From assembly GCA_028283655.1 (NCBI GenBank), contig JAPWKE010000003.1, positions 3,224,001-3,288,000 on the forward strand: a DNA stretch of 64,000 bases, written 5' to 3'. The position numbers were made by a program, and so were the translations under genes. Within the stretch, counting starts at the first letter, position 1, and each line of letters starts with the position of its first letter. This document shows positions 1-64,000 of the stretch, piece after piece. A model generated the notes under the pieces. That model saw only the letters and a program-made list of their open reading frames with translations, searched no databases and had not been told where the DNA came from. Source of the stretch: Acidobacteriaceae bacterium (GTDB lineage Bacteria > Acidobacteriota > Terriglobia > Terriglobales > Acidobacteriaceae).

Positions 1-456
1 AGTGATACGGGGTAAAGCAGGGTTTAGGGCGTCCAGCCCCTCGGCAGCCTCAGAGGAATCGTGTTCGATCACCAGATCGACCACCTCACCCTGCTTGATG
101 AAGAGATTGGGAATGGACTCGAGCATCTCCCGCATCTTTACGCGGTAAAGAGCCTTGTCGCATTGCGCGCGGGGGCTCCAGACCGCAGGGCCGCGAGAGG
201 TATTGAGCAGGCGGAACTGGATGCCGCAAGCATCAGCCACTTCGCCCATAATGCCGCCAAGTGCGTCGATCTCGCGAACGAGATGACCCTTGGCGACGCC
301 CCCAATGGCAGGATTGCAGGACATCTGCGCGATAAGGTCTAGGTTCAACGTAAACATGGCCGTGCGGAGGCCCATGCGCGCAGAGGCGGCAGCGGCCTCA
401 CAGCCGGCGTGCCCTGCGCCCACCACCAAAACATCGAACTTTTCAATAAATGCCAT
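1..456 (-). CDS. mnmG: MnmG (GidA), tRNA uridine-5-carboxymethylaminomethyl modification enzyme, N-terminal part
   Basis: Partial gene: the ATG is at 456 and the reading frame runs off the left edge, giving the first 152 residues. The start [20 protein letters not shown] holds the FAD-binding GxGxxG motif. It is followed by the family signature [22 protein letters not shown] and by NTSRGPAV. MnmG works with MnmE in the cytoplasm to modify the wobble uridine of several tRNAs, using FAD. The gene is divergent from the M16 peptidase, with about 120 bases between the two starts. A low-complexity stretch ([13 protein letters not shown]) follows VVDLVIEHD and looks like a lineage-specific loop insertion. 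The family call is secure; the rest of the protein is outside the window. Confidence 0.95.
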
Positions 457-577
457 CGTATACAGAACCATCAACTATTCTAGTTGCCACACAGACCTTT
501 GCGTCAGGCCGTTGCACGAAGTGTGCCCGGTTGGACGTTGGCAACTCATCGCCGAGTACTCAGGAGACTTCACTCAC

Positions 578-3439
578 ATGCATCGTTTGCATAAGAGCCT
601 TACCGCCGCAACACTGGTTGCGGGACTGGCCGCTGGTTCTGCCGCGCAAGCGCAGGCCGCGAAGAGCACCACTCACCCTGCCGCTCATGCCGCCGTCGCC
701 AGCAAGCTGCCGACGATTAAGTATGAGACCTACACACTGCCCAACGGGTTGAAGGTGATCACGCATGAAGATCATCGCCTTCCGCTGGTGGCTGTCGATC
801 TCTGGTATCACGTTGGCCCGCTGAACGAGAAGGCTGGACGCACAGGCTTCGCGCATCTCTTCGAGCACATGATGTTCGAAGGCTCAGAGCACGTTGGCGA
901 GAAGATGCACATCAAGACGGTGGACGCAGCGGGCGCCACCGACGTAAACGGCACCACCAACTGGGACCGCACAAACTACTTCGAAACGCTGCCTGCGAAC
1001 CAGCTTGAGCTGGGCCTGTGGCTTGAGTCCGACCGTATGGGCTTCCTGATGGAAGGCCTGAACCGCGAGCTGCTCGCGAACCAGCGCGATGTGGTCCGTA
1101 ACGAGCGTCGCCAGCATGAGGGCACGCCGTACTCGCTGGGCGAGGAAGAGATGGTGCACCAGCTCTTTCCGAAGGACCACCCCTACTACGGCGTCGTAAT
1201 CGGCTCGCACGCGGATGTTGAAGCTGCGCGCATTGCGGACATTCGCGACTTCCACCAGCAGTACTACACGCCGAACAATGCTTCGATTGCGATTGCGGGC
1301 GACTTCGATCCGGTGAAGCTGAAGGCATTGCTGACGAAGTACTTTGGACCGATTCCCAAGGGCCCTACGGTACCGCCGGTACATGTAGTGACGCCGCCGA
1401 TCACGGCACAGCGTCGCTCAACCGTGACAGACACGGTGCAGCTCCCGCAGTTGAATATCGGCTGGCTGACGCCCCCGGTGTTTGCAGCAGACTCGTACTC
1501 CCTGGCTGTAGCTGTCGATGCACTGGGAGAGGCGAAGGTGAGCCGCCTGGATAAGGCGCTGGTCTACGATCGCCAGCTTGCACAGAGCGTGACCTGCGAT
1601 AACGATGCGGAGAAACTTGCAGGCATGACGGGATGCTCAATCACAGCACGCCCGGGCGTGAAGCTCGAAGAGATTGAGCCGATCGTGTGGGACGTGATCA
1701 AGAAGCTCGACGAAGAGGGCCCTACCGAAGCAGAGGTGAAGGCGGCGAAGGCGAAGGCCCTCTCCGGCAAGATCATCGGCTTGCAGCGTCTGGGTGGCTT
1801 TGGTGGAGTAGCCGACACACTGAACCGCTACAACCAGTACATGGGCGATCCGGACTATCTGCCCAAGGACGTGGCCGCGATGAACGCGGTGACGGTGACT
1901 TCGGCAAAGGCTGCGGCGCAGAAGTATCTGACCGCGGACAAGGCAGTCGTGGTCTCTGTTGTGCCCGGCAAGAAGGTAGTGGACGATGTTCCCCGTTCGC
2001 CAGCGGACACCGATGCCGATGTGAAGATCACCAACCCCTACACGCCGCAGTTCGAGGCAGCGCAGGAGTGGCGTAAGACGAAGCCCGCTCCGGGTGCTCC
2101 GGTGAAGTTCAACCTGCCGGTGCCGAAGACGTTCACGATGGAGAACGGGCTGCAAGTGATGGTGGTGGAAGACCACACACTGCCGGTGGTTTCCGTGTCT
2201 CTCTCCACGCGCGCTGGCAACGGCGCAACGACGATCGACAAAGCCGGGCTGCCTGCGCTGGCGATGAAAACTCTGACGGAAGCTACAACCTCGAAGAACG
2301 TCGAGCAGCTTTCAGCAGCGGAAGAGGAGATCGGCACGAGCATTCACGCAACCACGGTGATGGATGGATCGAGCGTAAGCACGACGTTTCTGAAGAGCAG
2401 CACGGCGGAAGCTCTGCCGCTCTTCAGCGATGTGGTGATGCATCCGGCGTTTGCGCAGAAGGACTTTGACCGCCTGAAGAAGCAGACGCTGGTCGGCATC
2501 CAGCAGTCTTCGGACAACGTCATGGCGATGGCGCAGCGCGTTGGCCCGAAGCTCGTCTTCGGCGACACGGCGTACGGTATGCCCGCAACCGGCACACCGC
2601 TCAGCGTGACAAAGCTGACGCAGGATGAGCTGCCAAAGTGGTACACGACGCACATCGGGCCATCGAACTCGGCGCTGGTCTTCACCGGCGACGTGACGAT
2701 GGTGGAGGCAAAGAAGCTGGCCGAGAAGTACCTGGGAAGCTGGGCAAACAAGCCTTCTGCCGGTACTGTGCTGGCGACGAACCCCACGATGAAGCCGACG
2801 TATATCGCGATCCTCGACAAACCCGGTGCACCGCAGACAGGTCTGCTTGCGTTTGGTGTTGGTATCCCGATCAGCTCGCCGGAGATGCCGACCGTTGAGG
2901 TGATGAACTACATCCTCGGCGGCTCGTTCGGTTCGCGCATCAACATGAATCTGCGCGAAGTACACGGCTATACCTACGGTGCGTCGTCGGGCTATCGCGG
3001 CTACGCGGACGGCGGCATGTTCCTGGCGGGTGGATTGATCCGCACGGACGCGACCGCAGCAGCCACCAAGGAGATGATGGGCGAGCTCACCCGCTTCCCC
3101 ACCGCTCTGGTGACCGATGTGGAGCTGAACAGCGCGAAGGATGCTCGCATTCAATCGCTGCCTGGGCAGTTTGAAACGACCGAAGCGACAGCAGCCGCGC
3201 TGCGCGGCATCTTCCTCTTCAAGCTTCCGATCGACTACTACGCCCAGCTTCCGGGCAAGTATCGCGCGGTGACGGCAGAGGATGTAAAGCATGCAGCGAT
3301 GACGGACCTGCACCCGGACCAGCTTGTGATCGTGACCGCGGGCGACCGCTCGAAGATTGAGCAGTCACTGCGTGATGAAAAGCTCGGTGATGTGGTGGTG
3401 GTCGATCTTGCAGGCCAGCCGGTGACGGAGAAGAAGTAG
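578..3439 (+). CDS. Secreted M16 (pitrilysin-like) zinc peptidase with two peptidase halves
   Basis: The protein has 953 residues. I start it at ATG 578, which has AGGAGA upstream at good spacing and gives a clean signal peptide (MHRLHKSLTAATLVAGLAAGSAAQAQA); in-frame codons further upstream would add about 96 unrelated residues. The N-terminal half carries the inverted zinc motif HLFEH at residues 93-97, with the distal glutamate region around NERRQHEG. The second half restarts at FTMENGLQVMVVEDHTLPVVSVSL and lacks HxxEH, as is usual when one half is catalytic and the other structural. C-terminal GGSFGSRINMNLREVHGYTYG is the conserved substrate-binding segment. Predicted to be exported to the periplasm or cell surface and to degrade peptides. 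A strong intrinsic terminator and a heptamer repeat lie just downstream. Confidence 0.93.
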   Translation: MHRLHKSLTAATLVAGLAAGSAAQAQAAKSTTHPAAHAAVASKLPTIKYETYTLPNGLKVITHEDHRLPLVAVDLWYHVGPLNEKAGRTGFAHLFEHMMFEGSEHVGEKMHIKTVDAAGATDVNGTTNWDRTNYFETLPANQLELGLWLESDRMGFLMEGLNRELLANQRDVVRNERRQHEGTPYSLGEEEMVHQLFPKDHPYYGVVIGSHADVEAARIADIRDFHQQYYTPNNASIAIAGDFDPVKLKALLTKYFGPIPKGPTVPPVHVVTPPITAQRRSTVTDTVQLPQLNIGWLTPPVFAADSYSLAVAVDALGEAKVSRLDKALVYDRQLAQSVTCDNDAEKLAGMTGCSITARPGVKLEEIEPIVWDVIKKLDEEGPTEAEVKAAKAKALSGKIIGLQRLGGFGGVADTLNRYNQYMGDPDYLPKDVAAMNAVTVTSAKAAAQKYLTADKAVVVSVVPGKKVVDDVPRSPADTDADVKITNPYTPQFEAAQEWRKTKPAPGAPVKFNLPVPKTFTMENGLQVMVVEDHTLPVVSVSLSTRAGNGATTIDKAGLPALAMKTLTEATTSKNVEQLSAAEEEIGTSIHATTVMDGSSVSTTFLKSSTAEALPLFSDVVMHPAFAQKDFDRLKKQTLVGIQQSSDNVMAMAQRVGPKLVFGDTAYGMPATGTPLSVTKLTQDELPKWYTTHIGPSNSALVFTGDVTMVEAKKLAEKYLGSWANKPSAGTVLATNPTMKPTYIAILDKPGAPQTGLLAFGVGIPISSPEMPTVEVMNYILGGSFGSRINMNLREVHGYTYGASSGYRGYADGGMFLAGGLIRTDATAAATKEMMGELTRFPTALVTDVELNSAKDARIQSLPGQFETTEATAAALRGIFLFKLPIDYYAQLPGKYRAVTAEDVKHAAMTDLHPDQLVIVTAGDRSKIEQSLRDEKLGDVVVVDLAGQPVTEKK

Positions 3440-3474
3440 GGTCTAGGGTCTAGGGTCTAGGGTCTAGGGTCTAG
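3439..3474. repeat. Telomere-like tandem heptamer array, GGGTCTA x5
   Basis: Five perfect copies of GGGTCTA begin at the last base of the peptidase stop codon and end with an extra G. The period is 7 and there are no mismatches. It is the same period and nearly the same word as the GGGTTTA array at 32914-32941. It lies between a stop codon and the transcription terminator, so it would form the 3' untranslated end of the peptidase mRNA. Confidence 0.9.
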
Positions 3475-3481
3475 AAAAGCT

Positions 3482-3515
3482 AACGTCTCGCCACTCTTTC
3501 AAGTGGCGAGACGTT
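3482..3515 (+). terminator. Intrinsic terminator of the M16 peptidase gene
   Basis: A 14-bp perfect stem (AACGTCTCGCCACT and its complement) with a 6-base loop is followed by TTGTTTGT. It lies 43 bases after the stop codon. Confidence 0.85.
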
Positions 3516-3567
3516 TTGTTTGTGGGCATTGGGCTATCGAAGGAAATGCAGAGTTGTGGAGGATGCC

Positions 3568-3618
3568 GGGGCTGAAGCCCCTTCTCACCAGGAGCAGGAC
3601 GGTGGGCTAAAGCCCGCC
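3568..3618. repeat. REP-like two-hairpin element (GGCTGAAGCC / GGCTAAAGCC)
   Basis: Two short palindromes follow one another: GGGGCTGAAGCCCC at 3568-3581 and a GGGC-TAAA-GCCC hairpin at 3604-3615 that extends to 3601-3618 with one G-T pair. Both share the core GGCT(G/A)AAGCC. A pair with the same two cores, on the opposite strand and so in reverse order, is at 56315-56368. The gap 3516-3738 otherwise holds only degenerate GAGTCT/CCCTGGAGCCTAAGCCC words near 3690-3735 and no credible gene. Confidence 0.75.
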
Positions 3619-3738
3619 TCTACTCCGTCAATAAGTGCCACCTGCGCGTGCCTACGTCGAGGCTCTGGAACCTTCGCTTTTGAGTCTTCCCTTAGCGCTT
3701 GAGTCTCGACTTTGAGCCCTGGAGCCTAAGCCCTGTCC

Positions 3739-4830
3739 TTACGCCGAAAGTGCGGCAAGAGCCTTCTCCAGGCTGGCCTTGTCTTCGATGTTGACCGTGG
3801 CGAGGGCGCGGTCGATCTGGCGGTTGAGGCCGGTGAGCACCTTACCAGGGCCGACTTCGAGGTAGTTTGTCACGCCGGAGTTCCGTAGCAGGTTGATGCA
3901 CTCAACCCAGCGCACCGCGCCGGTGACCTGGCGGATGAGCGCGTCGCGGGCGTCCGCTCCACGGCGAACGAGGCGGGCGTCGACGTTAGAAACAACAGGG
4001 ATGGTCGAGTCCTGGAACGCAACCGACTCAAGCTGGTTCGCGAGGCGTTCCTGAGCGGGCTGCATGAGCGCGCAGTGGAACGGAGCGCTGACGGAGAGCA
4101 TCACGGTGCGCGAAGCACCGGCTTCCTTCAGGCGTTCTACAGCGACTTCCACCGCGCTCTTTTCGCCAGAGATCACGGTCTGGTTGGGCGAGTTGAGGTT
4201 TGCCGGGGCGACCACCGTGCTGACGCGTGAGGCAGCCTGCGCAGGTGTTACGTCCACGGAGTCGTCCTTCATCTGCGAGACGACAGCTTCGCTTTGCTCT
4301 GCGGGATCGGAGGGATTAGCTGGCGGGTTCTGCGTAAGTTCGTCCGAGACAGCGGCGCAAATATCGTTGATGCGCTCCGGGTCGAGGCCAAGCACAGCGG
4401 CCATCGCGCCCAGGCCTGCAGGGACTGCGGACTGCATGAACTGGCCACGAGCACGGACGGTTCGGACGGCGTCCGCGAAGGAAAAGGTTCCGGCAGCAAC
4501 GTGTGCGGAGTACTCACCGAGCGAGTGGCCGGCAGCGAACGCAGGCGCAAAGCCGAGTGCCTTCAACTGCGGCTCCAATACGCGCAACACGGCGATGGAC
4601 ATGGTGAGAATTGCAGGCTGCGTGTGCTCTGTCAGCTTCAGGTCCTCTTCGGGGCCGTCGAAGATCAGGCGGGAGAGCGGGAAGCCAAGCGCATCGTCGG
4701 CTTCTTCGAAAACAGCGCGTGCGGCGGGTTCACTCTCAAAAAACTCGCGGCCCATGCCGACGGTCTGCGATCCCTGTCCGGGAAAAAGAAGGGCAATCTG
4801 CTTCGGGGCGGTTACGATTTCTTCGCTCAT
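3739..4830 (-). CDS. fabD: Malonyl-CoA:ACP transacylase (FabD)
   Basis: Moves malonyl groups from CoA to acyl carrier protein, the entry step of fatty acid elongation in the cytoplasm. The start is ATG 4830. The motifs LLFPGQGSQ (residues 15-22) and GHSLGEYSA with nucleophile Ser103 are present. The catalytic His is in APFHCALMQPAQ (His252), and GPGKVLTGLNRQI lies near the C terminus. At 363 residues it is about 50 longer than typical FabD. The excess is an acidic, Pro/Gln-rich insertion at about residues 161-207, between the Ser and His segments. It is the last gene of a minus-strand block, 29 bases after the secreted repeat protein. No other fab genes flank it here. Confidence 0.95.
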   Translation of the reverse strand: MSEEIVTAPKQIALLFPGQGSQTVGMGREFFESEPAARAVFEEADDALGFPLSRLIFDGPEEDLKLTEHTQPAILTMSIAVLRVLEPQLKALGFAPAFAAGHSLGEYSAHVAAGTFSFADAVRTVRARGQFMQSAVPAGLGAMAAVLGLDPERINDICAAVSDELTQNPPANPSDPAEQSEAVVSQMKDDSVDVTPAQAASRVSTVVAPANLNSPNQTVISGEKSAVEVAVERLKEAGASRTVMLSVSAPFHCALMQPAQERLANQLESVAFQDSTIPVVSNVDARLVRRGADARDALIRQVTGAVRWVECINLLRNSGVTNYLEVGPGKVLTGLNRQIDRALATVNIEDKASLEKALAALSA

Positions 4831-4859
4831 CAGGCTTAAGAGTATCCTGCGCGGCAGGG

Positions 4860-6383
4860 CTATTCCAGCGGCGCGGTTGAGAAGCTGGACTCGGCTTTCG
4901 CCGTGACCAGCCTGTAGAGCGCGAAGTCGCGCGAGGTATTCGCACGGCGCTCAAACAACAAGCTGGCGCGATGCGATCCATCTGCATCGACCACATCAAT
5001 GAAACGCATCCACGGCGCACGGTTCAGATGCGCCGAATCAGTTACCTGCGCGAGCGAGACCTGCACGTTGCCTTCAGGTAGGCGCTGCGCCACGATCGCC
5101 ACGCGAGCGGTCACGACGGTGCCGTCCTTAGCCATCGCGACCGGTGCGCTGGCGGTATAGACAAATGTGGGCAGACCACCGTAGCTAAGGTTGAAGGCGT
5201 GCAGCTCTTCATTCGCAAAGGTGAGCGTCACGACAGGCGCCGCTTGAGCTTTATGCGACGACTTCGCCTTGCCAGCCTTCGATTTCGTTGGCGTTTTGGG
5301 AGCTGCGGCTGGCGAAGTGGCAAGCGCAGCTTTGTGTGTCGCGGTGTCCACGCCCTGCGGGGTACGCTGCAGCTTCGGTGGAGCTCCACTGTCGTCGCTG
5401 GAAGCTACAGGCACAGCCGTTTCTTCGGTCAGAAGCGTAGGAGTGGCCGTGGCTTTGGCAGGAACAAGAGCGTTGGCCGCGAGGTACGCCTTGACTCGCT
5501 CTGCAGCGAGCGCACGCATGGCGTCCAGCGTCTGCTCGCGCTCCACAGAAGAACTCCAGCCGCGCGTGAAGATGTGCTGCGGGCGGTTGCCGGGATCAGA
5601 GACGGCAACCGCCTGGTGCATGTCGGCGGGCAGGCCTGTGAGCATGTCTGGCTCATCGCTGGCTTTCTTGCCGTGGCTCAACGTAGGGCGGTCGGGGTCG
5701 TCGTTCAGGTTGCCGTAGCCCGTGACGTAGCCCTGCGGCTTCTGCTTCTTTTCTTTCTTCTTCTTGTCGTCGTCGACGGATTCGGCACGGCGTGCGAGCG
5801 TGGGACGCTCGGGGTCGTCAGCGTCGTTGCTGGTGGGATGAGCGCGACGGTTCATCGTCGGCTTATCGCTATCGTCGGCCTGCGCGGGACGCTTGGTCAC
5901 GAAGTGCGGCTCGGAGTCGTCATCGTCGGCCGAACTGTCAATCCTGGCGGGCAGCTTTGAAGGTTTCAGCTTCTTCAGCTTTTCCGGCGCGGGAGGATGA
6001 AAGTCGCCGTAACCGTACCAACTGCCTGCTCCTGTCTCCACATCCCCCGGCCCTGCAGTGGTGAGCTTGCGAGCGTTCTTCAGCTCCAGCGTGCCTTCGG
6101 CATCGCCAGCCTTCTCCACCGAGTACAGATTGCCTGCAGCCAGCGCAAACGGCACAGGACGCGAGAGATAGGTGCCACCGTCTTCAAGCTCGTCGTTGAT
6201 GAATACAGTGACGGGCACCAGACGCACAGCCTTGGGCTTGTCGAGCGGGCCAGTCCACTCGTAGACAGAAACGGCGCGCGTGACGTCTTCCGGCTTGTCG
6301 ACGTGATGCATCTGCGCCGCCGCAGAGAACGGCAGGACTGTGGCCGGGAGCAACAACACGAAGCTGCGAAGTTTCTGGCGCAT
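4860..6383 (-). CDS. Secreted hypothetical protein with D-x-D-(R/K)-P-T-(L/M) repeats
   Basis: The protein has 507 residues with a signal peptide ending in VLPFSAAAQ. Function unknown. An N-terminal region (about residues 26-120) resembles a folded domain. It is followed by a long acidic/basic low-complexity linker with recurring motifs DSDKPTMNRRA, DDPERPTLARRA and DDPDRPTLSHGK, and a Lys-rich run (DDDKKKKEKKQK). The C-terminal part (about 380-507) looks folded again, with VTLTFANEELHAFNLSYGGLPTFVY and FIDVVDADGSHRASLLFERR. The gene sits 51 bases after the RND permease and 29 bases before fabD, so it may be co-transcribed with the efflux genes. I do not recognise a named family; it looks like a periplasmic protein of acidobacteria. 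Confidence 0.75.
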   Translation of the reverse strand: MRQKLRSFVLLLPATVLPFSAAAQMHHVDKPEDVTRAVSVYEWTGPLDKPKAVRLVPVTVFINDELEDGGTYLSRPVPFALAAGNLYSVEKAGDAEGTLELKNARKLTTAGPGDVETGAGSWYGYGDFHPPAPEKLKKLKPSKLPARIDSSADDDDSEPHFVTKRPAQADDSDKPTMNRRAHPTSNDADDPERPTLARRAESVDDDKKKKEKKQKPQGYVTGYGNLNDDPDRPTLSHGKKASDEPDMLTGLPADMHQAVAVSDPGNRPQHIFTRGWSSSVEREQTLDAMRALAAERVKAYLAANALVPAKATATPTLLTEETAVPVASSDDSGAPPKLQRTPQGVDTATHKAALATSPAAAPKTPTKSKAGKAKSSHKAQAAPVVTLTFANEELHAFNLSYGGLPTFVYTASAPVAMAKDGTVVTARVAIVAQRLPEGNVQVSLAQVTDSAHLNRAPWMRFIDVVDADGSHRASLLFERRANTSRDFALYRLVTAKAESSFSTAPLE

Positions 6384-6434
6384 GAGAACAAGGGTAGCCG
6401 CGCATGGTTAGACGCGGCAAAACGCCATCAGGTT

Positions 6435-9400
6435 CTAGTCCCCCGCTGCCGGATGCGGCTCATGCCCTGCCGGACCGTGCGAGGAGGGCTTGCGACGCGG
6501 CAAACCGACGAAGTCCCAGAGCCACGAACGCCAGACTGGCAGCTTGAGGCGGACCCATTCAAACGCGAGGTAAACGACCGGCGTGGTGAAGAGAGTGAGG
6601 CACTGCGAGACGATGAGGCCACCGATGATGGTGACGCCCAGCGGCTGACGAAGCTCCGACCCTGTCCCCGTCCCCATAGCCAGCGGGATGGCGCCGAGCA
6701 GCGCGGCCATTGTGGTCATCATGATGGGACGGAAACGCAACAGGCAAGCCTCATAGATGGCTTCCTGCGGCGACTTGCCATGTTCGCGCTCGGCGACCAG
6801 CGCGAAGTCGATCATCATGATGGCGTTCTTCTTCACGATGCCGATCAAAAGGATAATGCCAATCATCGCGATGACGCTGAGGTCGATCTTGAAGAGCAGC
6901 AACGCCAGCAGAGCACCCACGCCCGCCGAAGGCAGGGTGGAGAGAATTGTCAGAGGATGGATGAAGCTTTCGTACAGGATGCCGAGCACGATATACACCG
7001 TGACCAGCGCGAGCAGGATCAGCAACGGCTCTGACGAGAAAGAGGCCTTGGCCGCCTGTGCGGTACCAGCAAATCCGCCGCGAATCGTTGACGGCATACC
7101 GATCTTCTGGCGGGCCGACTCAATCGCAATCGTCGCCTGGCCGAGCGAGTAGCCCGGTGTGAGGTTGAACGAGAGCGTCGCGGCCGGGGACATGCTCTGA
7201 TGGTTGACGGCCAGCGGCATACGCGAGGTAGTGAGCTTGGTAACAGCCGACAGCGGCACCTGGGCGCCCGTCGAAGACTTGACGTAGATCGACTGCAACG
7301 CCTCAGGCGATTGCTGGAAGGGCTGCGCCACTTCAAGCACCACGTGGTACTGGTTGAGCGGACGATAGCTGGTCGAAACCTGACGCTGGCCGAATGCGTC
7401 GTTCAGCGTGGCGTCGATGGTCAGCGTGCTAACTCCAAGACGGGATGCCGTATCGCGGTCGATGGTGAGATAGCTCTCGAGGCCGTTGTCCTGCTGGTCG
7501 GTCGCGACGTCCTTCAGGCCTGGCAGTTTCTGCATGGCGGCCATCAACTGCGGCGCCCATGTGTCGAGCGTCGTCGTGTCCGGAGCAATCAGCGTGTACT
7601 GATACAGGGCCGCGGAAGAGCGGCCACCGACGCGAAGCTCCTGCGAACTCTGCATATAGAGCTGCGCACCAGCCATGTGCGAGGTCTTCGGACGGAGACG
7701 CTGGATGATCTTGTCAGCCGTCTCGCCTTCCTTCGCACGCTTCTCCGCGTCCTTCAGAATGATGAACATGCTCGCCGTGTTCGACGACGATCCGCCGGGA
7801 CCACCGGCACCGGCAAACGCCAGCGTGTTTTCCACCTGTGGATCCTTGGCAACGATCTTCGCCACCTGTTGAATCTGGGCCTTCAGCGTATCGAAGCTCG
7901 TGTCCTGCTGGGCCTTCAACTGCCCCTGAATACGGCCTGTATCCTGCTCCGGGAAGAAGCCCTTGGGGACAAGGATGAAGAGGTAAATGTTCAGGAAGAA
8001 CGTTACGACAAAGATGAAGAGCGTGAAGATCTTGTGGCGCAGTACCCACTGCAGGCCGCGCTCGTACTCGGCAGTAAGGCGAGCAAGATGGCGCTCGCCG
8101 GTGACGTAGAACCAACCCTTCTTCTGCTCGTCGTGAGACTTCAGGAACTTGGCCGAGAGCATCGGTGTGGTGGTGAGCGAGACGACCAGTGAAACGGCGA
8201 TGGCCACCGAGAGTGTCACGGCAAACTCGCGGAAGAGGCGGCCGACGATACCCGGCATCATCAGGATCGGGATAAAGACCGCGATCAGCGAGATGGACAT
8301 CGACATGACCGTGAAGCCGATCTCCTTGGAGCCGATCATGGCAGCTTCGAAAGGCTTCTTGCCCATCTCAAGATGGCGCATGATGTTTTCGATCACAACG
8401 ATGGCATCGTCGACAACGAAGCCGGTCGAGATCGTAAGCGCCATCAGCGAGAGGTTATCCAGCGTGTAACCGAGCAGGTACATCACGCCGAAGGTGCCCA
8501 GCAGCGACAACGGCACGGAGATCGACGGGATAACAGTCGAGCGACCCTCGCGAAGGAAGACGAAGACCACAAGAACGACCAGCAGGATCGAGATGATCAG
8601 CGTGAACTCAACGTCCTTCAACGAGGCGCGGATGCTGAGCGTACGGTCGAGGACCACATCCAGCTTGATGTTCGGCGGAATAGATGCCTGCAGTTGCGGA
8701 AGGGTCTTCAGCACGTTATCGACGGTTTGAATAACGTTCGCACCGGGCGATTTGAAGACCACGACAAGGATGGCGGGCTTGCCGTTGAAGAGACCCATGG
8801 TGTGGATGTCTTCGACGTTGTCCTCGACCTGCGCGATATCGCGCAGGCGAACGACTCCGTGCTCGTTGGTAGCGCCGACATCAGTGATGGTGGAGGTGGC
8901 GAAGTTCTTGACTGCGGTACTGCTTGTCGTGCTGCTCGCCGTACTGGCGGCGCTGCTTGTCTTCGAGGTGGAAGTAGTGCTCGTGGTACTGCTGGTCGTG
9001 GCGCTGGAAACGGCTGAAGCGACAGAACTCGGCAGGCCGCTGGCCGCAGTGGCGTTCGAAACCGCGCCACGATTGGTGGCAATAATCAGCGGGGCATACG
9101 CGGCCGAACCATACAGTTGATCGGTCGTGGCAATGCGAGTACGCTGTCCGTTTTCCCCGTCGCCGTTGAGGTAACCCGTAGGCTTGAGCACGTTCACGGT
9201 GCTCATGGCGGTACGCACATCTTCGAGCGAGAGACCGAAGCTGGAGAGCATGTACGGGTTGGCTTCAATGCGGACTGCGGGTTTGGCCGAGCCACCCGTG
9301 AAGACCTGGCCGACACCGTCTACCTGTGCGATCTTCTGCGCGAGCACGGAGTCAGACGCGTCGTACATCTGCGCACGCGTAGCGTCGTCCGAGGTCAGCG

Positions 9401-10004
9401 CAAGAATGAGAATCGGAGAGTCGGCCGGGTTGATCTTGCGGTACGTCGGGTTCGAAGGCAGGTTGGCGGGAAGCTGTGCGCGGGCAGCGTTGATAGCAGC
9501 CTGGACGTCTCGCGCGGCACCGTTGATGTCGCGCGAAAGGTCGAACTGCAGAACGATGCTGGTGGACCCCGTGGAGGAGGACGAGGTCATTTCATTGATG
9601 CCCGCGATACGCGTGAACTGCCGCTCGAGCGGCGTCGCGATCGAGGAGGCCATCGTATTGGGGTCAGCACCAGGCAACGATGCGCCAACCGCAATGACCG
9701 GAAACTCCACCTGCGGCAGCGAAGAGACAGGCAGCAGGTTGTACGCTACGCTGCCGGCGATGAGGATCGCGATGGAGAGCAGGAACGTTGCGACAGGGCG
9801 CTGGATAAACGGTGCCGAAAAGTGAACGCCACCGATAGGCTCGCCAGATTCACCGAGCTCCTGCTGCGTGACGTGCGGCTCGTCAGGAGCCTGCTCGCCT
9901 GCACGTTCGTTCGCACCGCCATTGCCGTGCGCCTTGGCGTAGTCGCCGGGAAGCGGAGCATCGTGTGGGGTCTTGTCGCCGGGTTGGGGTTTTTCAAAGC
10001 TCAT
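6435..10004 (-). CDS. RND efflux permease (AcrB/MdtC type) with Ser/Thr-rich insertion
   Basis: An inner-membrane, proton-driven multidrug exporter subunit of 1189 residues. After a hydrophilic 63-residue N-terminal extension comes [19 protein letters not shown] (TM1). Standard HAE1 features follow: [48 protein letters not shown]-type TM4 sequence with the Asp pair, the FxGF-like porter sequence, and the C-terminal [14 protein letters not shown] and [32 protein letters not shown]. Residues ~313-380 are an insertion made almost only of Ser, Thr and Ala (about 8865-9068). It sits between IIATNRGA and [15 protein letters not shown], where AcrB has a short hairpin turn in the docking region. It is third in the operon after the adaptor and a paralogous permease, like MdtABC, which suggests a heteromeric pump. 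No TolC-like gene is visible in this window. Confidence 0.93.
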   Translation of the reverse strand: [1189 protein letters not shown]

Positions 10005-10049
10005 GCAGAAACCAGGGTTCGCTCACGTGTTGTCGTGGGCAGCGGGGGG

Positions 10050-13000
10050 TTAGTCCCCCGCTGCCGTTTGCGGATGTTCCGGACGATGCTGGCCACCGTG
10101 CGAGTGCTCGTACAGCTCTTCATCAGCCTTTGCCGTGCCGAGATACTTACGGCCGATGCGGTCAAAGAACAGGTACACAACCGGCGTGGTGAAGAGCGTA
10201 AGGATCTGCGAGATGATGAGGCCGCCGATGATCGAGATACCGAGCGGACGGCGAAGCTCCGAACCCGTACCCGAACCGAAGGCCAGTGGCACAGCGCCTA
10301 GCAATGCGGCCATCGTCGTCATCATGATGGGACGGAAGCGCAGCAGGCAGGCCTGATAGATCGCCTCTTCCGGCTCCATGCCCTGCTCACGCTCGGCCTC
10401 GAGCGCAAAATCGATCATCATGATGGCGTTCTTTTTCACGATGCCGATGAGCAGGATGATGCCAATCAACGCGATGACCGAAAGGTCCTCGTGGAAGAGC
10501 AGCAGCGCAAGGATGGCTCCGACGCCCGCCGAAGGCAGCGTGGAGAGAATCGTGACCGGATGAATGTAGCTTTCGTACAGCACGCCCAGCACGATGTACA
10601 CCGTGATGAGCGCAGCAAGAATAAGGATCGGCTCGTTTGCGAGTGAGGCTTCAAACGCAGCAGCCGTTCCTTCAAACTGCGTCTGCACGCTGAGCGGAAG
10701 GTTCAACCCAGCGACAGCCTTGTTCACCGCCTTTACCGCTTCACCAATGCTCTTGCCATCGGCGAGGTTGAACGAGACAGTGTTAGCCGGAAACTGGCCC
10801 TGTCGGCCGATCGACAACGCCGCTGGCGAGGGCGATACGGTGATGAACGTAGAGAGCGGAACCTGCGTGCCGTTTGAACTCTTCACATACAGCTTGCTCA
10901 AAGCATCGTTCGTGCGCTGGAAGTTTGGAGCGACCTCCAGCACGACGTGGTACTGGTTGAGCTGCGTGAAGATGGTCGAGATCTGGCGCTGGCCGAAGGC
11001 ATCGTCGAGCGTGTCGTCGATGTTCTGTGGCGTGATGCCGAGGCGCGAGGCCGTGTCACGATCGATAGTGATCTGCGTGCCGAGGCCGTTGATCTGCATG
11101 TCGCTGGCGACATCCTTCAACTCCGGCAACTTCTTCAACGCATCGACGATCTTGTCTGTCGCTGAAGAAAGCTCTGTCTGGCTGGGATCTTCGACCGAGT
11201 ACTGATACTGCGTACGCGAGACTCGATCTTCTACCGTGAGATCCTGCGAGGCCTGCAGATACGTCTCAATGCCGGTGACAGCATTGGCCTTGCGTTGCAG
11301 GCGCGCGAGCACTGTCATGACGTCGTCGGAACGATGATCGCGGTCCTTCAAATCAATCTGAATGCGGCCCGAGTTCAGCGTCTGGTTGGTGCCGTCGATA
11401 CCGATGAAGCTCGATAGGTTCACAACATCGGGGTCATCGAGCAGCGCCTTTGCCAGCGCCTGCTGCCGGGTAGACATCGCCGAGAAACTGGTTCCCTGGT
11501 CAGCCTGCGTAATGGCAACGATGACGCCGGTGTCCTGCACCGGGAAGAAGCCCTTGGGCACGATGATGTAGAGCACCACGGTAACGATGAACGTGGCGAC
11601 GGTGACGGCCAACGTGAACTTCTGGTGCGCCAGAACCCACTTCACACCATGACCGTAGAGCTCGATGGTGCGCGTGAAGAACCGCTCCGACGCGTTGTAG
11701 AGCTTGCCACGTTCGCTCTCCGGCTTGTGCTTCAGCAGGCGGGCGGACATCATCGGCGTCAACGTGAGCGAGACGACGGCAGAGACGAGAATCGTCACCG
11801 AAAGCGTCACAGCAAACTCGCGGAAGAGGCGACCGACGATGTCTCCCATGAAGAGCAGCGGGATGAGCACGGCGATGAGCGAGACAGTCAGCGAGAGAAT
11901 CGTAAAGCCGATCTGCTCGGAGCCCTTGAGCGCTGCCTCGAGAGGAGTGTCCCCCATCTCAAGGTAGCGATCAATGTTCTCAATCATCACGATGGCATCG
12001 TCGACGACGAAGCCGGTCGAGATGGTCAGCGCCATCAGCGACAGGTTGTCGAGCGAGTAGCCAAGCATGTACATCACGCAGAACGTGCCGACAATCGACA
12101 ACGGTACCGCTACCGCCGGAATCACCGTCGCCGCGAACGAACGCAGGAAGAGGAAGATCACCATGACCACGAGCGCGATGGTGAGACACAGCTCAAACTT
12201 CACGTCCGACACCGAAGCGCGGATGGTGCTGGTTCGATCAGTGAGAACTTCCAGCTTCACACCCGGGGGCAACGAAGCCTGCAGCTTGGGCAGCAGAGCC
12301 TGAACACGATCGACGACGCCGATGATGTTCGCTCCGGGCTGACGCTGAATATTGAGCAGCACCGCAGGATCGAGCGAGGCCTTGGTCGCCGGAACGGTAA
12401 CTTTATTGCCGAACTTGTCCTTGTCCGTGTGCTCTTCGACGGCAGCCTTCCCCGTCCATGCAGCCTGATACAGGTTCTCTGCACCATCGATGGAGTTCGC
12501 CACATCCTTCAACCGCACGGGAGCGCCGTTGCGATACGCGATGATGACGTTCTGGTAGTCGGTGGAGTTGAGCAGCTGATCGTTTGCGCCAATCGTGTAA
12601 GCCTGGCGGGGTCCGTTCAGCGAGCCCTTCGCCTGATCGATGCTCGTTTCAGCAATCGCCGTACGAATGTCTTCGAGTGAAAGGCCGTAGCTGGCCAGCG
12701 CCGTGGGGTTCGCCTGGATACGTACCGACGGCTTCTGTCCGCCAGCGATCGACACGAGACCGACGCCGGTGAGCTGCGAGATCTTCTGCGCCAGCACGGT
12801 ATCGGCGAGATCTTCCACCTTGGATAGCGGCAGCGTGTTCGACGTCAGTGAAAGCGTGAGAATCGGTGCATCGGCCGGGTTCACCTTCGCATAGACCGGC
12901 GGGTTCGGCAGATCGGTAGGCAGGTAGCTGTTGGCGGCGTTGATGGCCGCCTGCACATCCTGCTGGGCGATGTCGATGGACTCAGAGAGCGAGAACTCCA

Positions 13001-13277
13001 GCGTGATGACGGAGCCGCCGCCGGAGGAGACGCTGGTCATCTGCTGCAGGCCGGGGATCTGGCCGAACTGGCGCTCGAGCGGCGAAGTGACCGAGTTCAC
13101 CATCACCTCCGGGCTTGCGCCCGGATAGAAGGTCGTCACCTGAATAATCGGGTAATCCACCTCCGGCAACGCGCTGACCGGAAGCTGCATGTACGCTACT
13201 GCGCCCGCAAGCAAAATGGCCACCATTAACAACGTGGTGGCCACCGGCCGCAGAATAAATGGCCGTGAAGGGCTCAC
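10050..13277 (-). CDS. RND efflux permease (AcrB/MdtB type)
   Basis: A 1075-residue inner-membrane efflux permease. The start is GTG 13277, whose first base is the last base of the adaptor stop codon (TAGTG), so translation is probably coupled. [55 protein letters not shown] at the N terminus is the classic HAE1 TM1/porter sequence. [25 protein letters not shown] is the TM4 proton-relay region with its two Asp residues, and [23 protein letters not shown] lies at TM10. There is a small insertion ([19 protein letters not shown]) in the porter domain. It is 45 bases upstream of the second permease. In MdtABC-type pumps, B and C paralogues form one hetero-trimer; that arrangement is inferred here from gene order. 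Confidence 0.95.
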   Translation of the reverse strand: [1075 protein letters not shown]

Positions 13278-14776
13278 TAGTTCGATCCTCCGCCGTTTGC
13301 GCTACCGCTGGGCGTTGAGTTGACGGTCGAGCCGGGGCCAGACGCGTTATGCGCATGGCTCCCGCTCGAGGGTGTCGATGAGTCGGTAACGAGACCGCTG
13401 TTCCCCGTATCGGCAGCCGCTGCCGGCTTCGGCGAGGTCTTGGCAGCGAGAGGGGTGACATTCGCGCCGTCAACCAGCTTCTCCTGGCCGTCGATCACAA
13501 CCTGCTGGCCCTGCTGAAGAACTCCGCTGGACAGGATCGACTGCGTGCCGATGACGAAGTCCACGTGCACCAGAACCTGATCCGCGTGGTACTTGGCAGC
13601 GCCGTCGTCCTTAGCCGTTTCGGTCGTGCCTGCAGCCTTCGCCGCACTGGCTGAGGGCTGGTTCTGCAGCTTGTCCTGAGGCGTCGGGCCGGAGTTCACC
13701 ACGAAGATGTAATCGCCCTTCGTACCGCTCTCGATAGCCGCAGTCGGAATCACGGTCGCGTTCTGGCGCTCGTTCAGAATCAGGCGAACGTTGACGAACT
13801 GGTTGGCGAAGAGTTCGCTGTCCTTGTTGTCAAAGATTGCCTTCAACTTGGCCGTGCCCGTGGTGGTGTCAATCTGGTTGTCGATCGTCAGCAGCGTGCC
13901 GGCGGCGATCTTGTGGGAGTCAGCGCGGTCATACGCTTCGACGACCAGCTTGTTGCCGCCCTTCATCGCCTTCTGCACCAGCGAGAGCTGATCTTCCGGC
14001 AGGGTGAAGACAACGGCGATCGGGTGGATCTGCGTGATGACCACAAGGCCGGTCGTGCTGCTGGCCAGGACAAGGTTGCCGGGATCTACCTGGCGCAGAC
14101 CAACCACACCGTCGATCGGCGAGTAGATGCGCGTGTAACCAAGGTTTACGCGGGCCGACTCGATAGCTGCGCGGTCCGCCTTCACCGTGCCTTCCGCCTG
14201 TCCAGCGGTGGAGACCTGCGTCTGCTGCGACTCCTTGGAGACGACACCAGCCTGATAGAGCGCCGAGTACCGCTGGGCCTCTGCCTGCGCGTACTTCAGG
14301 TTCGCTTCGTCCTTGGCCAGGGTGCCGATCGCCTGATCCAGCGTCGCCTGGTAGGGACGGGGGTCGATCTGCAACAGCAACTGCCCCTTCTTCACGGTCT
14401 GCCCTTCGCGGAAGTTCACCTGCAGCAACTGACCATCGACGCGCGAGTTCAGGGTGACAGTGTTGTAGGCCGTTACCGTTCCCAGCGCGCTCAGGAAGAC
14501 AGGCACGGTCTTGAACTGCACCGGCACGGTCTGTACGGGGGTCGGGCGATTCGCAGCAGCTTCCGCCTTGGCAGCTTCCTTCTTAGTAGCAGCGTTATTG
14601 GAGTGAATGCGCCAGAAGATAACGCCGATGACGAGCAGAATAATCAGCAGCACAATCCAGAGACGCCCGCTGCCACCGTGGCGCGGAGTATCTTCCGTTG
14701 CGTGTGCCGGCAAAAGGTGACCGGGGTCCGTGACCGTGGGCTGCTGGTGGGTGGGGGTATTGTGCGCGTCGGGCAT
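13277..14776 (-). CDS. RND efflux periplasmic adaptor (membrane fusion protein, MdtA-like)
   Basis: Links the inner-membrane pump to an outer-membrane channel. I start it at ATG 14776 (MPDAHNTPT, with AGGAG about 13 bases upstream), giving 499 residues; an in-frame extension to 14875 is basic and not family-like. An N-terminal cytoplasmic stretch leads to one TM segment (LWIVLLIILLVIGVIFW). The lipoyl half-motif GTVTAYNTVTLNSRVDGQLLQVNFREGQTVKKGQLLLQIDPRPYQATL follows, then an alpha-hairpin, a second lipoyl half (RIYSPIDGVVGLRQVDPGNLV) and a beta-barrel domain. The C-terminal tail is rich in Ser, Gly, Asn and His and probably disordered. First gene of the efflux operon and divergent from the HAD-UbiA gene. 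Confidence 0.95.
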   Translation of the reverse strand: MPDAHNTPTHQQPTVTDPGHLLPAHATEDTPRHGGSGRLWIVLLIILLVIGVIFWRIHSNNAATKKEAAKAEAAANRPTPVQTVPVQFKTVPVFLSALGTVTAYNTVTLNSRVDGQLLQVNFREGQTVKKGQLLLQIDPRPYQATLDQAIGTLAKDEANLKYAQAEAQRYSALYQAGVVSKESQQTQVSTAGQAEGTVKADRAAIESARVNLGYTRIYSPIDGVVGLRQVDPGNLVLASSTTGLVVITQIHPIAVVFTLPEDQLSLVQKAMKGGNKLVVEAYDRADSHKIAAGTLLTIDNQIDTTTGTAKLKAIFDNKDSELFANQFVNVRLILNERQNATVIPTAAIESGTKGDYIFVVNSGPTPQDKLQNQPSASAAKAAGTTETAKDDGAAKYHADQVLVHVDFVIGTQSILSSGVLQQGQQVVIDGQEKLVDGANVTPLAAKTSPKPAAAADTGNSGLVTDSSTPSSGSHAHNASGPGSTVNSTPSGSANGGGSN

Positions 14777-15019
14777 ACGCCTGGGGGAACTCCTGCGGAA
14801 GATTCTTGCTTTGTGTTTCTTAGGACACTCTCTCGGACGCTGAAACGACGTCTGGGGTTTGCGCCCATGGCACACTTCACCCTATACGCCGAACCACTGG
14901 CAAGCCAATACGTCGGAGAAAGACGATCTTACTGACGGTATAGTGACGAGAGATAAAAGCAGAGAGTTTCGAAGCGAGCCGGTATCCAATCCGGCACTCT
15001 CACCTCTATAGGAGCCATT

Positions 15020-16525
15020 TTGCCGGAAGTACCGCCATTGCCACAAGATAGCCTCCGCCCTGGCGTCGCGCTCTGCGTGGACCTGGACGGTACATTGACA
15101 AAATCCGACACACTGCACGACTCCCTGCTGGCTCTGGTGCGCCGTCACCCCGGCAAAATCATGCAGGTTCCTGGCTGGATCGCCCAGGGCAAGGCCAGTT
15201 TTAAGCGCAACGTCACGCGCTCGGTCGAGCTCGACGTTGAACATTTGCCGTACAACCGGCCGCTGCTGGAGTGGCTGCGACAGGAGCATGGCCGCGGACG
15301 CGCCATCTACCTCGCCACCGCAGCAGACAAGAGCCTCGCCGACCGGGTCGCCGAATATGTGGGCATCTTTGCCGGTACCCTGGCCTCGGACGGCGAAGTC
15401 AACCTGGCCGGAAGCAATAAACTCGCGGCTTTTGAGAAGCAGTTCGGCAAAGATGGATTCTGCTACATCGGCAACGCAAAGCCCGACATCAAGCTGCTGA
15501 ACGCCTGCCAGTCCCCGATGGTCGCCAACCCGCACGGTGCCCTGACCGCAGGACTGCGCAAGGCAGGGACCGTTCCTGCCGCCAGCTTCGAAGACCGCAC
15601 GCCGTTGGTGAAAAGCTGGTTAAAAGCTGTCCGCCTGCACCAATGGGCCAAGAATGTACTGATCTTTGTGCCGATGCTGCTCGGCCACCAGATCAATCTC
15701 GCCACCTTTGCTGGTGCGCTAACAGCGTTCTTCAGCTTCGGCCTCTGCGCTTCCGCGACGTACATCATCAACGATCTGCTGGACATCGAAACCGACCGTC
15801 GGCACCCTCGCAAGCGCCGTCGCCCGTTCGCAGCCGGCGATCTGTCGATGTTTGCAGGCTTCGCCAACGTCGCCGTCCTCTTTACGCTGGCCATTCTGCT
15901 GGCCATTGCCCTGCCCCGGATCGTCGATGCCATGCCCGGGCCCTACATACTGACGGAACCCTATGCGTTCCTTGGCTGGCTGGGACTTTACACGGTCACG
16001 ACGCTGACATACTCCTTCTATCTGAAGAAAAAACTGCTGCTGGACGTCTTCGTCCTCAGCGGCCTGTACACCGTGCGCATCCTCGCCGGATCAGCCGCGA
16101 CGGGTGTGCCTATTTCGCCCTGGCTGGCGGGTTTCAGCGTGTTTTTCTTCCTCTCGCTGGCGTTCGTCAAACGCTTCGCCGAGCTGGAAAGCCTGCGCGA
16201 ACGCGGAAGCTCTGTGACGAACGGCCGCGGATACTTCGTCTCCGATCTGGAACAGTTGCGCGCGCTCGGCACGGGAGCGGCGTACGCCTCGGTCGTCGTG
16301 ATGGCGGTATATATCTCGAACCCAGAGACCGCGTTGCTCTATCACCACACGGTTCGCCTGTGGCTGGTAGTGCCGGTGCTTCTGCTCTGGCTTAGCCAGG
16401 TGTGGATGCTCGCCAGCCGTGGCGAAATGCACGACGACCCCGTCGTCTGGGCCTGCACCGACAAGCGCAGCCTGCTGCTCGGCGTTCTCATGGCCGCGGT
16501 AGTGATCTGGGCCATGTGGCCTTAG
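15020..16525 (+). CDS. HAD phosphatase-like domain fused to UbiA-family prenyltransferase
   Basis: The protein has 501 residues. The start is TTG 15020, supported by TAGGAG six bases upstream. Residues ~15-200 form a HAD domain with CVDLDGTLTKSD (nucleophile Asp) and late-motif Asp in YIGNAKPDIKLL. The C-terminal part is a polytopic UbiA domain with the prenyl-diphosphate motif NDLLDIETDRRHPRKRRRPFAAGD and a second Asp region. This motif resembles decaprenyl-phosphate phosphoribose (DPPR) synthase-type UbiA enzymes, where the fused HAD domain could remove the sugar phosphate. The substrate is inferred, not shown. It may make a polyprenyl-linked pentose for cell-surface glycans. The gene stands alone between the efflux operon and pheS. 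Confidence 0.82.
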   Translation: MPEVPPLPQDSLRPGVALCVDLDGTLTKSDTLHDSLLALVRRHPGKIMQVPGWIAQGKASFKRNVTRSVELDVEHLPYNRPLLEWLRQEHGRGRAIYLATAADKSLADRVAEYVGIFAGTLASDGEVNLAGSNKLAAFEKQFGKDGFCYIGNAKPDIKLLNACQSPMVANPHGALTAGLRKAGTVPAASFEDRTPLVKSWLKAVRLHQWAKNVLIFVPMLLGHQINLATFAGALTAFFSFGLCASATYIINDLLDIETDRRHPRKRRRPFAAGDLSMFAGFANVAVLFTLAILLAIALPRIVDAMPGPYILTEPYAFLGWLGLYTVTTLTYSFYLKKKLLLDVFVLSGLYTVRILAGSAATGVPISPWLAGFSVFFFLSLAFVKRFAELESLRERGSSVTNGRGYFVSDLEQLRALGTGAAYASVVVMAVYISNPETALLYHHTVRLWLVVPVLLLWLSQVWMLASRGEMHDDPVVWACTDKRSLLLGVLMAAVVIWAMWP

Positions 16526-16528
16526 GAG

Positions 16529-16622
16529 CCAGGGTTTAGGGCCCAGGATTCAAGGCCCAAAAAACTTTGCCGTTGTGGAGATCAATGTTCTTGCCTTCTC
16601 GACGCGAGGCCCTGAACCCTGG
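16529..16622. repeat. Inverted pair of the CCAGGGTTTAGGG word
   Basis: CCAGGGTTTAGGGCC at 16529-16543 and GGCCCTGAACCCTGG at 16608-16622 are inverted repeats with one mismatch over 15 bases, separated by 64 bases. The 13-mer CCAGGGTTTAGGG recurs exactly at 32911-32923, where it opens the GGGTTTA array. The element fills most of the space between the UbiA gene and pheS and could also form a weak terminator hairpin. Confidence 0.7.
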
Positions 16623-16731
16623 ATCCTCTCTCACCCCGCCAGCATCACCGCCTCGCTCCAGACGACCGCACCCCGTAAGATAGAAGCACTGTTCTGGCGC
16701 AGCTTGCAGCGCGCCCTCGTAAGGATCGACG

Positions 16732-17835
16732 TTGGATATTCAGCAACTCACAGATTTTTCTCCCGCAGCCATTGAGCAGGCGTTCGCCGCCGTGCTCGCA
16801 GACGCGCAGGCCTCCATCACCGCACCCGGTTTTGACGCAGAGGCCTTTCGTCTTGAATGGCTTGGCCGCAAGCAGGGCCGCCTGAAGCAGCTCTCCGACG
16901 TCTGGCTGAAGACCGCGCCCGTCGAAGCGAAGAAGCTTATCGGCCAGCGCTTCAACGCGCTCAAGGACGAAATTGAAGCCGCCATCAGCGGTGCCGGTGC
17001 GAGCGCATCCGCCAAGTCGACCGCGCGTGCGCTGGACTTCACCCTGCCCGGAACCACGCAGCCGGTTGGCGCGGAGCATCCGCTGGTAAAGACGATGGCT
17101 GAAGTCGTCGAAGTCTTCCGCCGCATGGGATACTCGCCGCGCCTTGGCCCCGAGGTCGAAAGCGACTTCTACAACTTCGAGTCGCTGAACTTCCCCCCGA
17201 ACCACCCCGCGCGCGACACGCAGGACACGCTCGTGATCGCCGACCAGGATGGAAAACCGTTGCGCGACCGCCTGCTGATGCGCACGCACACCTCGCCGGT
17301 ACAGATCCGCTCCATGCTGATGGACGACCCACCCCTGCGCCTCGTCATCCCCGGCAAGGTGCACCGCAACGACGAGTCCGATGCGACGCACTCGCCAGTC
17401 TTCCACCAGGTCGAAGGCCTGTGCGTGGATACCAACATCACGTTCAGCGACCTGAAGGGCACGCTCGACCACGCGATGAAGTCTCTCTTTGGCTCCAGCG
17501 TGAAAACGCGCTTCTTCCCGTCGTTCTTTCCGTTCACGGAGCCGAGCGCCGACGTGCAGATCTCCTGCATCTTCTGCGGCGGCAAGGGCTGCCGCAAGTG
17601 CAAGCACTCCGGCTGGATCGAACTGCTGGGCTGCGGCATGGTCGACCCGAACGTCTTCGAAGCCGTGAACAAACGACGCATCGAACTGGGCAAGGACCCC
17701 GTCTACGACACGTCGAAGATCTCCGGCTTTGCCTTCGGCATGGGCGTCGACCGCATCACGATGATGAAGTACGGCATCAGCGATATCGGCCTGCTTTACT
17801 CGGGCGATACACGCTTCCTCGAACAGTTCGCCTAG
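16732..17835 (+). CDS. pheS: Phenylalanine-tRNA ligase alpha subunit (PheS)
   Basis: Catalytic alpha subunit of the (alpha-beta)2 enzyme that charges tRNA-Phe. The start is TTG 16732 with AAGGA six bases upstream. The protein has 367 residues, near the usual 330-370. The N-terminal coiled coil (residues 1-90) binds tRNA. The class II core follows, with RTHTSPVQIRSM, the ATP-binding motif GKVHRNDESDATHSPVFHQVEGL, a Cys-rich FCGGKGCRKCKHSGWIELLGCGMV segment and the C-terminal FAFGMGVDRITMMKYGI. The beta-subunit gene is not adjacent but starts 2.9 kb downstream, after three unrelated genes. Confidence 0.97.
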   Translation: MDIQQLTDFSPAAIEQAFAAVLADAQASITAPGFDAEAFRLEWLGRKQGRLKQLSDVWLKTAPVEAKKLIGQRFNALKDEIEAAISGAGASASAKSTARALDFTLPGTTQPVGAEHPLVKTMAEVVEVFRRMGYSPRLGPEVESDFYNFESLNFPPNHPARDTQDTLVIADQDGKPLRDRLLMRTHTSPVQIRSMLMDDPPLRLVIPGKVHRNDESDATHSPVFHQVEGLCVDTNITFSDLKGTLDHAMKSLFGSSVKTRFFPSFFPFTEPSADVQISCIFCGGKGCRKCKHSGWIELLGCGMVDPNVFEAVNKRRIELGKDPVYDTSKISGFAFGMGVDRITMMKYGISDIGLLYSGDTRFLEQFA

Positions 17836-17843
17836 AACGAAAT

Positions 17844-17887
17844 AAAACGTCGAAAGGGCCAGCAAATGCTGGCCCTTTCGACGTTTT
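17844..17887. terminator. Bidirectional terminator between pheS and the outer-membrane protein gene
   Basis: A perfect 21-bp inverted repeat (arms 17844-17864 and 17867-17887) begins with AAAA and ends with TTTT, so it reads as an intrinsic terminator on both strands. The two genes converge on it. Confidence 0.92.
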
Positions 17888-17895
17888 GCTAAAGC

Positions 17896-18585
17896 TTAGA
17901 AATGGTAGTTGACGCCTGCGGTGACGGTGCTGAAGTTTACCGTCTGCGTAGAGCTCACACCATTTGTGGCGGTGAAGAGCACTTCCGGCACAGCAATGTT
18001 GCCAACATGGTTGTAGCCGTATTCGGTCACGAACGAGACGTGGTGAGCGAGAGCGTACTCCAGGCCCGCGCCGGCAACGTAGCCGTTGTGAACCTTGCTC
18101 TGGCTGTAAACGCCGGTCCCGCTGGAGATCGCGCCGGTGACCTTGAACTCAGTGTCGGCAACAAGCAGACCGCCATGAACGTACGGCAGAGCGCGGTGGT
18201 AGCGGCGTCCGACGCGGCCACGAACGGTAGTCATCTGCTTAATCTTGCTCTGCAGACCATCGAGAAGGCCGGTGTTCGAGGACTCGTTGAACTTGAAATG
18301 AGCGTTCGACCATGACCAGTCGGCGAGAGCGCCGACAACGAGGCCGTGTAGGTTGAAATCAACGCCGCCGTGAACACCGACGCGACCACCCGAGAAAGCT
18401 GAATCCAGGTTGAGATAGCTGGTGCCATCGGTTTCGTTCAGGTTGTAGTTGCCTGCGGCTGCACCTGCAATGACGCCAACGTGGGTGTCGATCAGGTGGT
18501 GCTTTTCAGTCTGTGCGCTGGAGGTCACGGTGGCCACGGCAAGAAGTGCAAGGAAAGTGAAGCTCAGCTTGATGATTTGACGCAT
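17896..18585 (-). CDS. Outer-membrane beta-barrel protein (OMP_b-brl type)
   Basis: The protein has 229 residues from ATG 18585 (MRQIIKLSFTFLALLAVATVTSSAQ, signal peptide). An 18-residue in-frame upstream extension is unlikely because it would bury the signal peptide. Alternating hydrophobic strands such as RVGVHGGVDFNLHGLVVGALADWSW, TTVRGRVGRRYHRALPYVHGGLLV and GYVAGAGLEYALAHHVSFVTEYGYNHV are typical of small 8-stranded OmpA/OmpW-like barrels. The chain ends in VNYHF, the terminal-Phe signal recognised by the BAM complex. The precise role is unknown. Monocistronic, ending at the shared terminator with pheS. Confidence 0.82.
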   Translation of the reverse strand: MRQIIKLSFTFLALLAVATVTSSAQTEKHHLIDTHVGVIAGAAAGNYNLNETDGTSYLNLDSAFSGGRVGVHGGVDFNLHGLVVGALADWSWSNAHFKFNESSNTGLLDGLQSKIKQMTTVRGRVGRRYHRALPYVHGGLLVADTEFKVTGAISSGTGVYSQSKVHNGYVAGAGLEYALAHHVSFVTEYGYNHVGNIAVPEVLFTATNGVSSTQTVNFSTVTAGVNYHF

Positions 18586-18872
18586 GTTTTCTGTAATTGC
18601 CTTTCGATTGGACAAACCTCTACCGACCGATAACGACAAACGTTTCCACTCACTGCCAGCAAAGCGGGCAGCTCGGTCAGATGATCGAAGGACTTTTTCC
18701 TGAGGAGTCGGACGAACGGGGTGAGGATGTCGTCAGTAAGGGTAGCAGTGTCGCATGTCGATATGTCGCGAAATCACGCGGAATCACCTAAGTGCTAACT
18801 AGCAGAAAGCGCAGAAGTGGATACGTTTCCGTGGTAGGCTCTAGCCTTATCACCCACCTCAGGAGCTTTCCC

Positions 18873-19964
18873 ATGCTGCGCACGTCTACCGTGCTCCGCG
18901 GCCTATTGGCTGCACCATTTCTTATTGCCTCTCTAGTTGGTTGCGGAGGCAGTTCTTCCAGCGTCGCCACACCCAATCCCATCCCTGTCCCGACGCCTAC
19001 TGGAGTCAGCACGCTATACGCGATTGTGCGTCCGACGACGCAGACGCCGTTCCAGGTGCAGACGTTTCCCGCCACTTCGAGTGGCGCGGTGACGGCTTCG
19101 TCCACGCTGACGCTGCCGACGGGACTGCAGCCTGAAGTTTTGGCGCTCGACAGCAACGGCGCGCTCTATGTGGCTGGCATGACCGGTGCGGCGAATGGCC
19201 TGCAGGTGATGGTGTACGCGGCCGGTGCGACCGGTACGGCGACGCCGACGCGCACCATCACGATGACCTCGGCGACCTACGACGGCATCCAGTCGATGGC
19301 CTTTGATTCAAGCAATAATCTGTGGCTCGTGCGCGGGCTGAACAATTTGTATGTGATTCAGGAGTTTTCCCCGACCGCTGACGGTGCAGCCACGCCGATG
19401 AAGTCAATTAGCGGTGCGAACACGCTGTTGAACAGCAGCCTCTACACCTCGGTGAATGGAATCACGTTTGACTCCGACAACAATCTCTACGTGCTGACCA
19501 ACGACGGCGTGGTCGGGTATGCGATCTCGTCGAACATGGTGGGGCGGCTGCTGGTGTTCCCGGCAAACAGTGATGGCAACGTGACGCCGACGCGCTCGTT
19601 CACGACCCGAGGCGTGGCGCTGAGCTCGCTAGTGCTGGATAGCTCACGCGATGTCTACATCGCTGAGAATCCCGGTGCACTGAGCACGACGCCGACGTTT
19701 ATTTCGGAGTACGGCCCGACCACGAGCGGCGTGGCGACCGCGCTGAAGACCATCACCTTCCCGACGCTGCGGCCCGGTGCGATGAACACCATGCACATCG
19801 ACAACGCGACCAACCGGCTCTTTGCGGCGATGCAGACACAGAACACCGGAGGAACGAACTACCTGATCGACTTCCCGACCTCGGCAACCGGCGACACCAC
19901 GCCGGCCAGCGTGACGGTGACGAGCGGGTTCTACCTGGGTGGGTACGGGTTCGACATTCGCTAA
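18873..19964 (+). CDS. Secreted lipoprotein with NHL-like beta-propeller repeats
   Basis: I start it at ATG 18873, which has CAGGAG upstream. It gives a signal peptide with lipobox LVGC (MLRTSTVLRGLLAAPFLIASLVGC), so it is likely lipid-anchored. The mature chain of about 340 residues has a Pro-rich linker, then repeats of the form 'LALDSNGALYVAG', 'MAFDSSNNLWLVR', 'ITFDSDNNLYVLTND' and 'LVLDSSRDVYIAE'. These are NHL/SMP-30-like propeller blades. Function unknown. It shares blade style with the larger lipoprotein at 49969-51975. It ends before a hairpin shared with yceI. Confidence 0.72.
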   Translation: MLRTSTVLRGLLAAPFLIASLVGCGGSSSSVATPNPIPVPTPTGVSTLYAIVRPTTQTPFQVQTFPATSSGAVTASSTLTLPTGLQPEVLALDSNGALYVAGMTGAANGLQVMVYAAGATGTATPTRTITMTSATYDGIQSMAFDSSNNLWLVRGLNNLYVIQEFSPTADGAATPMKSISGANTLLNSSLYTSVNGITFDSDNNLYVLTNDGVVGYAISSNMVGRLLVFPANSDGNVTPTRSFTTRGVALSSLVLDSSRDVYIAENPGALSTTPTFISEYGPTTSGVATALKTITFPTLRPGAMNTMHIDNATNRLFAAMQTQNTGGTNYLIDFPTSATGDTTPASVTVTSGFYLGGYGFDIR

Positions 19965-19982
19965 CAACGCAAGCAAAAACAC

Positions 19983-20012
19983 AGAGGCCGCCGGAGTGAT
20001 CCGGCGGCCTCT
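19983..20012. terminator. Terminator between the lipoprotein gene and yceI
   Basis: A 13-bp perfect GC-rich stem (AGAGGCCGCCGGA) with loop GTGA. On the minus strand it is followed by GTGTTTTTGC, so it is a convincing intrinsic terminator for yceI; for the plus-strand gene the U-tract is weak. Confidence 0.85.
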
Positions 20013-20036
20013 ATGCTCGTTGCGAACGATCCTTGG

Positions 20037-20621
20037 TTACTTCTTGCCGATCTCGAGATCGAGGGTGATCTTCACTTCATCGCCCAGCATGGGAGGAGCA
20101 AACTTGGGACCGAAGTTAAAGTCTGCGCGCTTGATCACGGTGCTTGCCGAGAAGCCGCTGACCAGGCCGCCCTTCATGCCCTTCTGCGGGGGAACCGGGC
20201 CGTCGACGTCGAGCTTCACCAGCTTGGTCACACCAGCCAGCGTCAGGTTGCCCCATACGACCAGCTTGCCACCTTCGTGCACAACCTTGGTGGACTGGAA
20301 GTGGATCGTCGGGTTCTTTGCGACGTCGAAGAAGTCAGGCGACTTGAGGTGCTTATCGCGTGCTTCCATCGTGGTGTCGACGGTGTTGGCATCCAGGTCG
20401 GCAACGACCGAATCCTTTGACGCGTCCTTTTCGTCCCAGACAATCTCGCCCTTGATGCCGCTGATCGAGCCGCGCACGTTCGAGATGCCCATGTGGCGGA
20501 TCTCGAAGTTGGACTGCGAGTGTGCCGGATCAATCGTCCACGTGCTCGTCTGTGCGAACGCACCCATAGCGGGCGCCAGAACGAGCGCAGCCGCTGCTGC
20601 CAGAATCATGTTCTTCTTCAT
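20037..20621 (-). CDS. YceI-family periplasmic lipid-binding protein
   Basis: The protein has 194 residues. The start is ATG 20621 with GAGGAG seven bases upstream, giving signal peptide MKKNMILAAAAALVLAPAMGAFAQ. The mature part opens with TSTWTIDPAHSQSNFEIRHMGISNVRGSI, the YceI signature. KGEIVWDE, DANTVDTTMEARDKHLKSPDFFDV and GVTKLVKLDVDG follow. The family folds as a lipocalin-like barrel that binds polyisoprenoid lipids in the periplasm. It is divergent from pheT across about 165 AT-rich bases that probably hold both promoters. Confidence 0.95.
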   Translation of the reverse strand: MKKNMILAAAAALVLAPAMGAFAQTSTWTIDPAHSQSNFEIRHMGISNVRGSISGIKGEIVWDEKDASKDSVVADLDANTVDTTMEARDKHLKSPDFFDVAKNPTIHFQSTKVVHEGGKLVVWGNLTLAGVTKLVKLDVDGPVPPQKGMKGGLVSGFSASTVIKRADFNFGPKFAPPMLGDEVKITLDLEIGKK

Positions 20622-20785
20622 CGAAATCTCCTCGTGGGAAACGTGCCGGTCGCACCTTGCCGCGCCCTGGCTTTCCAGTTTCACCACTCTACCGGAACAA
20701 GATGAGCAGGAAAAGTATATTGATGCAAATATTTTCGATATCCATCTTTTCTTCAACGTTTGAGACAATAGACCACTGAACCGCA

Positions 20786-22873
20786 ATGAACCTGATAACT
20801 CCCTGGATCCGCTCGTTTCTGCCTGCCCTTCCGGTCTCTGACCGCCAGCTTGCCGAGGACCTCACACTCCGCGGCATCGCCGTCGAAGGCGAGTTCCCCT
20901 TTGCCGACGGCAACGGTACGCGCTTCGAGATGGACATCACGACCAATCGCGTCGACGCCATGAACCACTACGGCGTAGCGCGCGAAGCTGCCGCTATCTA
21001 TAACGTGGCGCTGACGCCGCTGACCGCCTCGCTGGCGGCTCCCGTAAAGGAGACGCGCGAGGGTGCAGGCTATCCCGTTCGTATCGAGGCCGAAGACCTC
21101 TGCGGACGCTTTACGACGCGCATCCTTCGCGGCGTTACGGTGAAGCCCGCCACAGGCATGATCGCCGGATACTTTGCCGCGCTCGGCCAGAAACCGATCT
21201 CCGGTCCAGTGGATGTCACGAACTTTGGCTGGCTCGCAATGGGGCAGCCGACGCACGTCTTTGACCTCGACAAGGTTGAAGGCGCGATCGTCGTTCGCCG
21301 TGCAATGGCGGGCGAGAAGCTGCGCCTGCTCGATGGCACCGAGAAGACGCTCGTCGCAGACGACCTCGTCGTCGCCGATGAAAAGAAGGCCCTTGGTCTG
21401 GCAGGCGTGATGGGCGGGTGGGAGTCGCGCGTGACGGAGGAGACGAAGAACATTCTCGTTGAAGCCGCATGGTTTGATCCCGCTTCGATCCGCGCCAGCT
21501 CGCGCCGCCACGGCCTGCACACCGATGCCTCACACCGCTTCGAACGAGGCGCTGACTTCAACGCGGCACCTGTTGCCAACGCCCTGATTACGCGCCTCGT
21601 GCTCGAACAGGCGGGCGGCGAAGTAGAAGGCCCGCTGGTGGACGTGATCGTCCCCGCGCTGGCGGCGAAGACCGCCGAGCGCAAGCCGATTCAGCTTCGC
21701 GTCAGCGAAGTGCAGCGGCACCTGGGCACGACGCTCGATGGCTCTGAACTTTCCGCAGAACTCATCACGCAGTACCTCTCCGCACTGGGCTGCGAGCTGA
21801 CGCCGAACGGCGCGCCGGGAGATTTTCTCGCGAGGCTGCCGAGTTGGCGTCTCGACCTGGAACGCGAGATCGATCTGATCGAAGAAGTGGCCCGCGTCTA
21901 CGGCTACAACCGCTTCGCCGATACGTTGCCGACATTCTCGGGCGAGGTCATCGACCTGCCGCACGCCGAGCAGGAGCGCGTGATCCGCACGACACTGCGC
22001 GCGCTTGGCTTCAGCGAAACCATCTCCAGCACCTTTGTCTCAGCCGAAGCGGCAGCGATCTTCGCTGCGACGCCCGCTGTGCCGATGGGCAACCCCCTGA
22101 GCGAAGAAGCGGGCGTGCTGCGTCCTGCGCTTGCGGCCAACATGGCCTCCGCGCTGGCGCTGAACCTGAACCGCGACGTCGACACCGTGCGTCTCTTTGA
22201 GCTGGGCACAGCGTTCACCGGTTCCACCGCCGAGGTCACCGAGCGCCAGTCGCTCGCACTCGGTCTAACCGGCAACGCTCTCGCGACTGCGCTCTACACC
22301 GCTGCGGACGCACTCTTCTATGAGGCCAAGGGCGCGCTGGAGGCTGTACTCGCGAAGTTCAACGGTGCGGTCAGCTTCTCGGCAGACAATCTGCCGACGT
22401 GGATCGAAGCAGGCCGTGGCGCAAACGTTTTGATCGATGGCAAGCTTGCCGGCAGCTTCGGCGAACTCAGCTCCACGGAGTTGCAACGCCGCAAGCTGAA
22501 GCAGACGTGCGTGCTCGCCGAACTCGACGCGCAGACGCTGCTCGAAACGACGCTGCGCCAGCCTGTGATTCGCGAGCTTTCGCGCTTCCAGTCCGTGGCG
22601 CGCGACTTCTCGTTCCTCTTCCCGGACAGCGTGCAGTGGAGCGCGATCGACACCGCCATTCGCGGCCTCGCGATCCCCGTTCTCACCTCCGTTTCTGCAG
22701 TCGAGATCTTCCGCGACCCGAAGGGCAGGGCCGTGGCCGCTGGCAGCTACTCGCTGCTGGTGCGCACGACGTTGCAGTCGCCCGAACGTACGTTGACCGA
22801 CGAAGAGATCACCAGCTCCACCGAACGCATCACTGCGGCCCTGACCAGCCTCGGCGGCTCACAACGCGCTTAG
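20786..22873 (+). CDS. pheT: Phenylalanine-tRNA ligase beta subunit (PheT), lacking the EMAP/OB-fold tRNA-binding domain
   Basis: The protein has 695 residues against about 800 for typical bacterial PheT. The N terminus MNLITPWIRSFLP and LAEDLTLRGIAVEGE match the family. The sequence then passes straight to FEMDITTNRVDAMNHYGVAREAA, so the roughly 110-residue OB-fold (tRNA_bind) domain normally placed near residues 39-148 is absent. The editing B3/B4 region (ARRHGLHTDASHRFERGAD), B5 domain, catalytic-like core and C-terminal FDX-ACB domain (LSRFQSVARDFSFLFPDSVQW to the end) are present. It pairs with PheS encoded 2.9 kb upstream. A FAD oxidoreductase gene follows after 25 bases and may be co-transcribed. 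Confidence 0.95.
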   Translation: MNLITPWIRSFLPALPVSDRQLAEDLTLRGIAVEGEFPFADGNGTRFEMDITTNRVDAMNHYGVAREAAAIYNVALTPLTASLAAPVKETREGAGYPVRIEAEDLCGRFTTRILRGVTVKPATGMIAGYFAALGQKPISGPVDVTNFGWLAMGQPTHVFDLDKVEGAIVVRRAMAGEKLRLLDGTEKTLVADDLVVADEKKALGLAGVMGGWESRVTEETKNILVEAAWFDPASIRASSRRHGLHTDASHRFERGADFNAAPVANALITRLVLEQAGGEVEGPLVDVIVPALAAKTAERKPIQLRVSEVQRHLGTTLDGSELSAELITQYLSALGCELTPNGAPGDFLARLPSWRLDLEREIDLIEEVARVYGYNRFADTLPTFSGEVIDLPHAEQERVIRTTLRALGFSETISSTFVSAEAAAIFAATPAVPMGNPLSEEAGVLRPALAANMASALALNLNRDVDTVRLFELGTAFTGSTAEVTERQSLALGLTGNALATALYTAADALFYEAKGALEAVLAKFNGAVSFSADNLPTWIEAGRGANVLIDGKLAGSFGELSSTELQRRKLKQTCVLAELDAQTLLETTLRQPVIRELSRFQSVARDFSFLFPDSVQWSAIDTAIRGLAIPVLTSVSAVEIFRDPKGRAVAAGSYSLLVRTTLQSPERTLTDEEITSSTERITAALTSLGGSQRA

Positions 22874-22898
22874 CGGCACCACGCTTCACCTGACGCTT

Positions 22899-24320
22899 AT
22901 GGCACTGCGCACAGCGAACATTATCGGTTCCGGCCCCAACGGCCTCGCAGCGGCGATCACCCTCGCCCAGCGAGGCGTCGCCGTCACCGTATACGAACGC
23001 AACGCCATGCTCGGCGGCGCGTGTTCGACCGCCGAAGTCACGCTACCGGGCTTCAAACACGACCTCGGCTCGTCGGTATATCCGCTCGGAGTCTGCTCAC
23101 CGTTCTTCGCGGCGCTGCCGCTGGCCGACTACGGTCTGGAGTGGATCGAGCCAACGTCGCCACTGGCGCATCCGTTCGACGACGGCACCGCGCTAACGCT
23201 TGAGTACTCCATCGACGAGACCGTGCGACACATGCCGGGTCGCGATGTGAAGGCGTGGCGCAACCTTGTTTCGCCGTCGCTGCGGCACTGGACCGAGATC
23301 GTCGAAGGCGTGATGAACCCGCTGCTGGGCATTCCGCACCATCCGTTTGAGATGGCCCGCTTCGGGATCGACGCAATGCTGCCGGCACGCAAGCTGGCGG
23401 AAACCCGCTTCCACGACCCGCACATGCGTGCGCTCTTCGCCGGATGCGCCGCGCACTCCGTGCTTCCGCTCTCGCACATCGCCAGCTCTGCCACGGGACT
23501 CATCCTCGCCTCAGCGGCCCACGCCACCGGCTGGCCGATCATTCGCGGCGGTGCAGGCGGACTGACGCAGGCGCTCGCCAGCTACCTCCGTTCGCTCGGT
23601 GGCGAGATCGTGCTGGAGCACGAGATCCGCTCGCTCAGCGACGTTCCCACGGCGGATGCCACGCTCTTCGACGTGATTCCGGAAGCACTCATCAAGATCG
23701 CCGGAGAAGAGCTGACGCCAGCCTTCCGCGACTCGCTCGAGCGCTTCCAGCGCGGCCCCGGCATCTTCAAACTCGACTGGGCCCTTAGCGAGCCGATTCC
23801 CTGGACCGCGAAGAACTGCCTGCGCGCCGCGACGATCCATCTGGGCGGCTCGCTCGAAGAGATCGCACAGTCGGAGTACACGGCGTTCAACGGCGGCGAG
23901 ACCGACAAGCCCTTCGTTCTGCTGGTGCAGCCGAGCCTCTTCGACGACTCGCGCGCCCCCGCAGGCAAGCACACGGCGTGGGCCTACTGCCACGTCCCCA
24001 CCGGCTCACGCGCCGACCGCACCGAACTGATCGAGCGTCAGGTCGAGCGTTTTGCCCCAGGCTTTCGCGATGTGATTCTGGCGCGCCGAGCGAGCTCCGC
24101 TGCCGAGCTTGCAGCATGGAACCCGAACCTCGCGTGCGGCGACATCTCCGGCGGCGCGATGACGCTCAACCAACTTCTCTTCCGCCCCACAAAGAAGCTC
24201 TACCGCACCAGCAATCCGCGGTTGTATCTGTGCAGCTCCTCGACGCCTCCGGGCGGCGGTGTACACGGCATGTGCGGCCATAACGCTGCGCTGGCAGCAC
24301 TGCGCGACCACGGCGCGTAG
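22899..24320 (+). CDS. FAD-dependent oxidoreductase of the phytoene desaturase/PYROXD2-like family
   Basis: The protein has 473 residues from ATG 22899. The N-terminal dinucleotide-binding motif is IIGSGPNGLAAAITLAQRGVAVTVYERN, followed by MLGGACSTAEVTLPGFKHDLGSSVYPL. The central region contains GGAGGLTQALASYLRSLGGEIVLEHEI, the usual phytoene-desaturase-like fold. The C-terminal flavin segment is SSSTPPGGGVHGMCGHNAALAAL. FDVIPEALIKIAG and GPGIFKLDWALSEPIPW match PYROXD2-type members whose substrates are unknown. No carotenoid biosynthesis genes are nearby, so I do not call it a carotenoid enzyme. Confidence 0.85.
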   Translation: MALRTANIIGSGPNGLAAAITLAQRGVAVTVYERNAMLGGACSTAEVTLPGFKHDLGSSVYPLGVCSPFFAALPLADYGLEWIEPTSPLAHPFDDGTALTLEYSIDETVRHMPGRDVKAWRNLVSPSLRHWTEIVEGVMNPLLGIPHHPFEMARFGIDAMLPARKLAETRFHDPHMRALFAGCAAHSVLPLSHIASSATGLILASAAHATGWPIIRGGAGGLTQALASYLRSLGGEIVLEHEIRSLSDVPTADATLFDVIPEALIKIAGEELTPAFRDSLERFQRGPGIFKLDWALSEPIPWTAKNCLRAATIHLGGSLEEIAQSEYTAFNGGETDKPFVLLVQPSLFDDSRAPAGKHTAWAYCHVPTGSRADRTELIERQVERFAPGFRDVILARRASSAAELAAWNPNLACGDISGGAMTLNQLLFRPTKKLYRTSNPRLYLCSSSTPPGGGVHGMCGHNAALAALRDHGA

Positions 24321-24392
24321 AAGCGCAGGAAACGCTCCCTGACAGCTTGCATCTGAACTGTGATACCCGCGTTCCCAACGCCGGAGGTCACT

Positions 24393-25121
24393 TTGCGCAG
24401 CAGTCTCGATTTCAGCTCATTTCACGCGCTCCTCACCACGCTGGTAAGCCTGGCGGTCATCACACTGCTCGGCGTCGGCATCCGGCTGCTGACGCAGGTC
24501 ACCATTCAACAGCGGCGCGAGCGTATGAACCGCCAGATCAACGAGCGCCTGCGCGCCCTGATGGCGGCGTACAAGACGTTGGGCGGGTCTTTCACCGGGG
24601 ATTTGACGGTGGACCCTGCCCACCTCCGCGATCTTCGCCGGAGCACCGAGACACCGGCTGTCGCACCGCCGTTGAATCTAAGCGAGAGCGTCGTTCAAGG
24701 CTCGGACCGCGCACGGAGGATTCGGGATGCCGTGGAAGGTGCGTTGTCGGACATCATTCTGCTCGGCACCGAAGACCAGGTGCGACTGGCGGCGAACGCC
24801 GCGCACGAACTCGCCACAGGCAAGCTCGTGCATACGCAGGATCTGGTCGTCTCGCTGCGCATCTTCATCCGCGAAGCACTCGACCTTGACCCCATCCCAC
24901 GCGATGTAGAAATTCCTGTCCAGGGTCCGGCACGACCGAGCGCCTCGGGCGGCAAAGAAAAAGGCGACAAAGCCGAAGGCCGTCAGGGGAGCGGAGGAGG
25001 TGGTGGTGGCATGGGTGGCGGTATGGGCGCAGGCGGAGGCTTCAACTTCGGATCAGGGTCACACCAGGACGAAAGCGAGGACGAGCAGGATGGGGCAGGC
25101 GCCTCGCCTCATCACGGCTAG
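24393..25121 (+). CDS. Membrane-anchored hypothetical protein with Gly-rich C terminus
   Basis: I prefer TTG 24393 because GGAGG lies five bases before it; a GTG at 24360 is also in frame. The 242-residue chain has one N-terminal TM helix (LLTTLVSLAVITLLGVGIRLL) and a basic helical stretch (QQRRERMNRQINERLRALMAAYKTLGGSF). A helical domain around DRARRIRDAVEGALSDIILLGTEDQVRLAANAAHEL and VVSLRIFIREALDLDPIPRDVEIPVQ follows. The chain ends in a Gly/Met-rich then acidic tail. The family is not recognised. It follows the oxidoreductase by 72 bases. Confidence 0.65.
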   Translation: MRSSLDFSSFHALLTTLVSLAVITLLGVGIRLLTQVTIQQRRERMNRQINERLRALMAAYKTLGGSFTGDLTVDPAHLRDLRRSTETPAVAPPLNLSESVVQGSDRARRIRDAVEGALSDIILLGTEDQVRLAANAAHELATGKLVHTQDLVVSLRIFIREALDLDPIPRDVEIPVQGPARPSASGGKEKGDKAEGRQGSGGGGGGMGGGMGAGGGFNFGSGSHQDESEDEQDGAGASPHHG

Positions 25122-25184
25122 TTCGTCTCTGAGGCCATCTGTCCCGCACGAAGCGAAACAACCACGCACTCCAGCGGCAAGCCC

Positions 25185-26342
25185 TCAGACGAAGACAACG
25201 CTGTTACGACCCCGCTTCGCCTCGTAAAGAGCTTCGTCGGCGCAGTTCAACGCCAGTTGCAACGTGCTTCTATCGGTGGAGATGAGACAACCGCCTGCAC
25301 TCACGGTCGTGCGCACCGGAAGCCCGTTCGCTTCGATAGCCGCCGTCTGAAAAGAGACCCTCACCTCTTCCGCCAGCAGCAAAGCATCCTCCCGCGAGTA
25401 GTCCGGTAGAAGGAGACAAAACTCCTCCCCGCCGTGCCTGCCGATCAGGTCTTCGGGGCGCAGGAACTGGCGCGCCGTCATGATGAATGCCTGCAGGAGT
25501 CTGTCACCTGCCTCGTGGCCATGCGTGTCGTTGACTGTCTTGAAGTGATCGAGGTCGTAAAGCAGGAGCCACACCTGCTTGCGCACCTGCAGGCAACGCT
25601 CGATTTCGAGGTCGGCGCGCTCTCGAAACCCTCTGCGATTCAGGACTCCGGTGAGAGCGTCGCGCTGCGCCTGATGCAGCAGACTGTTCGCATAACGCTC
25701 GTTGAGCATCAGCAGGATCGACAGGCTCCAGATAAGGAAGATCGTCAGGAAGACGATGCTGGACAGCGCGTCGATCCACGGTGCATCCTGCCCGTGCGAG
25801 AGCAACCGGAAGAGGTTGGAGATGCGTAGAACCGAGACGATCGGTACAGAGAGAAACATCGACATGGCGAGCCTGCGCATGAAGAGGTTTTCCTGCTGCT
25901 GGCCGCGCCAGCATTCGACAAAGCTGCAGAGGCAGTAGACCGAACTGACCAGCGAGTAAGCGTAAATGTGCCACAGGACGAGGTTGACGCTAGGAAGGGG
26001 CACGCAGAATAAAAGGGCAACTCCAATCGGGCCTGCCCATACCGCCCACCAGCGGATGGGGCGTGCATCAAATGATCGCAGTCCTGCCCAGGTAAGGCTG
26101 AAGAAGGCAATCAAAAGCCCATTGGCTATTGCCGTAATGACGCTTCGTCCCTGCTGCGCATACAAGCCGAACAAGAGGCTTCCGCAGCCACAACTGAGAT
26201 TGGCACAGCCCCAGATCAGGAAGACGCGCTCAAAGAGCTGCTGTCTCCAGTTGAAAAGAAACAGGCAGCCGAAGACGCACGAGCACAACACCACCACGAT
26301 CAGAATGGTGGGCGTATCAAGAAGGATGCTCGGCATAGACAT
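25185..26342 (-). CDS. Membrane diguanylate cyclase (GGDEF domain)
   Basis: Makes cyclic di-GMP from two GTP. The N-terminal ~230 residues contain about seven hydrophobic helices (ILIVVVLCSCVFGCLFLF, SVITAIANGLLIAFFSLTWAGL, VALLFCVPL and others), probably a membrane sensor. The cytosolic GGDEF domain starts at RDALTGVLNRRGF. It has DLDHFKTVNDTHGHEAGD and the active-site HGGEEF, an accepted catalytic variant of GGDEF. An RxxD inhibitory site is not obvious. The start is uncertain: I use ATG 26342 (MSMPSILL), though a GTG at 26396 is in frame and neither has a strong ribosome-binding site. Divergent from the AraC regulator. Confidence 0.88.
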   Translation of the reverse strand: MSMPSILLDTPTILIVVVLCSCVFGCLFLFNWRQQLFERVFLIWGCANLSCGCGSLLFGLYAQQGRSVITAIANGLLIAFFSLTWAGLRSFDARPIRWWAVWAGPIGVALLFCVPLPSVNLVLWHIYAYSLVSSVYCLCSFVECWRGQQQENLFMRRLAMSMFLSVPIVSVLRISNLFRLLSHGQDAPWIDALSSIVFLTIFLIWSLSILLMLNERYANSLLHQAQRDALTGVLNRRGFRERADLEIERCLQVRKQVWLLLYDLDHFKTVNDTHGHEAGDRLLQAFIMTARQFLRPEDLIGRHGGEEFCLLLPDYSREDALLLAEEVRVSFQTAAIEANGLPVRTTVSAGGCLISTDRSTLQLALNCADEALYEAKRGRNSVVFV

Positions 26343-26715
26343 TCGTTTGATTGCCCAAGTAAGAATTTGTAATTCAACCTCAGCCACGAACAGCACAAGC
26401 TTGAAGAAGACCTCTTTGCGAAAGGTCCTATAACTTCGGTGGAAGTAACTTCCTGCACGAACTCAACGATGGATTCGCCAATCAGATCGCAAACGTAGCC
26501 CGGCCTTGCGACAGACCGCCTGCACTCTTGCTCTTTTCCCGGCAAGCGTCTCGACAACTTCTGAAGCAGCTCTGGCCGCAGTGCTGAAAAATGGAGTGCC
26601 GTCGTCATAGTACCAATCAGCTGTTGTAGCGTTACGTCTAATCCTGAATCGCACGCAGACGAGCCTGCGTCTCAGGAGGCTCTCCCGAAGCATAGAAACC
26701 CGATGAACCGCGACC
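26343..26715. other. 373-base gap between the GGDEF and AraC genes
   Basis: No convincing gene is seen. Open frames on the minus strand across it have Cys/Arg/Ser-rich translations without protein-like composition, and no ribosome-binding site or repeat stands out. It presumably carries the two divergent promoters and, if the GTG at 26396 is used, the first 18 codons of the cyclase. Confidence 0.5.
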
Positions 26716-27747
26716 GTGGCCCACGACTCCCGGCAAAACCAGCAAGGGCTTGAAGACAACACCCAGCTCAAAAGCAGAGAGGCAGTACGAGTTTTTGCAA
26801 CCTTCGCAGGTTTGTTCGAAAATCGTCGGAAGCAGCTACGGTTTACTCAGGGGGCGGGAAACGTGGAAGGCTCAATCACCGTTCGGCAGGGCACCCAGAT
26901 TATGCCGATCGTTCCAAAGGTGATGCGAAAGCATCCTGGCCTCGCTGCGCGAGGGCTGCATGTGGAGCACCATGTGGTGGAACCGACCGAGTTTCCCGAG
27001 CGTGAACTCCTGCAACACAACATCTTTCTCTACACCGGACCGGCAGCGCAGGCAGAGATAAAGAGCCCGGAGTTCACAGGGACCCAATGGATGCGTCCCG
27101 GGTCGCTGTGGATCATGCCCAGGGGAAGTCGACACGGTGTCCGCTTCATGAAGAGCGTAGAAGGTGTCGCACTGGCGTTCGAGCCCAGCTACTTCGATCA
27201 CTTAGTGCAATCCTCAGAGGGGAAACATTCTCAGACAATCCTGCACTCCCTCGCCGCCTGCCCACCAAAGATCGATCACCTGATGCGAGCGCTGATGTAT
27301 GAGAGCAACGATGCGAGCACAGAGGAAGGCATCGGCCTGGAGTGCATTGCCACGGCAATCGCTCTGGCAATATGCCAGCACACCAGGTCTCTGCCATCCA
27401 CGATGAAGGCCGGGCCGCGACTTGCGCCAAGGCAAATCCGCGCAGTGCAAAGCTACGTCGAAGACAATCTGAACCGACACATCACACTGGCGGATCTCTC
27501 GAACATTGCCGAGCTAAGCGCCTTTCATTTCCTGCGCAGCTTCAAAGGCAGCCTGGGGATAACACCTGCAAAGTATGTGCTCGACTGCAGAGTGGAACGA
27601 GCGAGGTCCTTACTTCGCAGCAGCCATCTCACCATCTCGGAGATTGCAATCAGAGTGGGGTTTGAAGACCTGAGCCACTTTTCTCGCGCCTTCCGTCGTG
27701 TGGTCGGTGTGCCTCCCTCAACCTTCCGAAACGAGCTCCAGCAATAA
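26716..27747 (+). CDS. AraC-family transcriptional regulator
   Basis: The protein has 343 residues from GTG 26716; later in-frame starts are possible, so the N terminus is uncertain. The N-terminal half looks like a cupin-type sensor (HHVVEPTEFPERELLQHNIFLYTGP, MRPGSLWIMPRGSRHGVRF). The C-terminal ~100 residues are a double helix-turn-helix: IRAVQSYVEDNLNRHITLADLSNIAELSAFHFLRSFKGSLGITPAKYVLDCRVERARSLLRSSHLTISEIAIRVGFEDLSHFSRAFRRVVGVPPSTFR, a clear AraC signature. It lies 142 bases upstream of an alpha/beta hydrolase on the same strand, which is its likely target. The ligand is unknown. Confidence 0.9.
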   Translation: MAHDSRQNQQGLEDNTQLKSREAVRVFATFAGLFENRRKQLRFTQGAGNVEGSITVRQGTQIMPIVPKVMRKHPGLAARGLHVEHHVVEPTEFPERELLQHNIFLYTGPAAQAEIKSPEFTGTQWMRPGSLWIMPRGSRHGVRFMKSVEGVALAFEPSYFDHLVQSSEGKHSQTILHSLAACPPKIDHLMRALMYESNDASTEEGIGLECIATAIALAICQHTRSLPSTMKAGPRLAPRQIRAVQSYVEDNLNRHITLADLSNIAELSAFHFLRSFKGSLGITPAKYVLDCRVERARSLLRSSHLTISEIAIRVGFEDLSHFSRAFRRVVGVPPSTFRNELQQ

Positions 27748-27889
27748 GCAAGAACCGGCAAGTCACAGCAATCTCTGGTAACAGTAATCTCCGGCTTTCC
27801 CTTCACAATCAGCACTAACGGCCAGCAGAGGTCTCTTCCAGAGATCACTGCTGGATCGTGATCGATCTAATGCTGCTGGAGGAATACTT

Positions 27890-28588
27890 ATGCCACAAAC
27901 CACTCTTTCCAAGAACATCGTCCTGGTTCACGGCGCCTTTGCCGATGGATCAAGCTGGTCCAAGGTAATCCCTCTGCTACTGGCCAAGGGATACAAGGTG
28001 ACCGCCGTCTCCAACCCACTCACCTCTTTCCAGGAAGATGTTGCAGCTACGAAGCGCGCGATCGCGGCACAGGACGGCCCGGTCATCCTGGTCGGGCACT
28101 CGTACGGCGGCGTCATCATCACAGAAGCAGGCAACGATCCTAAGGTTGTGGGGTTGGTCTACGTCGCAGCTTTCGCTCCCGACGCCGGGCAGTCCATTGT
28201 GGACATCAGCAAGCCCTTCCCGCCGCCTCCGGGGCCGCAGACAGCTGTTCCAGTAGGCGATGGTTTTCTGCTCTTGTCTCCTGAGGGCATCGAAACGGAC
28301 TTCGCCCAGGATCTGAGCAAGGAGGAAAAAGCTCTTCTCACCGCAGGCCAACCGCAGACATCAGGCGCGATCTTCGTTGCACAGCCGACGCAGGCAGCAT
28401 GGCGCAGCAAGCCATCGTGGTACATCGTCGCGAGCCACGATCGTATGATCGCTCCCGAACATGAGGCAAGCATGGCGCAGCAACTCAACGCAGCGACGAC
28501 GACACTTCCGTCAAGCCACGTTGCGATGCTTTCTTATCCTGCAGAGGTAGCGAAGGTCATCGAAGACGCCGCAACAGGCACGAGATAG
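27890..28588 (+). CDS. Alpha/beta hydrolase (salicylate-esterase-like fold)
   Basis: The protein has 232 residues from ATG 27890, preceded by GGAGGA at good spacing. The oxyanion-hole motif is LVHGAFADGSSW and the nucleophile elbow is GHSYGG. The acid is probably Asp in ASHDRMIAPEHE and the His is in SSHVAMLSYP, giving a complete Ser-Asp-His triad. No signal peptide, so cytoplasmic. It resembles small plant-like esterases and AB-hydrolase_6 proteins often annotated as alpha/beta hydrolases without known substrate. It probably forms a regulatory pair with the upstream AraC gene. Confidence 0.88.
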   Translation: MPQTTLSKNIVLVHGAFADGSSWSKVIPLLLAKGYKVTAVSNPLTSFQEDVAATKRAIAAQDGPVILVGHSYGGVIITEAGNDPKVVGLVYVAAFAPDAGQSIVDISKPFPPPPGPQTAVPVGDGFLLLSPEGIETDFAQDLSKEEKALLTAGQPQTSGAIFVAQPTQAAWRSKPSWYIVASHDRMIAPEHEASMAQQLNAATTTLPSSHVAMLSYPAEVAKVIEDAATGTR

Positions 28589-28637
28589 CCGCTTCGATAG
28601 AAACTACCTCTCCACGGAGAGGTCTTCAGGCAAAACA

Positions 28638-28666
28638 AAAGGCCAGCCCCTGAAAGGGGCTGGCCT
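28638..28666. terminator. Terminator between the hydrolase gene and infC
   Basis: A 13-bp stem (AAGGCCAGCCCCT) with a 3-base loop. On the minus strand it is followed by TTGTTTTG, so it serves infC well; it also ends the convergent plus-strand hydrolase gene. Confidence 0.88.
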
Positions 28667-28686
28667 TCGATGCTGAGCAATGCTTG

Positions 28687-29332
28687 TTAGCTCTGGACCG
28701 GCTCGGCCACAGCAGCAGGTGCCTCTAGCGCAGCGGCTGCCGGAGCCTCGGGCTTGGGAGCCTCAGGGCGCGGCGGTTTGGGTGCCGCAGGAACGATCTT
28801 CTTGCTGGGCGCGAGGATGGCGTGCAGCGTTGTGCCTTCCATGCGCGGCATGAACTCGACCACACCGGCTTCGCCGATGTCCTGGATCAGGCGGTTGATG
28901 ATCTTGTAGCCCAGGTCGCGGTGCGCCATCTGGCGGCCCTTGAAGCGAAGGCTGGCCTTCACCTTGTCGCCATCGCCGAGGAAGCGCACAGCCTGGATTC
29001 TTCTTTGTCTGGTAGTCGTGTTCGTCCACAGTTACGGAGAACTTCACTTCCTTGATGACGATGACCTTCTGGGTCTTGCGCGCCGCGCGTTCGGACTTGT
29101 CCTTTTCGTACAGGAACTTGCCGTAATCCTGAATCTTGCACACGGGCGGCACAGCGTTGGGCGAAATCTCGACCAGGTCGAGCGAGCGCTCACGGGCGAT
29201 CTTCAGCGCCTCAAAGGGCACCATCACGCCGAGCTGTTCGCCATTTTCGTCAATCACGCGGACTTCGCGCGCGCGAATGCGTTCGTTGGTGCGGATAAAG
29301 GATTTCTGCGAGCGTTTATCGAGAGGTGGAAT
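28687..29332 (-). CDS. infC: Translation initiation factor IF-3 (InfC) with an apparent one-base frameshift and probable ATT start
   Basis: IF-3 binds the 30S subunit and controls start-codon fidelity. The reading starts in one frame: [66 protein letters not shown] through [18 protein letters not shown]. It continues in another: [40 protein letters not shown]. The join is at about 28991-28997, where the minus strand reads AAT-CCA-GGC. Removing one C gives KKNQAVRF and restores one 214-residue protein. No ATG or GTG fits the N terminus; ATT 29332 has GGAG nine bases upstream, and ATT is the known infC start in E. coli. The C terminus has an Ala/Pro/Lys tail of about 40 residues. rpmI and rplT are not adjacent. 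Confidence 0.85.
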
Positions 29333-29501
29333 AGTCTGTGTCTCCAGCGCGCCGGGTTGCGGCGCTGCTTCTTTCAGTTCTTATGATGCGCCTACCAGCC
29401 AAAACGGCGCAACGACGCACTCGCGAGTATACCAGTCCAAGGTGAAAGGGCGCATATAGACTGTCTGCACCCGATATTTCCGGCCAGGAGCCCTTCCTCC
29501 T

Positions 29502-31580
29502 ATGAACCGCGTCGCCTTTGCGCTGCTCGCGCCCGCCATCCTGTGTACTACGGCCGCTTTTGCCCAATCTGCGCCCGCACCCATCAAGCTTCAGCACATT
29601 GACGTCACCAACGTCGATAAGAGCGTAAGCCCCTGCGATAACTTCTTCCAGTACGCCTGCAGCAACATCATCAAGGCAAACCCCATCCCGGCTGACCAGA
29701 TGATGTGGGGCACGTTCAACAAGCTGGCCATGTGGAACCAGCAGATGATGCACGAGATTCTCGAAGCAAACATGGCCCCAAGCTCCTCACGCACGCCCAA
29801 CCAGCAGAAAATAGGTGACTTCTACGCAAGCTGCGTACAGCAGGCAGACTCCGGTAAGGATGACCGTGCGGCTATCGACGCCCTGGTGGCGCGCATTAAC
29901 AGCATGAAGAGCAAGCGCGACCTGCCCGCCGTGCTCGCCGCCGTGCAGACGGCTTATGGCCAGGTCTGGAGCGCGAACGACAACGAAACCTCCATCGCTC
30001 TCTTCGGTTTTGGCCCCACTCCAGACGCAAACAACGCACGCATGGTCGTCGCCGGGCTCGATCAGGGCGGCTTGGTGCTGCCCAGCCGCGACTACTACCT
30101 GAAGGACGATGCGAAAAGCGTCGCCATCCGCAAAGACTACGAAACCTATCTCGTAAAAATGCTGACGATGGACGGCATGAGCGCCGAAGCCGCCAACTCG
30201 GCCGCCGCGACGGCTCTCAAGTTCGAAACAGCCCTCGCCAAGGCGCAGATGGACAACGTGACGCGTCGCGATCCGAACAAGACGAACAACCGGTTCACCC
30301 CGGCACAGCTCAAAACGCTGACGCCGAACTTCAACTGGACCGCCTACTTTGGTGCCCTTGGCGCCCCCAGCGCGCCGTTGTATGAAGTCTCCTCCCCGGA
30401 GTTCTTCCGCACGGTAAACGGCATGATCGCCAGCGAGAGCCTGGATACCTGGAAGATCTATCTGCGCGCACAGCTTTTGAACACGGCCAGCTCGTCGCTC
30501 GGCAACCAGTGGCGCGAGGTCAGCTTTGAGCTGACGAAGGCCATCACCGGCGCCAAACAGCAGCCGCCCACCTGGCGCCGCTGCAGCATCAACACGGACA
30601 AGGCTCTCGGCGAAGCGCTCGGCCAGGTCTACGTCGCCAAGGCGTTCCCGCCGGAGAGCAAGACCCGCGTGCAGAAGATGGTGAAGAACATCGAGGCGGC
30701 GATGGGCCGCGACATCGACGAAGCCACCTGGATGCAGCCGGAGACGAAGCGTCAGGCGCATCTGAAGCTCGCCGCGATCCTCGACAAGATCGGCTACCCG
30801 GACAAGTGGATCGACTACAGCTCGCTGACGATAACGCGCGACAGCTACGCCGTGAATGTTTCGGACTCCACGAAGTTCGAGTTCAAGCGCCAGCTTGGCT
30901 TCATCAACAAGCCGCTGGACCGGATGCAGTGGAGCATGACGCCGCCGACCGTAAACGCCTACGAAGATCCGCAGACGAATACGATCAACTTCCCTGCCGG
31001 CATTCTGCAGCCGCCCATGTTCGACCCGACTGCGGATGACGTGCTGAACTACGGCGCGGAAGGCGCAGTGATCGGCCACGAACTGACCCACAACTTCGAC
31101 GATCAGGGCCGCAAGTTCGACCTGAACGGCGACCTGAAGGACTGGTGGACGCCCGCCGACGCGAAGGCCTACGACGAGCGCGGCGAGTGCATCGCCAAGG
31201 AGTACAGCGGGCCTGCTCCCGGAGTGGAAGGCGTGCAGCAGAACGGCAAGCTGACCCAGGGCGAAAACACCGCCGACAACGGTGGCCTGAACCTTTCGCT
31301 GAGCGCGCTGACCTTCGACCTGAAGCAGCAGGGCAAGACACTCGAGGACAAGGACTCCAACGGCCTGACCAACCTGCAACGCTTCTTCCTGGCCTTTGCT
31401 AATGACTGGTGCGGCACCGAGCGACCCGAGATTGCGCGTCTGATCGTCATGACGAACCCGCATTCGCTGGCCGAACTGCGCGTGAACAACACGGTCGGCA
31501 ACATGCCGGAGTTTGCCAAGGCATTCGGCTGCAAGGCCAGCCAGCCGATGGTCCACAAACCCGCCTGCCACGTCTGGTAA
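29502..31580 (+). CDS. Secreted M13 (neprilysin-like) zinc endopeptidase
   Basis: The protein has 692 residues from ATG 29502 (CCAGGAG upstream) with signal peptide MNRVAFALLAPAILCTTAAFAQ. The N-terminal M13 domain begins VSPCDNFFQYACSNIIKANPIP, the usual first Cys region. The zinc site is VIGHELTHNFDDQGRKFDLNG (HExxH), with the third ligand Glu in ENTADNGGLNLS. NTVGNMPEFAKAFGC and the terminal CHVW match the neprilysin family. Probably periplasmic or cell-surface peptide degradation. Divergent from infC and ended by a terminator. Confidence 0.96.
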   Translation: MNRVAFALLAPAILCTTAAFAQSAPAPIKLQHIDVTNVDKSVSPCDNFFQYACSNIIKANPIPADQMMWGTFNKLAMWNQQMMHEILEANMAPSSSRTPNQQKIGDFYASCVQQADSGKDDRAAIDALVARINSMKSKRDLPAVLAAVQTAYGQVWSANDNETSIALFGFGPTPDANNARMVVAGLDQGGLVLPSRDYYLKDDAKSVAIRKDYETYLVKMLTMDGMSAEAANSAAATALKFETALAKAQMDNVTRRDPNKTNNRFTPAQLKTLTPNFNWTAYFGALGAPSAPLYEVSSPEFFRTVNGMIASESLDTWKIYLRAQLLNTASSSLGNQWREVSFELTKAITGAKQQPPTWRRCSINTDKALGEALGQVYVAKAFPPESKTRVQKMVKNIEAAMGRDIDEATWMQPETKRQAHLKLAAILDKIGYPDKWIDYSSLTITRDSYAVNVSDSTKFEFKRQLGFINKPLDRMQWSMTPPTVNAYEDPQTNTINFPAGILQPPMFDPTADDVLNYGAEGAVIGHELTHNFDDQGRKFDLNGDLKDWWTPADAKAYDERGECIAKEYSGPAPGVEGVQQNGKLTQGENTADNGGLNLSLSALTFDLKQQGKTLEDKDSNGLTNLQRFFLAFANDWCGTERPEIARLIVMTNPHSLAELRVNNTVGNMPEFAKAFGCKASQPMVHKPACHVW

Positions 31581-31609
31581 CAGACCAAACAAGACACAAC
31601 GCAACGAGG

Positions 31610-31640
31610 CAACGGGCAGAGCAGACAGCTCTGCCCGTTG
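31610..31640 (+). terminator. Intrinsic terminator after the M13 peptidase gene
   Basis: A 13-bp perfect stem (CAACGGGCAGAGC) with loop AGACA, followed by TCTTTG, 29 bases after the stop codon. Confidence 0.8.
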
Positions 31641-31722
31641 TCTTTGCGAAGACATCCGCCACGCTGCCTACTTGCACAGGCGGCGAGCAACACGGAAAAT
31701 GGATTGTTAGGAGAAATCCATA

Positions 31723-32322
31723 GTGGCAAAGCGTAAAGTTCTGCTCGTCGATGACGAGGTTACCGTCCTTCTGACGATGAAGGCCGTGCTCGAGATCTCG
31801 GGCTTTGATGTCGATACCGCCGCCTCTGCGCGCGAAGGCAAGTCGAAGATCCGCACCGGCGTCTATCAGATGGTCATCACCGACATGCGTATGGAGTCCG
31901 ACGCGGCCGGTAAGGAAGTGATTCTGGCGGCACGCATGGCGTCCTACCACCCTGCAGTCGCCCTGCTGACAGCGTACCCGATCGCCGATGAAGACTGGCA
32001 GGACATGGGCGCCGACCACATGCTCGTAAAGCCGACGCATGTGAAGGAGCTGCTGCGCCAGTTGGAACAGCTGCTTGAAAAGCACTCGGCGAAGCTGGCA
32101 AAGATTTCGTCCTCGGCGGCTGCTCCGGCGAAGCCCACGAAGAAGTCTGCGGCCAAGCGCCTGGCGAGCAAGAAGCTGCCTTCGCGCAAGACCGTTGCCG
32201 CGAAGCCGCTTGCAGCAAAGACTGCTGCGAAGAAGGCCGCTGCGCCCAAGACAGCGAAGAAGGCCGTCAAGAAAGCTGTGAAGACTGTAGCCAAAAAGGC
32301 TGCCAAGAAGAAGTCGAAGTAA
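31723..32322 (+). CDS. Response-regulator receiver domain fused to a histone H1-like Lys/Ala tail
   Basis: The protein has 199 residues from GTG 31723, with TAGGAGA upstream. Residues 1-125 are a receiver (REC) domain with all expected residues: acidic pocket Asp10/Asp11 (VLLVDDE), phosphoacceptor Asp54 (MVITDMRM), Thr83 (LLTAYP) and Lys103 (LVKPT). Residues ~133-199 contain almost only Lys, Ala, Pro, Ser, Thr, Val: APAKPTKKSAAKRLASKK, AAKTAAKKAAAPKTAKKAVKK and a terminal AAKKKSK. These are the (A/P)KK repeats of eukaryotic H1 and bacterial Hc1/AlgP-like DNA-binding tails. A phosphorylation-controlled nucleoid-binding protein is an inference. No histidine kinase gene is adjacent. An indel in repetitive codons is unlikely because the frame is continuous. 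Confidence 0.88.
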   Translation: MAKRKVLLVDDEVTVLLTMKAVLEISGFDVDTAASAREGKSKIRTGVYQMVITDMRMESDAAGKEVILAARMASYHPAVALLTAYPIADEDWQDMGADHMLVKPTHVKELLRQLEQLLEKHSAKLAKISSSAAAPAKPTKKSAAKRLASKKLPSRKTVAAKPLAAKTAAKKAAAPKTAKKAVKKAVKTVAKKAAKKKSK

Positions 32323-32449
32323 CAGCCAACCTGCTTCAAACCGCTCGCCGCGCCTGTGCGCTGCGGGCGGTTTCCTTTGTACTCGCGAACGACGCGCCTG
32401 TGTTCGCAAACACAAAGTCAACGCGCCAACGGTGATACTCTTTCCAACG

Positions 32450-32902
32450 ATGAATGCTTCTCTCGCCGCCCCGCTGCGGCTCCATCACACAGGCGTCGCC
32501 GTCAAGGACATTGCCGCGGCCGCCGCGAACTACGTCTCACGCTTTGGCTACACGATCGTTTCGCCGGTGATCCATGATCCGGCGCAGACCGCGCATGTGC
32601 AGTTTCTGCAACTGCCCGGCGAGCACGCGCTCCTCGAACTGGTGGCACCCGACGGCGCGACCGGCAAGCTGGTCGCCGCGACGAAGTCCGGTGGCGCGCT
32701 GCACCACCTCTGCTTCATCACGGGCCCGCTGGAAGCTGAGATTGAACGCCTGCAGGCCACAGGCATGTTGCTGCTCTCAGACCCAACACCCGCCGTCGCC
32801 TTCGCGGGTCGCCGCATCTGCTGGCTGATGGGCAACGACCGCGTCCCCATCGAACTGCTGGAACGCCGCAGCGACGACGACAGGTGCGAGCCCGGAGTCT
32901 GA
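32450..32902 (+). CDS. VOC/glyoxalase-family protein, methylmalonyl-CoA epimerase-like
   Basis: The protein has 150 residues from ATG 32450; an in-frame GTG at 32432 is possible. It is a small vicinal-oxygen-chelate fold: LRLHHTGVAVKDIAAAAANYVSRFGYTIVSP at the start, HVQFLQLPGEHALLELVAP, then GGALHHLCFITGPLEAEIERLQATGMLLLSD and VPIELLERR. Likely metal ligands are His in LHHTGV, Glu in LLELV, His in ALHHLCF and Glu in PIELLE. The pattern resembles methylmalonyl-CoA epimerases, but no mutase genes are nearby, so the substrate is open. A heptamer array follows directly. Confidence 0.72.
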   Translation: MNASLAAPLRLHHTGVAVKDIAAAAANYVSRFGYTIVSPVIHDPAQTAHVQFLQLPGEHALLELVAPDGATGKLVAATKSGGALHHLCFITGPLEAEIERLQATGMLLLSDPTPAVAFAGRRICWLMGNDRVPIELLERRSDDDRCEPGV

Positions 32903-32913
32903 GGCAGGGCCCA

Positions 32914-32941
32914 GGGTTTAGGGTTTAGGGTTTAGGGTTTA
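32914..32941. repeat. Telomere-like tandem heptamer array, GGGTTTA x4
   Basis: Four perfect GGGTTTA units directly follow the word GGGCCCA, just after the VOC gene. The leading 13-mer CCAGGGTTTAGGG (32911-32923) is shared exactly with 16529-16541. The heptamer equals the plant telomere repeat TTTAGGG, but here it is internal and very short. Confidence 0.9.
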
Positions 32942-32957
32942 GCCGACAGAGTTGTGG

Positions 32958-32985
32958 CACTAACCACTAACCACTAACCACTAAC
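32958..32985. repeat. Tandem heptamer array, CACTAAC x4, overlapping a stop codon
   Basis: Four perfect CACTAAC units (GTTAGTG on the minus strand) lie 16 bases after the GGGTTTA array. The last unit contains the TAG stop of the DUF3050 gene (32981-32983), so the array starts within that gene and runs downstream of it. Confidence 0.88.
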
Positions 32986-33772
32986 TCCGATTCGCCTCCA
33001 CCGCTGCCTGAATACCATCCCACAGCGCCAGACGCGCACGGATGGCTTCTTCCGCAGCTGTTGTAGCCTCCTGCCAGAGTGCAGGATCGTTGCCGCAGAG
33101 GTCAGCAACCATGCGCAGCGAAAGCGGCCCATGGTCTTCGCCGTCGACTTCAATATGCCGCTCAAGGTACCAGATGAAGGTGCTCAGAGAGCCGGCAAGC
33201 TCCTTGTTCAACTCGCGGATGAAACCGCGGAATAGGTCGGGGATCACGTCCTCGCGGCCAAAGGTAAACGCTGCCGCCTGTGCCGCCAGCGAACCCTCGC
33301 GGATGACGCGGAAAGTCTCTTCGACAAATGCCTTGGCGGGTTCAGGCGCGCTCTGTAAAACCGCCTGCCAGTATCCACGACTCTCCGCAGCGTCGATCAC
33401 AGACTGCATCCGTGCCGCGTCGGCCCCGGCAGCCTGCATGGCGAGCAGGTAAATTTCAAAGTGGCTGAGCGGCTGCCCGTTGTACTCATCGCTCTCTTCA
33501 CCGAGCACGATCTCGTTCACGAAACGGCGGCTGGCCGGAAACCGTGACGGAACCCACGGAACATCGACCGAGGTCAGGCCACGCTGCAACGCCTTCAGCA
33601 GGCTCATAAAGTCCCACACGGCGAAGACGTGCGACTCCATGAAGACGCGCACATCGGCAATCGACTGAATCGACGCGTAAAGCGGATGGCTGGCAAGCTG
33701 CTCTCGCAGCGGAGCCAGACGCTCTTCAATTGCAGCAATAGAACAAAGTTCAGCAGGAAACGAAGCAGACAT
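32981..33772 (-). CDS. DUF3050 (heme-oxygenase-like fold) protein
   Basis: The protein has 263 residues from ATG 33772 (MSASFPAELCS, AGGA nine bases upstream). LREQLASHPLYASIQSIADVRVFMESHVFAVWDFMSLLKALQRGLTSVDVPWVP is the DUF3050 signature, followed by FVNEIVLGEESDEY and SHFEIYLLAMQAAGA. The second half contains FIRELNKELAGSLSTFIWYLERHIEVDGEDHGPLSLRM, with His/Glu residues placed like the di-metal ligands of heme-oxygenase-like oxidases. Whether it binds iron is inferred. The stop codon lies inside the CACTAAC array. Divergent from prmC. Confidence 0.85.
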   Translation of the reverse strand: MSASFPAELCSIAAIEERLAPLREQLASHPLYASIQSIADVRVFMESHVFAVWDFMSLLKALQRGLTSVDVPWVPSRFPASRRFVNEIVLGEESDEYNGQPLSHFEIYLLAMQAAGADAARMQSVIDAAESRGYWQAVLQSAPEPAKAFVEETFRVIREGSLAAQAAAFTFGREDVIPDLFRGFIRELNKELAGSLSTFIWYLERHIEVDGEDHGPLSLRMVADLCGNDPALWQEATTAAEEAIRARLALWDGIQAAVEANRS

Positions 33773-33838
33773 GCAAAGGGTCCTCAATTCGTCGCGCATT
33801 GTGCTGCGCGGCATCTACCATTCTACGAAGGGAACCGC

Positions 33839-34708
33839 ATGACTGTCCGCGAAGCTACGACCGAAGCTGTTGTCACACTGGAGGCCGCAGGTGTTTCTGC
33901 GCGCGATGCGCAGGTGCTGCTGGGCCACGTTCTGCAGCGCGAGCGCGCATGGGTGCTCGCCCATGCGGACGATGCCATCAGCCTCGAAGAGCTCGAAACG
34001 CTGCGGGCGCTCACCGCACGACGCGCCACGCGCGAGCCGCTGCAGTACATCCTCGGCGTGCAGGAGTTCTACGGCATGGAGTTCGCCGTCACGCCCGCCG
34101 TGCTCATTCCACGTCCGGAGACCGAACTGCTCGTCGAGGCTGTCGAGCTCTGGGCCACGCAGAGGAACTCCGCACGCACGCTGCAGATCGTCGATGTCGG
34201 CACGGGCTCCGGTGCCATCGCTGTGACGCTCGCAACGCATGTTGCCGGGGTACGCTTGACCGCGGTGGACATCTCCCCCCGCGCGCTGGAGGTGGCAAAA
34301 GCCAACGCGCGGACGCACTCCGCCGACCGCAGGATCGATTTCCTGGAGAACGACCTGCTCACCGGCATGAACGAGGGCATCTTCGACTGCGTTGTTTCCA
34401 ACCCGCCGTATGTGCCGCAGCTGGACCTGCCCACCATGCAGCCCGAAGTCACCGACCACGAGCCACACCTTGCGCTCTTCGCCGGAGACGATGGCCTGGC
34501 CGTTTATCGCAGGTTGATTCCCCAGGCCGCGCACGTGCTGCCGCACGGTGGGCTGCTCGCCATGGAGTTTGGCTTCGGTCAGCGCGAGGCCATCGCCGAG
34601 TTGCTGAAGGAGTGGAGTGAGGTGCGCTTCCTCGACGATCTCGCAGGCATCCCACGCCATGTACTCGCGGTGCGGCCACGCTCAATGAGCGAAGCTAGCC
34701 AACTCTGA
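33839..34708 (+). CDS. prmC: Release factor glutamine N5-methyltransferase (PrmC)
   Basis: Methylates the Gln of the GGQ motif in release factors RF1 and RF2, using S-adenosylmethionine. The start is ATG 33839 with AAGGGA seven bases upstream, giving 289 residues. The N-terminal helical domain (TVREATTEAVVTLEAAGVSARDAQVLL) is followed by GVQEFYGMEFAVTPAVLIPRPETELLVE. SAM-binding VDVGTGSGAIAVTLA and the catalytic NPPY (VVSNPPYVPQLD) complete the signature. It is not next to prfA, which lies 12 kb away at 45626. Its 3' end overlaps the convergent DUF4126 gene by 14 bases. Confidence 0.96.
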   Translation: MTVREATTEAVVTLEAAGVSARDAQVLLGHVLQRERAWVLAHADDAISLEELETLRALTARRATREPLQYILGVQEFYGMEFAVTPAVLIPRPETELLVEAVELWATQRNSARTLQIVDVGTGSGAIAVTLATHVAGVRLTAVDISPRALEVAKANARTHSADRRIDFLENDLLTGMNEGIFDCVVSNPPYVPQLDLPTMQPEVTDHEPHLALFAGDDGLAVYRRLIPQAAHVLPHGGLLAMEFGFGQREAIAELLKEWSEVRFLDDLAGIPRHVLAVRPRSMSEASQL

Positions 34709-35195
34709 ACTCAAGGGCCTGCGCGTTCAGCGCGTCGTGATGCAGCAGTATGCCTGCTGCGATGGCGAGCAGAAGAAAGAAGAGCGACTCCAGCAGACCT
34801 GCCGGAAGATCGCGCTTGAAGAGCTTCGCCAGCGACATGCGAACGGCGTAGCAGGAGTACGTGCCCACCACCGCGCCGATGGCTCCGAGAATCGCTCCGC
34901 CAGCAGCCGGTTCCAGGATGGCCGCAGCGCAGATCGCTCCGCACAGTGCCCCCAGAACGATGCGTGAGACGAACGGCCCAATCAGCTTGCGGCTGGGCGT
35001 GGAGGGCAGCACGTCGAAGACGTACTCACTGAGCGCCGCCAGCGAGAAGATGACCGTTAGAACGATCTTGCCAGTCCACGAAGCCCAGGTGTGGTCGAGC
35101 GGCACCCACTCCAGCATGGCGAACCAGCACAACACAGCCATGCCCGTCATCGCTCGAGAGCCCGTCACCACGCCGAAGAGAATTGCGCTCAACAT
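34695..35195 (-). CDS. DUF4126-like integral membrane protein
   Basis: The protein has 166 residues from ATG 35195. Four or five hydrophobic helices are visible: MLSAILFGVVTGSRAMTGMAVLCWFAML, IVLTVIFSLAALSEYVFD, IVLGALCGAICAAAILEPAAGGAILGAIGAVVGTYSCY and LLESLFFLLLAIAAGILLH. The GSRAMTGMA opening and the LPSTPSRK loop fit DUF4126-type proteins. Function unknown. It overlaps the end of prmC on the opposite strand. Confidence 0.65.
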   Translation of the reverse strand: MLSAILFGVVTGSRAMTGMAVLCWFAMLEWVPLDHTWASWTGKIVLTVIFSLAALSEYVFDVLPSTPSRKLIGPFVSRIVLGALCGAICAAAILEPAAGGAILGAIGAVVGTYSCYAVRMSLAKLFKRDLPAGLLESLFFLLLAIAAGILLHHDALNAQALEFRVG

Positions 35196-35224
35196 CGTGC
35201 GTCGAGTATACGGCCAGCGAAAGC

Positions 35225-35713
35225 TTATCGGCTGTACCGTTGGTAACCATCGAAGACGGAAGACTCTGCGTCCGTGACCGGCTCCCATAAGGCTTCCATC
35301 GCATCGAACATTTCCCGCGTCACGACAAAGGAGTACGTCGCGCTGGCACCTTCGTTGCGCTGCGTTATGCGCTGCCAGCGGAGCTCGGCAGAAACCTCCA
35401 GCACATGCAACGCACAGCGCACACCAGCCTCTCGGGCGCGGAGCAGCCAGGCTTCGCGCTGAGCCCGATCCGTAAAGCCTAGATCAAGCACCACGTCCAC
35501 ACCGATGGCAGCAAGCTGACGTGTCATAACGGCCACCTGCTCCTCGCAGCGACGCACGCGCGCAATAGCCCAGGCGTAATCGTTCTTCTCCGGCAGGTCA
35601 GGCCAGAAAAGCGTTTGCATCCACTGGTCGATGGCAAAGGGAATGGCTTTGCCATCCGCACAAAGGGAACGGGCCAACGAGCTCTTTCCAGCGCCCGTTG
35701 GCCCACACAGCAA
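35225..35713 (-). CDS. Small P-loop ATPase/kinase (AAA_33 / zeta-toxin-like)
   Basis: About 162 residues. Walker A is CGPTGAGKSSLA, followed by a probable substrate Asp in FAIDQWMQTLF. VVLDLGFTDRAQREAWL is the Walker-B-like strand, and an Arg-rich lid region lies around LRWQRITQRN. The pattern fits predicted small-molecule or nucleotide kinases related to zeta toxin and chloramphenicol phosphotransferase. The shown start is TTG 35713. A CTG at 35734 with GGAG upstream would add LTTSTWH and is also plausible. It follows glyA by about 20-40 bases on the same strand, so it is probably co-transcribed. No antitoxin gene is seen. Confidence 0.78.
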   Translation of the reverse strand: MLCGPTGAGKSSLARSLCADGKAIPFAIDQWMQTLFWPDLPEKNDYAWAIARVRRCEEQVAVMTRQLAAIGVDVVLDLGFTDRAQREAWLLRAREAGVRCALHVLEVSAELRWQRITQRNEGASATYSFVVTREMFDAMEALWEPVTDAESSVFDGYQRYSR

Positions 35714-35755
35714 ATGCCAAGTTGAAGTTGTCAGAAGCTGCTCCGTAAAAGTTCG

Positions 35756-37018
35756 TTAGGGGCGAAGAAAACCGTAGAGTGGAAACTGCTCGGCCAACTC
35801 GGTGACGCGGCCTGCAATGTCCTTCAGCTTCGCGTCGTCGTTGCGGTTCTCGAGCGCCTCGGCGATCCATCCAGCGATCACCGTCATCTCCGCTTCCTTC
35901 ATGCCGCGCGTGGTGAGTGCAGGCGTGCCGATGCGGATGCCCGACGGCTTCATCGGCGGGTTCGTGTCGAACGGGATCGCGTTCTTGTTCACCGTGATGC
36001 CAGCCTTGCCCAGCGCAACCTCGGCTTCGGAGCCGAGCATACCCTTGGCGAAGACGTCGATCAGCATCAGGTGCGTGTCCGTACCGCCGGAGATGACGCG
36101 GAAGCCTTCAGCCTGCAGCGCTGCTGCCAGCACCTTGGCGTTCGCCACGGTCTGCGCGGCGTAGCTCTTGAACTCAGGCTGCAAGGCCTCGCCAAACGCC
36201 ACAGCCTTGGCCGCAACGATGTGCATCAGCGGGCCGCCCTGCTGGCCGGGGAAGACCGAGCGGTCAACACCTGCAGCAAGCTCCTGCTTGCAGAGCACCA
36301 TGCCGGCACGCGGTCCACGCAATGTCTTGTGCGTGGTCGTGGTGACGATGTCAGCAAACGGCACCGGCGAAGGATGTGCTCCACCCGCGACCAGACCGGC
36401 GAAATGCGCCATGTCGATCATCAGCTTCGCGCCAACCTTATCCGCGATCGCGCGCATGCGAGCGAAGTCGAACTGACGCGGATACGCCGAGCCGCCGCCC
36501 ACGATCACCTTCGGCTTTTCCGCCACGGCGAGCTCTTCGAGCTGGTCGTAGTCGATGACTTCCGTATCCTGCCGAACCTTGTAGCCAACCACCCGATACA
36601 GCTTGCCGGAGAAGTTCAGCTTGTGCCCGTGGGTCAGGTGGCCGCCATTGGCGAGGTCCAGACCGAGGATCGTGTCGCCCGGATCGATGATCGTCATGTA
36701 TGCCGCAGCGTTCGCCTGCGAGCCGGAGTGCGGCTGCACATTCGCGTGTTCGGCACCGAAAAGCTCCTTGGCACGGTCGCGGGCGATGTTCTCCACCACA
36801 TCGGCGTACTCGCAGCCACCGTAGTAGCGCTTGCCGGGATAGCCCTCGGCGTACTTGTTCGTAAAAACAGTTCCTGCCGCTTCAAGAACGGCGCGCGAGA
36901 CGAAGTTTTCGCTCGCAATCATCTCCAGTCCCTCGTGCTGACGCTCAGCTTCAAGAGCAATCTGCGAGGCAATTTCAGGGTCGACGGAGGCGAGAGGGGC
37001 GTTCAGGTCAATCGGCAT
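35756..37018 (-). CDS. glyA: Serine hydroxymethyltransferase (GlyA)
   Basis: Interconverts serine and glycine with tetrahydrofolate, supplying one-carbon units; cytoplasmic and PLP-dependent. The protein has 420 residues from ATG 37018, the usual length. [38 protein letters not shown] is the N-terminal signature. [11 protein letters not shown] binds the cofactor phosphate, and the PLP lysine is Lys231 in [24 protein letters not shown] and the C-terminal [13 protein letters not shown] follow. It is followed by the small P-loop kinase gene. Confidence 0.98.
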
Positions 37019-37165
37019 ACCGCTAGTTTACCTTCGCCCCTCAAACCAGCATGCCCCATAGGTTGTAGCCGCCGAACGGATGGGGGAAAGCTTAGAACTC
37101 TCTTGGAATGGTCTCTCCGCCACGAAAGGCAGCAACATCAGTACATAGGCGAAAGGGGTGGCAGG

Positions 37166-37558
37166 ATGAATCGCGCAAAAAAGCTTGCTACACCCTCACG
37201 GGCCGCACTTTTTGTGGTTCCAGCCCAGCCCGAACAGGCTGCCGAGCAGGGAGCCACGCGACCGTTCTTGCCCACTCAACTGCTACCCGCTCAGCTTCGC
37301 CGCCATCGCGGCTTGTTGCTGGTAGGCGAAGATCATCAACCGGCAACACAGGTGCTTGCTGGCAATAAGAACGGCAGCCATTCCATGCAGCAGGCTGTTC
37401 GCATCGTGCAGCAGGTGGAACAGGAAATTGCAGAACGTGCGGACCGCGAACGCAAGATTCGCCAGATGCCCTCGTCTGCCAGCCCCGCCTCCTCGCGTGC
37501 GCATGGAAACCTGTGGCAGCGAATCCTGGCCCGCGTCTTCCCTGCACGAACAGCCTGA
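37166..37558 (+). CDS. Small basic hypothetical protein
   Basis: The protein has 130 residues from ATG 37166, with AAAGGGG seven bases upstream. The sequence MNRAKKLATPSRAALFVVPAQPEQAAEQGATRPFLPTQLLPAQLRRHRGLLLVGEDHQPAT is followed by a helical stretch (MQQAVRIVQQVEQEIAERADRERKIRQ) and a basic end. No family is recognised. It is not antisense to anything, lying between the glyA start and the end of the ABHD18-like gene. The ribosome-binding site and the coiled-coil-like middle support a real gene. Confidence 0.55.
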   Translation: MNRAKKLATPSRAALFVVPAQPEQAAEQGATRPFLPTQLLPAQLRRHRGLLLVGEDHQPATQVLAGNKNGSHSMQQAVRIVQQVEQEIAERADRERKIRQMPSSASPASSRAHGNLWQRILARVFPARTA

Positions 37559-37563
37559 TAGGC

Positions 37564-38763
37564 CTAGCTCGTACGCGTCGCGCTCCAGCGTTCGCCGAGC
37601 CGCTTGAACGAACTCCACACAAACTGGCCCATGTAATAGCCGTCGAGGTACTTGTACGGGAACTCGCCGGTCGTGTAGTGTCCGCAGGGCAGCACGCGCG
37701 AGACGAAGTCGATCTGGTGCTCGCGGAAGTTCTTCAACACATCGAGCGAGAACTCCAGCGGGAACGTCAGATCGTACGTCGCGTGGATCACGAGCACGCG
37801 CTTGGAGTTTGCCGCAAAGCGCTCCATGTAGCTCATCGGGCTGGCTCCGGCGAGGATGCTGCGCGTGAGGTCCTGCGTAAGCCCTGACCGTTCAAACGAC
37901 GCGCGAATGTGCCGCGTGCTCTGCCCTTCCCACACCACATCGCCGAACCACGTCGACGCGTGATTGAAGAGGCAGACCTCAAGGCGCGGGTCCATCGCCG
38001 CAGCCAGAAAGGCGTAGCAGCTTCCAAGGCTTGTGCCGAGCACACCGAACTGCTCATAGCCCTGCGAGGCCAGCCAGTCGATGCACGAACGAATGTCCGC
38101 CACAGCCTGCCGCGAGGCCTCCAGCGTGCGCCCCACGTTCGCGCTCACCGCGTAGTCGGAGCGCTCCAGCTCTGCCGGACGGCGAACGTCATGGTACGGC
38201 TTGGACAGGCGCAGCGAACTGACGCCCCAATGCGCGAAGATCTCGCAAAGCGCGTTGTGCGAGAACGCATCGGCGTTCCACTGCGGCATCACGATCATCG
38301 CCTGCTTCGGCTTGCCGGGCTTCTGCTTCGCTTCGTACCAGCGAGCGTTCACCGTGTCGTTTTCGGCATACTGCGTCTGCACCGCCGAGGTGAAGCGCAG
38401 GAACGGCTCTTTGCGCAGTTCGCCTACTTCGGCACGACGCTTCCACTCCGCTTCCTGCTCCAGCGTCTCCGGACGAACGTTCGTCGGATAAAGCTCGGGA
38501 AAGTGCTGCTCGATGCGGAAGTCTTTGGGCGTCTCATAAGCGAAGTAGGCGTCAGGGTCAGCCACGATGCGACGGTTGAGCTCGATCATCGCGTCAAGCC
38601 CGGAGATCTCGCCACGCTCCACGCGTGCGGCCATCTCGTCACCGCCAACTCTTCCCAGCCGGTCAAAGCCCCACTCCAGCGGACGCTCCACACGGTTTTC
38701 ATCACGCGTCGTCAACGCGGTTTCCCATGCGTACATCCACTTTGCGTAGAGCTTCGAAAACAT
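37564..38763 (-). CDS. ABHD18-like alpha/beta hydrolase
   Basis: The protein has 399 residues from ATG 38763. The long N-terminal region (MFSKLYAKWMYAWETALTTRDENRVERPLEWG) has no signal peptide. The hydrolase core contains AMIVMPQWNADAFSHNALCEIFAHWGVSSLRLSKPYHD and nucleophile elbow VLGTSLGSCYAFLAAAMDP. The second-half acid is probably in IHATYDLTFPLEFS, and the His is in VLPCGHYTTGEFPYKYLDG. This architecture resembles the ABHD18/DUF2048 family, whose substrate is unknown. It lies 33 bases after alr on the same strand, so they may be co-transcribed. Confidence 0.72.
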   Translation of the reverse strand: MFSKLYAKWMYAWETALTTRDENRVERPLEWGFDRLGRVGGDEMAARVERGEISGLDAMIELNRRIVADPDAYFAYETPKDFRIEQHFPELYPTNVRPETLEQEAEWKRRAEVGELRKEPFLRFTSAVQTQYAENDTVNARWYEAKQKPGKPKQAMIVMPQWNADAFSHNALCEIFAHWGVSSLRLSKPYHDVRRPAELERSDYAVSANVGRTLEASRQAVADIRSCIDWLASQGYEQFGVLGTSLGSCYAFLAAAMDPRLEVCLFNHASTWFGDVVWEGQSTRHIRASFERSGLTQDLTRSILAGASPMSYMERFAANSKRVLVIHATYDLTFPLEFSLDVLKNFREHQIDFVSRVLPCGHYTTGEFPYKYLDGYYMGQFVWSSFKRLGERWSATRTS

Positions 38764-38796
38764 CTATCCAGTGTACTTGCTGCGGCTTGCTCGAAT

Positions 38797-39939
38797 CTAG
38801 CGCACAACCATGTGGCCGCGCATACCGCAGAGAATGTCATAGCCAATCGTGTTGGCCCACACGCCGTGGTCCTCTGCGCTAACGCCTTCGCCAAGCAACG
38901 TTGCGTCATCCCCCAACGCCACCCCGTTGTGCCCGGTCACGTCTACAACGAGAAGGTTCATCGACACGCGGCCCACCACCGGCGCGCGACGGCCTGCAAT
39001 CATCACCCAGCCATTCCCCAGCCCGGACGAAGCCGCTCGGCGGAAGCCGTCCGCATAGCCCACCGGCAGCAGCGCAAGCTGCATCTCGTGCCCGGCCGCA
39101 AACGTTGCGCCGTAGCCTACCGTCGTCCCCGGCGCAATGCTGCGCAGGCCAATCACGCAGGTCTTCCACTCCATCGCAGGCTTCAGCTTCTGCACAAGTT
39201 TGCCAGTACCGTTCACCACTGGCAGGCAGTGGCCGTACGTCGCATACCCCGGCCTCACGATCACGCGAGAGCCAAAGCTCTTCGCCTGCTCATGAATCCA
39301 CGGCATCGTCGAGCCTTCGTCCACCGCCGAGCTGTTGCCCATATGCAACCAGTGCGGTGTAAGGCCTGCCTCACGAACCTGCTGCAGCGCCTCGCCAAAC
39401 CGCGCACGCTGGTCCGCTGTCACCACCGAGGCCGCCACCTCGGACTCCGCAAGATGCGTAAAGACGCCGTCGCAACGCACATGCTTCGAACGCTTGATCG
39501 CTTCGAGCACAGCTACCAATCCCTCACCCGGAGCAGCACCCTGGCGCGACATGCCCGTGTCGACCTCAACGTGTACCGCGATGTCCTTCGCCCCAGCCTC
39601 ATTCGCCGCAGCGTCCAACGCGGCGACATGCTTCGACGTCCAGACGCTCGGCGTCAGACGCCAGCGAACAACCTCAGCAGCGTCCGCCAGCTCGATAACG
39701 TTCATCACCAGTAGATCTATCGCGGGCCCCACCACCTCGCGAACCACGCGACCTTCTTCCACATCGGTAACACCCATCCAACGGACGCCAGCCTGCGCCA
39801 GCAGCGGCGCAACGCTCGCGGCGCCGTGGCCATAACCATCGGCCTTGATCACCGCCAGAACCTCGGCCCCAGAAACCTCGCGAATCGCGGTGACGTTCGA
39901 AGCCAGGTTTGCAGCGGAAATTTCAATCCAGCTCTTCAA
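38797..39939 (-). CDS. alr: Alanine racemase (Alr)
   Basis: Makes D-alanine for peptidoglycan from L-alanine, PLP-dependent, cytoplasmic. The protein has 380 residues from ATG 39939. MKSWIEISAANLASNVTAIRE leads to the PLP lysine Lys32 in AVIKADGYGHGA. HVEVDTGMSRQGA, RPGYATYG and the second catalytic residue Tyr in TTVGYGATFAAG (near residue 270) are present. GRVSMNLLVVDVT closes the active site. No dadA neighbour, so it is probably the biosynthetic form. Confidence 0.97.
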   Translation of the reverse strand: MKSWIEISAANLASNVTAIREVSGAEVLAVIKADGYGHGAASVAPLLAQAGVRWMGVTDVEEGRVVREVVGPAIDLLVMNVIELADAAEVVRWRLTPSVWTSKHVAALDAAANEAGAKDIAVHVEVDTGMSRQGAAPGEGLVAVLEAIKRSKHVRCDGVFTHLAESEVAASVVTADQRARFGEALQQVREAGLTPHWLHMGNSSAVDEGSTMPWIHEQAKSFGSRVIVRPGYATYGHCLPVVNGTGKLVQKLKPAMEWKTCVIGLRSIAPGTTVGYGATFAAGHEMQLALLPVGYADGFRRAASSGLGNGWVMIAGRRAPVVGRVSMNLLVVDVTGHNGVALGDDATLLGEGVSAEDHGVWANTIGYDILCGMRGHMVVR

Positions 39940-40066
39940 AAGCTTGTCCCATCCAGGCTTTCATTATCCGGCGCAAAGCTGTGCAGGCTAAGCCAAAGCC
40001 TGCAAAAAGAAAACGCCACGAAACCGATGGCTGAAGAGAGCGACTGGTTGGCAAGAAAACAAAAGA

Positions 40067-40100
40067 CAAAAGGCGCAGGAGGGATCCCCCGCGCCTTTTG
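40067..40100 (-). terminator. Intrinsic terminator after the DUF882 gene
   Basis: The arms CAAAAGGCGC and GCGCCTTTTG enclose a partly paired GGAGGGATCCCCC. On the minus strand it is followed by TTTGTCTTTTGTTTTC. It lies 18 bases after the DUF882 stop. Confidence 0.8.
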
Positions 40101-40117
40101 CCCTCTTTTCAAACGCT

Positions 40118-40774
40118 CTAGCCTTCGCGGCTGTGACGTCCGCCATACGTCCACTGGCGCACCGGGCCTACGTCCACGTGCACAAACTGGCTCGTCGGGT
40201 AATAGCCCACGCCGCCCGCGTGCAGGCTCAGCGCCGCATTCCGCAGCACCAGCGTCTTCACGCCCGGCACACGAATATCAATCGCCTTCGCCAGCATGTG
40301 CTGCGAGTGCTCGGCTACGCCCGTCGCCTTGTAGCTCGCCCGCCCCCTGCGCGTACGCAGGAAGTTGTTCGACCACGGCGTGCGATAGCCGCAGACGATG
40401 TCGATCGTCGCGTCGTTACGGTGCAGTGTCGCCAGCAGCTCATGCAACGTATCGAACTCGCGGGGGTCGTAGTGGCTGACCGCGTCCGTGCGCGAGTCAC
40501 GCAGGAAGTGGTTCAACTGGTCAATCGCCTCCGGCACATACTTGTCGCCGATCCGGTAGACCACATCGATCGATTCGCCGGTGTGCAGGTGGTGCAGGCG
40601 AAGTTCGTACTTTGTGCCTTCGGGAGAAGCCGTGTCCACGGCCGCAGCCGTCACGGGTTCCGTGTGGCGCTCGATACCGCAGCCGCTCATCCCAGCCAGT
40701 GAGCCGAAAAGAAGCGAAGCAGAGAGAAGTTTGGATGTCGTACGAGACAGGGACAGGCAGGAGATCAGGTTCAA
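40118..40774 (-). CDS. DUF882 (YcbK/M15-like) peptidoglycan peptidase lipoprotein
   Basis: I start it at TTG 40774 (MNLISCLSLSRTTSKLL..., GGAG nine bases upstream), giving 218 residues. The N terminus has a lipoprotein-type signal (LFGSLAGMSGC). The M15 zinc site is built from HSQHMLAKAIDIR (HxxxxxxxD pattern) and the C-terminal HVDVGPVRQWTYG. ICGYRTPWSNNFLR-like sequence (VCGYRTPWSNN) is conserved in YcbK proteins. Related proteins act as D,D- or L,D-carboxypeptidases or hydrolases in the periplasm. The exact bond cut is not known from sequence. Confidence 0.85.
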   Translation of the reverse strand: MNLISCLSLSRTTSKLLSASLLFGSLAGMSGCGIERHTEPVTAAAVDTASPEGTKYELRLHHLHTGESIDVVYRIGDKYVPEAIDQLNHFLRDSRTDAVSHYDPREFDTLHELLATLHRNDATIDIVCGYRTPWSNNFLRTRRGRASYKATGVAEHSQHMLAKAIDIRVPGVKTLVLRNAALSLHAGGVGYYPTSQFVHVDVGPVRQWTYGGRHSREG

Positions 40775-40926
40775 AGAAACAAACTCCAGAGTATGAGTGT
40801 CAGATACCGGCTTTACCAAATCGCATTTGCAATCTCGCATTCGCCTACTTCAATTTTACCCACCGATTCCCCAGGAGTTGCCCTATGCCCTGTAATGCTT
40901 TTGTCGCAGAAACCTTCACTTACGGG

Positions 40927-42873
40927 TCATGCACGCTCGCCCTCAACCCCCTCCAACGGCTTATCTGGCTGACTCTGAAAGACTTCCTCCACTCGCTCCA
41001 GGGTGTCGATCTCCTGCACCGGTTTGTCGTCACGTAGCCGGACGATGCGCGGAAACCGCAGCGCGAAGCCCGAAGCATGGCGATCCGAACGCATGATGTT
41101 GTTGAACGCGACCTCCAGCACACGCAGAGGCTCCACCGTACGAAAGTGCCCGTGGTCGGCGAGCGTGTGTGCTTTCAGCCACTCGGTCATCTCTGCGATC
41201 TCGACGTCCGTAAGTCCGGAGTACGCCTTGCCGACGTTCAGCAGCTCGCCGCCCGGGCCGCGCACAGCGAAGGTATAGTCGCTGAGCACCTGCGAGCGCC
41301 GGCCTGAGCCGAACTCCGCACCGGTGATCACAACGTCCAGCGTCTCCAGCGTGCGCTTCAGCTTCACCCACGCCAGCCCGCGACGCCCCGGCAGATACGC
41401 CGAGCCAGCCGCCTTGATCATCACGCCCTCGTTCGCCCGGGCGCGAGCGTCAGCGTACGCGCGATCGATCGCTTCGGCGGATTCCACCGTTTGTGCAGGC
41501 GATATCCTCAGCCTTTCCACTGCTTCCTCAGAGCTTTCTGCAGCGAACAGGCCACCGGGCACAAACGCAGCGTCGAGCTCCAGCGGGGACACAGCCTGCG
41601 GCTGCAACGCTGCTGCAAGCTGCTCCAACAGCGCCCGACGCTCACGCAGCGGCCTGGGCAGCTGCAGATCGCCCGACGCAAACATCACGTCGAAGGCCAT
41701 GAAGACGACCGGGACCGTCCGTCGCAGATCGTTGTCGACGCGCTTCCGGCCGATGCGCTGGCCGAGCACGGCAAACGGTAGCGCTCGGCTCGCGGCAAAC
41801 TCCCAGCCGAGAATCTCGCCGTCCAGAATCGTCGCGCCCGTCGCGTTCGCCTTGGCAAACGCCTCCACCAGTTCGGGAAAGCTTTGCGTGATGTCCTCGC
41901 GGTTGCGCGAGTAAATCGCAACGCGCCCCGGCTGCTCAGGGTCGCCGAAGTGAAGCTGCGCGCGCATTCCATCGAACTTGTCCTCAAGCAATGCGTGAAC
42001 CTGCCCAGGATCGCCCCTCTCGTCGGAGATGCCTGCCTCGGCAGCTACGTCTTCGGCCATCGCCTCTTCAGCAGCATCCACGGCAAGCTCTCCAGCAACC
42101 TTCCCGGCTCGCTTCTTAGGCTTGCTCACTGGCTTCGGCTTCGCAGTGAACCGCGCGACCGCCTCTTCGGGCGACTCCACCGGAGAAGCCAGCATGAAGC
42201 CCAGCGGATGAAAGAGCCGCATCCTCGCCTGGGCGAGCGTCCCGGCAAAGGCCATCTCCGCCGCGCGACCGAGGTCCGCCTCCAGCATCACGGCGTGCCT
42301 CACCGCCGCGACATCGGCAACCTGGCCCGCGTTCGTCGCAGCCACGGCGATCGCCTCTTCGATCAGGCTCGCCTTCACCCCGATCCGCATGTCGCCCAGC
42401 ATCAGCTTCAGCAGATACTTCGCCTCCAGCGCCGTCGCCGCTTGCAGCATGCCCACGAGCGCAACCTCCCGGGCCTGCGTCGAACGCGCCGTGGCCATGA
42501 CATCGAACGCTAAACTCACGTCCAACAGCGTCAACGTAGCCTGCAAAGGAGCCTTGCCCAGCAGTTCAAACGCCGCCTCTCCCAGATCGCCGTGGCGCCG
42601 GTAGGCGGCGGTCAACTCTGCGTCCGTGGCGCCGGAAAGACTCTTCACCACACGCGAGAGAATCGCCCCGCCAGCGTTCAGCTTGCGTGGGTCAGCCTCT
42701 GCATACGGCTCGCCTGCAAGGTAACGCACCAGCCGCGACAGATCGCCGCTCGCGCCCTCGCGGTACACTCGCTCCACCACCACTGCAATCGACGAGCGCT
42801 TTTTCAGCCTGCTGCTTTCTTTTGCCAAAGCATCGGCCAACGAAGCAACCTCGGCAAACAATGTGTTCTCCAT
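40927..42873 (-). CDS. ATP-dependent DNA ligase (LigB/Lig1-type)
   Basis: Joins DNA nicks, with an adenylated lysine. The protein has 648 residues from ATG 42873; an upstream in-frame start at 42942 is less likely. The N-terminal DNA_ligase_A_N helical domain is ALAKESSRLKKRSSIAVVVERVYREG to about residue 215. The nucleotidyltransferase motif I is EDKFDGMRAQ (Lys299), motif III FMAFDVMFASGD, motif IV NEGVMIK and motif V WVKLKR. The OB-fold follows (LDVVITGAEFGSGRRS). Between the domains is an insertion of about 45 residues, Lys/Pro-rich then acidic (about 243-290). It complements the usual NAD-dependent LigA, probably in repair. No ku gene is nearby. Confidence 0.92.
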   Translation of the reverse strand: MENTLFAEVASLADALAKESSRLKKRSSIAVVVERVYREGASGDLSRLVRYLAGEPYAEADPRKLNAGGAILSRVVKSLSGATDAELTAAYRRHGDLGEAAFELLGKAPLQATLTLLDVSLAFDVMATARSTQAREVALVGMLQAATALEAKYLLKLMLGDMRIGVKASLIEEAIAVAATNAGQVADVAAVRHAVMLEADLGRAAEMAFAGTLAQARMRLFHPLGFMLASPVESPEEAVARFTAKPKPVSKPKKRAGKVAGELAVDAAEEAMAEDVAAEAGISDERGDPGQVHALLEDKFDGMRAQLHFGDPEQPGRVAIYSRNREDITQSFPELVEAFAKANATGATILDGEILGWEFAASRALPFAVLGQRIGRKRVDNDLRRTVPVVFMAFDVMFASGDLQLPRPLRERRALLEQLAAALQPQAVSPLELDAAFVPGGLFAAESSEEAVERLRISPAQTVESAEAIDRAYADARARANEGVMIKAAGSAYLPGRRGLAWVKLKRTLETLDVVITGAEFGSGRRSQVLSDYTFAVRGPGGELLNVGKAYSGLTDVEIAEMTEWLKAHTLADHGHFRTVEPLRVLEVAFNNIMRSDRHASGFALRFPRIVRLRDDKPVQEIDTLERVEEVFQSQPDKPLEGVEGERA

Positions 42874-42984
42874 GCTTTGTAGAGATGCTTTTTTCAACGC
42901 TACGAAACGCTTCTTCGTTTTCGCAGCACGACAATCCCCCATAAACGCGTTTGCGGTTGCATTCTAGAAATCTAGGAAACAGCC

Positions 42985-44055
42985 TTGGCTCTTCACTTGT
43001 CCGTTCTTCGCCGCTCCTCTGCTGCATTCGCGCTTTTGCTCACAACCCTCTGCGTCCACGCGCAGCAATCTCTGCCGTCTGCACCGAAGCCGCAGAGCGG
43101 CACCGTGCTCGGCAACGTCATCGACGCCGACAACGACCTCGTACCCAACGCCACCGTCGTGTTGACCGAGAACAACGTCGCCGCCGAACGGTTGGAGATG
43201 CGCTCCGACGCTGCCGGCCACTTCGAGTTCCACGACGTTCCCCCAGGCACCTGGACGCTGCACGTCACCGCGCCCGAGCTTCGACCGTTTGAGGAAGGCA
43301 AGATCGTCGTCCATCCCGGCGGCTACGCGCTCGTGCAGGGCATCGTGCTCAACGTCGCCGCCACGCACGCTGACGTCACCGTCACGATGACAACGGAGCA
43401 GGTGGCCGAGCAGGAGATGCACGACGAGGAAAAGCAGCGCGTGCTGGCCATCTTCCCAAACTTCAACACCAGCTACGTCTGGAACGCCGCGCCGTTGAAC
43501 GCACGGCAGAAGATGCACCTCAGCCTGCGCGCCGTCACCGATCCCGCCGCGTTCATCACCGCTGGCATCGTTGCAGGCAGTGAGCAGGTGAACAACACCT
43601 TCCCCGGCTATGGCGACGGCGCAAGCGGCTTCGGCAAACGCTACGGCGCAGCGTATGGCGATGCCTTCATCGGCCGCATGCTCGGCTACGCCGTCTTTCC
43701 GGCCATCTTCCGGCAGGACCCGCGCTACTTCTACATGGGGCCGGGTTCGCCCACCAAAGAACGTGCGTACCACGCCATCGCCAGCGGCCTGCTCTGCCGC
43801 GGCAACAACGGCCACACCCAGATCAACTACTCGCATCTGCTCGGCAACTTCACGGCAGGGTACATCTCCAGCGTCTATCACCCCGATCAGAACAATGCGG
43901 TTGGTTTGGCCGCAAGAAACACCGTCATCGGCATCGGCGGGACAGCGGTCGTGAACCTCGTACGCGAGTTCGTGCTCAAAGCCGTCTCAACCGGTGTCCC
44001 CAAGTATGGAAAAGGCAAGCCGACGGCAGAAAGCAGCAAGGAATTGCAGCCCTGA
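42985..44055 (+). CDS. Secreted protein with N-terminal carboxypeptidase-regulatory-like domain
   Basis: The protein has 356 residues from TTG 42985, with AGGA eight bases upstream. Signal peptide MALHLSVLRRSSAAFALLLTTLCVHAQ is followed by a CarboxypepD_reg-like beta-sandwich: GTVLGNVIDADNDLVPNATVVLTENN, DAAGHFEFHDVPPGTWTLHVTAP. The second half has Gly/Tyr-rich amphipathic stretches (GFGKRYGAAYGDAFIGRMLGYAVFPAIFRQDPRYFYMGPG, NFTAGYISSVYHPDQNNAVGLA) and may form a small membrane-associated domain. Such proteins are abundant in acidobacteria; role unknown. Followed by another secreted protein. Confidence 0.75.
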   Translation: MALHLSVLRRSSAAFALLLTTLCVHAQQSLPSAPKPQSGTVLGNVIDADNDLVPNATVVLTENNVAAERLEMRSDAAGHFEFHDVPPGTWTLHVTAPELRPFEEGKIVVHPGGYALVQGIVLNVAATHADVTVTMTTEQVAEQEMHDEEKQRVLAIFPNFNTSYVWNAAPLNARQKMHLSLRAVTDPAAFITAGIVAGSEQVNNTFPGYGDGASGFGKRYGAAYGDAFIGRMLGYAVFPAIFRQDPRYFYMGPGSPTKERAYHAIASGLLCRGNNGHTQINYSHLLGNFTAGYISSVYHPDQNNAVGLAARNTVIGIGGTAVVNLVREFVLKAVSTGVPKYGKGKPTAESSKELQP

Positions 44056-44083
44056 AGCGTGCTCTGTGGGACTCTGGAGAAGT

Positions 44084-44941
44084 ATGCGTTTGCCTGGAAA
44101 CATTGTCGCCGTCCTCTTCAGCCTTTCGCTCACCGGCCTTGCCACCGCGCAGGACGCAACGCCCCCGCCGCAGAGCGCACAGGTGCTGCACATGCCCCAG
44201 CCGGAAACCTACGAGCCCGCTCTGGCAACAGCCATGGCGAGCGCCGCCAGGCAGGAGCAGAAGCTTCGCACCACGCTACCCAGCTTCACCTGCAAAGAGC
44301 AGGGCGTCAGCCAGCTTCTGCGTAACGACGAGGTCCGCAAGGAAGTTCCCTTCACCGGCGTCATTCGCGCCGTGCGCCAGCCGGACGGCCAGATTGAAGA
44401 GACGCACGAGTTCACCACCATCAAGGGCCGTCCCGTGGGCAAGCACCCCGAGGTCCCCTACTACGTCCACGACGCCTTCACCCGTGTGCTGACGTACGTC
44501 TCCGCGGCCTACCAGCCCTGCTATCACTTCACCGTCTCGGACAAAGATCCACGCCGCATCAACTTCGTGAATCGCCGGCCGTTCAACGTGATGTGCGAGA
44601 ACTACCCCGGCACGGAAGGCTTCTTCACCTGGGACGAGAGCGGGCAGATCAACCACCTCGAACGGCTTCTGCCCGAAGTCAATGCTGAAGGCTGGCCCGT
44701 GCCGTTCGCCGCAGTCGACATCAGCACCGTGCAGCTTGGCGAGAAGAGCTATCGCCTGGCCTCGCACATGGAGAGCGAGAAGGCCGACGGCAAGGACATC
44801 GAGCGCGAAGACGTGAACTTCACCGACTGCAAGCTCTTCAAGGCCACCATCCGCATCCTGCCCGATGCGACCGAAGTGCAGGACGGTAATCCCCCGGACG
44901 GTAATCCCAAAGACGAGCCCGCACCACTGAGGCCGCGATAA
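44084..44941 (+). CDS. Secreted hypothetical protein
   Basis: The protein has 285 residues from ATG 44084, with GGAG five bases upstream. The signal peptide is MRLPGNIVAVLFSLSLTGLATAQ. The mature chain contains RTTLPSFTCKEQGVSQLLRNDEVRKEVPFTGVIRAVRQPDG, INFVNRRPFNVMCENYPGTEGFFTWDESGQINHLERLLP and REDVNFTDCKLFKATIRILPDA, a mixed beta domain with a few Cys. It lies 28 bases after the previous gene, probably in one operon. I do not recognise the family; it looks acidobacterium-specific. Confidence 0.7.
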   Translation: MRLPGNIVAVLFSLSLTGLATAQDATPPPQSAQVLHMPQPETYEPALATAMASAARQEQKLRTTLPSFTCKEQGVSQLLRNDEVRKEVPFTGVIRAVRQPDGQIEETHEFTTIKGRPVGKHPEVPYYVHDAFTRVLTYVSAAYQPCYHFTVSDKDPRRINFVNRRPFNVMCENYPGTEGFFTWDESGQINHLERLLPEVNAEGWPVPFAAVDISTVQLGEKSYRLASHMESEKADGKDIEREDVNFTDCKLFKATIRILPDATEVQDGNPPDGNPKDEPAPLRPR

Positions 44942-45023
44942 GCCTCGCACCGCACGGCGTCGCCAGCCACCGCCTTATCGAGTTCTCTGCAACTATTGCG
45001 ACAACGCAAACGTATCGTCACGC

Positions 45024-45419
45024 ATGAAGATGCTGAGCATTCCCGTCGCAGCCCTGATGGTTGCCCTTCCACTGTGCGCCGGAGCCACCGGCCCCGACAA
45101 GAAGGATCCGGCCAGCTATAACCTCGACGTTACGATCCTGGGCTCTGCCTTTTCGCATCAGGACCTCCGCATCTATGCCGAGGTTGAAGGCAGGCGAGAA
45201 TGGTTGGGCTGCACGCTGTACAACTCGGTCGACATCTATCTTCTGGCGCCGGGCCATTACAAAGCCTTCAAAGAAGCTCGCGACAAGAAACGACCCGATT
45301 ACGATCTGCGCCAGACGTATTACATGTGGTTGCCAGATGGAAAGATCGAGCGTTGTGGTGTCGAGATGGTCGGTCAGATGCCCAGCTATCCCTCCCCTGA
45401 CGCAGCAGCGGCCCACTAA
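45024..45419 (+). CDS. Small secreted hypothetical protein
   Basis: The protein has 131 residues from ATG 45024. Signal peptide MKMLSIPVAALMVALPLCAGA is followed by YNLDVTILGSAFSHQDLRIYAEVEGRREWLGCTLYNSVDIYLLAPGHYKAF and RQTYYMWLPDGKIERCGVEMVGQ. It is a small beta-rich domain with two Cys. The family is not recognised. It may belong with the two upstream secreted genes. Confidence 0.6.
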   Translation: MKMLSIPVAALMVALPLCAGATGPDKKDPASYNLDVTILGSAFSHQDLRIYAEVEGRREWLGCTLYNSVDIYLLAPGHYKAFKEARDKKRPDYDLRQTYYMWLPDGKIERCGVEMVGQMPSYPSPDAAAAH

Positions 45420-45581
45420 GTTCAGCTCTGAATCCCACACAAACGCGTTACCATCTAAGTAGCGATGCGTTTGTGCACGGCAAATTCGGTGAACTCCTCC
45501 CGCGTGGCGTTTGACCGCCACGACTTTGCCTAGCTGCGCCTACACGCGACCCTTCGTTTCCCCACTGACATTCAGCAACAA

Positions 45582-45600
45582 CCTGGGCCCCCGGCCCTGG
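45582..45600. repeat. Degenerate copy of the CCAGGG-GGGCCCAGG word upstream of prfA
   Basis: On the minus strand this reads CCAGGGCCGGGGGCCCAGG, matching 15 of 19 positions of the word at 16529-16547 (CCAGGGTTTAGGGCCCAGG). It sits 25 bases before the prfA start. It may be part of the same dispersed element family or a chance GC-rich palindrome. Confidence 0.45.
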
Positions 45601-45625
45601 AACCTGACCACTCGGATACCTCGCC

Positions 45626-46690
<1,065 letters not shown>

Positions 46691-46706
46691 CTCCACAAAC
46701 ATCTGC

Positions 46707-46744
46707 AAGGAGAAGGGCGCGACTTCGGTTGCGCCCTTCTCCTT
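46707..46744 (+). terminator. Intrinsic terminator after prfA
   Basis: A 14-bp stem (AAGGAGAAGGGCGC) with a further GAC/GTT extension and a TTCG tetraloop; it lies 16 bases after the stop codon. The U-tract is weak (CCTTGCC), so it acts mainly by its stable stem. Confidence 0.8.
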
Positions 46745-46806
46745 GCCTCCACGCCACGCACTCCGATACCGGCACAGGCACCCCGCAAAATCCATAGAAT
46801 CAAAGA

Positions 46807-48042
46807 ATGCTTGCTCTGATCGCCACAGTCGTGACGTTGGCCGCCCTCTTTGGTCTGGTCAGCACTCGATGGCTGAAACTGCCTATCGCCGTCGGCACCA
46901 TGCTGCTGACGGTGCTGCTCTCGATCGTGCTCGCGCTCACCAGCCAGCTCTTCCCGGGCGTCCACGCCTGGGCCATGCACTCCGTGCTGCGCATCGACTA
47001 CGGTCCGTTCATCCTGCACGGCCTGCTCTCGCTTCTGCTCTTCGCTGGCGCCTTCCTGCTCGACCTGGAGCACCTGCTGAACGAGAAGCTGGCCGTCGGC
47101 TTCCTCGCCGGTCTCGGCACCGTGCTGTCCACCGTGCTGGTGGGTGTGGGGATGCACTACGGCGCGGTGCTGGTCGGCTTCCACCCCTCCTGGGCGCAGG
47201 CGTTTCTCTTCGGCGCGCTCATCTCGCCGACCGACCCCATCGCCGTGCTGGAGATGCTGCGCCGCGTCGCTGCGCCGCACTACCTGCAGGCACAACTCGC
47301 CGGGGAAAGCCTCTTCAACGACGGCGTCGGCGCAGTCATCTTCCTCACCGTGCTCGGCATCGCCGAAGGCGGCAAGGTGCCATCGATTGGCGAGGTCAGC
47401 GCGCAGCTACTTATCGAAGCAGGCGGCGGACTGCTGCTCGGCGTGGCACTGGCCATGCCCGTCTCCCGCATGATGCGCGCCGTGAACACCTATCACGTGG
47501 AGATTCTGCTCACACTCTCACTCGCGCTCGGCGGCTATGCCATCGCCGATAACCTGCACCTCTCCGCTCCGCTCGAAGCCGTTGCCGCAGGCCTGGCGCT
47601 GCGCTGGATGAACGCTCGCCACCCGGCAGCCATCTCGCACGTACAGATCGAGCACTTCTGGACCGCCATCGACGAGGTCCAGAACTCGGTGCTCTTCGTC
47701 CTGATGGGCTGCGAGTTCCTCGCCGTCACCTTCACCCGCACATCCCTGCTGACCGGCGTCTTTGCGATTGCCGTGGTCAACGCGGCCCGCTTCGCAGCCA
47801 CAGCGATCGTGCTCGGCCTCATCCAGCGGCTACAACCCGGCCACCGCAGTTCGCTGCTCGTGCTCGGCTGGGGAGGCCTGCGCGGCGGCCTCTCCATCGC
47901 TCTGGCCCTCAGCATTCCAGAAGCGCTCGGCCGCAACTGGATTCTCACCGCGACCTACACCGTCGTCATCTTCTCCATCGTGCTCAAAGGCGGAACGATG
48001 GACCTCTTCCTCCAGAGGTTCCGCAACAGCATCGCGGCATAG
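46807..48042 (+). CDS. CPA1-family Na+/H+ antiporter (NhaP-like)
   Basis: Inner-membrane exchanger with about 12 helices and 411 residues from ATG 46807. The ion-binding TM5 motif is LISPTDPIAVLEMLRR (conserved Asp), and the following GESLFNDGVGAVIFL is the CPA1 ND pair. Other conserved parts are RWLKLPIAVGTMLLT near the start and LGWGGLRGGLSIALALSIP in TM10/11. It has no cytosolic C-terminal regulatory domain, which is shorter than eukaryotic NHE but normal for NhaP. Probably pH or Na+ homeostasis. Confidence 0.93.
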   Translation: MLALIATVVTLAALFGLVSTRWLKLPIAVGTMLLTVLLSIVLALTSQLFPGVHAWAMHSVLRIDYGPFILHGLLSLLLFAGAFLLDLEHLLNEKLAVGFLAGLGTVLSTVLVGVGMHYGAVLVGFHPSWAQAFLFGALISPTDPIAVLEMLRRVAAPHYLQAQLAGESLFNDGVGAVIFLTVLGIAEGGKVPSIGEVSAQLLIEAGGGLLLGVALAMPVSRMMRAVNTYHVEILLTLSLALGGYAIADNLHLSAPLEAVAAGLALRWMNARHPAAISHVQIEHFWTAIDEVQNSVLFVLMGCEFLAVTFTRTSLLTGVFAIAVVNAARFAATAIVLGLIQRLQPGHRSSLLVLGWGGLRGGLSIALALSIPEALGRNWILTATYTVVIFSIVLKGGTMDLFLQRFRNSIAA

Positions 48043-48414
48043 CCTCGCGAAGTTACCCGCAAAAAACTCAGAAGAGCGGCAATCCACTTCACCTCCTGCA
48101 ACGTTTTCCTTACAGAGGCGTCGCAGAACGCTTTTATCGGCAGAGACTTACGGGCACGGCTCCGGCTCTTTCTGGCGAGGAAAGCTGCTTCAGGAAAGAC
48201 CTTCTCCCAGATCTTTTCATTCTGTTTTTTTGAGGGTATTTCAATGGTTATTCCAGCTCAACCCAGGCTTTTAAGCCCCAGCGGCCTGCTCAAAATGCCA
48301 CCCATCACTGTCTCTGTTTTTCTCGTGCGCGAGATGGCGGAGCGTAGCATCACGGCTTCCTGCATGGAACGCAGCACGCGATAAACCCAGCCATCCCGGT
48401 ACACTGGATTAGCT
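48043..48414. other. 372-base gap between the antiporter and rlmI
   Basis: It contains a T-rich patch (TTCTGTTTTTTTGAGG near 48225) and a possible small gene at 48244-48384 listed separately. No repeat array or RNA structure stands out. Confidence 0.5.
48244..48384 (+). CDS. Possible small ORF, 46 residues
   Basis: ATG 48244 has GAGGG eight bases upstream, in an otherwise gene-free gap. The translation starts MVIPAQPRLLSPSGLLKMP, then ITVSVFLVREMAERSITAS and MERSTR. No family is recognised; composition is plausible but the short length leaves it unproven. The upstream T-run could also mark the end of the antiporter mRNA. Confidence 0.25.
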   Translation: MVIPAQPRLLSPSGLLKMPPITVSVFLVREMAERSITASCMERSTR

Positions 48415-49716
48415 GTGAACTCCGAACCCCAAACCCTCCCCCTGCTGAAAGTTACCCGCCGTGCCGCCGAGCGCCTTCGCGCTGGCCACCTCTGGGTCTA
48501 CCGCTCCGACGCTGAACTTCCCGAACCTGCGCCTGCCCCCGGCTCGCTGGTTGAAGTTACCGACGCACGCAACGCCGTCCTTGGCACAGCACTCTTTTCG
48601 TCCACTTCGCAGATCATCGCTCGCCTCGTCTCGCCGGAACATGGCGTCACGCGCGAGCTCTATCTCCAGCAGCTTGCCGAACGCATCGACGAAGCCTTTG
48701 CCCGCCGCGCCATCATCGCGCCGCTGGGAGTACACACCACCGCGCAGCGTCTGCTCTTCTCTGAAGCCGACAACACGCCCGGCATCATCGCCGACCGCTA
48801 CGGCGAACTCGTGCTCGTGCAGTTGCTCACGCAGGGCACAGCGCAGGACGACGTCCGTGCCGTCGTCGTCGCGTCCATGCGCAAGCACCTCGAGCAAAAC
48901 GAAGCCGCGCTCACGATGTGGGAGCGTCCCGACCCCAAGATTCGCGAACTTGAAGAGCTCGCACCGCCGCCGAACGATGGCCTGCTCTACTCCAACCAGC
49001 CGGACAAACCCACAACGGCGACCTTCGCGCTCAACGACCTGAGCTACCACTACTCGGCCGCAACCGGCCAGAAGACAGGCGCGTTCCTCGATCAGCGTCT
49101 GAACTACGCCGCCGCTGCCGCGCACGTGAAGGCCAGCGGACTGACCGGCCGAGCACTCGACGTCTGCACCTATCAGGGCGGCTTCGCGCTGCACCTTGCC
49201 ACGGTCTGCGAGCACGTCACCGGTATCGACCAGTCGCACGGCGCGCTCGAGACGGCCGATTGGAACCTTTCCCTGAACCCGCAACTCGCAGGCCGCGTGG
49301 ACTGGATCGAGGCCGACGCCTTCGACCTGCTGCGCGCCTTCGACGATGCCCACAACAAGCCCGATCCGCGCAATCCGGAGCTTCCGCTGGACGTCGCCAC
49401 AGGCTTTGACGCCATCGTGCTCGACCCACCGGCGTTCGCCAAGTCCAAGCGGGCGCTCGCGGGCGCTCTGCGCGGCTACAAGGAGCTGAACCTGCGTGCC
49501 ATGCGCCTGCTGAACCCCGGCGGAACGCTGATCACAAACTCCTGCTCCCACCACGTTTCGCTCGCAGAGTTCATGGAAACCGTGGCCTCCGCCGCCAGGG
49601 ATGCAGGACGTCGTGTTCAGCTCATCGAAACACGTGCCGCAGCCCCCGATCACCCCGAGGTACTCGCGTTACCCGAAACGAGTTACCTCAAGTGCCTGAT
49701 CCTGCGCGTGGAGTAA
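48415..49716 (+). CDS. rlmI: 23S rRNA (cytosine-1962-C5)-methyltransferase, RlmI-like
   Basis: The protein has 433 residues from GTG 48415. The N-terminal PUA-like domain (LKVTRRAAERLRAGHLWVYRSDAELPEP, SLVEVTDARNAVLGTALFSSTS) is followed by an EEHEE-type segment (ADNTPGIIADRYGELVLVQLL). The Rossmann SAM domain follows: TGAFLDQRLNYAAAA, ALDVCTYQGGFALHLA, VTGIDQSHGALETADWN, catalytic region FDAIVLDPPAFAKSK and NSCSHHVSLAEF. This is the COG1092 architecture of RlmI. A short insertion near residues 165-200 (RPDPKIRELEELAPPPNDG) is unlike E. coli. Confidence 0.88.
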   Translation: MNSEPQTLPLLKVTRRAAERLRAGHLWVYRSDAELPEPAPAPGSLVEVTDARNAVLGTALFSSTSQIIARLVSPEHGVTRELYLQQLAERIDEAFARRAIIAPLGVHTTAQRLLFSEADNTPGIIADRYGELVLVQLLTQGTAQDDVRAVVVASMRKHLEQNEAALTMWERPDPKIRELEELAPPPNDGLLYSNQPDKPTTATFALNDLSYHYSAATGQKTGAFLDQRLNYAAAAAHVKASGLTGRALDVCTYQGGFALHLATVCEHVTGIDQSHGALETADWNLSLNPQLAGRVDWIEADAFDLLRAFDDAHNKPDPRNPELPLDVATGFDAIVLDPPAFAKSKRALAGALRGYKELNLRAMRLLNPGGTLITNSCSHHVSLAEFMETVASAARDAGRRVQLIETRAAAPDHPEVLALPETSYLKCLILRVE

Positions 49717-49771
49717 ACCTTGGGTGTTGATCACTTTCCAAATAGTCCTTCTATTTCGGGAAGCAGTAACC

Positions 49772-49806
49772 AAATCCCCTGCCTCTTATGGAGACAGGGG
49801 ATTTTT
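49772..49806 (+). terminator. Intrinsic terminator after rlmI
   Basis: The arms AAATCCCCTG and CAGGGGATTT enclose a small CTC/GAG inner stem, with TTTTTC at the end. It lies 55 bases after the stop codon. Confidence 0.88.
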
Positions 49807-49968
49807 CTGCCCGCAAAGGCCTGTTTGCTGCAATCTGCGAGTAATTGAAAACAAGTACTGTCGTCCGCAGCCACTGCACCCAACGTTGAATGGTTTCAAT
49901 TTAGGTTAGTCCTGACCCTAGCTATAGGCCGCCAAAGTGCCGTCGCCAGCTACTTCAAGGACAACGTA

Positions 49969-51975
49969 ATGATTCGCTCTGCTGTATTGTTTTTCTCTCT
50001 CTGCATGTGTGTTGCTACCACCGGCTGTGGGATTACCGGGGCCGCCGTGGGCGGACCAAACGATGAAATCCAGGGCTCCCTGATGGGTGGCCAACAACCG
50101 ATCTCCGGCGCGACCATTACGGTCTGGCAGGCAGGCTCCACAGGCTACGGCCAGGGAGCGACCAAAATGGCTTCGACCACTACCGATGCCAACGGAAACT
50201 TCAGCTTCGCCAGCAGCTCCTACACCTGCACCAGCTCCAACGCGCCCATGTACCTGACAGGCGCAGGTGGCAACCCCGGCGGCGGTACCAACGCCAACGT
50301 CATGCAGCTTGCCGTCATCGGCCCCTGCCAGGCTGGCCGCACCTCTTTCTTCGTGATGAACGAAGTCTCCACGGCAGCTGCGGCTATCGTGCTGGCACCG
50401 TACATGAGCCCCACCCTTGGTTCCAGCGCGACGCCTGACATCGGCGCAACATGCTCGGGCTGCGCCTCCGGCACCTTCAACAAGGGCCTGCTTTCGGCCA
50501 TGAATGAAACGCTGCCGGCGGTGCTGACAAAGAGCAGCGGACAGGCTGTGGCCACACACACCACCAGCGCAGGCATCACGGTAACGACCGAAGCCGCGAA
50601 GATTAACTCCATCGCGAACATTCTGGCCGTGTGCGTAAACACGACAGGACAGACCTCCTCCACCGAGACTTCGAGCGGGTGCGGGCAGCTCTTCAAATAC
50701 ACCACGCCTTCCGACGCAACCACGCGTCCGTACACAACCCTGCAGGCCGCGTTGATGATGGCGCTGTATCCGTACCAGAACGTCTCCTCGCTCTACAACA
50801 CGACACCTCCCACGCCTCCCTTCACAGGGCTCACCGCCGCGCCTTCCGACTGGACCGTCGCTGTCTCGTACACCTCCTCCGCCTTCGGCCTGGGAGTGAA
50901 CCCGGCGACAAGCAGCACGATGAGTGTCGATGCCAACGGCAGCGTCTGGTTCCCAACCAATACCGCGTCCTCCCATGGGCTGGCGTACTTTGATCCCACG
51001 GACCAGAGCTTCCACGGCCCGTATGCCACAACGCTGACGCACCCGCAGTATGTTGCCGTCAGCAACACGACAACACCCAGCGTTTACGGCAACGACTCCA
51101 CCTCCGGACACGTCGGTGGAACCTCCATCTCATCTCCTACGACGACCGGCACCTCCTACGCCACAGGCGACGGATCCACGCTGGTCTCCACGGGCCCTCT
51201 CTTCGTCGACAACGACGGGAACGTCGCCTTCGCCGGAATGAAGACGGCAACCACCGCAACCAACTACGTTCTGCTCAGCACAGCCAGCACGACCAAGAAC
51301 ATTGGCGGCAGCAACACCTTTGCGACCATCCCCACGGCCTACAGCGGCTACCCCGCTACAGACTACGGGCTCGCTGGAGCTGCCGGTAACGGTGCCAGCT
51401 CAGCGTGCTACGGCATGTACCTGTATGGCAACAGCAGCGACACCGGCACCTCGGTTTCCAGCAACACACTGCTCAGCACCTCTTCGAGCCCTTGCGTTGC
51501 GGGCGGCGTTGCCATGGACTACCAGAGCACGAACGACTGGGACTACGTGATGACAGCCAGCACGCTCAACCAGTTCTGCACCGTCCGCAAGGGCTGCACA
51601 ACGTACAGCAACGGTATGAGCACGCCGATGGGTGTCGCGTTCGACAGCGCCAACCGCGCATGGATCGCCAATGCGGGCAATGCTTCGGTGAGCATCCTTG
51701 ACGTGACGCTCTCCTCCAACGGAGCCACCTACACCGCCCCCTCCTCCGTGGCATACCAGCACGGCACCAGTCACGGCGGCACGGCGACAAAGCCATACGG
51801 CATCGCCATCGATGGCAGTGGAAACGTGTGGCTGAGCAACGCAGGCTGCACCACGGCGAGCTGCTCGGCCACGTCTTTCACGCTGACAGAAATTCTCGGC
51901 GCGGCCTCGCCCGTCATCACGCCTCTCAGCACCGTCTTCAAGAACAGCAGCTTCAACACCCTGCCAACCAATTAA
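49969..51975 (+). CDS. Large Ser/Thr-rich secreted lipoprotein with NHL-like repeats
   Basis: The protein has 668 residues from ATG 49969, with AAGGA about eight bases upstream. Signal peptide with lipobox TTGC (MIRSAVLFFSLCMCVATTGC). An N-terminal domain resembles a carboxypeptidase-regulatory-like fold (EIQGSLMGGQQPISGATITVWQAG, TTTDANGNFSFASSSYTC) and is rich in Cys pairs. The C-terminal half has propeller-like blades: MSVDANGSVWFPTN, LFVDNDGNVAFAGM, VAFDSANRAWIANAGN, IAIDGSGNVWLSNAGC. Function unknown, probably a surface protein. It shares blade style with the lipoprotein at 18873-19964. Ended by a clear terminator. Confidence 0.78.
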   Translation: MIRSAVLFFSLCMCVATTGCGITGAAVGGPNDEIQGSLMGGQQPISGATITVWQAGSTGYGQGATKMASTTTDANGNFSFASSSYTCTSSNAPMYLTGAGGNPGGGTNANVMQLAVIGPCQAGRTSFFVMNEVSTAAAAIVLAPYMSPTLGSSATPDIGATCSGCASGTFNKGLLSAMNETLPAVLTKSSGQAVATHTTSAGITVTTEAAKINSIANILAVCVNTTGQTSSTETSSGCGQLFKYTTPSDATTRPYTTLQAALMMALYPYQNVSSLYNTTPPTPPFTGLTAAPSDWTVAVSYTSSAFGLGVNPATSSTMSVDANGSVWFPTNTASSHGLAYFDPTDQSFHGPYATTLTHPQYVAVSNTTTPSVYGNDSTSGHVGGTSISSPTTTGTSYATGDGSTLVSTGPLFVDNDGNVAFAGMKTATTATNYVLLSTASTTKNIGGSNTFATIPTAYSGYPATDYGLAGAAGNGASSACYGMYLYGNSSDTGTSVSSNTLLSTSSSPCVAGGVAMDYQSTNDWDYVMTASTLNQFCTVRKGCTTYSNGMSTPMGVAFDSANRAWIANAGNASVSILDVTLSSNGATYTAPSSVAYQHGTSHGGTATKPYGIAIDGSGNVWLSNAGCTTASCSATSFTLTEILGAASPVITPLSTVFKNSSFNTLPTN

Positions 51976-51997
51976 CCCGGCAGGACACGCAACAACC

Positions 51998-52030
51998 AAC
52001 GGCGAAGACCGCAAGCAGGTCTTCGCCGTT
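51998..52030 (+). terminator. Intrinsic terminator after the large lipoprotein gene
   Basis: A 13-bp perfect stem (AACGGCGAAGACC) with a 7-base loop runs straight into TTTTTGCTTTT, 22 bases after the stop codon. Confidence 0.92.
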
Positions 52031-52071
52031 TTTGCTTTTAGCCGTAAGCCTGGGCGAGACTCAACAGTGGC

Positions 52072-52659
52072 ATGAACCAACCCATCTCCACCGCAACCCC
52101 TACAGGCCTCACCGCCGACTCGCCAGAGATCGTAACGCTGCGCCGCGCCACCGCCGCAGATGCCGCCGCGCTCGCGCTGGTAGGCAGTGCGACGTTCCTC
52201 GAGGCGTACACCTGGATGCTTCCCGGCGCGGACATCATCGACTTCTGCGCCACGCACCACACGGCCGCGAAGTATGCCGAGTATCTCGCGCAACCCACCA
52301 CACGCATCACCCTCGCCGTCGCTGGCGTGGATGCTCCGGTAGGCTACGCGATGCTCTCCGCGCCCGACCTGCCCACCGCCACGACCAGCAACGAAGACAT
52401 CGAGCTCAAGCGCATCTACCTCTTCTCGCGCTTTCGCAGCCATCTGGTCGAAGGCATCAAAGCCTCACAGGCGTTGATGAGCGCCGCGATCAGCGACGCT
52501 CGTGCGTTGGGAGCAAAGCGGCTGCTGCTCGGCACCCACGCGAGCAACGCCCGGGCCATCGCCTTCTATCGCCGTAACGGCTTCGAGATCGTGGGTACGC
52601 GCACGTTCCAGGTTGGCGAACAGACTTGCTCTGACTACATCCTCGGACGCGCTCTCTAA
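52072..52659 (+). CDS. GNAT-family N-acetyltransferase
   Basis: The protein has 195 residues from ATG 52072. The GNAT core starts [30 protein letters not shown]. The beta4 strand is [31 protein letters not shown], standing in for the usual acetyl-CoA pyrophosphate loop region. It is followed by [38 protein letters not shown], the typical motif B with N-x-x-A-x-x-F-Y-x-x-x-G-F. Substrate unknown. Confidence 0.85.
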
Positions 52660-52760
52660 AAAACAAAAGAAGACACTCGACGCCAGCTCCGCGAAGTTTC
52701 GCCACGAATCCCTGCGCTTCCACACCTCTTCCTCTCATGCCCTTCGCCTACACTTCTTCC

Positions 52761-53216
52761 ATGAACGCCGAACGAGCCCGAGAGTTCCTGCTGACGCTGC
52801 CGCATGTGGTCGAGACCACGCAGTGGGGCGACAACCTCGTCTTCTGGGTGGGGGACAAGCGGCTGGGTGGCAAGATGTTTGCGCTTCTCGACCTCGACGG
52901 CGAACTCTCGCACGGTGTCGCATGCTGGGCCGCGGGGCCGGAGCGCTTCCACGAACTCGTTGAGCAGGAGGGCCTCTTCCCCGCACGCTATCTTGCGCGG
53001 GCCCACTGGGTCGCAGCCCGCCAGTGGACGGCGCTGCGCGATCGCGAGTGGCAGGACGAACTGCGCGCAGCCTGCGCCATCGTCCACGACAAGCTGCCAA
53101 AGCGCGTACAGGCCGCGCTTCTGCTCCCCGCACGCGAGCAGCAGAAGCTCTTCCGCGAACGAGAGACCAAGGCCGCGCCCGCTGCCGCAAAGAAGCCCCG
53201 CAAGCCTAAAGCGTAG
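52761..53216 (+). CDS. MmcQ/YjbR-family protein with Lys/Ala/Pro tail
   Basis: The protein has 151 residues from ATG 52761; an in-frame ATG at 52737 adds [54 protein letters not shown] is the YjbR signature. [30 protein letters not shown] and [15 protein letters not shown] complete the CyaY-like/double-wing fold, proposed to bind DNA. The C terminus ends in [15 protein letters not shown], a short H1-like tail. It overlaps the convergent DoxX gene by 11 bases. Confidence 0.88.
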
Positions 53217-53607
53217 GCTGCTCGCGCGTGCTGAGGATGCCGGTGAAGCTTTCGCGGTAGGCAAAGACCAGCACCAGTTCCAGCACCGTCGCCACCAGCC
53301 CGGGAGCCATCTCGTGTCCGCCGGTCAGGAACAGGTGGAAGCACAGGATGTTCACCGTAATGGGGCACAGGATGCAGAGCCCAAGCGGCAGCGTTCCGCC
53401 AAAGAGCACCAGCAGACCACCGATCAACTGCCCGGCACCCACCACCTTCATCCACCCGGACACCATCATGACGGCGTGAAACTTGCCCACGAGAGAATCC
53501 GCCGGAGGCATCGGCCCCATGGGCAGAAATGGATGAAGGATGTTCGCGCCGAAGACAACGAACATGAGGCCAAGCAAAACGCGACAGACCAAGGCAACGA
53601 TCTTCAT
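53206..53607 (-). CDS. DoxX-like small membrane protein
   Basis: The protein has 133 residues from ATG 53607, with four hydrophobic helices: [76 protein letters not shown] and [21 protein letters not shown]. The opening [16 protein letters not shown] and the second helix are typical of DoxX/DoxD-like proteins, which are poorly characterised. No strong ribosome-binding site is seen. Confidence 0.72.
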
Positions 53608-53765
53608 GGAGAGGAACTCGCTTTCACGCACGCTGGCAGGCGTGGCGCATAAGATAAAGAAACTTCGGGCCCCGCGCACGCAACGTCATGAACGCTTGCC
53701 GTAAGCCTGAACGACGCATCCAAGCTATGCAAGCAAAATCTCACTCAATGGAGTCACCGCAGGTA

Positions 53766-54698
53766 ATGGACGGAATCAAGCTCTCGCTCGAAGGCAAAGT
53801 CGCACTCGTCACCGGAGGCTCCCGCGGCATCGGCGCAGCCACTGTGCGACTCTTCCGCCAGGCCGGAGCGCGCGTCGTCTTCAGCTATCGCCTGCGAGTG
53901 GCAGAAGCCGAGGCTCTCGTAGCAGAGTGCGGTGGCAGCGAGTTCTGCCACGCCGTGCAGCAGGATCTCTCCTCCATCCTCGAAGGACAGGCCCTTGTGC
54001 AGGCCGCCATCTCCGCCTTCGGTCGCGTGGACTGCCTGATCGTGAACCACGGCGTCTGGCCGCCGCATGACCAACCCATCGACTCCATGCCCGCGCAGCA
54101 GTGGCGCTCCACGCTCGGCATCAACCTCGACAGCACCTTCGGGCTGGTGCAGGCGGCGACCGCACACATGCTCTCGCGCGGCGAAGCCAGCGACCCCACC
54201 ACGGAACTCGGCGCACACCGCTTCGGCTCCGGCCTGCCCACCGCGGAAACCGTTGCGGAAGAAACCGTCGATGCGACCGAACTGCTCGAAGAGCGCGTCT
54301 ACAGCGACCACATCCACTACGACGCACCGGCCAGCGGCCCGCTCGGCCACATCGTCCTCGTCGCCTCCACCGCAGCGCAGCGCGGCGAGGCCTTCCACGC
54401 TGACTATGCCGCCAGCAAAGGCGCACTGCTTTCGTTCACCAAGAGCCTCTCGAGCGAACTCGCCCCGCAGGGCATTCTCGCCAACTGCGTCGCTCCTGGC
54501 TGGGTCTCGACCGAGATGTCGGCTGGAACCCTGGAAGACCCAATCGCGTCCAAGAAAGCGCTGGGACTGATTCCTCTCGGCCGCGCGGCCGACCCCGAAG
54601 AGATCGCCGGGCCCATCTTGTTCCTTTGCACGCCGTGGGCAGGCTTCGTCTCTGGAGAGATCTTCAACGTCAACGGCGGCGCTGTACTCGTCGGCTAA
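53766..54698 (+). CDS. Short-chain dehydrogenase/reductase (SDR) with a central insertion
   Basis: The protein has 310 residues from ATG 53766; in-frame ATGs at 53748 and 53688 are possible. The Rossmann motif is VALVTGGSRGIGAATVRLFRQAGARVVFSY, then CLIVNHGVWPPHD (NNAG-like), Ser in HIVLVASTAAQRG and catalytic YAASK (Tyr/Lys). The C-terminal GRAADPEEIAGPILFLCTPWAGFVSGEIFNVNGG is FabG-like. Between GINLDSTFGLVQAATAHMLSRG and GHIVLVAS lies an insertion of about 45 acidic residues (EASDPTTELGAHRFGSGLPTAETVAEETVDATELLEERVYSDHIHYDAPASGPL). Typical FabG lacks it. It may form a lid over the active site. Substrate unknown. Confidence 0.88.
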   Translation: MDGIKLSLEGKVALVTGGSRGIGAATVRLFRQAGARVVFSYRLRVAEAEALVAECGGSEFCHAVQQDLSSILEGQALVQAAISAFGRVDCLIVNHGVWPPHDQPIDSMPAQQWRSTLGINLDSTFGLVQAATAHMLSRGEASDPTTELGAHRFGSGLPTAETVAEETVDATELLEERVYSDHIHYDAPASGPLGHIVLVASTAAQRGEAFHADYAASKGALLSFTKSLSSELAPQGILANCVAPGWVSTEMSAGTLEDPIASKKALGLIPLGRAADPEEIAGPILFLCTPWAGFVSGEIFNVNGGAVLVG

Positions 54699-54717
54699 CA
54701 CCCTGCAAGGATCCTCA

Positions 54718-55557
54718 ATGCGCCTCCGTCACCTGCTGCTCGCCGCTGCTCTCGTCACCACACCGCTGCTCTCGCACGCGCAGGCCTCGGCGCTGCCTTC
54801 GGCCACGCCCAACCCGCCGGATAACACCGGCGAACGTGGCCGCAAGCTGCTGGACCAGATGATCGATGCGATGGGCGGCGAGAAGTGGATGCATCGCGGC
54901 GCGTGGGCCGAGTACGGCAAAGCCGCCAGCTTCTACAAAGGCCTGCCAAACCCTTACATCTCCGAGTTTGAGGAGTACATCCGCCTGCGGCCCTACGCAC
55001 AGCGCGTTGTCATCGTCTCCAAGCAGGGTGTATTCATCCCCACCAGTAAGCGCGACGTGGCTGAAATCTTCACCGGCGACAAAGGCTACGAGGTTACCTA
55101 CAAGGGCAAGAAGCCGCTGCCGAAGGAGGTCGTTGAAGAGTACAAACTGCGCCGCTCCCACGCGCTGGACGTGCTCGTGCTCGACTGGCTGAAGCAGCCC
55201 GGCCTCATCATCACCTACGACGGCTCGGACGTCGTCGATCGTAAGCTCGCCGACAAGATCACGCTGATGACCGCGACCAATGACACGGCCTCGCTCTACC
55301 TCGATGAAGGAACGCACCTGCCCATGAGTTGCACCTTCCAGAGCCGCAACGAGACCTACAAGGACTTCGACACCTGGACCGAGCAATACAACGACTGGCA
55401 CACCTTCAACGGAGTTGAAACACCGATGACCATCACTCGTCTGAAGAACGGCGACATGGTCGCCCAGCGCTTTCTCACGCGCATCGACTACGACAAGCCT
55501 CTGCCCGACGACACCTTTGATCCCGACCGCCCCCTGCTAAAGAAAGTGAAGAAATAG
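54718..55557 (+). CDS. Secreted LolA-like hypothetical protein
   Basis: The protein has 279 residues from ATG 54718, 19 bases after the SDR gene. Signal peptide MRLRHLLLAAALVTTPLLSHAQ. GERGRKLLDQMIDAMGGEKWMHRGAWAEYGKAA opens a beta-rich region seen in outer-membrane lipoprotein-sorting-like proteins. YITYDGSDVVDRKLADKITLMTATNDTASLYLDEGTHLPMSCTFQSRNE-type sequence (residues ~160-220) and FNGVETPMTITRLKNGDMVAQRFLTRIDYDKPLPDDTFDPDRP follow. The fold assignment rests on pattern only; role unknown. Confidence 0.68.
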   Translation: MRLRHLLLAAALVTTPLLSHAQASALPSATPNPPDNTGERGRKLLDQMIDAMGGEKWMHRGAWAEYGKAASFYKGLPNPYISEFEEYIRLRPYAQRVVIVSKQGVFIPTSKRDVAEIFTGDKGYEVTYKGKKPLPKEVVEEYKLRRSHALDVLVLDWLKQPGLIITYDGSDVVDRKLADKITLMTATNDTASLYLDEGTHLPMSCTFQSRNETYKDFDTWTEQYNDWHTFNGVETPMTITRLKNGDMVAQRFLTRIDYDKPLPDDTFDPDRPLLKKVKK

Positions 55558-55567
55558 CGCACCGGTA

Positions 55568-55706
55568 AGACATTAGAAAGGACAAGACACTAGACATCAG
55601 GGAGCGCAGAAGCCTCTCCCATGTAAGTCCCTCAGGCCCCCGGCACATATCGCCTCCCTGAAGCCGAGCGAAGCTCTAATGTCTAACGTCTCGCGGTCTA
55701 ATGTCT
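55568..55706. repeat. Array of AGACATTAG-type nonamers in both orientations
   Basis: AGACATTAG at 55568-55576 and a degenerate AGACACTAGACATCAG at 55585-55600 face CTAATGTCT at 55676-55684, CTAACGTCT at 55683-55691 and CTAATGTCT at 55698-55706. The words are the complement of each other, about 100 bases apart, and fill most of the 202-base space between the LolA-like gene and fabZ. Confidence 0.75.
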
Positions 55707-55759
55707 CCCGCCCCCGTCCGCAGCCCACATTCGGGGCAAACTTGATATTCTGACCAGCG

Positions 55760-56281
55760 ATGAGTGATTCCACTACACCCGAAGTTGTCGCGGAGCAGAC
55801 TCCCGCAAAACAGACCATGGACATCGTTGAAATCATGTCCATCCTGCCGCACCGCTACCCGTTCCTGCTGATCGACCGCGTGGTCGAAATGGAGCGCAAG
55901 CAGCGCATCGTCGCGATCAAGAACGTGACGATGAACGAGCCGCACTTCACCGGCCACTTCCCCGATTACCCGATCATGCCAGGAGTGCTGCAGATCGAAG
56001 CGATGGCACAGGCAGGCGGCGCTCTGCTGCTGACCGAAATCCCCGATCGCGCCGACAAGCTGATGGTCTTCACCGGCATCGAAGAAGCGAAGTTCCGCCG
56101 CCCCGTTACCCCGGGCGACCAGCTCCGCATTGAGGTCACCGTGGTGAACTGGCGCTCGCGTGCCGTGAAGATGGCAGGCGTCATCACCGTGGATGGCAAG
56201 CCGGTTTCAGAAGCGACGATCACCTGCCAGCTCGTTCCGCGTCCGCGCAAGACCGAAGCTGTAGCTGAACCGCAGGCATAA
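55760..56281 (+). CDS. fabZ: 3-hydroxyacyl-ACP dehydratase (FabZ)
   Basis: Dehydrates 3-hydroxyacyl-ACP in fatty acid elongation, as a hot-dog-fold dimer. The protein has 173 residues from ATG 55760. MDIVEIMSILPHRYPFLLIDRVVEM and NEPHFTGHFPDYPIMPGVLQIEAMAQAGG carry the active-site His and Glu. KFRRPVTPGDQLRIEVTVVNWRSRAVKM follows. Its N-terminal 18 residues and C-terminal RPRKTEAVAEPQA are extra. It opens the lipid A cluster before lpxA, a common order in Gram-negatives. Confidence 0.96.
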   Translation: MSDSTTPEVVAEQTPAKQTMDIVEIMSILPHRYPFLLIDRVVEMERKQRIVAIKNVTMNEPHFTGHFPDYPIMPGVLQIEAMAQAGGALLLTEIPDRADKLMVFTGIEEAKFRRPVTPGDQLRIEVTVVNWRSRAVKMAGVITVDGKPVSEATITCQLVPRPRKTEAVAEPQA

Positions 56282-56308
56282 GCGCTTACGTTACAGGTGA
56301 GGCAGGAA

Positions 56309-56368
56309 CGGTAGGTCACGGCTTCAGCCGTGACATCCGCTACCGAAAACGATCGCGGCTTTAGCCGC
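56309..56368. repeat. REP-like two-hairpin element (GGCTTCAGCC / GGCTTTAGCC)
   Basis: Hairpin one is GTCACGGCT-TC-AGCCGTGAC at 56315-56334, extended by CGGTAG/CTACCG arms to 56309-56345 with an internal bulge. Hairpin two is GCGGCT-TT-AGCCGC at 56355-56368. The two cores are the reverse complements of those at 3568-3618 and appear in the opposite order, as expected for the same element inverted. It fills most of the 104-base space between fabZ and lpxA. Confidence 0.8.
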
Positions 56369-56385
56369 TGAGGTAAGAACGGACG

Positions 56386-57189
56386 ATGAGCATTCATCCC
56401 ACCGCGAGCATTCACCCCACGGCCATCGTCGCCGATGGCGCGGTGATCGGCGCAGACTGCAAGATCGGCCCCTTCTGCACCGTCGGTGCCAACGTCACGC
56501 TGGGCGACGAGTGTGAGCTGATCTCGCACGTCGTGCTCGACGGCCACACCATCTTCGGCAAGAAGAACCGCATCTACTCGTTCGCTTGTCTGGGCATCGC
56601 ACCGCAGGACCTGAAGTACAACAACGAGCCCACGCAGCTCCTCGTTGGCGACGGCAACGACATCCGCGAGTACGTCACCATCTCGCGCGGCACGGTCGGC
56701 GGCGGCGGCATCACACGCCTCGGCTCAAACTGCCTCGTCATGGCGTACGTCCACATCGGCCACGACTCCGTAATCGGCAACGGCTGCATTCTGCCGAACG
56801 GCGCCACGCTGGCGGGCCACGTCACGGTGGAGGACTTCGCCGTCCTCAGCGCCAACGCACCGGTGCACCAGTTCTGCACGATCGGCCGTTACGCCTACAT
56901 CGGCGGCGGCACGACGATCACGCAGGACGTGCTGCCCTACTCGCTGACCTCGGTCGAACGCAAGAACCATGCCTACGGCCTGAATAAGGTCGGCCTGCAA
57001 CGCCGCGGCTTCACAGCCGAAGAGCTTCGCGAGCTGCAATCGGCGATGCGCTCGCTCACCAGCGGCAAGCTGAACACCACGCAGGCCTGCGAACAGATCA
57101 CCGACATGGTCGAATCCGGCGGCGCGGGCGAGCACGTAAAGTACCTGCTCGACTTCGTGAAGAAGAGCGAACGCGGAGTCATCAAATAA
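56386..57189 (+). CDS. lpxA: UDP-N-acetylglucosamine acyltransferase (LpxA)
   Basis: First enzyme of lipid A synthesis, acylating UDP-GlcNAc. The protein has 267 residues from ATG 56386, the usual length. The left-handed beta-helix hexapeptides begin IHPTASIHPTAIVADGAVIGADCKIGPFCTVGANV. The catalytic His lies in MAYVHIGHDSVIGNGCILPNGA. YAYIGGGTTITQDVLPYSLTSVERKNHAYGLNKVGLQRRGFTAEELRELQ is the family C-terminal section. It is followed by the toxin-antitoxin pair, then lpxI. Confidence 0.98.
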   Translation: MSIHPTASIHPTAIVADGAVIGADCKIGPFCTVGANVTLGDECELISHVVLDGHTIFGKKNRIYSFACLGIAPQDLKYNNEPTQLLVGDGNDIREYVTISRGTVGGGGITRLGSNCLVMAYVHIGHDSVIGNGCILPNGATLAGHVTVEDFAVLSANAPVHQFCTIGRYAYIGGGTTITQDVLPYSLTSVERKNHAYGLNKVGLQRRGFTAEELRELQSAMRSLTSGKLNTTQACEQITDMVESGGAGEHVKYLLDFVKKSERGVIK

Positions 57190-57200
57190 CGAATGCATCT

Positions 57201-57220
57201 ATAGCACGGAGTGCTATACT
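57201..57220 (+). promoter_or_regulatory. Operator palindrome overlapping a -10 box of the toxin-antitoxin operon
   Basis: ATAGCAC-GGA-GTGCTAT at 57201-57217 is a perfect 7-bp inverted repeat. A TATACT -10 sequence at 57215-57220 overlaps its right arm. No good -35 box is visible. The toxin start GTG 57228 is only 7 bases after the -10 box and has no Shine-Dalgarno, so the transcript could be leaderless. Palindromes of this kind are the usual autorepression sites of HigBA-type systems. Confidence 0.65.
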
Positions 57221-57227
57221 TCGTTCC

Positions 57228-57596
57228 GTGCTTCGAATCTTCAAAAGCCGCGAGTTTGCTCGTTTTGCAAAGCGCTCCGGGCTTAGTGATCAAGCATTGC
57301 TTCATGCCGTGGAGCAGGTTGAGAGCGGATTAATCGATGCAGACCTTGGCGGCGGGGTCTACAAGCAGCGCGTTGCAAGGCCCGGCAAAGGAAAGTCTGG
57401 CGGGTTTCGAACCATTCTTCTGATGCGTGCCGGTGAGCTGATTCTTTTCGTGGATGGTTTTGCCAAAAGCGAAAGAGACAACATCACGACCGAGGAGCTC
57501 CTCGCTTTCCGGATGGTGGCGAAGGGTCTCCTTTACGACAAACAAAAACTTGCAGAAGCAGTCGAACGCAAAGTTCTCGTGGAGATAAAGCGATGA
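57228..57596 (+). CDS. RelE/HigB-like toxin
   Basis: The protein has 122 residues from GTG 57228. MLRIFKSREFARFAKRSGLSDQALLHAVEQVESGLIDADLGGGVYKQRVARPGKGKSGGFRTILLMRAGELILFVDGFAKSERDNITTEELLAFRMVAK is characteristic of the HigB-like, PF06296-type RelE superfamily. The KQRVARPGKGKSGGFRTIL strand carries the basic residues that contact mRNA in this family. It is 38 bases after lpxA and overlaps the antitoxin by 4 bases (ATGA). Toxin-first order is the HigBA pattern. Confidence 0.9.
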   Translation: MLRIFKSREFARFAKRSGLSDQALLHAVEQVESGLIDADLGGGVYKQRVARPGKGKSGGFRTILLMRAGELILFVDGFAKSERDNITTEELLAFRMVAKGLLYDKQKLAEAVERKVLVEIKR

Positions 57597-57919
57597 CGAT
57601 CAAAGCAGCGGTATACAAGAGCAAACGTCTGGGGACGGCTCATCGACTTGCCAAGGAACTCAGTGACGCTGGCATGTTGGAGAAGCGCACTATGCGCGAT
57701 CTCGACACACTCTGCCTCACGCCTGCCAGGCCACTTACACCGAGCAAGATTGTTTCTATCCGCCGTCGCGAAAAGGCCAGCCAGGCGGTCTTTGCCTTCC
57801 ACCTGGGCGTGACGGTCAGCCTTATCTCTCAATGGGAGCGCGGAGAAAAGAAGCCCAGCGGACCATCGCTGAAGCTGCTCGCACTCGTAGAGAAGAACGG
57901 CCTCGACTGGGTCGCATGA
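57593..57919 (+). CDS. HigA-like antitoxin with XRE helix-turn-helix
   Basis: The protein has 108 residues from ATG 57593, with GGAG nine bases upstream. The N-terminal part (residues ~1-50) would bind the toxin. The C-terminal VSIRRREKASQAVFAFHLGVTVSLISQWERGEKKPSGPSLKLLALVEKNGLDWV is a Cro/C1-type HTH, expected to bind the palindrome at 57201. Its stop TGA overlaps the start ATG of lpxI by 4 bases (57916-57919). Confidence 0.9.
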   Translation: MTIKAAVYKSKRLGTAHRLAKELSDAGMLEKRTMRDLDTLCLTPARPLTPSKIVSIRRREKASQAVFAFHLGVTVSLISQWERGEKKPSGPSLKLLALVEKNGLDWVA

Positions 57920-58803
57920 GCAAGCACTCCCACATCGATAGGAATGCGCTCGGTCTCATCGCCGGTAACGGACGCTTCCCCTTCCTGCTGCTCGACGCAG
58001 CGCGTGCTTACGGCCTGCGCGTCGTGGTGGCTGCCATCAAGGAAGAGACCGATCTTGAGATCGACGCGCGTGCTACAGCTGATCCTGAAAACATCCGCGT
58101 TCACTGGCTCTCGCTTGGCGAACTCTCCAAACTCATCGAGACCTTCCAGCGCGAAGGCGTCGCGAACGCCGTGATGGCCGGGCAGGTGAAACACAAGCAG
58201 ATCTTCTCCTCCATCCGCCCCGACTGGCGACTCGCCAAGCTGCTGCTGAACCTGCGCACGCGCTCCACGGACATGCTGCTCGGCGCGGTTGCCAAGGTGC
58301 TCGAAGACGAAGGCATCCATCTCGTCTCCTCCACCGCCTACCTCGAGCCCATGCTCGCGCCCGCAGGGGTGCTCACACGGCGCGCGCCCGACGAAACCGA
58401 ACTCGGCGACATCGCCTACGGCCTGAACGTCGCGCGCGGAATCGCTGGCTTCGACCTCGGGCAGACCGTCGTCATCGCCGCGGGAGCCTGCGTCGCCGTC
58501 GAGGCCATGGAAGGCACAGACGCCACCATTCTGCGCGCAGGCGAGCTCTTCCGCACACTCGACGCCGAAGCCAGCACGCTCGAGCGCAAACTCACCGTCG
58601 TGAAGGTCGCCAAACCGAAGCAGGACATGCGATTCGACGTCCCCGTGTGCGGCGTGCCGACGATCGAGACCATGAAGGCCGCAAGAGCCACCTGCCTCTG
58701 CATCGAAGCTGGCCGCACCCTGCTCTTCGACCGCGAAGCCATGGTCGCAGCCGCCGACGCGGCCGGGATCAGCATCGTGGCAGAACCAGCGCCTGCCCTT
58801 TAG
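57916..58803 (+). CDS. lpxI: UDP-2,3-diacylglucosamine diphosphatase LpxI
   Basis: Hydrolyses UDP-2,3-diacylglucosamine to lipid X in the lipid A pathway; it replaces LpxH in many bacteria. I start it at ATG 57916, which overlaps the antitoxin stop by ATGA, giving 295 residues. It has no Shine-Dalgarno of its own, fitting translational coupling. LGLIAGNGRFPFLLLDAARAYGLRVVVAAIKEE is the DUF1009 N-terminal signature, then AVMAGQVKHKQIFSSIRPDWRLAKLL, GIAGFDLGQTVVIAAGACVAVEAMEGTDATILRAGEL, VAKPKQDMRFDVPVCGVPTIETMKAARATCLCIEAGRTLLFDRE. Function is secure from these motifs. Confidence 0.95.
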   Translation: MSKHSHIDRNALGLIAGNGRFPFLLLDAARAYGLRVVVAAIKEETDLEIDARATADPENIRVHWLSLGELSKLIETFQREGVANAVMAGQVKHKQIFSSIRPDWRLAKLLLNLRTRSTDMLLGAVAKVLEDEGIHLVSSTAYLEPMLAPAGVLTRRAPDETELGDIAYGLNVARGIAGFDLGQTVVIAAGACVAVEAMEGTDATILRAGELFRTLDAEASTLERKLTVVKVAKPKQDMRFDVPVCGVPTIETMKAARATCLCIEAGRTLLFDREAMVAAADAAGISIVAEPAPAL

Positions 58804-58846
58804 TCGCTCCAGCACAGTAGAATCTCCAGCAAGGAGATCTCCCACC

Positions 58847-59371
58847 ATGCACCTCCGCAAAATTCTCGCTGCCACGCTGCTGTCGCTGACGCCGCTAGCC
58901 GCCGTTGCCGCCACGCTGCCCATTGGGGCCGTCGCACCGAACTTCACGCTGCCCAACCAGGAGAACAAGCCCGTCTCGCTCGCCGACTACAAGGGCAAGT
59001 GGGTCGTGCTCTACTTCTACCCCAAGGACCAGACCTCCGGCTGCTCGAAGGAAGCGCATAACTTCCAGGGCGATCTGCCCAAGTACGAAGCCGCCAACGC
59101 GGTCGTCCTCGGCGTCTCGCTCGACACCGTCGAGAGCCACAAGACCTGGTGCACCAAGGACGGCTTCTCCTTCAAGATGCTCGCCGACCCCGACCACAAG
59201 GTGGTGGACGCGTACGGCGTGCCGGTGAAGAGCTTCAACGGAGCAAGCTACGCGCAGCGTGACACCTTCCTCATCTCGCCCCAGGGTAAGGTCGTCAAGA
59301 GCTGGGAGGTTCACGACATCGCGAACCACTCCACCGAAGTGCTGGCAACGATCGCCGCAGAAAAGAAGTAG
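58847..59371 (+). CDS. Secreted peroxiredoxin (AhpC/TSA, BCP-like)
   Basis: The protein has 174 residues from ATG 58847, with AAGGAG upstream and signal peptide MHLRKILAATLLSLTPLAAVAA. GAVAPNFTLPNQENKPVSLADYKGKWVVLYFYPKDQTSGCSKEAHNFQ carries the peroxidatic Cys in SGC, in a variant of the usual TPGCT motif. LGVSLDTVESHKTWCTKDGFSFKMLADPDHKVVDAYGV adds a second Cys (resolving candidate). QRDTFLISPQGKVVKSWE follows. Thiol peroxidase of the periplasm. Confidence 0.92.
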   Translation: MHLRKILAATLLSLTPLAAVAATLPIGAVAPNFTLPNQENKPVSLADYKGKWVVLYFYPKDQTSGCSKEAHNFQGDLPKYEAANAVVLGVSLDTVESHKTWCTKDGFSFKMLADPDHKVVDAYGVPVKSFNGASYAQRDTFLISPQGKVVKSWEVHDIANHSTEVLATIAAEKK

Positions 59372-59400
59372 CTCAAAGCGCCTCACAGATAGCAGCAGAC

Positions 59401-59434
59401 GCAAAAGCGCCCGGCCGAAGCCGGGCGCTTTTGC
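59401..59434. terminator. Bidirectional terminator between the peroxiredoxin and H1-like genes
   Basis: A 15-bp perfect stem (GCAAAAGCGCCCGGC) with loop CGAA. Both strands have T-rich ends, and the two genes converge on it. Confidence 0.92.
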
Positions 59435-59455
59435 TTGCCTGTTGTGGTTGTAAGA

Positions 59456-60379
59456 CTACTTCTTAGCAGCAGTCTTCTTGGCAGCCTTCTTCGGAGCGGC
59501 CTTCTTCGCGACAACCTTCTTCGCGACAGCCTTCTTGACGGCCTTCTTCGGAGCGACCTTCTTCGCGACAACCTTCTTCGCGACGGCCTTCTTCACTGCC
59601 TTCTTCGCGACAACCTTCTTCGCGACCGCCTTCTTCGGTGCAGCCTTCTTCACAGCCTTCTTCGTTGCCAAGGTCTTACCTCTCATAGTTGAGTTTTTGG
59701 TGCTGGTGCTCTTGTTGCCAACTGCCTTCTTAGGGGCAGCCTTACCGCCGCGCAGAGCACCGGACTTCTTCGCGGCAGAACTTGTAATCTTCTTCGCAGC
59801 CTTCTTCGGCGCAATCTTCTTGGCAGCTTTCTTAGGAGCTACCTTCTTTGCGACCTTCTTCGGAGCGGCTTTCTTCACAGCCTTTTTCGGAGCGACCTTC
59901 TTGGGTGCTACCTTCTTCGGGGCGATTTTCTTGGCAGCCTTCTTGGGTGCCGCTTTTTTAGCAGTCGCTTTCTTCGGAGCCGCCTTTTTCGGTGCTGCTT
60001 TCTTGGGCGCTACCTTCTTCGGGGTTGCCTTCTTGGCAGCCTTCTTCGCCACCGGCTTTACGGCAGCAGCCGAAGCCTTCAATGCTTCACCCACAGTGCT
60101 CTCTGTTTCGCTCGGCACCGGCTCAGCCGACATCGTCTCTGCAGGCTCGTAGCTGTCCACCGGATTCGAAGGCGCAGCACTCAGCTCCGCTTCTTCCGCG
60201 TGATTGCTTGAAGCCGCCGGCTCATCGTCTTCGACGATCGAGCTCACCGCACGCGTCGTGCTGAACTCTTCCTCTTCGTCCTCGTCATCGAGTTCCGGCT
60301 CAAGGTCGTCGTTGTCTTCTTCCGGTTCCTGATCGTCGTATGCGGCAGCGTACAGCTTGATGGTTTCGTCTTCGTGCAT
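59456..60379 (-). CDS. Histone H1-like protein with acidic head and Lys/Ala/Pro tail
   Basis: The protein has 307 residues from ATG 60379, with GGGG six bases upstream. Residues 1-100 are strongly acidic (DDQEPEEDNDDLEPELDDEDEEEEF, then Ser/Glu-rich). Residues ~107-307 are almost all Lys, Ala, Val and Pro, in repeats such as AAPKKA, VAPKK, AVKKAV and VAKKV, with a short unlike stretch (GALRGGKAAPKKAVGNKSTSTKNSTMRGK) in the middle. The tail is expected to bind DNA as in H1 and bacterial AlgP/Hc1-like proteins. An acidic head could act as a self-shielding or protein-binding domain; that is an inference. The long tandem repeat makes indels likely between strains. Confidence 0.85.
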   Translation of the reverse strand: MHEDETIKLYAAAYDDQEPEEDNDDLEPELDDEDEEEEFSTTRAVSSIVEDDEPAASSNHAEEAELSAAPSNPVDSYEPAETMSAEPVPSETESTVGEALKASAAAVKPVAKKAAKKATPKKVAPKKAAPKKAAPKKATAKKAAPKKAAKKIAPKKVAPKKVAPKKAVKKAAPKKVAKKVAPKKAAKKIAPKKAAKKITSSAAKKSGALRGGKAAPKKAVGNKSTSTKNSTMRGKTLATKKAVKKAAPKKAVAKKVVAKKAVKKAVAKKVVAKKVAPKKAVKKAVAKKVVAKKAAPKKAAKKTAAKK

Positions 60380-60618
60380 CGTTTCCCCGTCTCCGTGCGT
60401 TTGTTGCAATCGCTCTAGCGTTTCGACGCTTGCCGTCTCTATCCGACTTCGTTCGCCGTGTGTACTTCTTGCAAAGCAACACACACTGCACGGAAGCTTA
60501 GCAACAGGATTACGCGCGGTGCAATGAAATAGCAAGAGCCTTTTTTGATGCGCGCAGTTTTTCCTTCACACATCCACACGCTCTCATGAGATGAACCGCA
60601 TCATCCACCTGTTGCTCG

Positions 60619-62448
60619 TTAGCGATGATGCTTCTTCGAGCTGCCTTTTGAGCTGCTCCGGGAAGACGCTTTCGAGGAACTCTTTCCTGCACGGTGCGAA
60701 GAAGACTTCGACGCATGACCATGCGACGAACGGCCATGCGAAGAGTGAGAGCTGCGCGTAGAAGAACGGCGGGCGCGGGCGCTGCGACCGCTCGGCCCCA
60801 GGCGAACAGGCTCGGCCACATAGATCGTATGGCCGCTCCGTACGCTGCTCGACGACAGATGGTTCCATCGACGCAGGTCCTCCACCGTCACATCGAAGCG
60901 ATCGGCAATCGAGACCAGCGTGTCCGAACGGCGCACGGTGTACTTCTGCGTTCCGCGCGGCGCAGTCGCTACCGCCATCGGAATAATCAGCTCGTCGCCT
61001 TCCTGAATGGGCTTCGCGGCCGTCACGTCGTTCAACTCAGCGATCTCCGAGGAGTGAGCGTGCATCGCATCGGCAATGCCATCCAGCGTTTCGCCAGGGC
61101 GAACAACATGGAAGCGCCAGCTCGCGCGCTTGTCCTCGGGAATATCCTTCAGACGATCCAGGAAGACATCACGCGTTCCGACCGGGATGTGCAGGTCGTA
61201 CGGCGTATCCGGCGGTGTAATCAGGCGCAGCATCGCAGGGTTCAGCGCGACGATGTCCTGCACGGTCGTGCCAGTAAGGTCAGCAACCAGGCGCAGGTCG
61301 ATCGAGTAATCCGTCGACACCGTCTCGTAGATCACAGGAGGGCTCGGCGGCAGCTTGTTCAGGCCGTACTTCTCCGGATTCTTCGCCATGATGATCGCGG
61401 CGAGAATCTGCGGCACATACGCACGCGTCTCCGCAGGCATCGACGCATGACGGTAGAGGTCCCAGAAGTCCGAGTAGCCCGTGCGGCTGACGATGCGCTG
61501 CACGTTGCCTGGGCCCCAGTCATACGCAATCATCGCCAGGTACCAGTCGTTGAACAACGCATGGTAGTTCTTGATCAGCTTGGCGTAGGCCCGCGTGCTC
61601 TTTTCCGGGTCGAACCGGTAGTCGAAGTAGCCATTCCGGGTCAGGTTGTACTCCGACCCCGTGTACGTCATGAACTGCCACATGCCACCCGCGCCGGAGT
61701 GCGAATTCACGACCTGCGGCTGGAATCCGCTCTCCGCCACGGCGAGATAAATCAGATCCTGCGGCACGCCTTCTTCCTTCAGCGTGTTCTGGATCAGTGT
61801 GCGGTACTTGCCAAGGCGCTGCATGGACGCCGACATGTGCGCGCGGAACGAGTTCGACTGCGAGAACACGTTGATGTAACCGGCGACCTGATCGTTAATG
61901 ATCAGCGGAAGATCCGAAGTCGTATTCAACTCGCTCTTCAACTGAGCGACCAACTGCGGGTTGGCGGGGAACGTCGTCTCCGTCTGCCCCTGCAGAGGAG
62001 CGTCGTCCAGCCGCTGGCTGAAGCCGTTGCCCTCGCGAAGCGCCACCATCTCCAGCGAGTTGATCGCGCTGAGCAGGTGCTCAAACTCATCGTTCAGCGT
62101 CGGGTCGCTCTTGATGTCGATGCCGCTCGACATCATCGTGTCGACGGCGTAATCAAAGTCCTGACGAGCTGCATCCAGCCGGTTTGCGTTGTAGTTCCGA
62201 ACGCCCGAGGCGTAGCTCGTCTCCGCGCGCGAGATAATTGCGGCCACCTTAGCATCATGCTGGCTGTCCGCGCTCTGCGCCGTGGCCGCTGCACTCTGCT
62301 GCTGTTGCTGAGCCACCGTCGTCGGCGCTTTGCCGTACGCGGGAATGCTGTTTGGTGCGCCCGCCTGCGCGGTGTCGCTCGGACATCCTGTCAACACAGC
62401 AAGCAACGGAGCTACCGCCAACGCTGTCAGAAATTTTCGATTACCCAT
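60619..62448 (-). CDS. MltD-like lytic transglycosylase with LysM domains
   Basis: Cleaves peptidoglycan glycan strands. The protein has 609 residues from ATG 62448 with lipobox LTGC (MGNRKFLTALAVAPLLAVLTGC); an in-frame ATG at 62472 adds 8 residues. The N-terminal Gln/Ser-rich linker is followed by helices, then the SLT domain: VPQDLIYLAVAESGFQPQVVNSHSGAGGMWQFMTYTGSEY, with catalytic Glu in AESGF. Two LysM domains follow: RFHVVRPGETLDGIADAMHAHSSEIAELN and KYTVRRSDTLVSIADRFDVTVEDLRRWN; a third, weaker one is DYSIDLRLVADLTGTTVQDIVALN. The end is a Ser/His/Arg-rich basic tail. Confidence 0.94.
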   Translation of the reverse strand: MGNRKFLTALAVAPLLAVLTGCPSDTAQAGAPNSIPAYGKAPTTVAQQQQQSAAATAQSADSQHDAKVAAIISRAETSYASGVRNYNANRLDAARQDFDYAVDTMMSSGIDIKSDPTLNDEFEHLLSAINSLEMVALREGNGFSQRLDDAPLQGQTETTFPANPQLVAQLKSELNTTSDLPLIINDQVAGYINVFSQSNSFRAHMSASMQRLGKYRTLIQNTLKEEGVPQDLIYLAVAESGFQPQVVNSHSGAGGMWQFMTYTGSEYNLTRNGYFDYRFDPEKSTRAYAKLIKNYHALFNDWYLAMIAYDWGPGNVQRIVSRTGYSDFWDLYRHASMPAETRAYVPQILAAIIMAKNPEKYGLNKLPPSPPVIYETVSTDYSIDLRLVADLTGTTVQDIVALNPAMLRLITPPDTPYDLHIPVGTRDVFLDRLKDIPEDKRASWRFHVVRPGETLDGIADAMHAHSSEIAELNDVTAAKPIQEGDELIIPMAVATAPRGTQKYTVRRSDTLVSIADRFDVTVEDLRRWNHLSSSSVRSGHTIYVAEPVRLGPSGRSARARRSSTRSSHSSHGRSSHGHASKSSSHRAGKSSSKASSRSSSKGSSKKHHR

Positions 62449-62599
62449 GATGGCGCGGCGGTTCCCCTGCATCCTGCCATTGTATGACGCAGCCCGGCTA
62501 CTTCCGTGAGGTGGTTCACCATCTGGAAACAGGCACCGCCCTGACCGCCCTACACTGCTATCCTAGAGATTCGCAGGCTATTCGCCGCGCCTTCTATTC

Positions 62600-64000
<1,401 letters not shown>

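Follow-up and report, generated by a model that had tools for sequence, protein, structure and literature searches.

We propose, with a probability of about 0.78, that the two small genes between lpxA and lpxI are a mobile HigB2/HigA2-like type II toxin–antitoxin (TA) module residing in a recurrent TA insertion locus, where the need for lpxI translation keeps inserts coupled to this gene. The lpxA-lpxI gap has the look of a docking site used repeatedly, not of a seat of dedicated lipid A control. The window, the whole stretch of 64,000 nt that was analysed, belongs to a Granulicella-like acidobacterium, a soil bacterium. In it lpxA, toxin, antitoxin and lpxI lie on the forward strand (Table 1). 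The order fabZ-lpxA-toxin-antitoxin-lpxI on one strand, put forward in the initial annotation, is confirmed by the coordinates (55760-58803), as are the toxin start 38 nt after lpxA and the ATGA overlaps of 4 nt at both the toxin/antitoxin and the antitoxin/lpxI junctions. On its left side the module does not overlap lpxA. The claim that lpxI has no Shine-Dalgarno sequence of its own also held, as no such stretch is visible by eye directly before the ATG at 57916, and no in-frame ATG, GTG or TTG alternative occurs between this codon and the conserved LGLIAGNG motif. LpxI is probably essential in this host, because no match to the LpxH model was found in the window genome. A second genome of the genus (G001, locus L003) has the identical gene order and the same two 4-nt overlaps, and its toxin matches without any difference a protein that bears the name Granulicella cerasi. 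The surroundings hold two further features: a fabZ-lpxA spacer of 104 nt (56282-56385) with a palindromic 25-mer, which has one further copy in the genome with 2 mismatches, and, downstream of the locus on the reverse strand (59456-60535), a long repetitive open reading frame that is lysine/alanine-rich and histone-H1-like by eye. The fabZ-lpxA gap is at most 30 nt in all 102 loci measured, the window not being among them.

Table 1. Features of the fabZ-lpxI region, in window coordinates.
Feature	Position	Strand	Evidence or remark
fabZ (FabA-like domain)	55760..56281	+	PF07977 3.4e-35
lpxA, left flank of the putative docking site	56386..57189	+	NF003657 and TIGR01852 above cut-off
Operator-like palindrome, 19 nt, TATAGCAC-GGA-GTGCTATA	57200..57218	+	0 mismatches
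HigB2-like toxin (PF06296), GTG start	57228..57596	+	38 nt downstream of lpxA
HigA2-like XRE antitoxin	57593..57919	+	HTH_3 2.2e-07; HigA-2 1.2e-05 over residues 47-102
lpxI, right flank	57916..58803	+	LpxI_N and LpxI_C; start codon overlaps antitoxin stop

The toxin and antitoxin are related to HigB-2 and HigA-2 by profile and fold, and the traits of a HigBA-type module are present: a RelE-fold HigB-like toxin, a toxin gene that comes first and an XRE/HTH antitoxin related to HigA. The original identification as HigBA-type is thus upheld by profile and fold, by real overlaps and by an operator-like palindrome of the module's own. HigBA-2 of Vibrio cholerae shares the toxin-first order with the window module and has an operator, for which the window palindrome is a candidate. 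In its solved structures (PDB 5jaa, 8a0x) a RelE-fold toxin is likewise paired with an XRE antitoxin. The two systems differ in that the window toxin, although its predicted model has HigB2 as the closest solved structure, is only 17% identical to it over 98 aligned residues, and in that the window module adjoins lpxI. By analogy with the family, we presume that the toxin cleaves mRNA in a ribosome-dependent manner and that the antitoxin inhibits it and acts as an autorepressor. The module genes look to be under purifying selection in the pairs compared, as judged from codon substitutions: dN/dS is 0.115 for the antitoxin between the window and G001 (toxin dN 0.19, with dS saturated), and 0.066 for the toxin and 0.104 for the antitoxin between L047 and L123.

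The palindrome, initially placed at 57201, is exact and lies one base earlier; at up to 3 mismatches the chance expectation is 0.02 per window. A -10-like TATACT, read by eye, overlaps it just upstream of the toxin start, and the toxin mRNA is probably leaderless. A consensus scan of 55600-58900 returned no standard sigma-70 promoter, and no known structured RNA matched Rfam at gathering score in 55600-59400. Allowing up to 4 mismatches, the palindrome recurs in 7/7 lpxI-linked toxin/XRE places (75 nt searched) and in 26/28 other toxin/XRE places (130 nt searched), against a background of 9 in 3080 75-mers at the same tolerance. As a candidate operator it is present and conserved with the module and, judging from this distribution, it belongs to the module and would travel with it.

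The junction was surveyed in lpxI loci from 25 of the 28 genus genomes, in those of the best 80 among 467 named relatives and in 120 further loci among the family matches listed, many of the loci being derived from metagenome-assembled genomes. Loci whose lpxI DNA differed at no more than 6 positions in about 600 nt were treated as duplicates, and loci with no lpxA in the fetched stretch were dropped from the junction counts (38 of 154 unique loci in the first survey, 1 of 13 later). This left 128 unique loci with lpxA upstream of lpxI, 116 from the first survey and 12 later. At L020 (G023), the 1500 nt preceding lpxI contain nothing that matches lpxA. The comparison of relatives for which the initial annotation had called answers in two ways: the junction does carry a TA or TA-like pair in 24 of the 128 loci, but in 68, the commonest state, the gap is under 130 nt, which we count as no insert. 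One of these 68 is G022, a member of the same three-species group as the window and G001. The pairs are of five kinds. PF06296/XRE occurs in 8 of the 24 loci and Gp49 (HigB)/HTH_37 (HigA) in 8, one locus having both; DUF4160/DUF2442 occupies 7 of the 128; and single loci hold a BrnT pair and a DUF6036 nucleotidyltransferase with a 63-residue partner. As the partners of BrnT and DUF6036 gave no Pfam match, these two pairs are TA-like by organisation only. A Gfo/Idh-like oxidoreductase fills the gap in 18 loci (L060, L061, L062, L069, L070, L074 and others), a recurrent tenant that we take to be of the Gfo/Idh/MocA type, and something else fills it in another 18, among which TA kinds beyond our 13 seed proteins may have been missed, since pairs were detected with these seeds and by eye. 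At L148 the opposite-strand reading frames of the gap presumably resemble a RES/Xre TA pair. With these 18 Gfo/Idh-like and 18 other loci among the 128, the gap is permissive in general and not reserved for TA pairs. On a tree of LpxA and LpxI, TA presence or absence requires at least 16 changes, the PF06296, Gp49 and DUF4160 pairs at least 6 each, and the junction state at least 36, counts that cannot separate gain from loss.

Is the junction favoured by TA pairs, or are these modules simply common? Among 398 family genomes, PF06296 has 60 strong places (E up to 1.2e-28). The lpxA-lpxI gap accounts for 7 of them; at least 48 lie elsewhere, as judged from fetched DNA for 28 and from coordinates for 20 (on another contig or far away), and 5 are unplaced because lpxI was not listed. 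The pair is not specific to lpxI, and these places amount to what the initial annotation had named as refuting its proposal, the same pair away from lpxI in related genomes. Gp49 has 63 places in the 28 genus genomes, 8 of them at lpxA-lpxI; DUF4160 has 24 places within the genus and only 1 at the junction, which counts against a hotspot. As a control, the flanks of 60 TA places elsewhere (28 PF06296 and 32 Gp49), none beside lpxA or lpxI, were compared. They occupy 58 junctions, with 56 places alone and two pairs sharing a junction, one pair being made up of G003 and G004, which are closely related by LpxA/LpxI; in 9 further pairs of places the shared gene lies on just one side. The 14 lpxI-linked loci in the same test fall into one cluster. 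More TA pairs are found at lpxA-lpxI than at the other junctions compared, the comparison taking in 14 of 24 lpxI-linked loci, 28 of 53 other strong PF06296 places and 32 of 55 other Gp49 places, so that the control stands for 60 of at least 103 known places and not for all junctions of the genomes. Fourteen of the 60 control places were oriented by hand, and 6 lie in stretches under 3500 bases, where some shared junctions may be missed.

What the inserts have in common is their right-hand end. In each of the 21 TA loci from the first survey, the final TA gene stops between -23 and +24 nt from an in-frame lpxI start, with 15 loci overlapping lpxI and 9 showing the ATGA arrangement (-4); the distances cover these 21 loci, without L279, L286 and L295, and the lpxI start codons in relatives are the nearest in frame, chosen by hand. 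By comparison, XRE antitoxin genes of modules located elsewhere have a coupled candidate reading frame in 2 of 27 cases (of 28, one antitoxin not being found), under a filter stricter than at the lpxI loci: same strand, at least 110 residues, highest GC3 and a start within 30 nt. Coupling seems, from these gene positions, to belong to the place and not to the module. Across the 21 inserts GC content is 50.5-59.8%, against 57.7-67.7% in the flanks. The initial annotation had regarded an insertion placed precisely at two start/stop junctions as unusual, a view that the comparison does not support. There is no overlap with lpxA on the left, and unrelated families show the coupling on the right as well, which is what a need to preserve lpxI translation would predict. 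No special mechanism is required to explain the double junction.

In the model that we favour, a HigB2/HigA2-like module would have entered the lipid A operon between lpxA and lpxI, in a gap that tolerates inserts and at which TA pairs may arrive often, and only those arrivals that keep lpxI translated would be seen today. The last TA gene would end on or near the lpxI start because only inserts leaving lpxI translated survive, and lpxI would then be read by termination-reinitiation. The module promoter probably also transcribes lpxI, as a side effect. Spread between species would be by horizontal transfer, perhaps through recombination within lpxA and lpxI, the conserved genes on either side. 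Direct repeats of at least 9 nt were absent from the module ends, which thus give no pointer to a mechanism of insertion.

A few loci capture the turnover of inserts. In G003 the order is lpxA-higB(Gp49)-higA-lpxI. In G004, a near relative, lpxA is followed directly by a toxin/XRE module that has its own palindrome and occupies the place of the promoter region and the front of higB; higA and the rear of higB are still there, as is the ATGA shared with lpxI. Between these two genomes the dN/dS of higA is 0.068 over 85 codons. Three 80-nt windows around higA are 82-89% identical, compared with 90-100% in the remaining windows of the alignment that lie outside the insert, a pattern that suggests further recombination around higA. 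Between two near relatives, given by locus as L006 and L005, the higA region is more diverged than its flanks, suggesting mosaic recombination. An intact, coupled antitoxin accompanies an interrupted Gp49 toxin in G025 and G027, and in G079 a PF06296 toxin has a frame change near a T run beside an intact antitoxin; all three are fragmented assemblies (about 210 contigs in G025, about 270 in G027) and the broken toxins may be errors.

How often the PF06296/XRE module itself entered the gap bears on a different history: a single ancient insertion at lpxA-lpxI that was passed on by vertical descent and repeatedly lost, with the variety of pairs arising by later replacement in place. Within the family, the seven lpxI-linked modules do form one clade (96/95, against 17 others) in a combined tree built without 10 more distant places and L243, where no antitoxin was found; the clade stands at 93/94 with antitoxins alone and at 74/71 with toxins alone. 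When 65 wider homologues are added (65 of the 120 among the matches listed, of 1556, as protein sequences without genomic context), the best toxin tree needs 3 changes, 2 of them forced by starred branches, although one lpxI-linked clade is not rejected either (AU p 0.418). A single lpxI-bound PF06296 lineage thus holds within the family, and with wider homologues it is not upheld, yet not rejected. The G004 module groups with Terriglobus-like species (99/97) and not with G000 and G001, though uniting the three modules of the genus is not rejected at 0.05 (AU p 0.071). Several captures of PF06296/XRE are favoured by these trees, not proven, and five unrelated kinds of pair would need separate arrivals in any case. 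Overall we regard a single ancient insertion as rather unlikely. We find it unlikely, too, that the modules are selfish elements persisting by linkage because their removal disrupts an essential lpxI. This reading has in its favour a start codon shared with the antitoxin stop and a genome in which no LpxH was found; it fits poorly with the gap under 130 nt being the commonest state and with at least 36 state changes on the tree, which indicate an insert that is not hard to gain or lose. For the same reasons, the lock-in invoked in the initial annotation, in which the module cannot be lost without harming lpxI, is not supported; G022 is a close relative with a gap under 130 nt.

Regulation of lpxI is the theme of two more readings. 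TA modules might have been recruited as regulators, an antitoxin-autoregulated promoter feeding lpxI so that lipid A flux is tied to the state of the TA system (stress, antitoxin turnover). The palindrome and -10-like sequence directly upstream, the coupling of lpxI to the antitoxin, and antitoxins that stay intact and coupled beside a cut or interrupted Gp49 toxin (G004, G025, G027), with the low dN/dS of higA between G004 and G003, can all be read in this sense. Against it, a gap under 130 nt suffices in 68 of 128 loci, unrelated families would each have to be recruited separately, and PF06296/XRE modules of this kind are also present at sites away from lpxI. Kept antitoxins are also expected if they serve as mere coupled upstream frames or if little time has elapsed, and for G025 and G027 the state of the assemblies leaves room for error. 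We therefore hold recruitment to be unlikely, and the lipid A-specific role that the initial annotation had suggested finds no support in a junction with five unrelated kinds of pair, most loci without an insert, and at least 48 of 60 PF06296 places elsewhere. A bolder form of our own proposal would have a true docking site, at which unrelated TA pairs are captured repeatedly because reinitiation from antitoxin to lpxI provides LpxI in amounts that can be adjusted and are subject to autorepression, and antitoxins outlast toxins as regulators of lipid A dosage; this we think unlikely. We retain the simpler proposal of a permissive gap in which lpxI translation has to be preserved.

How does the junction compare with known TA insertion loci? 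In enterobacteria, relA-mazEF-mazG, dinB-yafNO-yafP and folA-ccd-apaH, as described in PMC7167474, also have a TA pair between two core genes. According to the same paper, relA-mazG and dinB-yafP are undisturbed in strains lacking the TA found there in others, parDE occupies relA-mazG in Salmonella and REP sequences occupy folA-apaH, insertion is likely to be independent of the functions of the host operons, and the mechanisms of TA movement and integration are unelucidated. The lpxA-lpxI locus resembles these loci in having an empty pair in relatives and different elements in the same place. It is distinguished from what is described there by five TA or TA-like kinds within one bacterial family and by a downstream lipid A gene, with the last TA gene in or near its start codon and one pair overrun by another. 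The DUF4160/DUF2442 pairs, known at 7 of our 128 loci from sequence, are of the same kind as a pair named dhiTA in Dickeya (PMC8198452) and a Thermus plasmid pair that behaves like a TA system (PMC12724237); in contrast to these, two lpxI-linked DUF2442 proteins (L175 and L129) have a long C-terminal extension. In Granulicella WH15, HigAB is upregulated at high sugar (PMC7074687, the main text of which does not contain 'lpx'). No published report of a TA pair at lpxA and lpxI was found in the literature searched, where the one match for TA together with LpxI is a Fusobacterium annotation paper. We suggest from the comparison of gene neighbourhoods that lpxA-lpxI is a new and unusually varied example of a TA insertion locus, with a neighbour that is probably essential and appears to be translationally coupled. 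Within one family the junction can be seen empty, occupied by five kinds of pair, with one pair overrun by another (G003 versus G004), and with interrupted toxins beside intact antitoxins. This natural series is handy for testing whether the placement of TA modules in core operons is neutral, selfish or regulatory. If the output of lpxI does depend on the antitoxin, outer-membrane synthesis in these bacteria would be tied to the state of a TA system.
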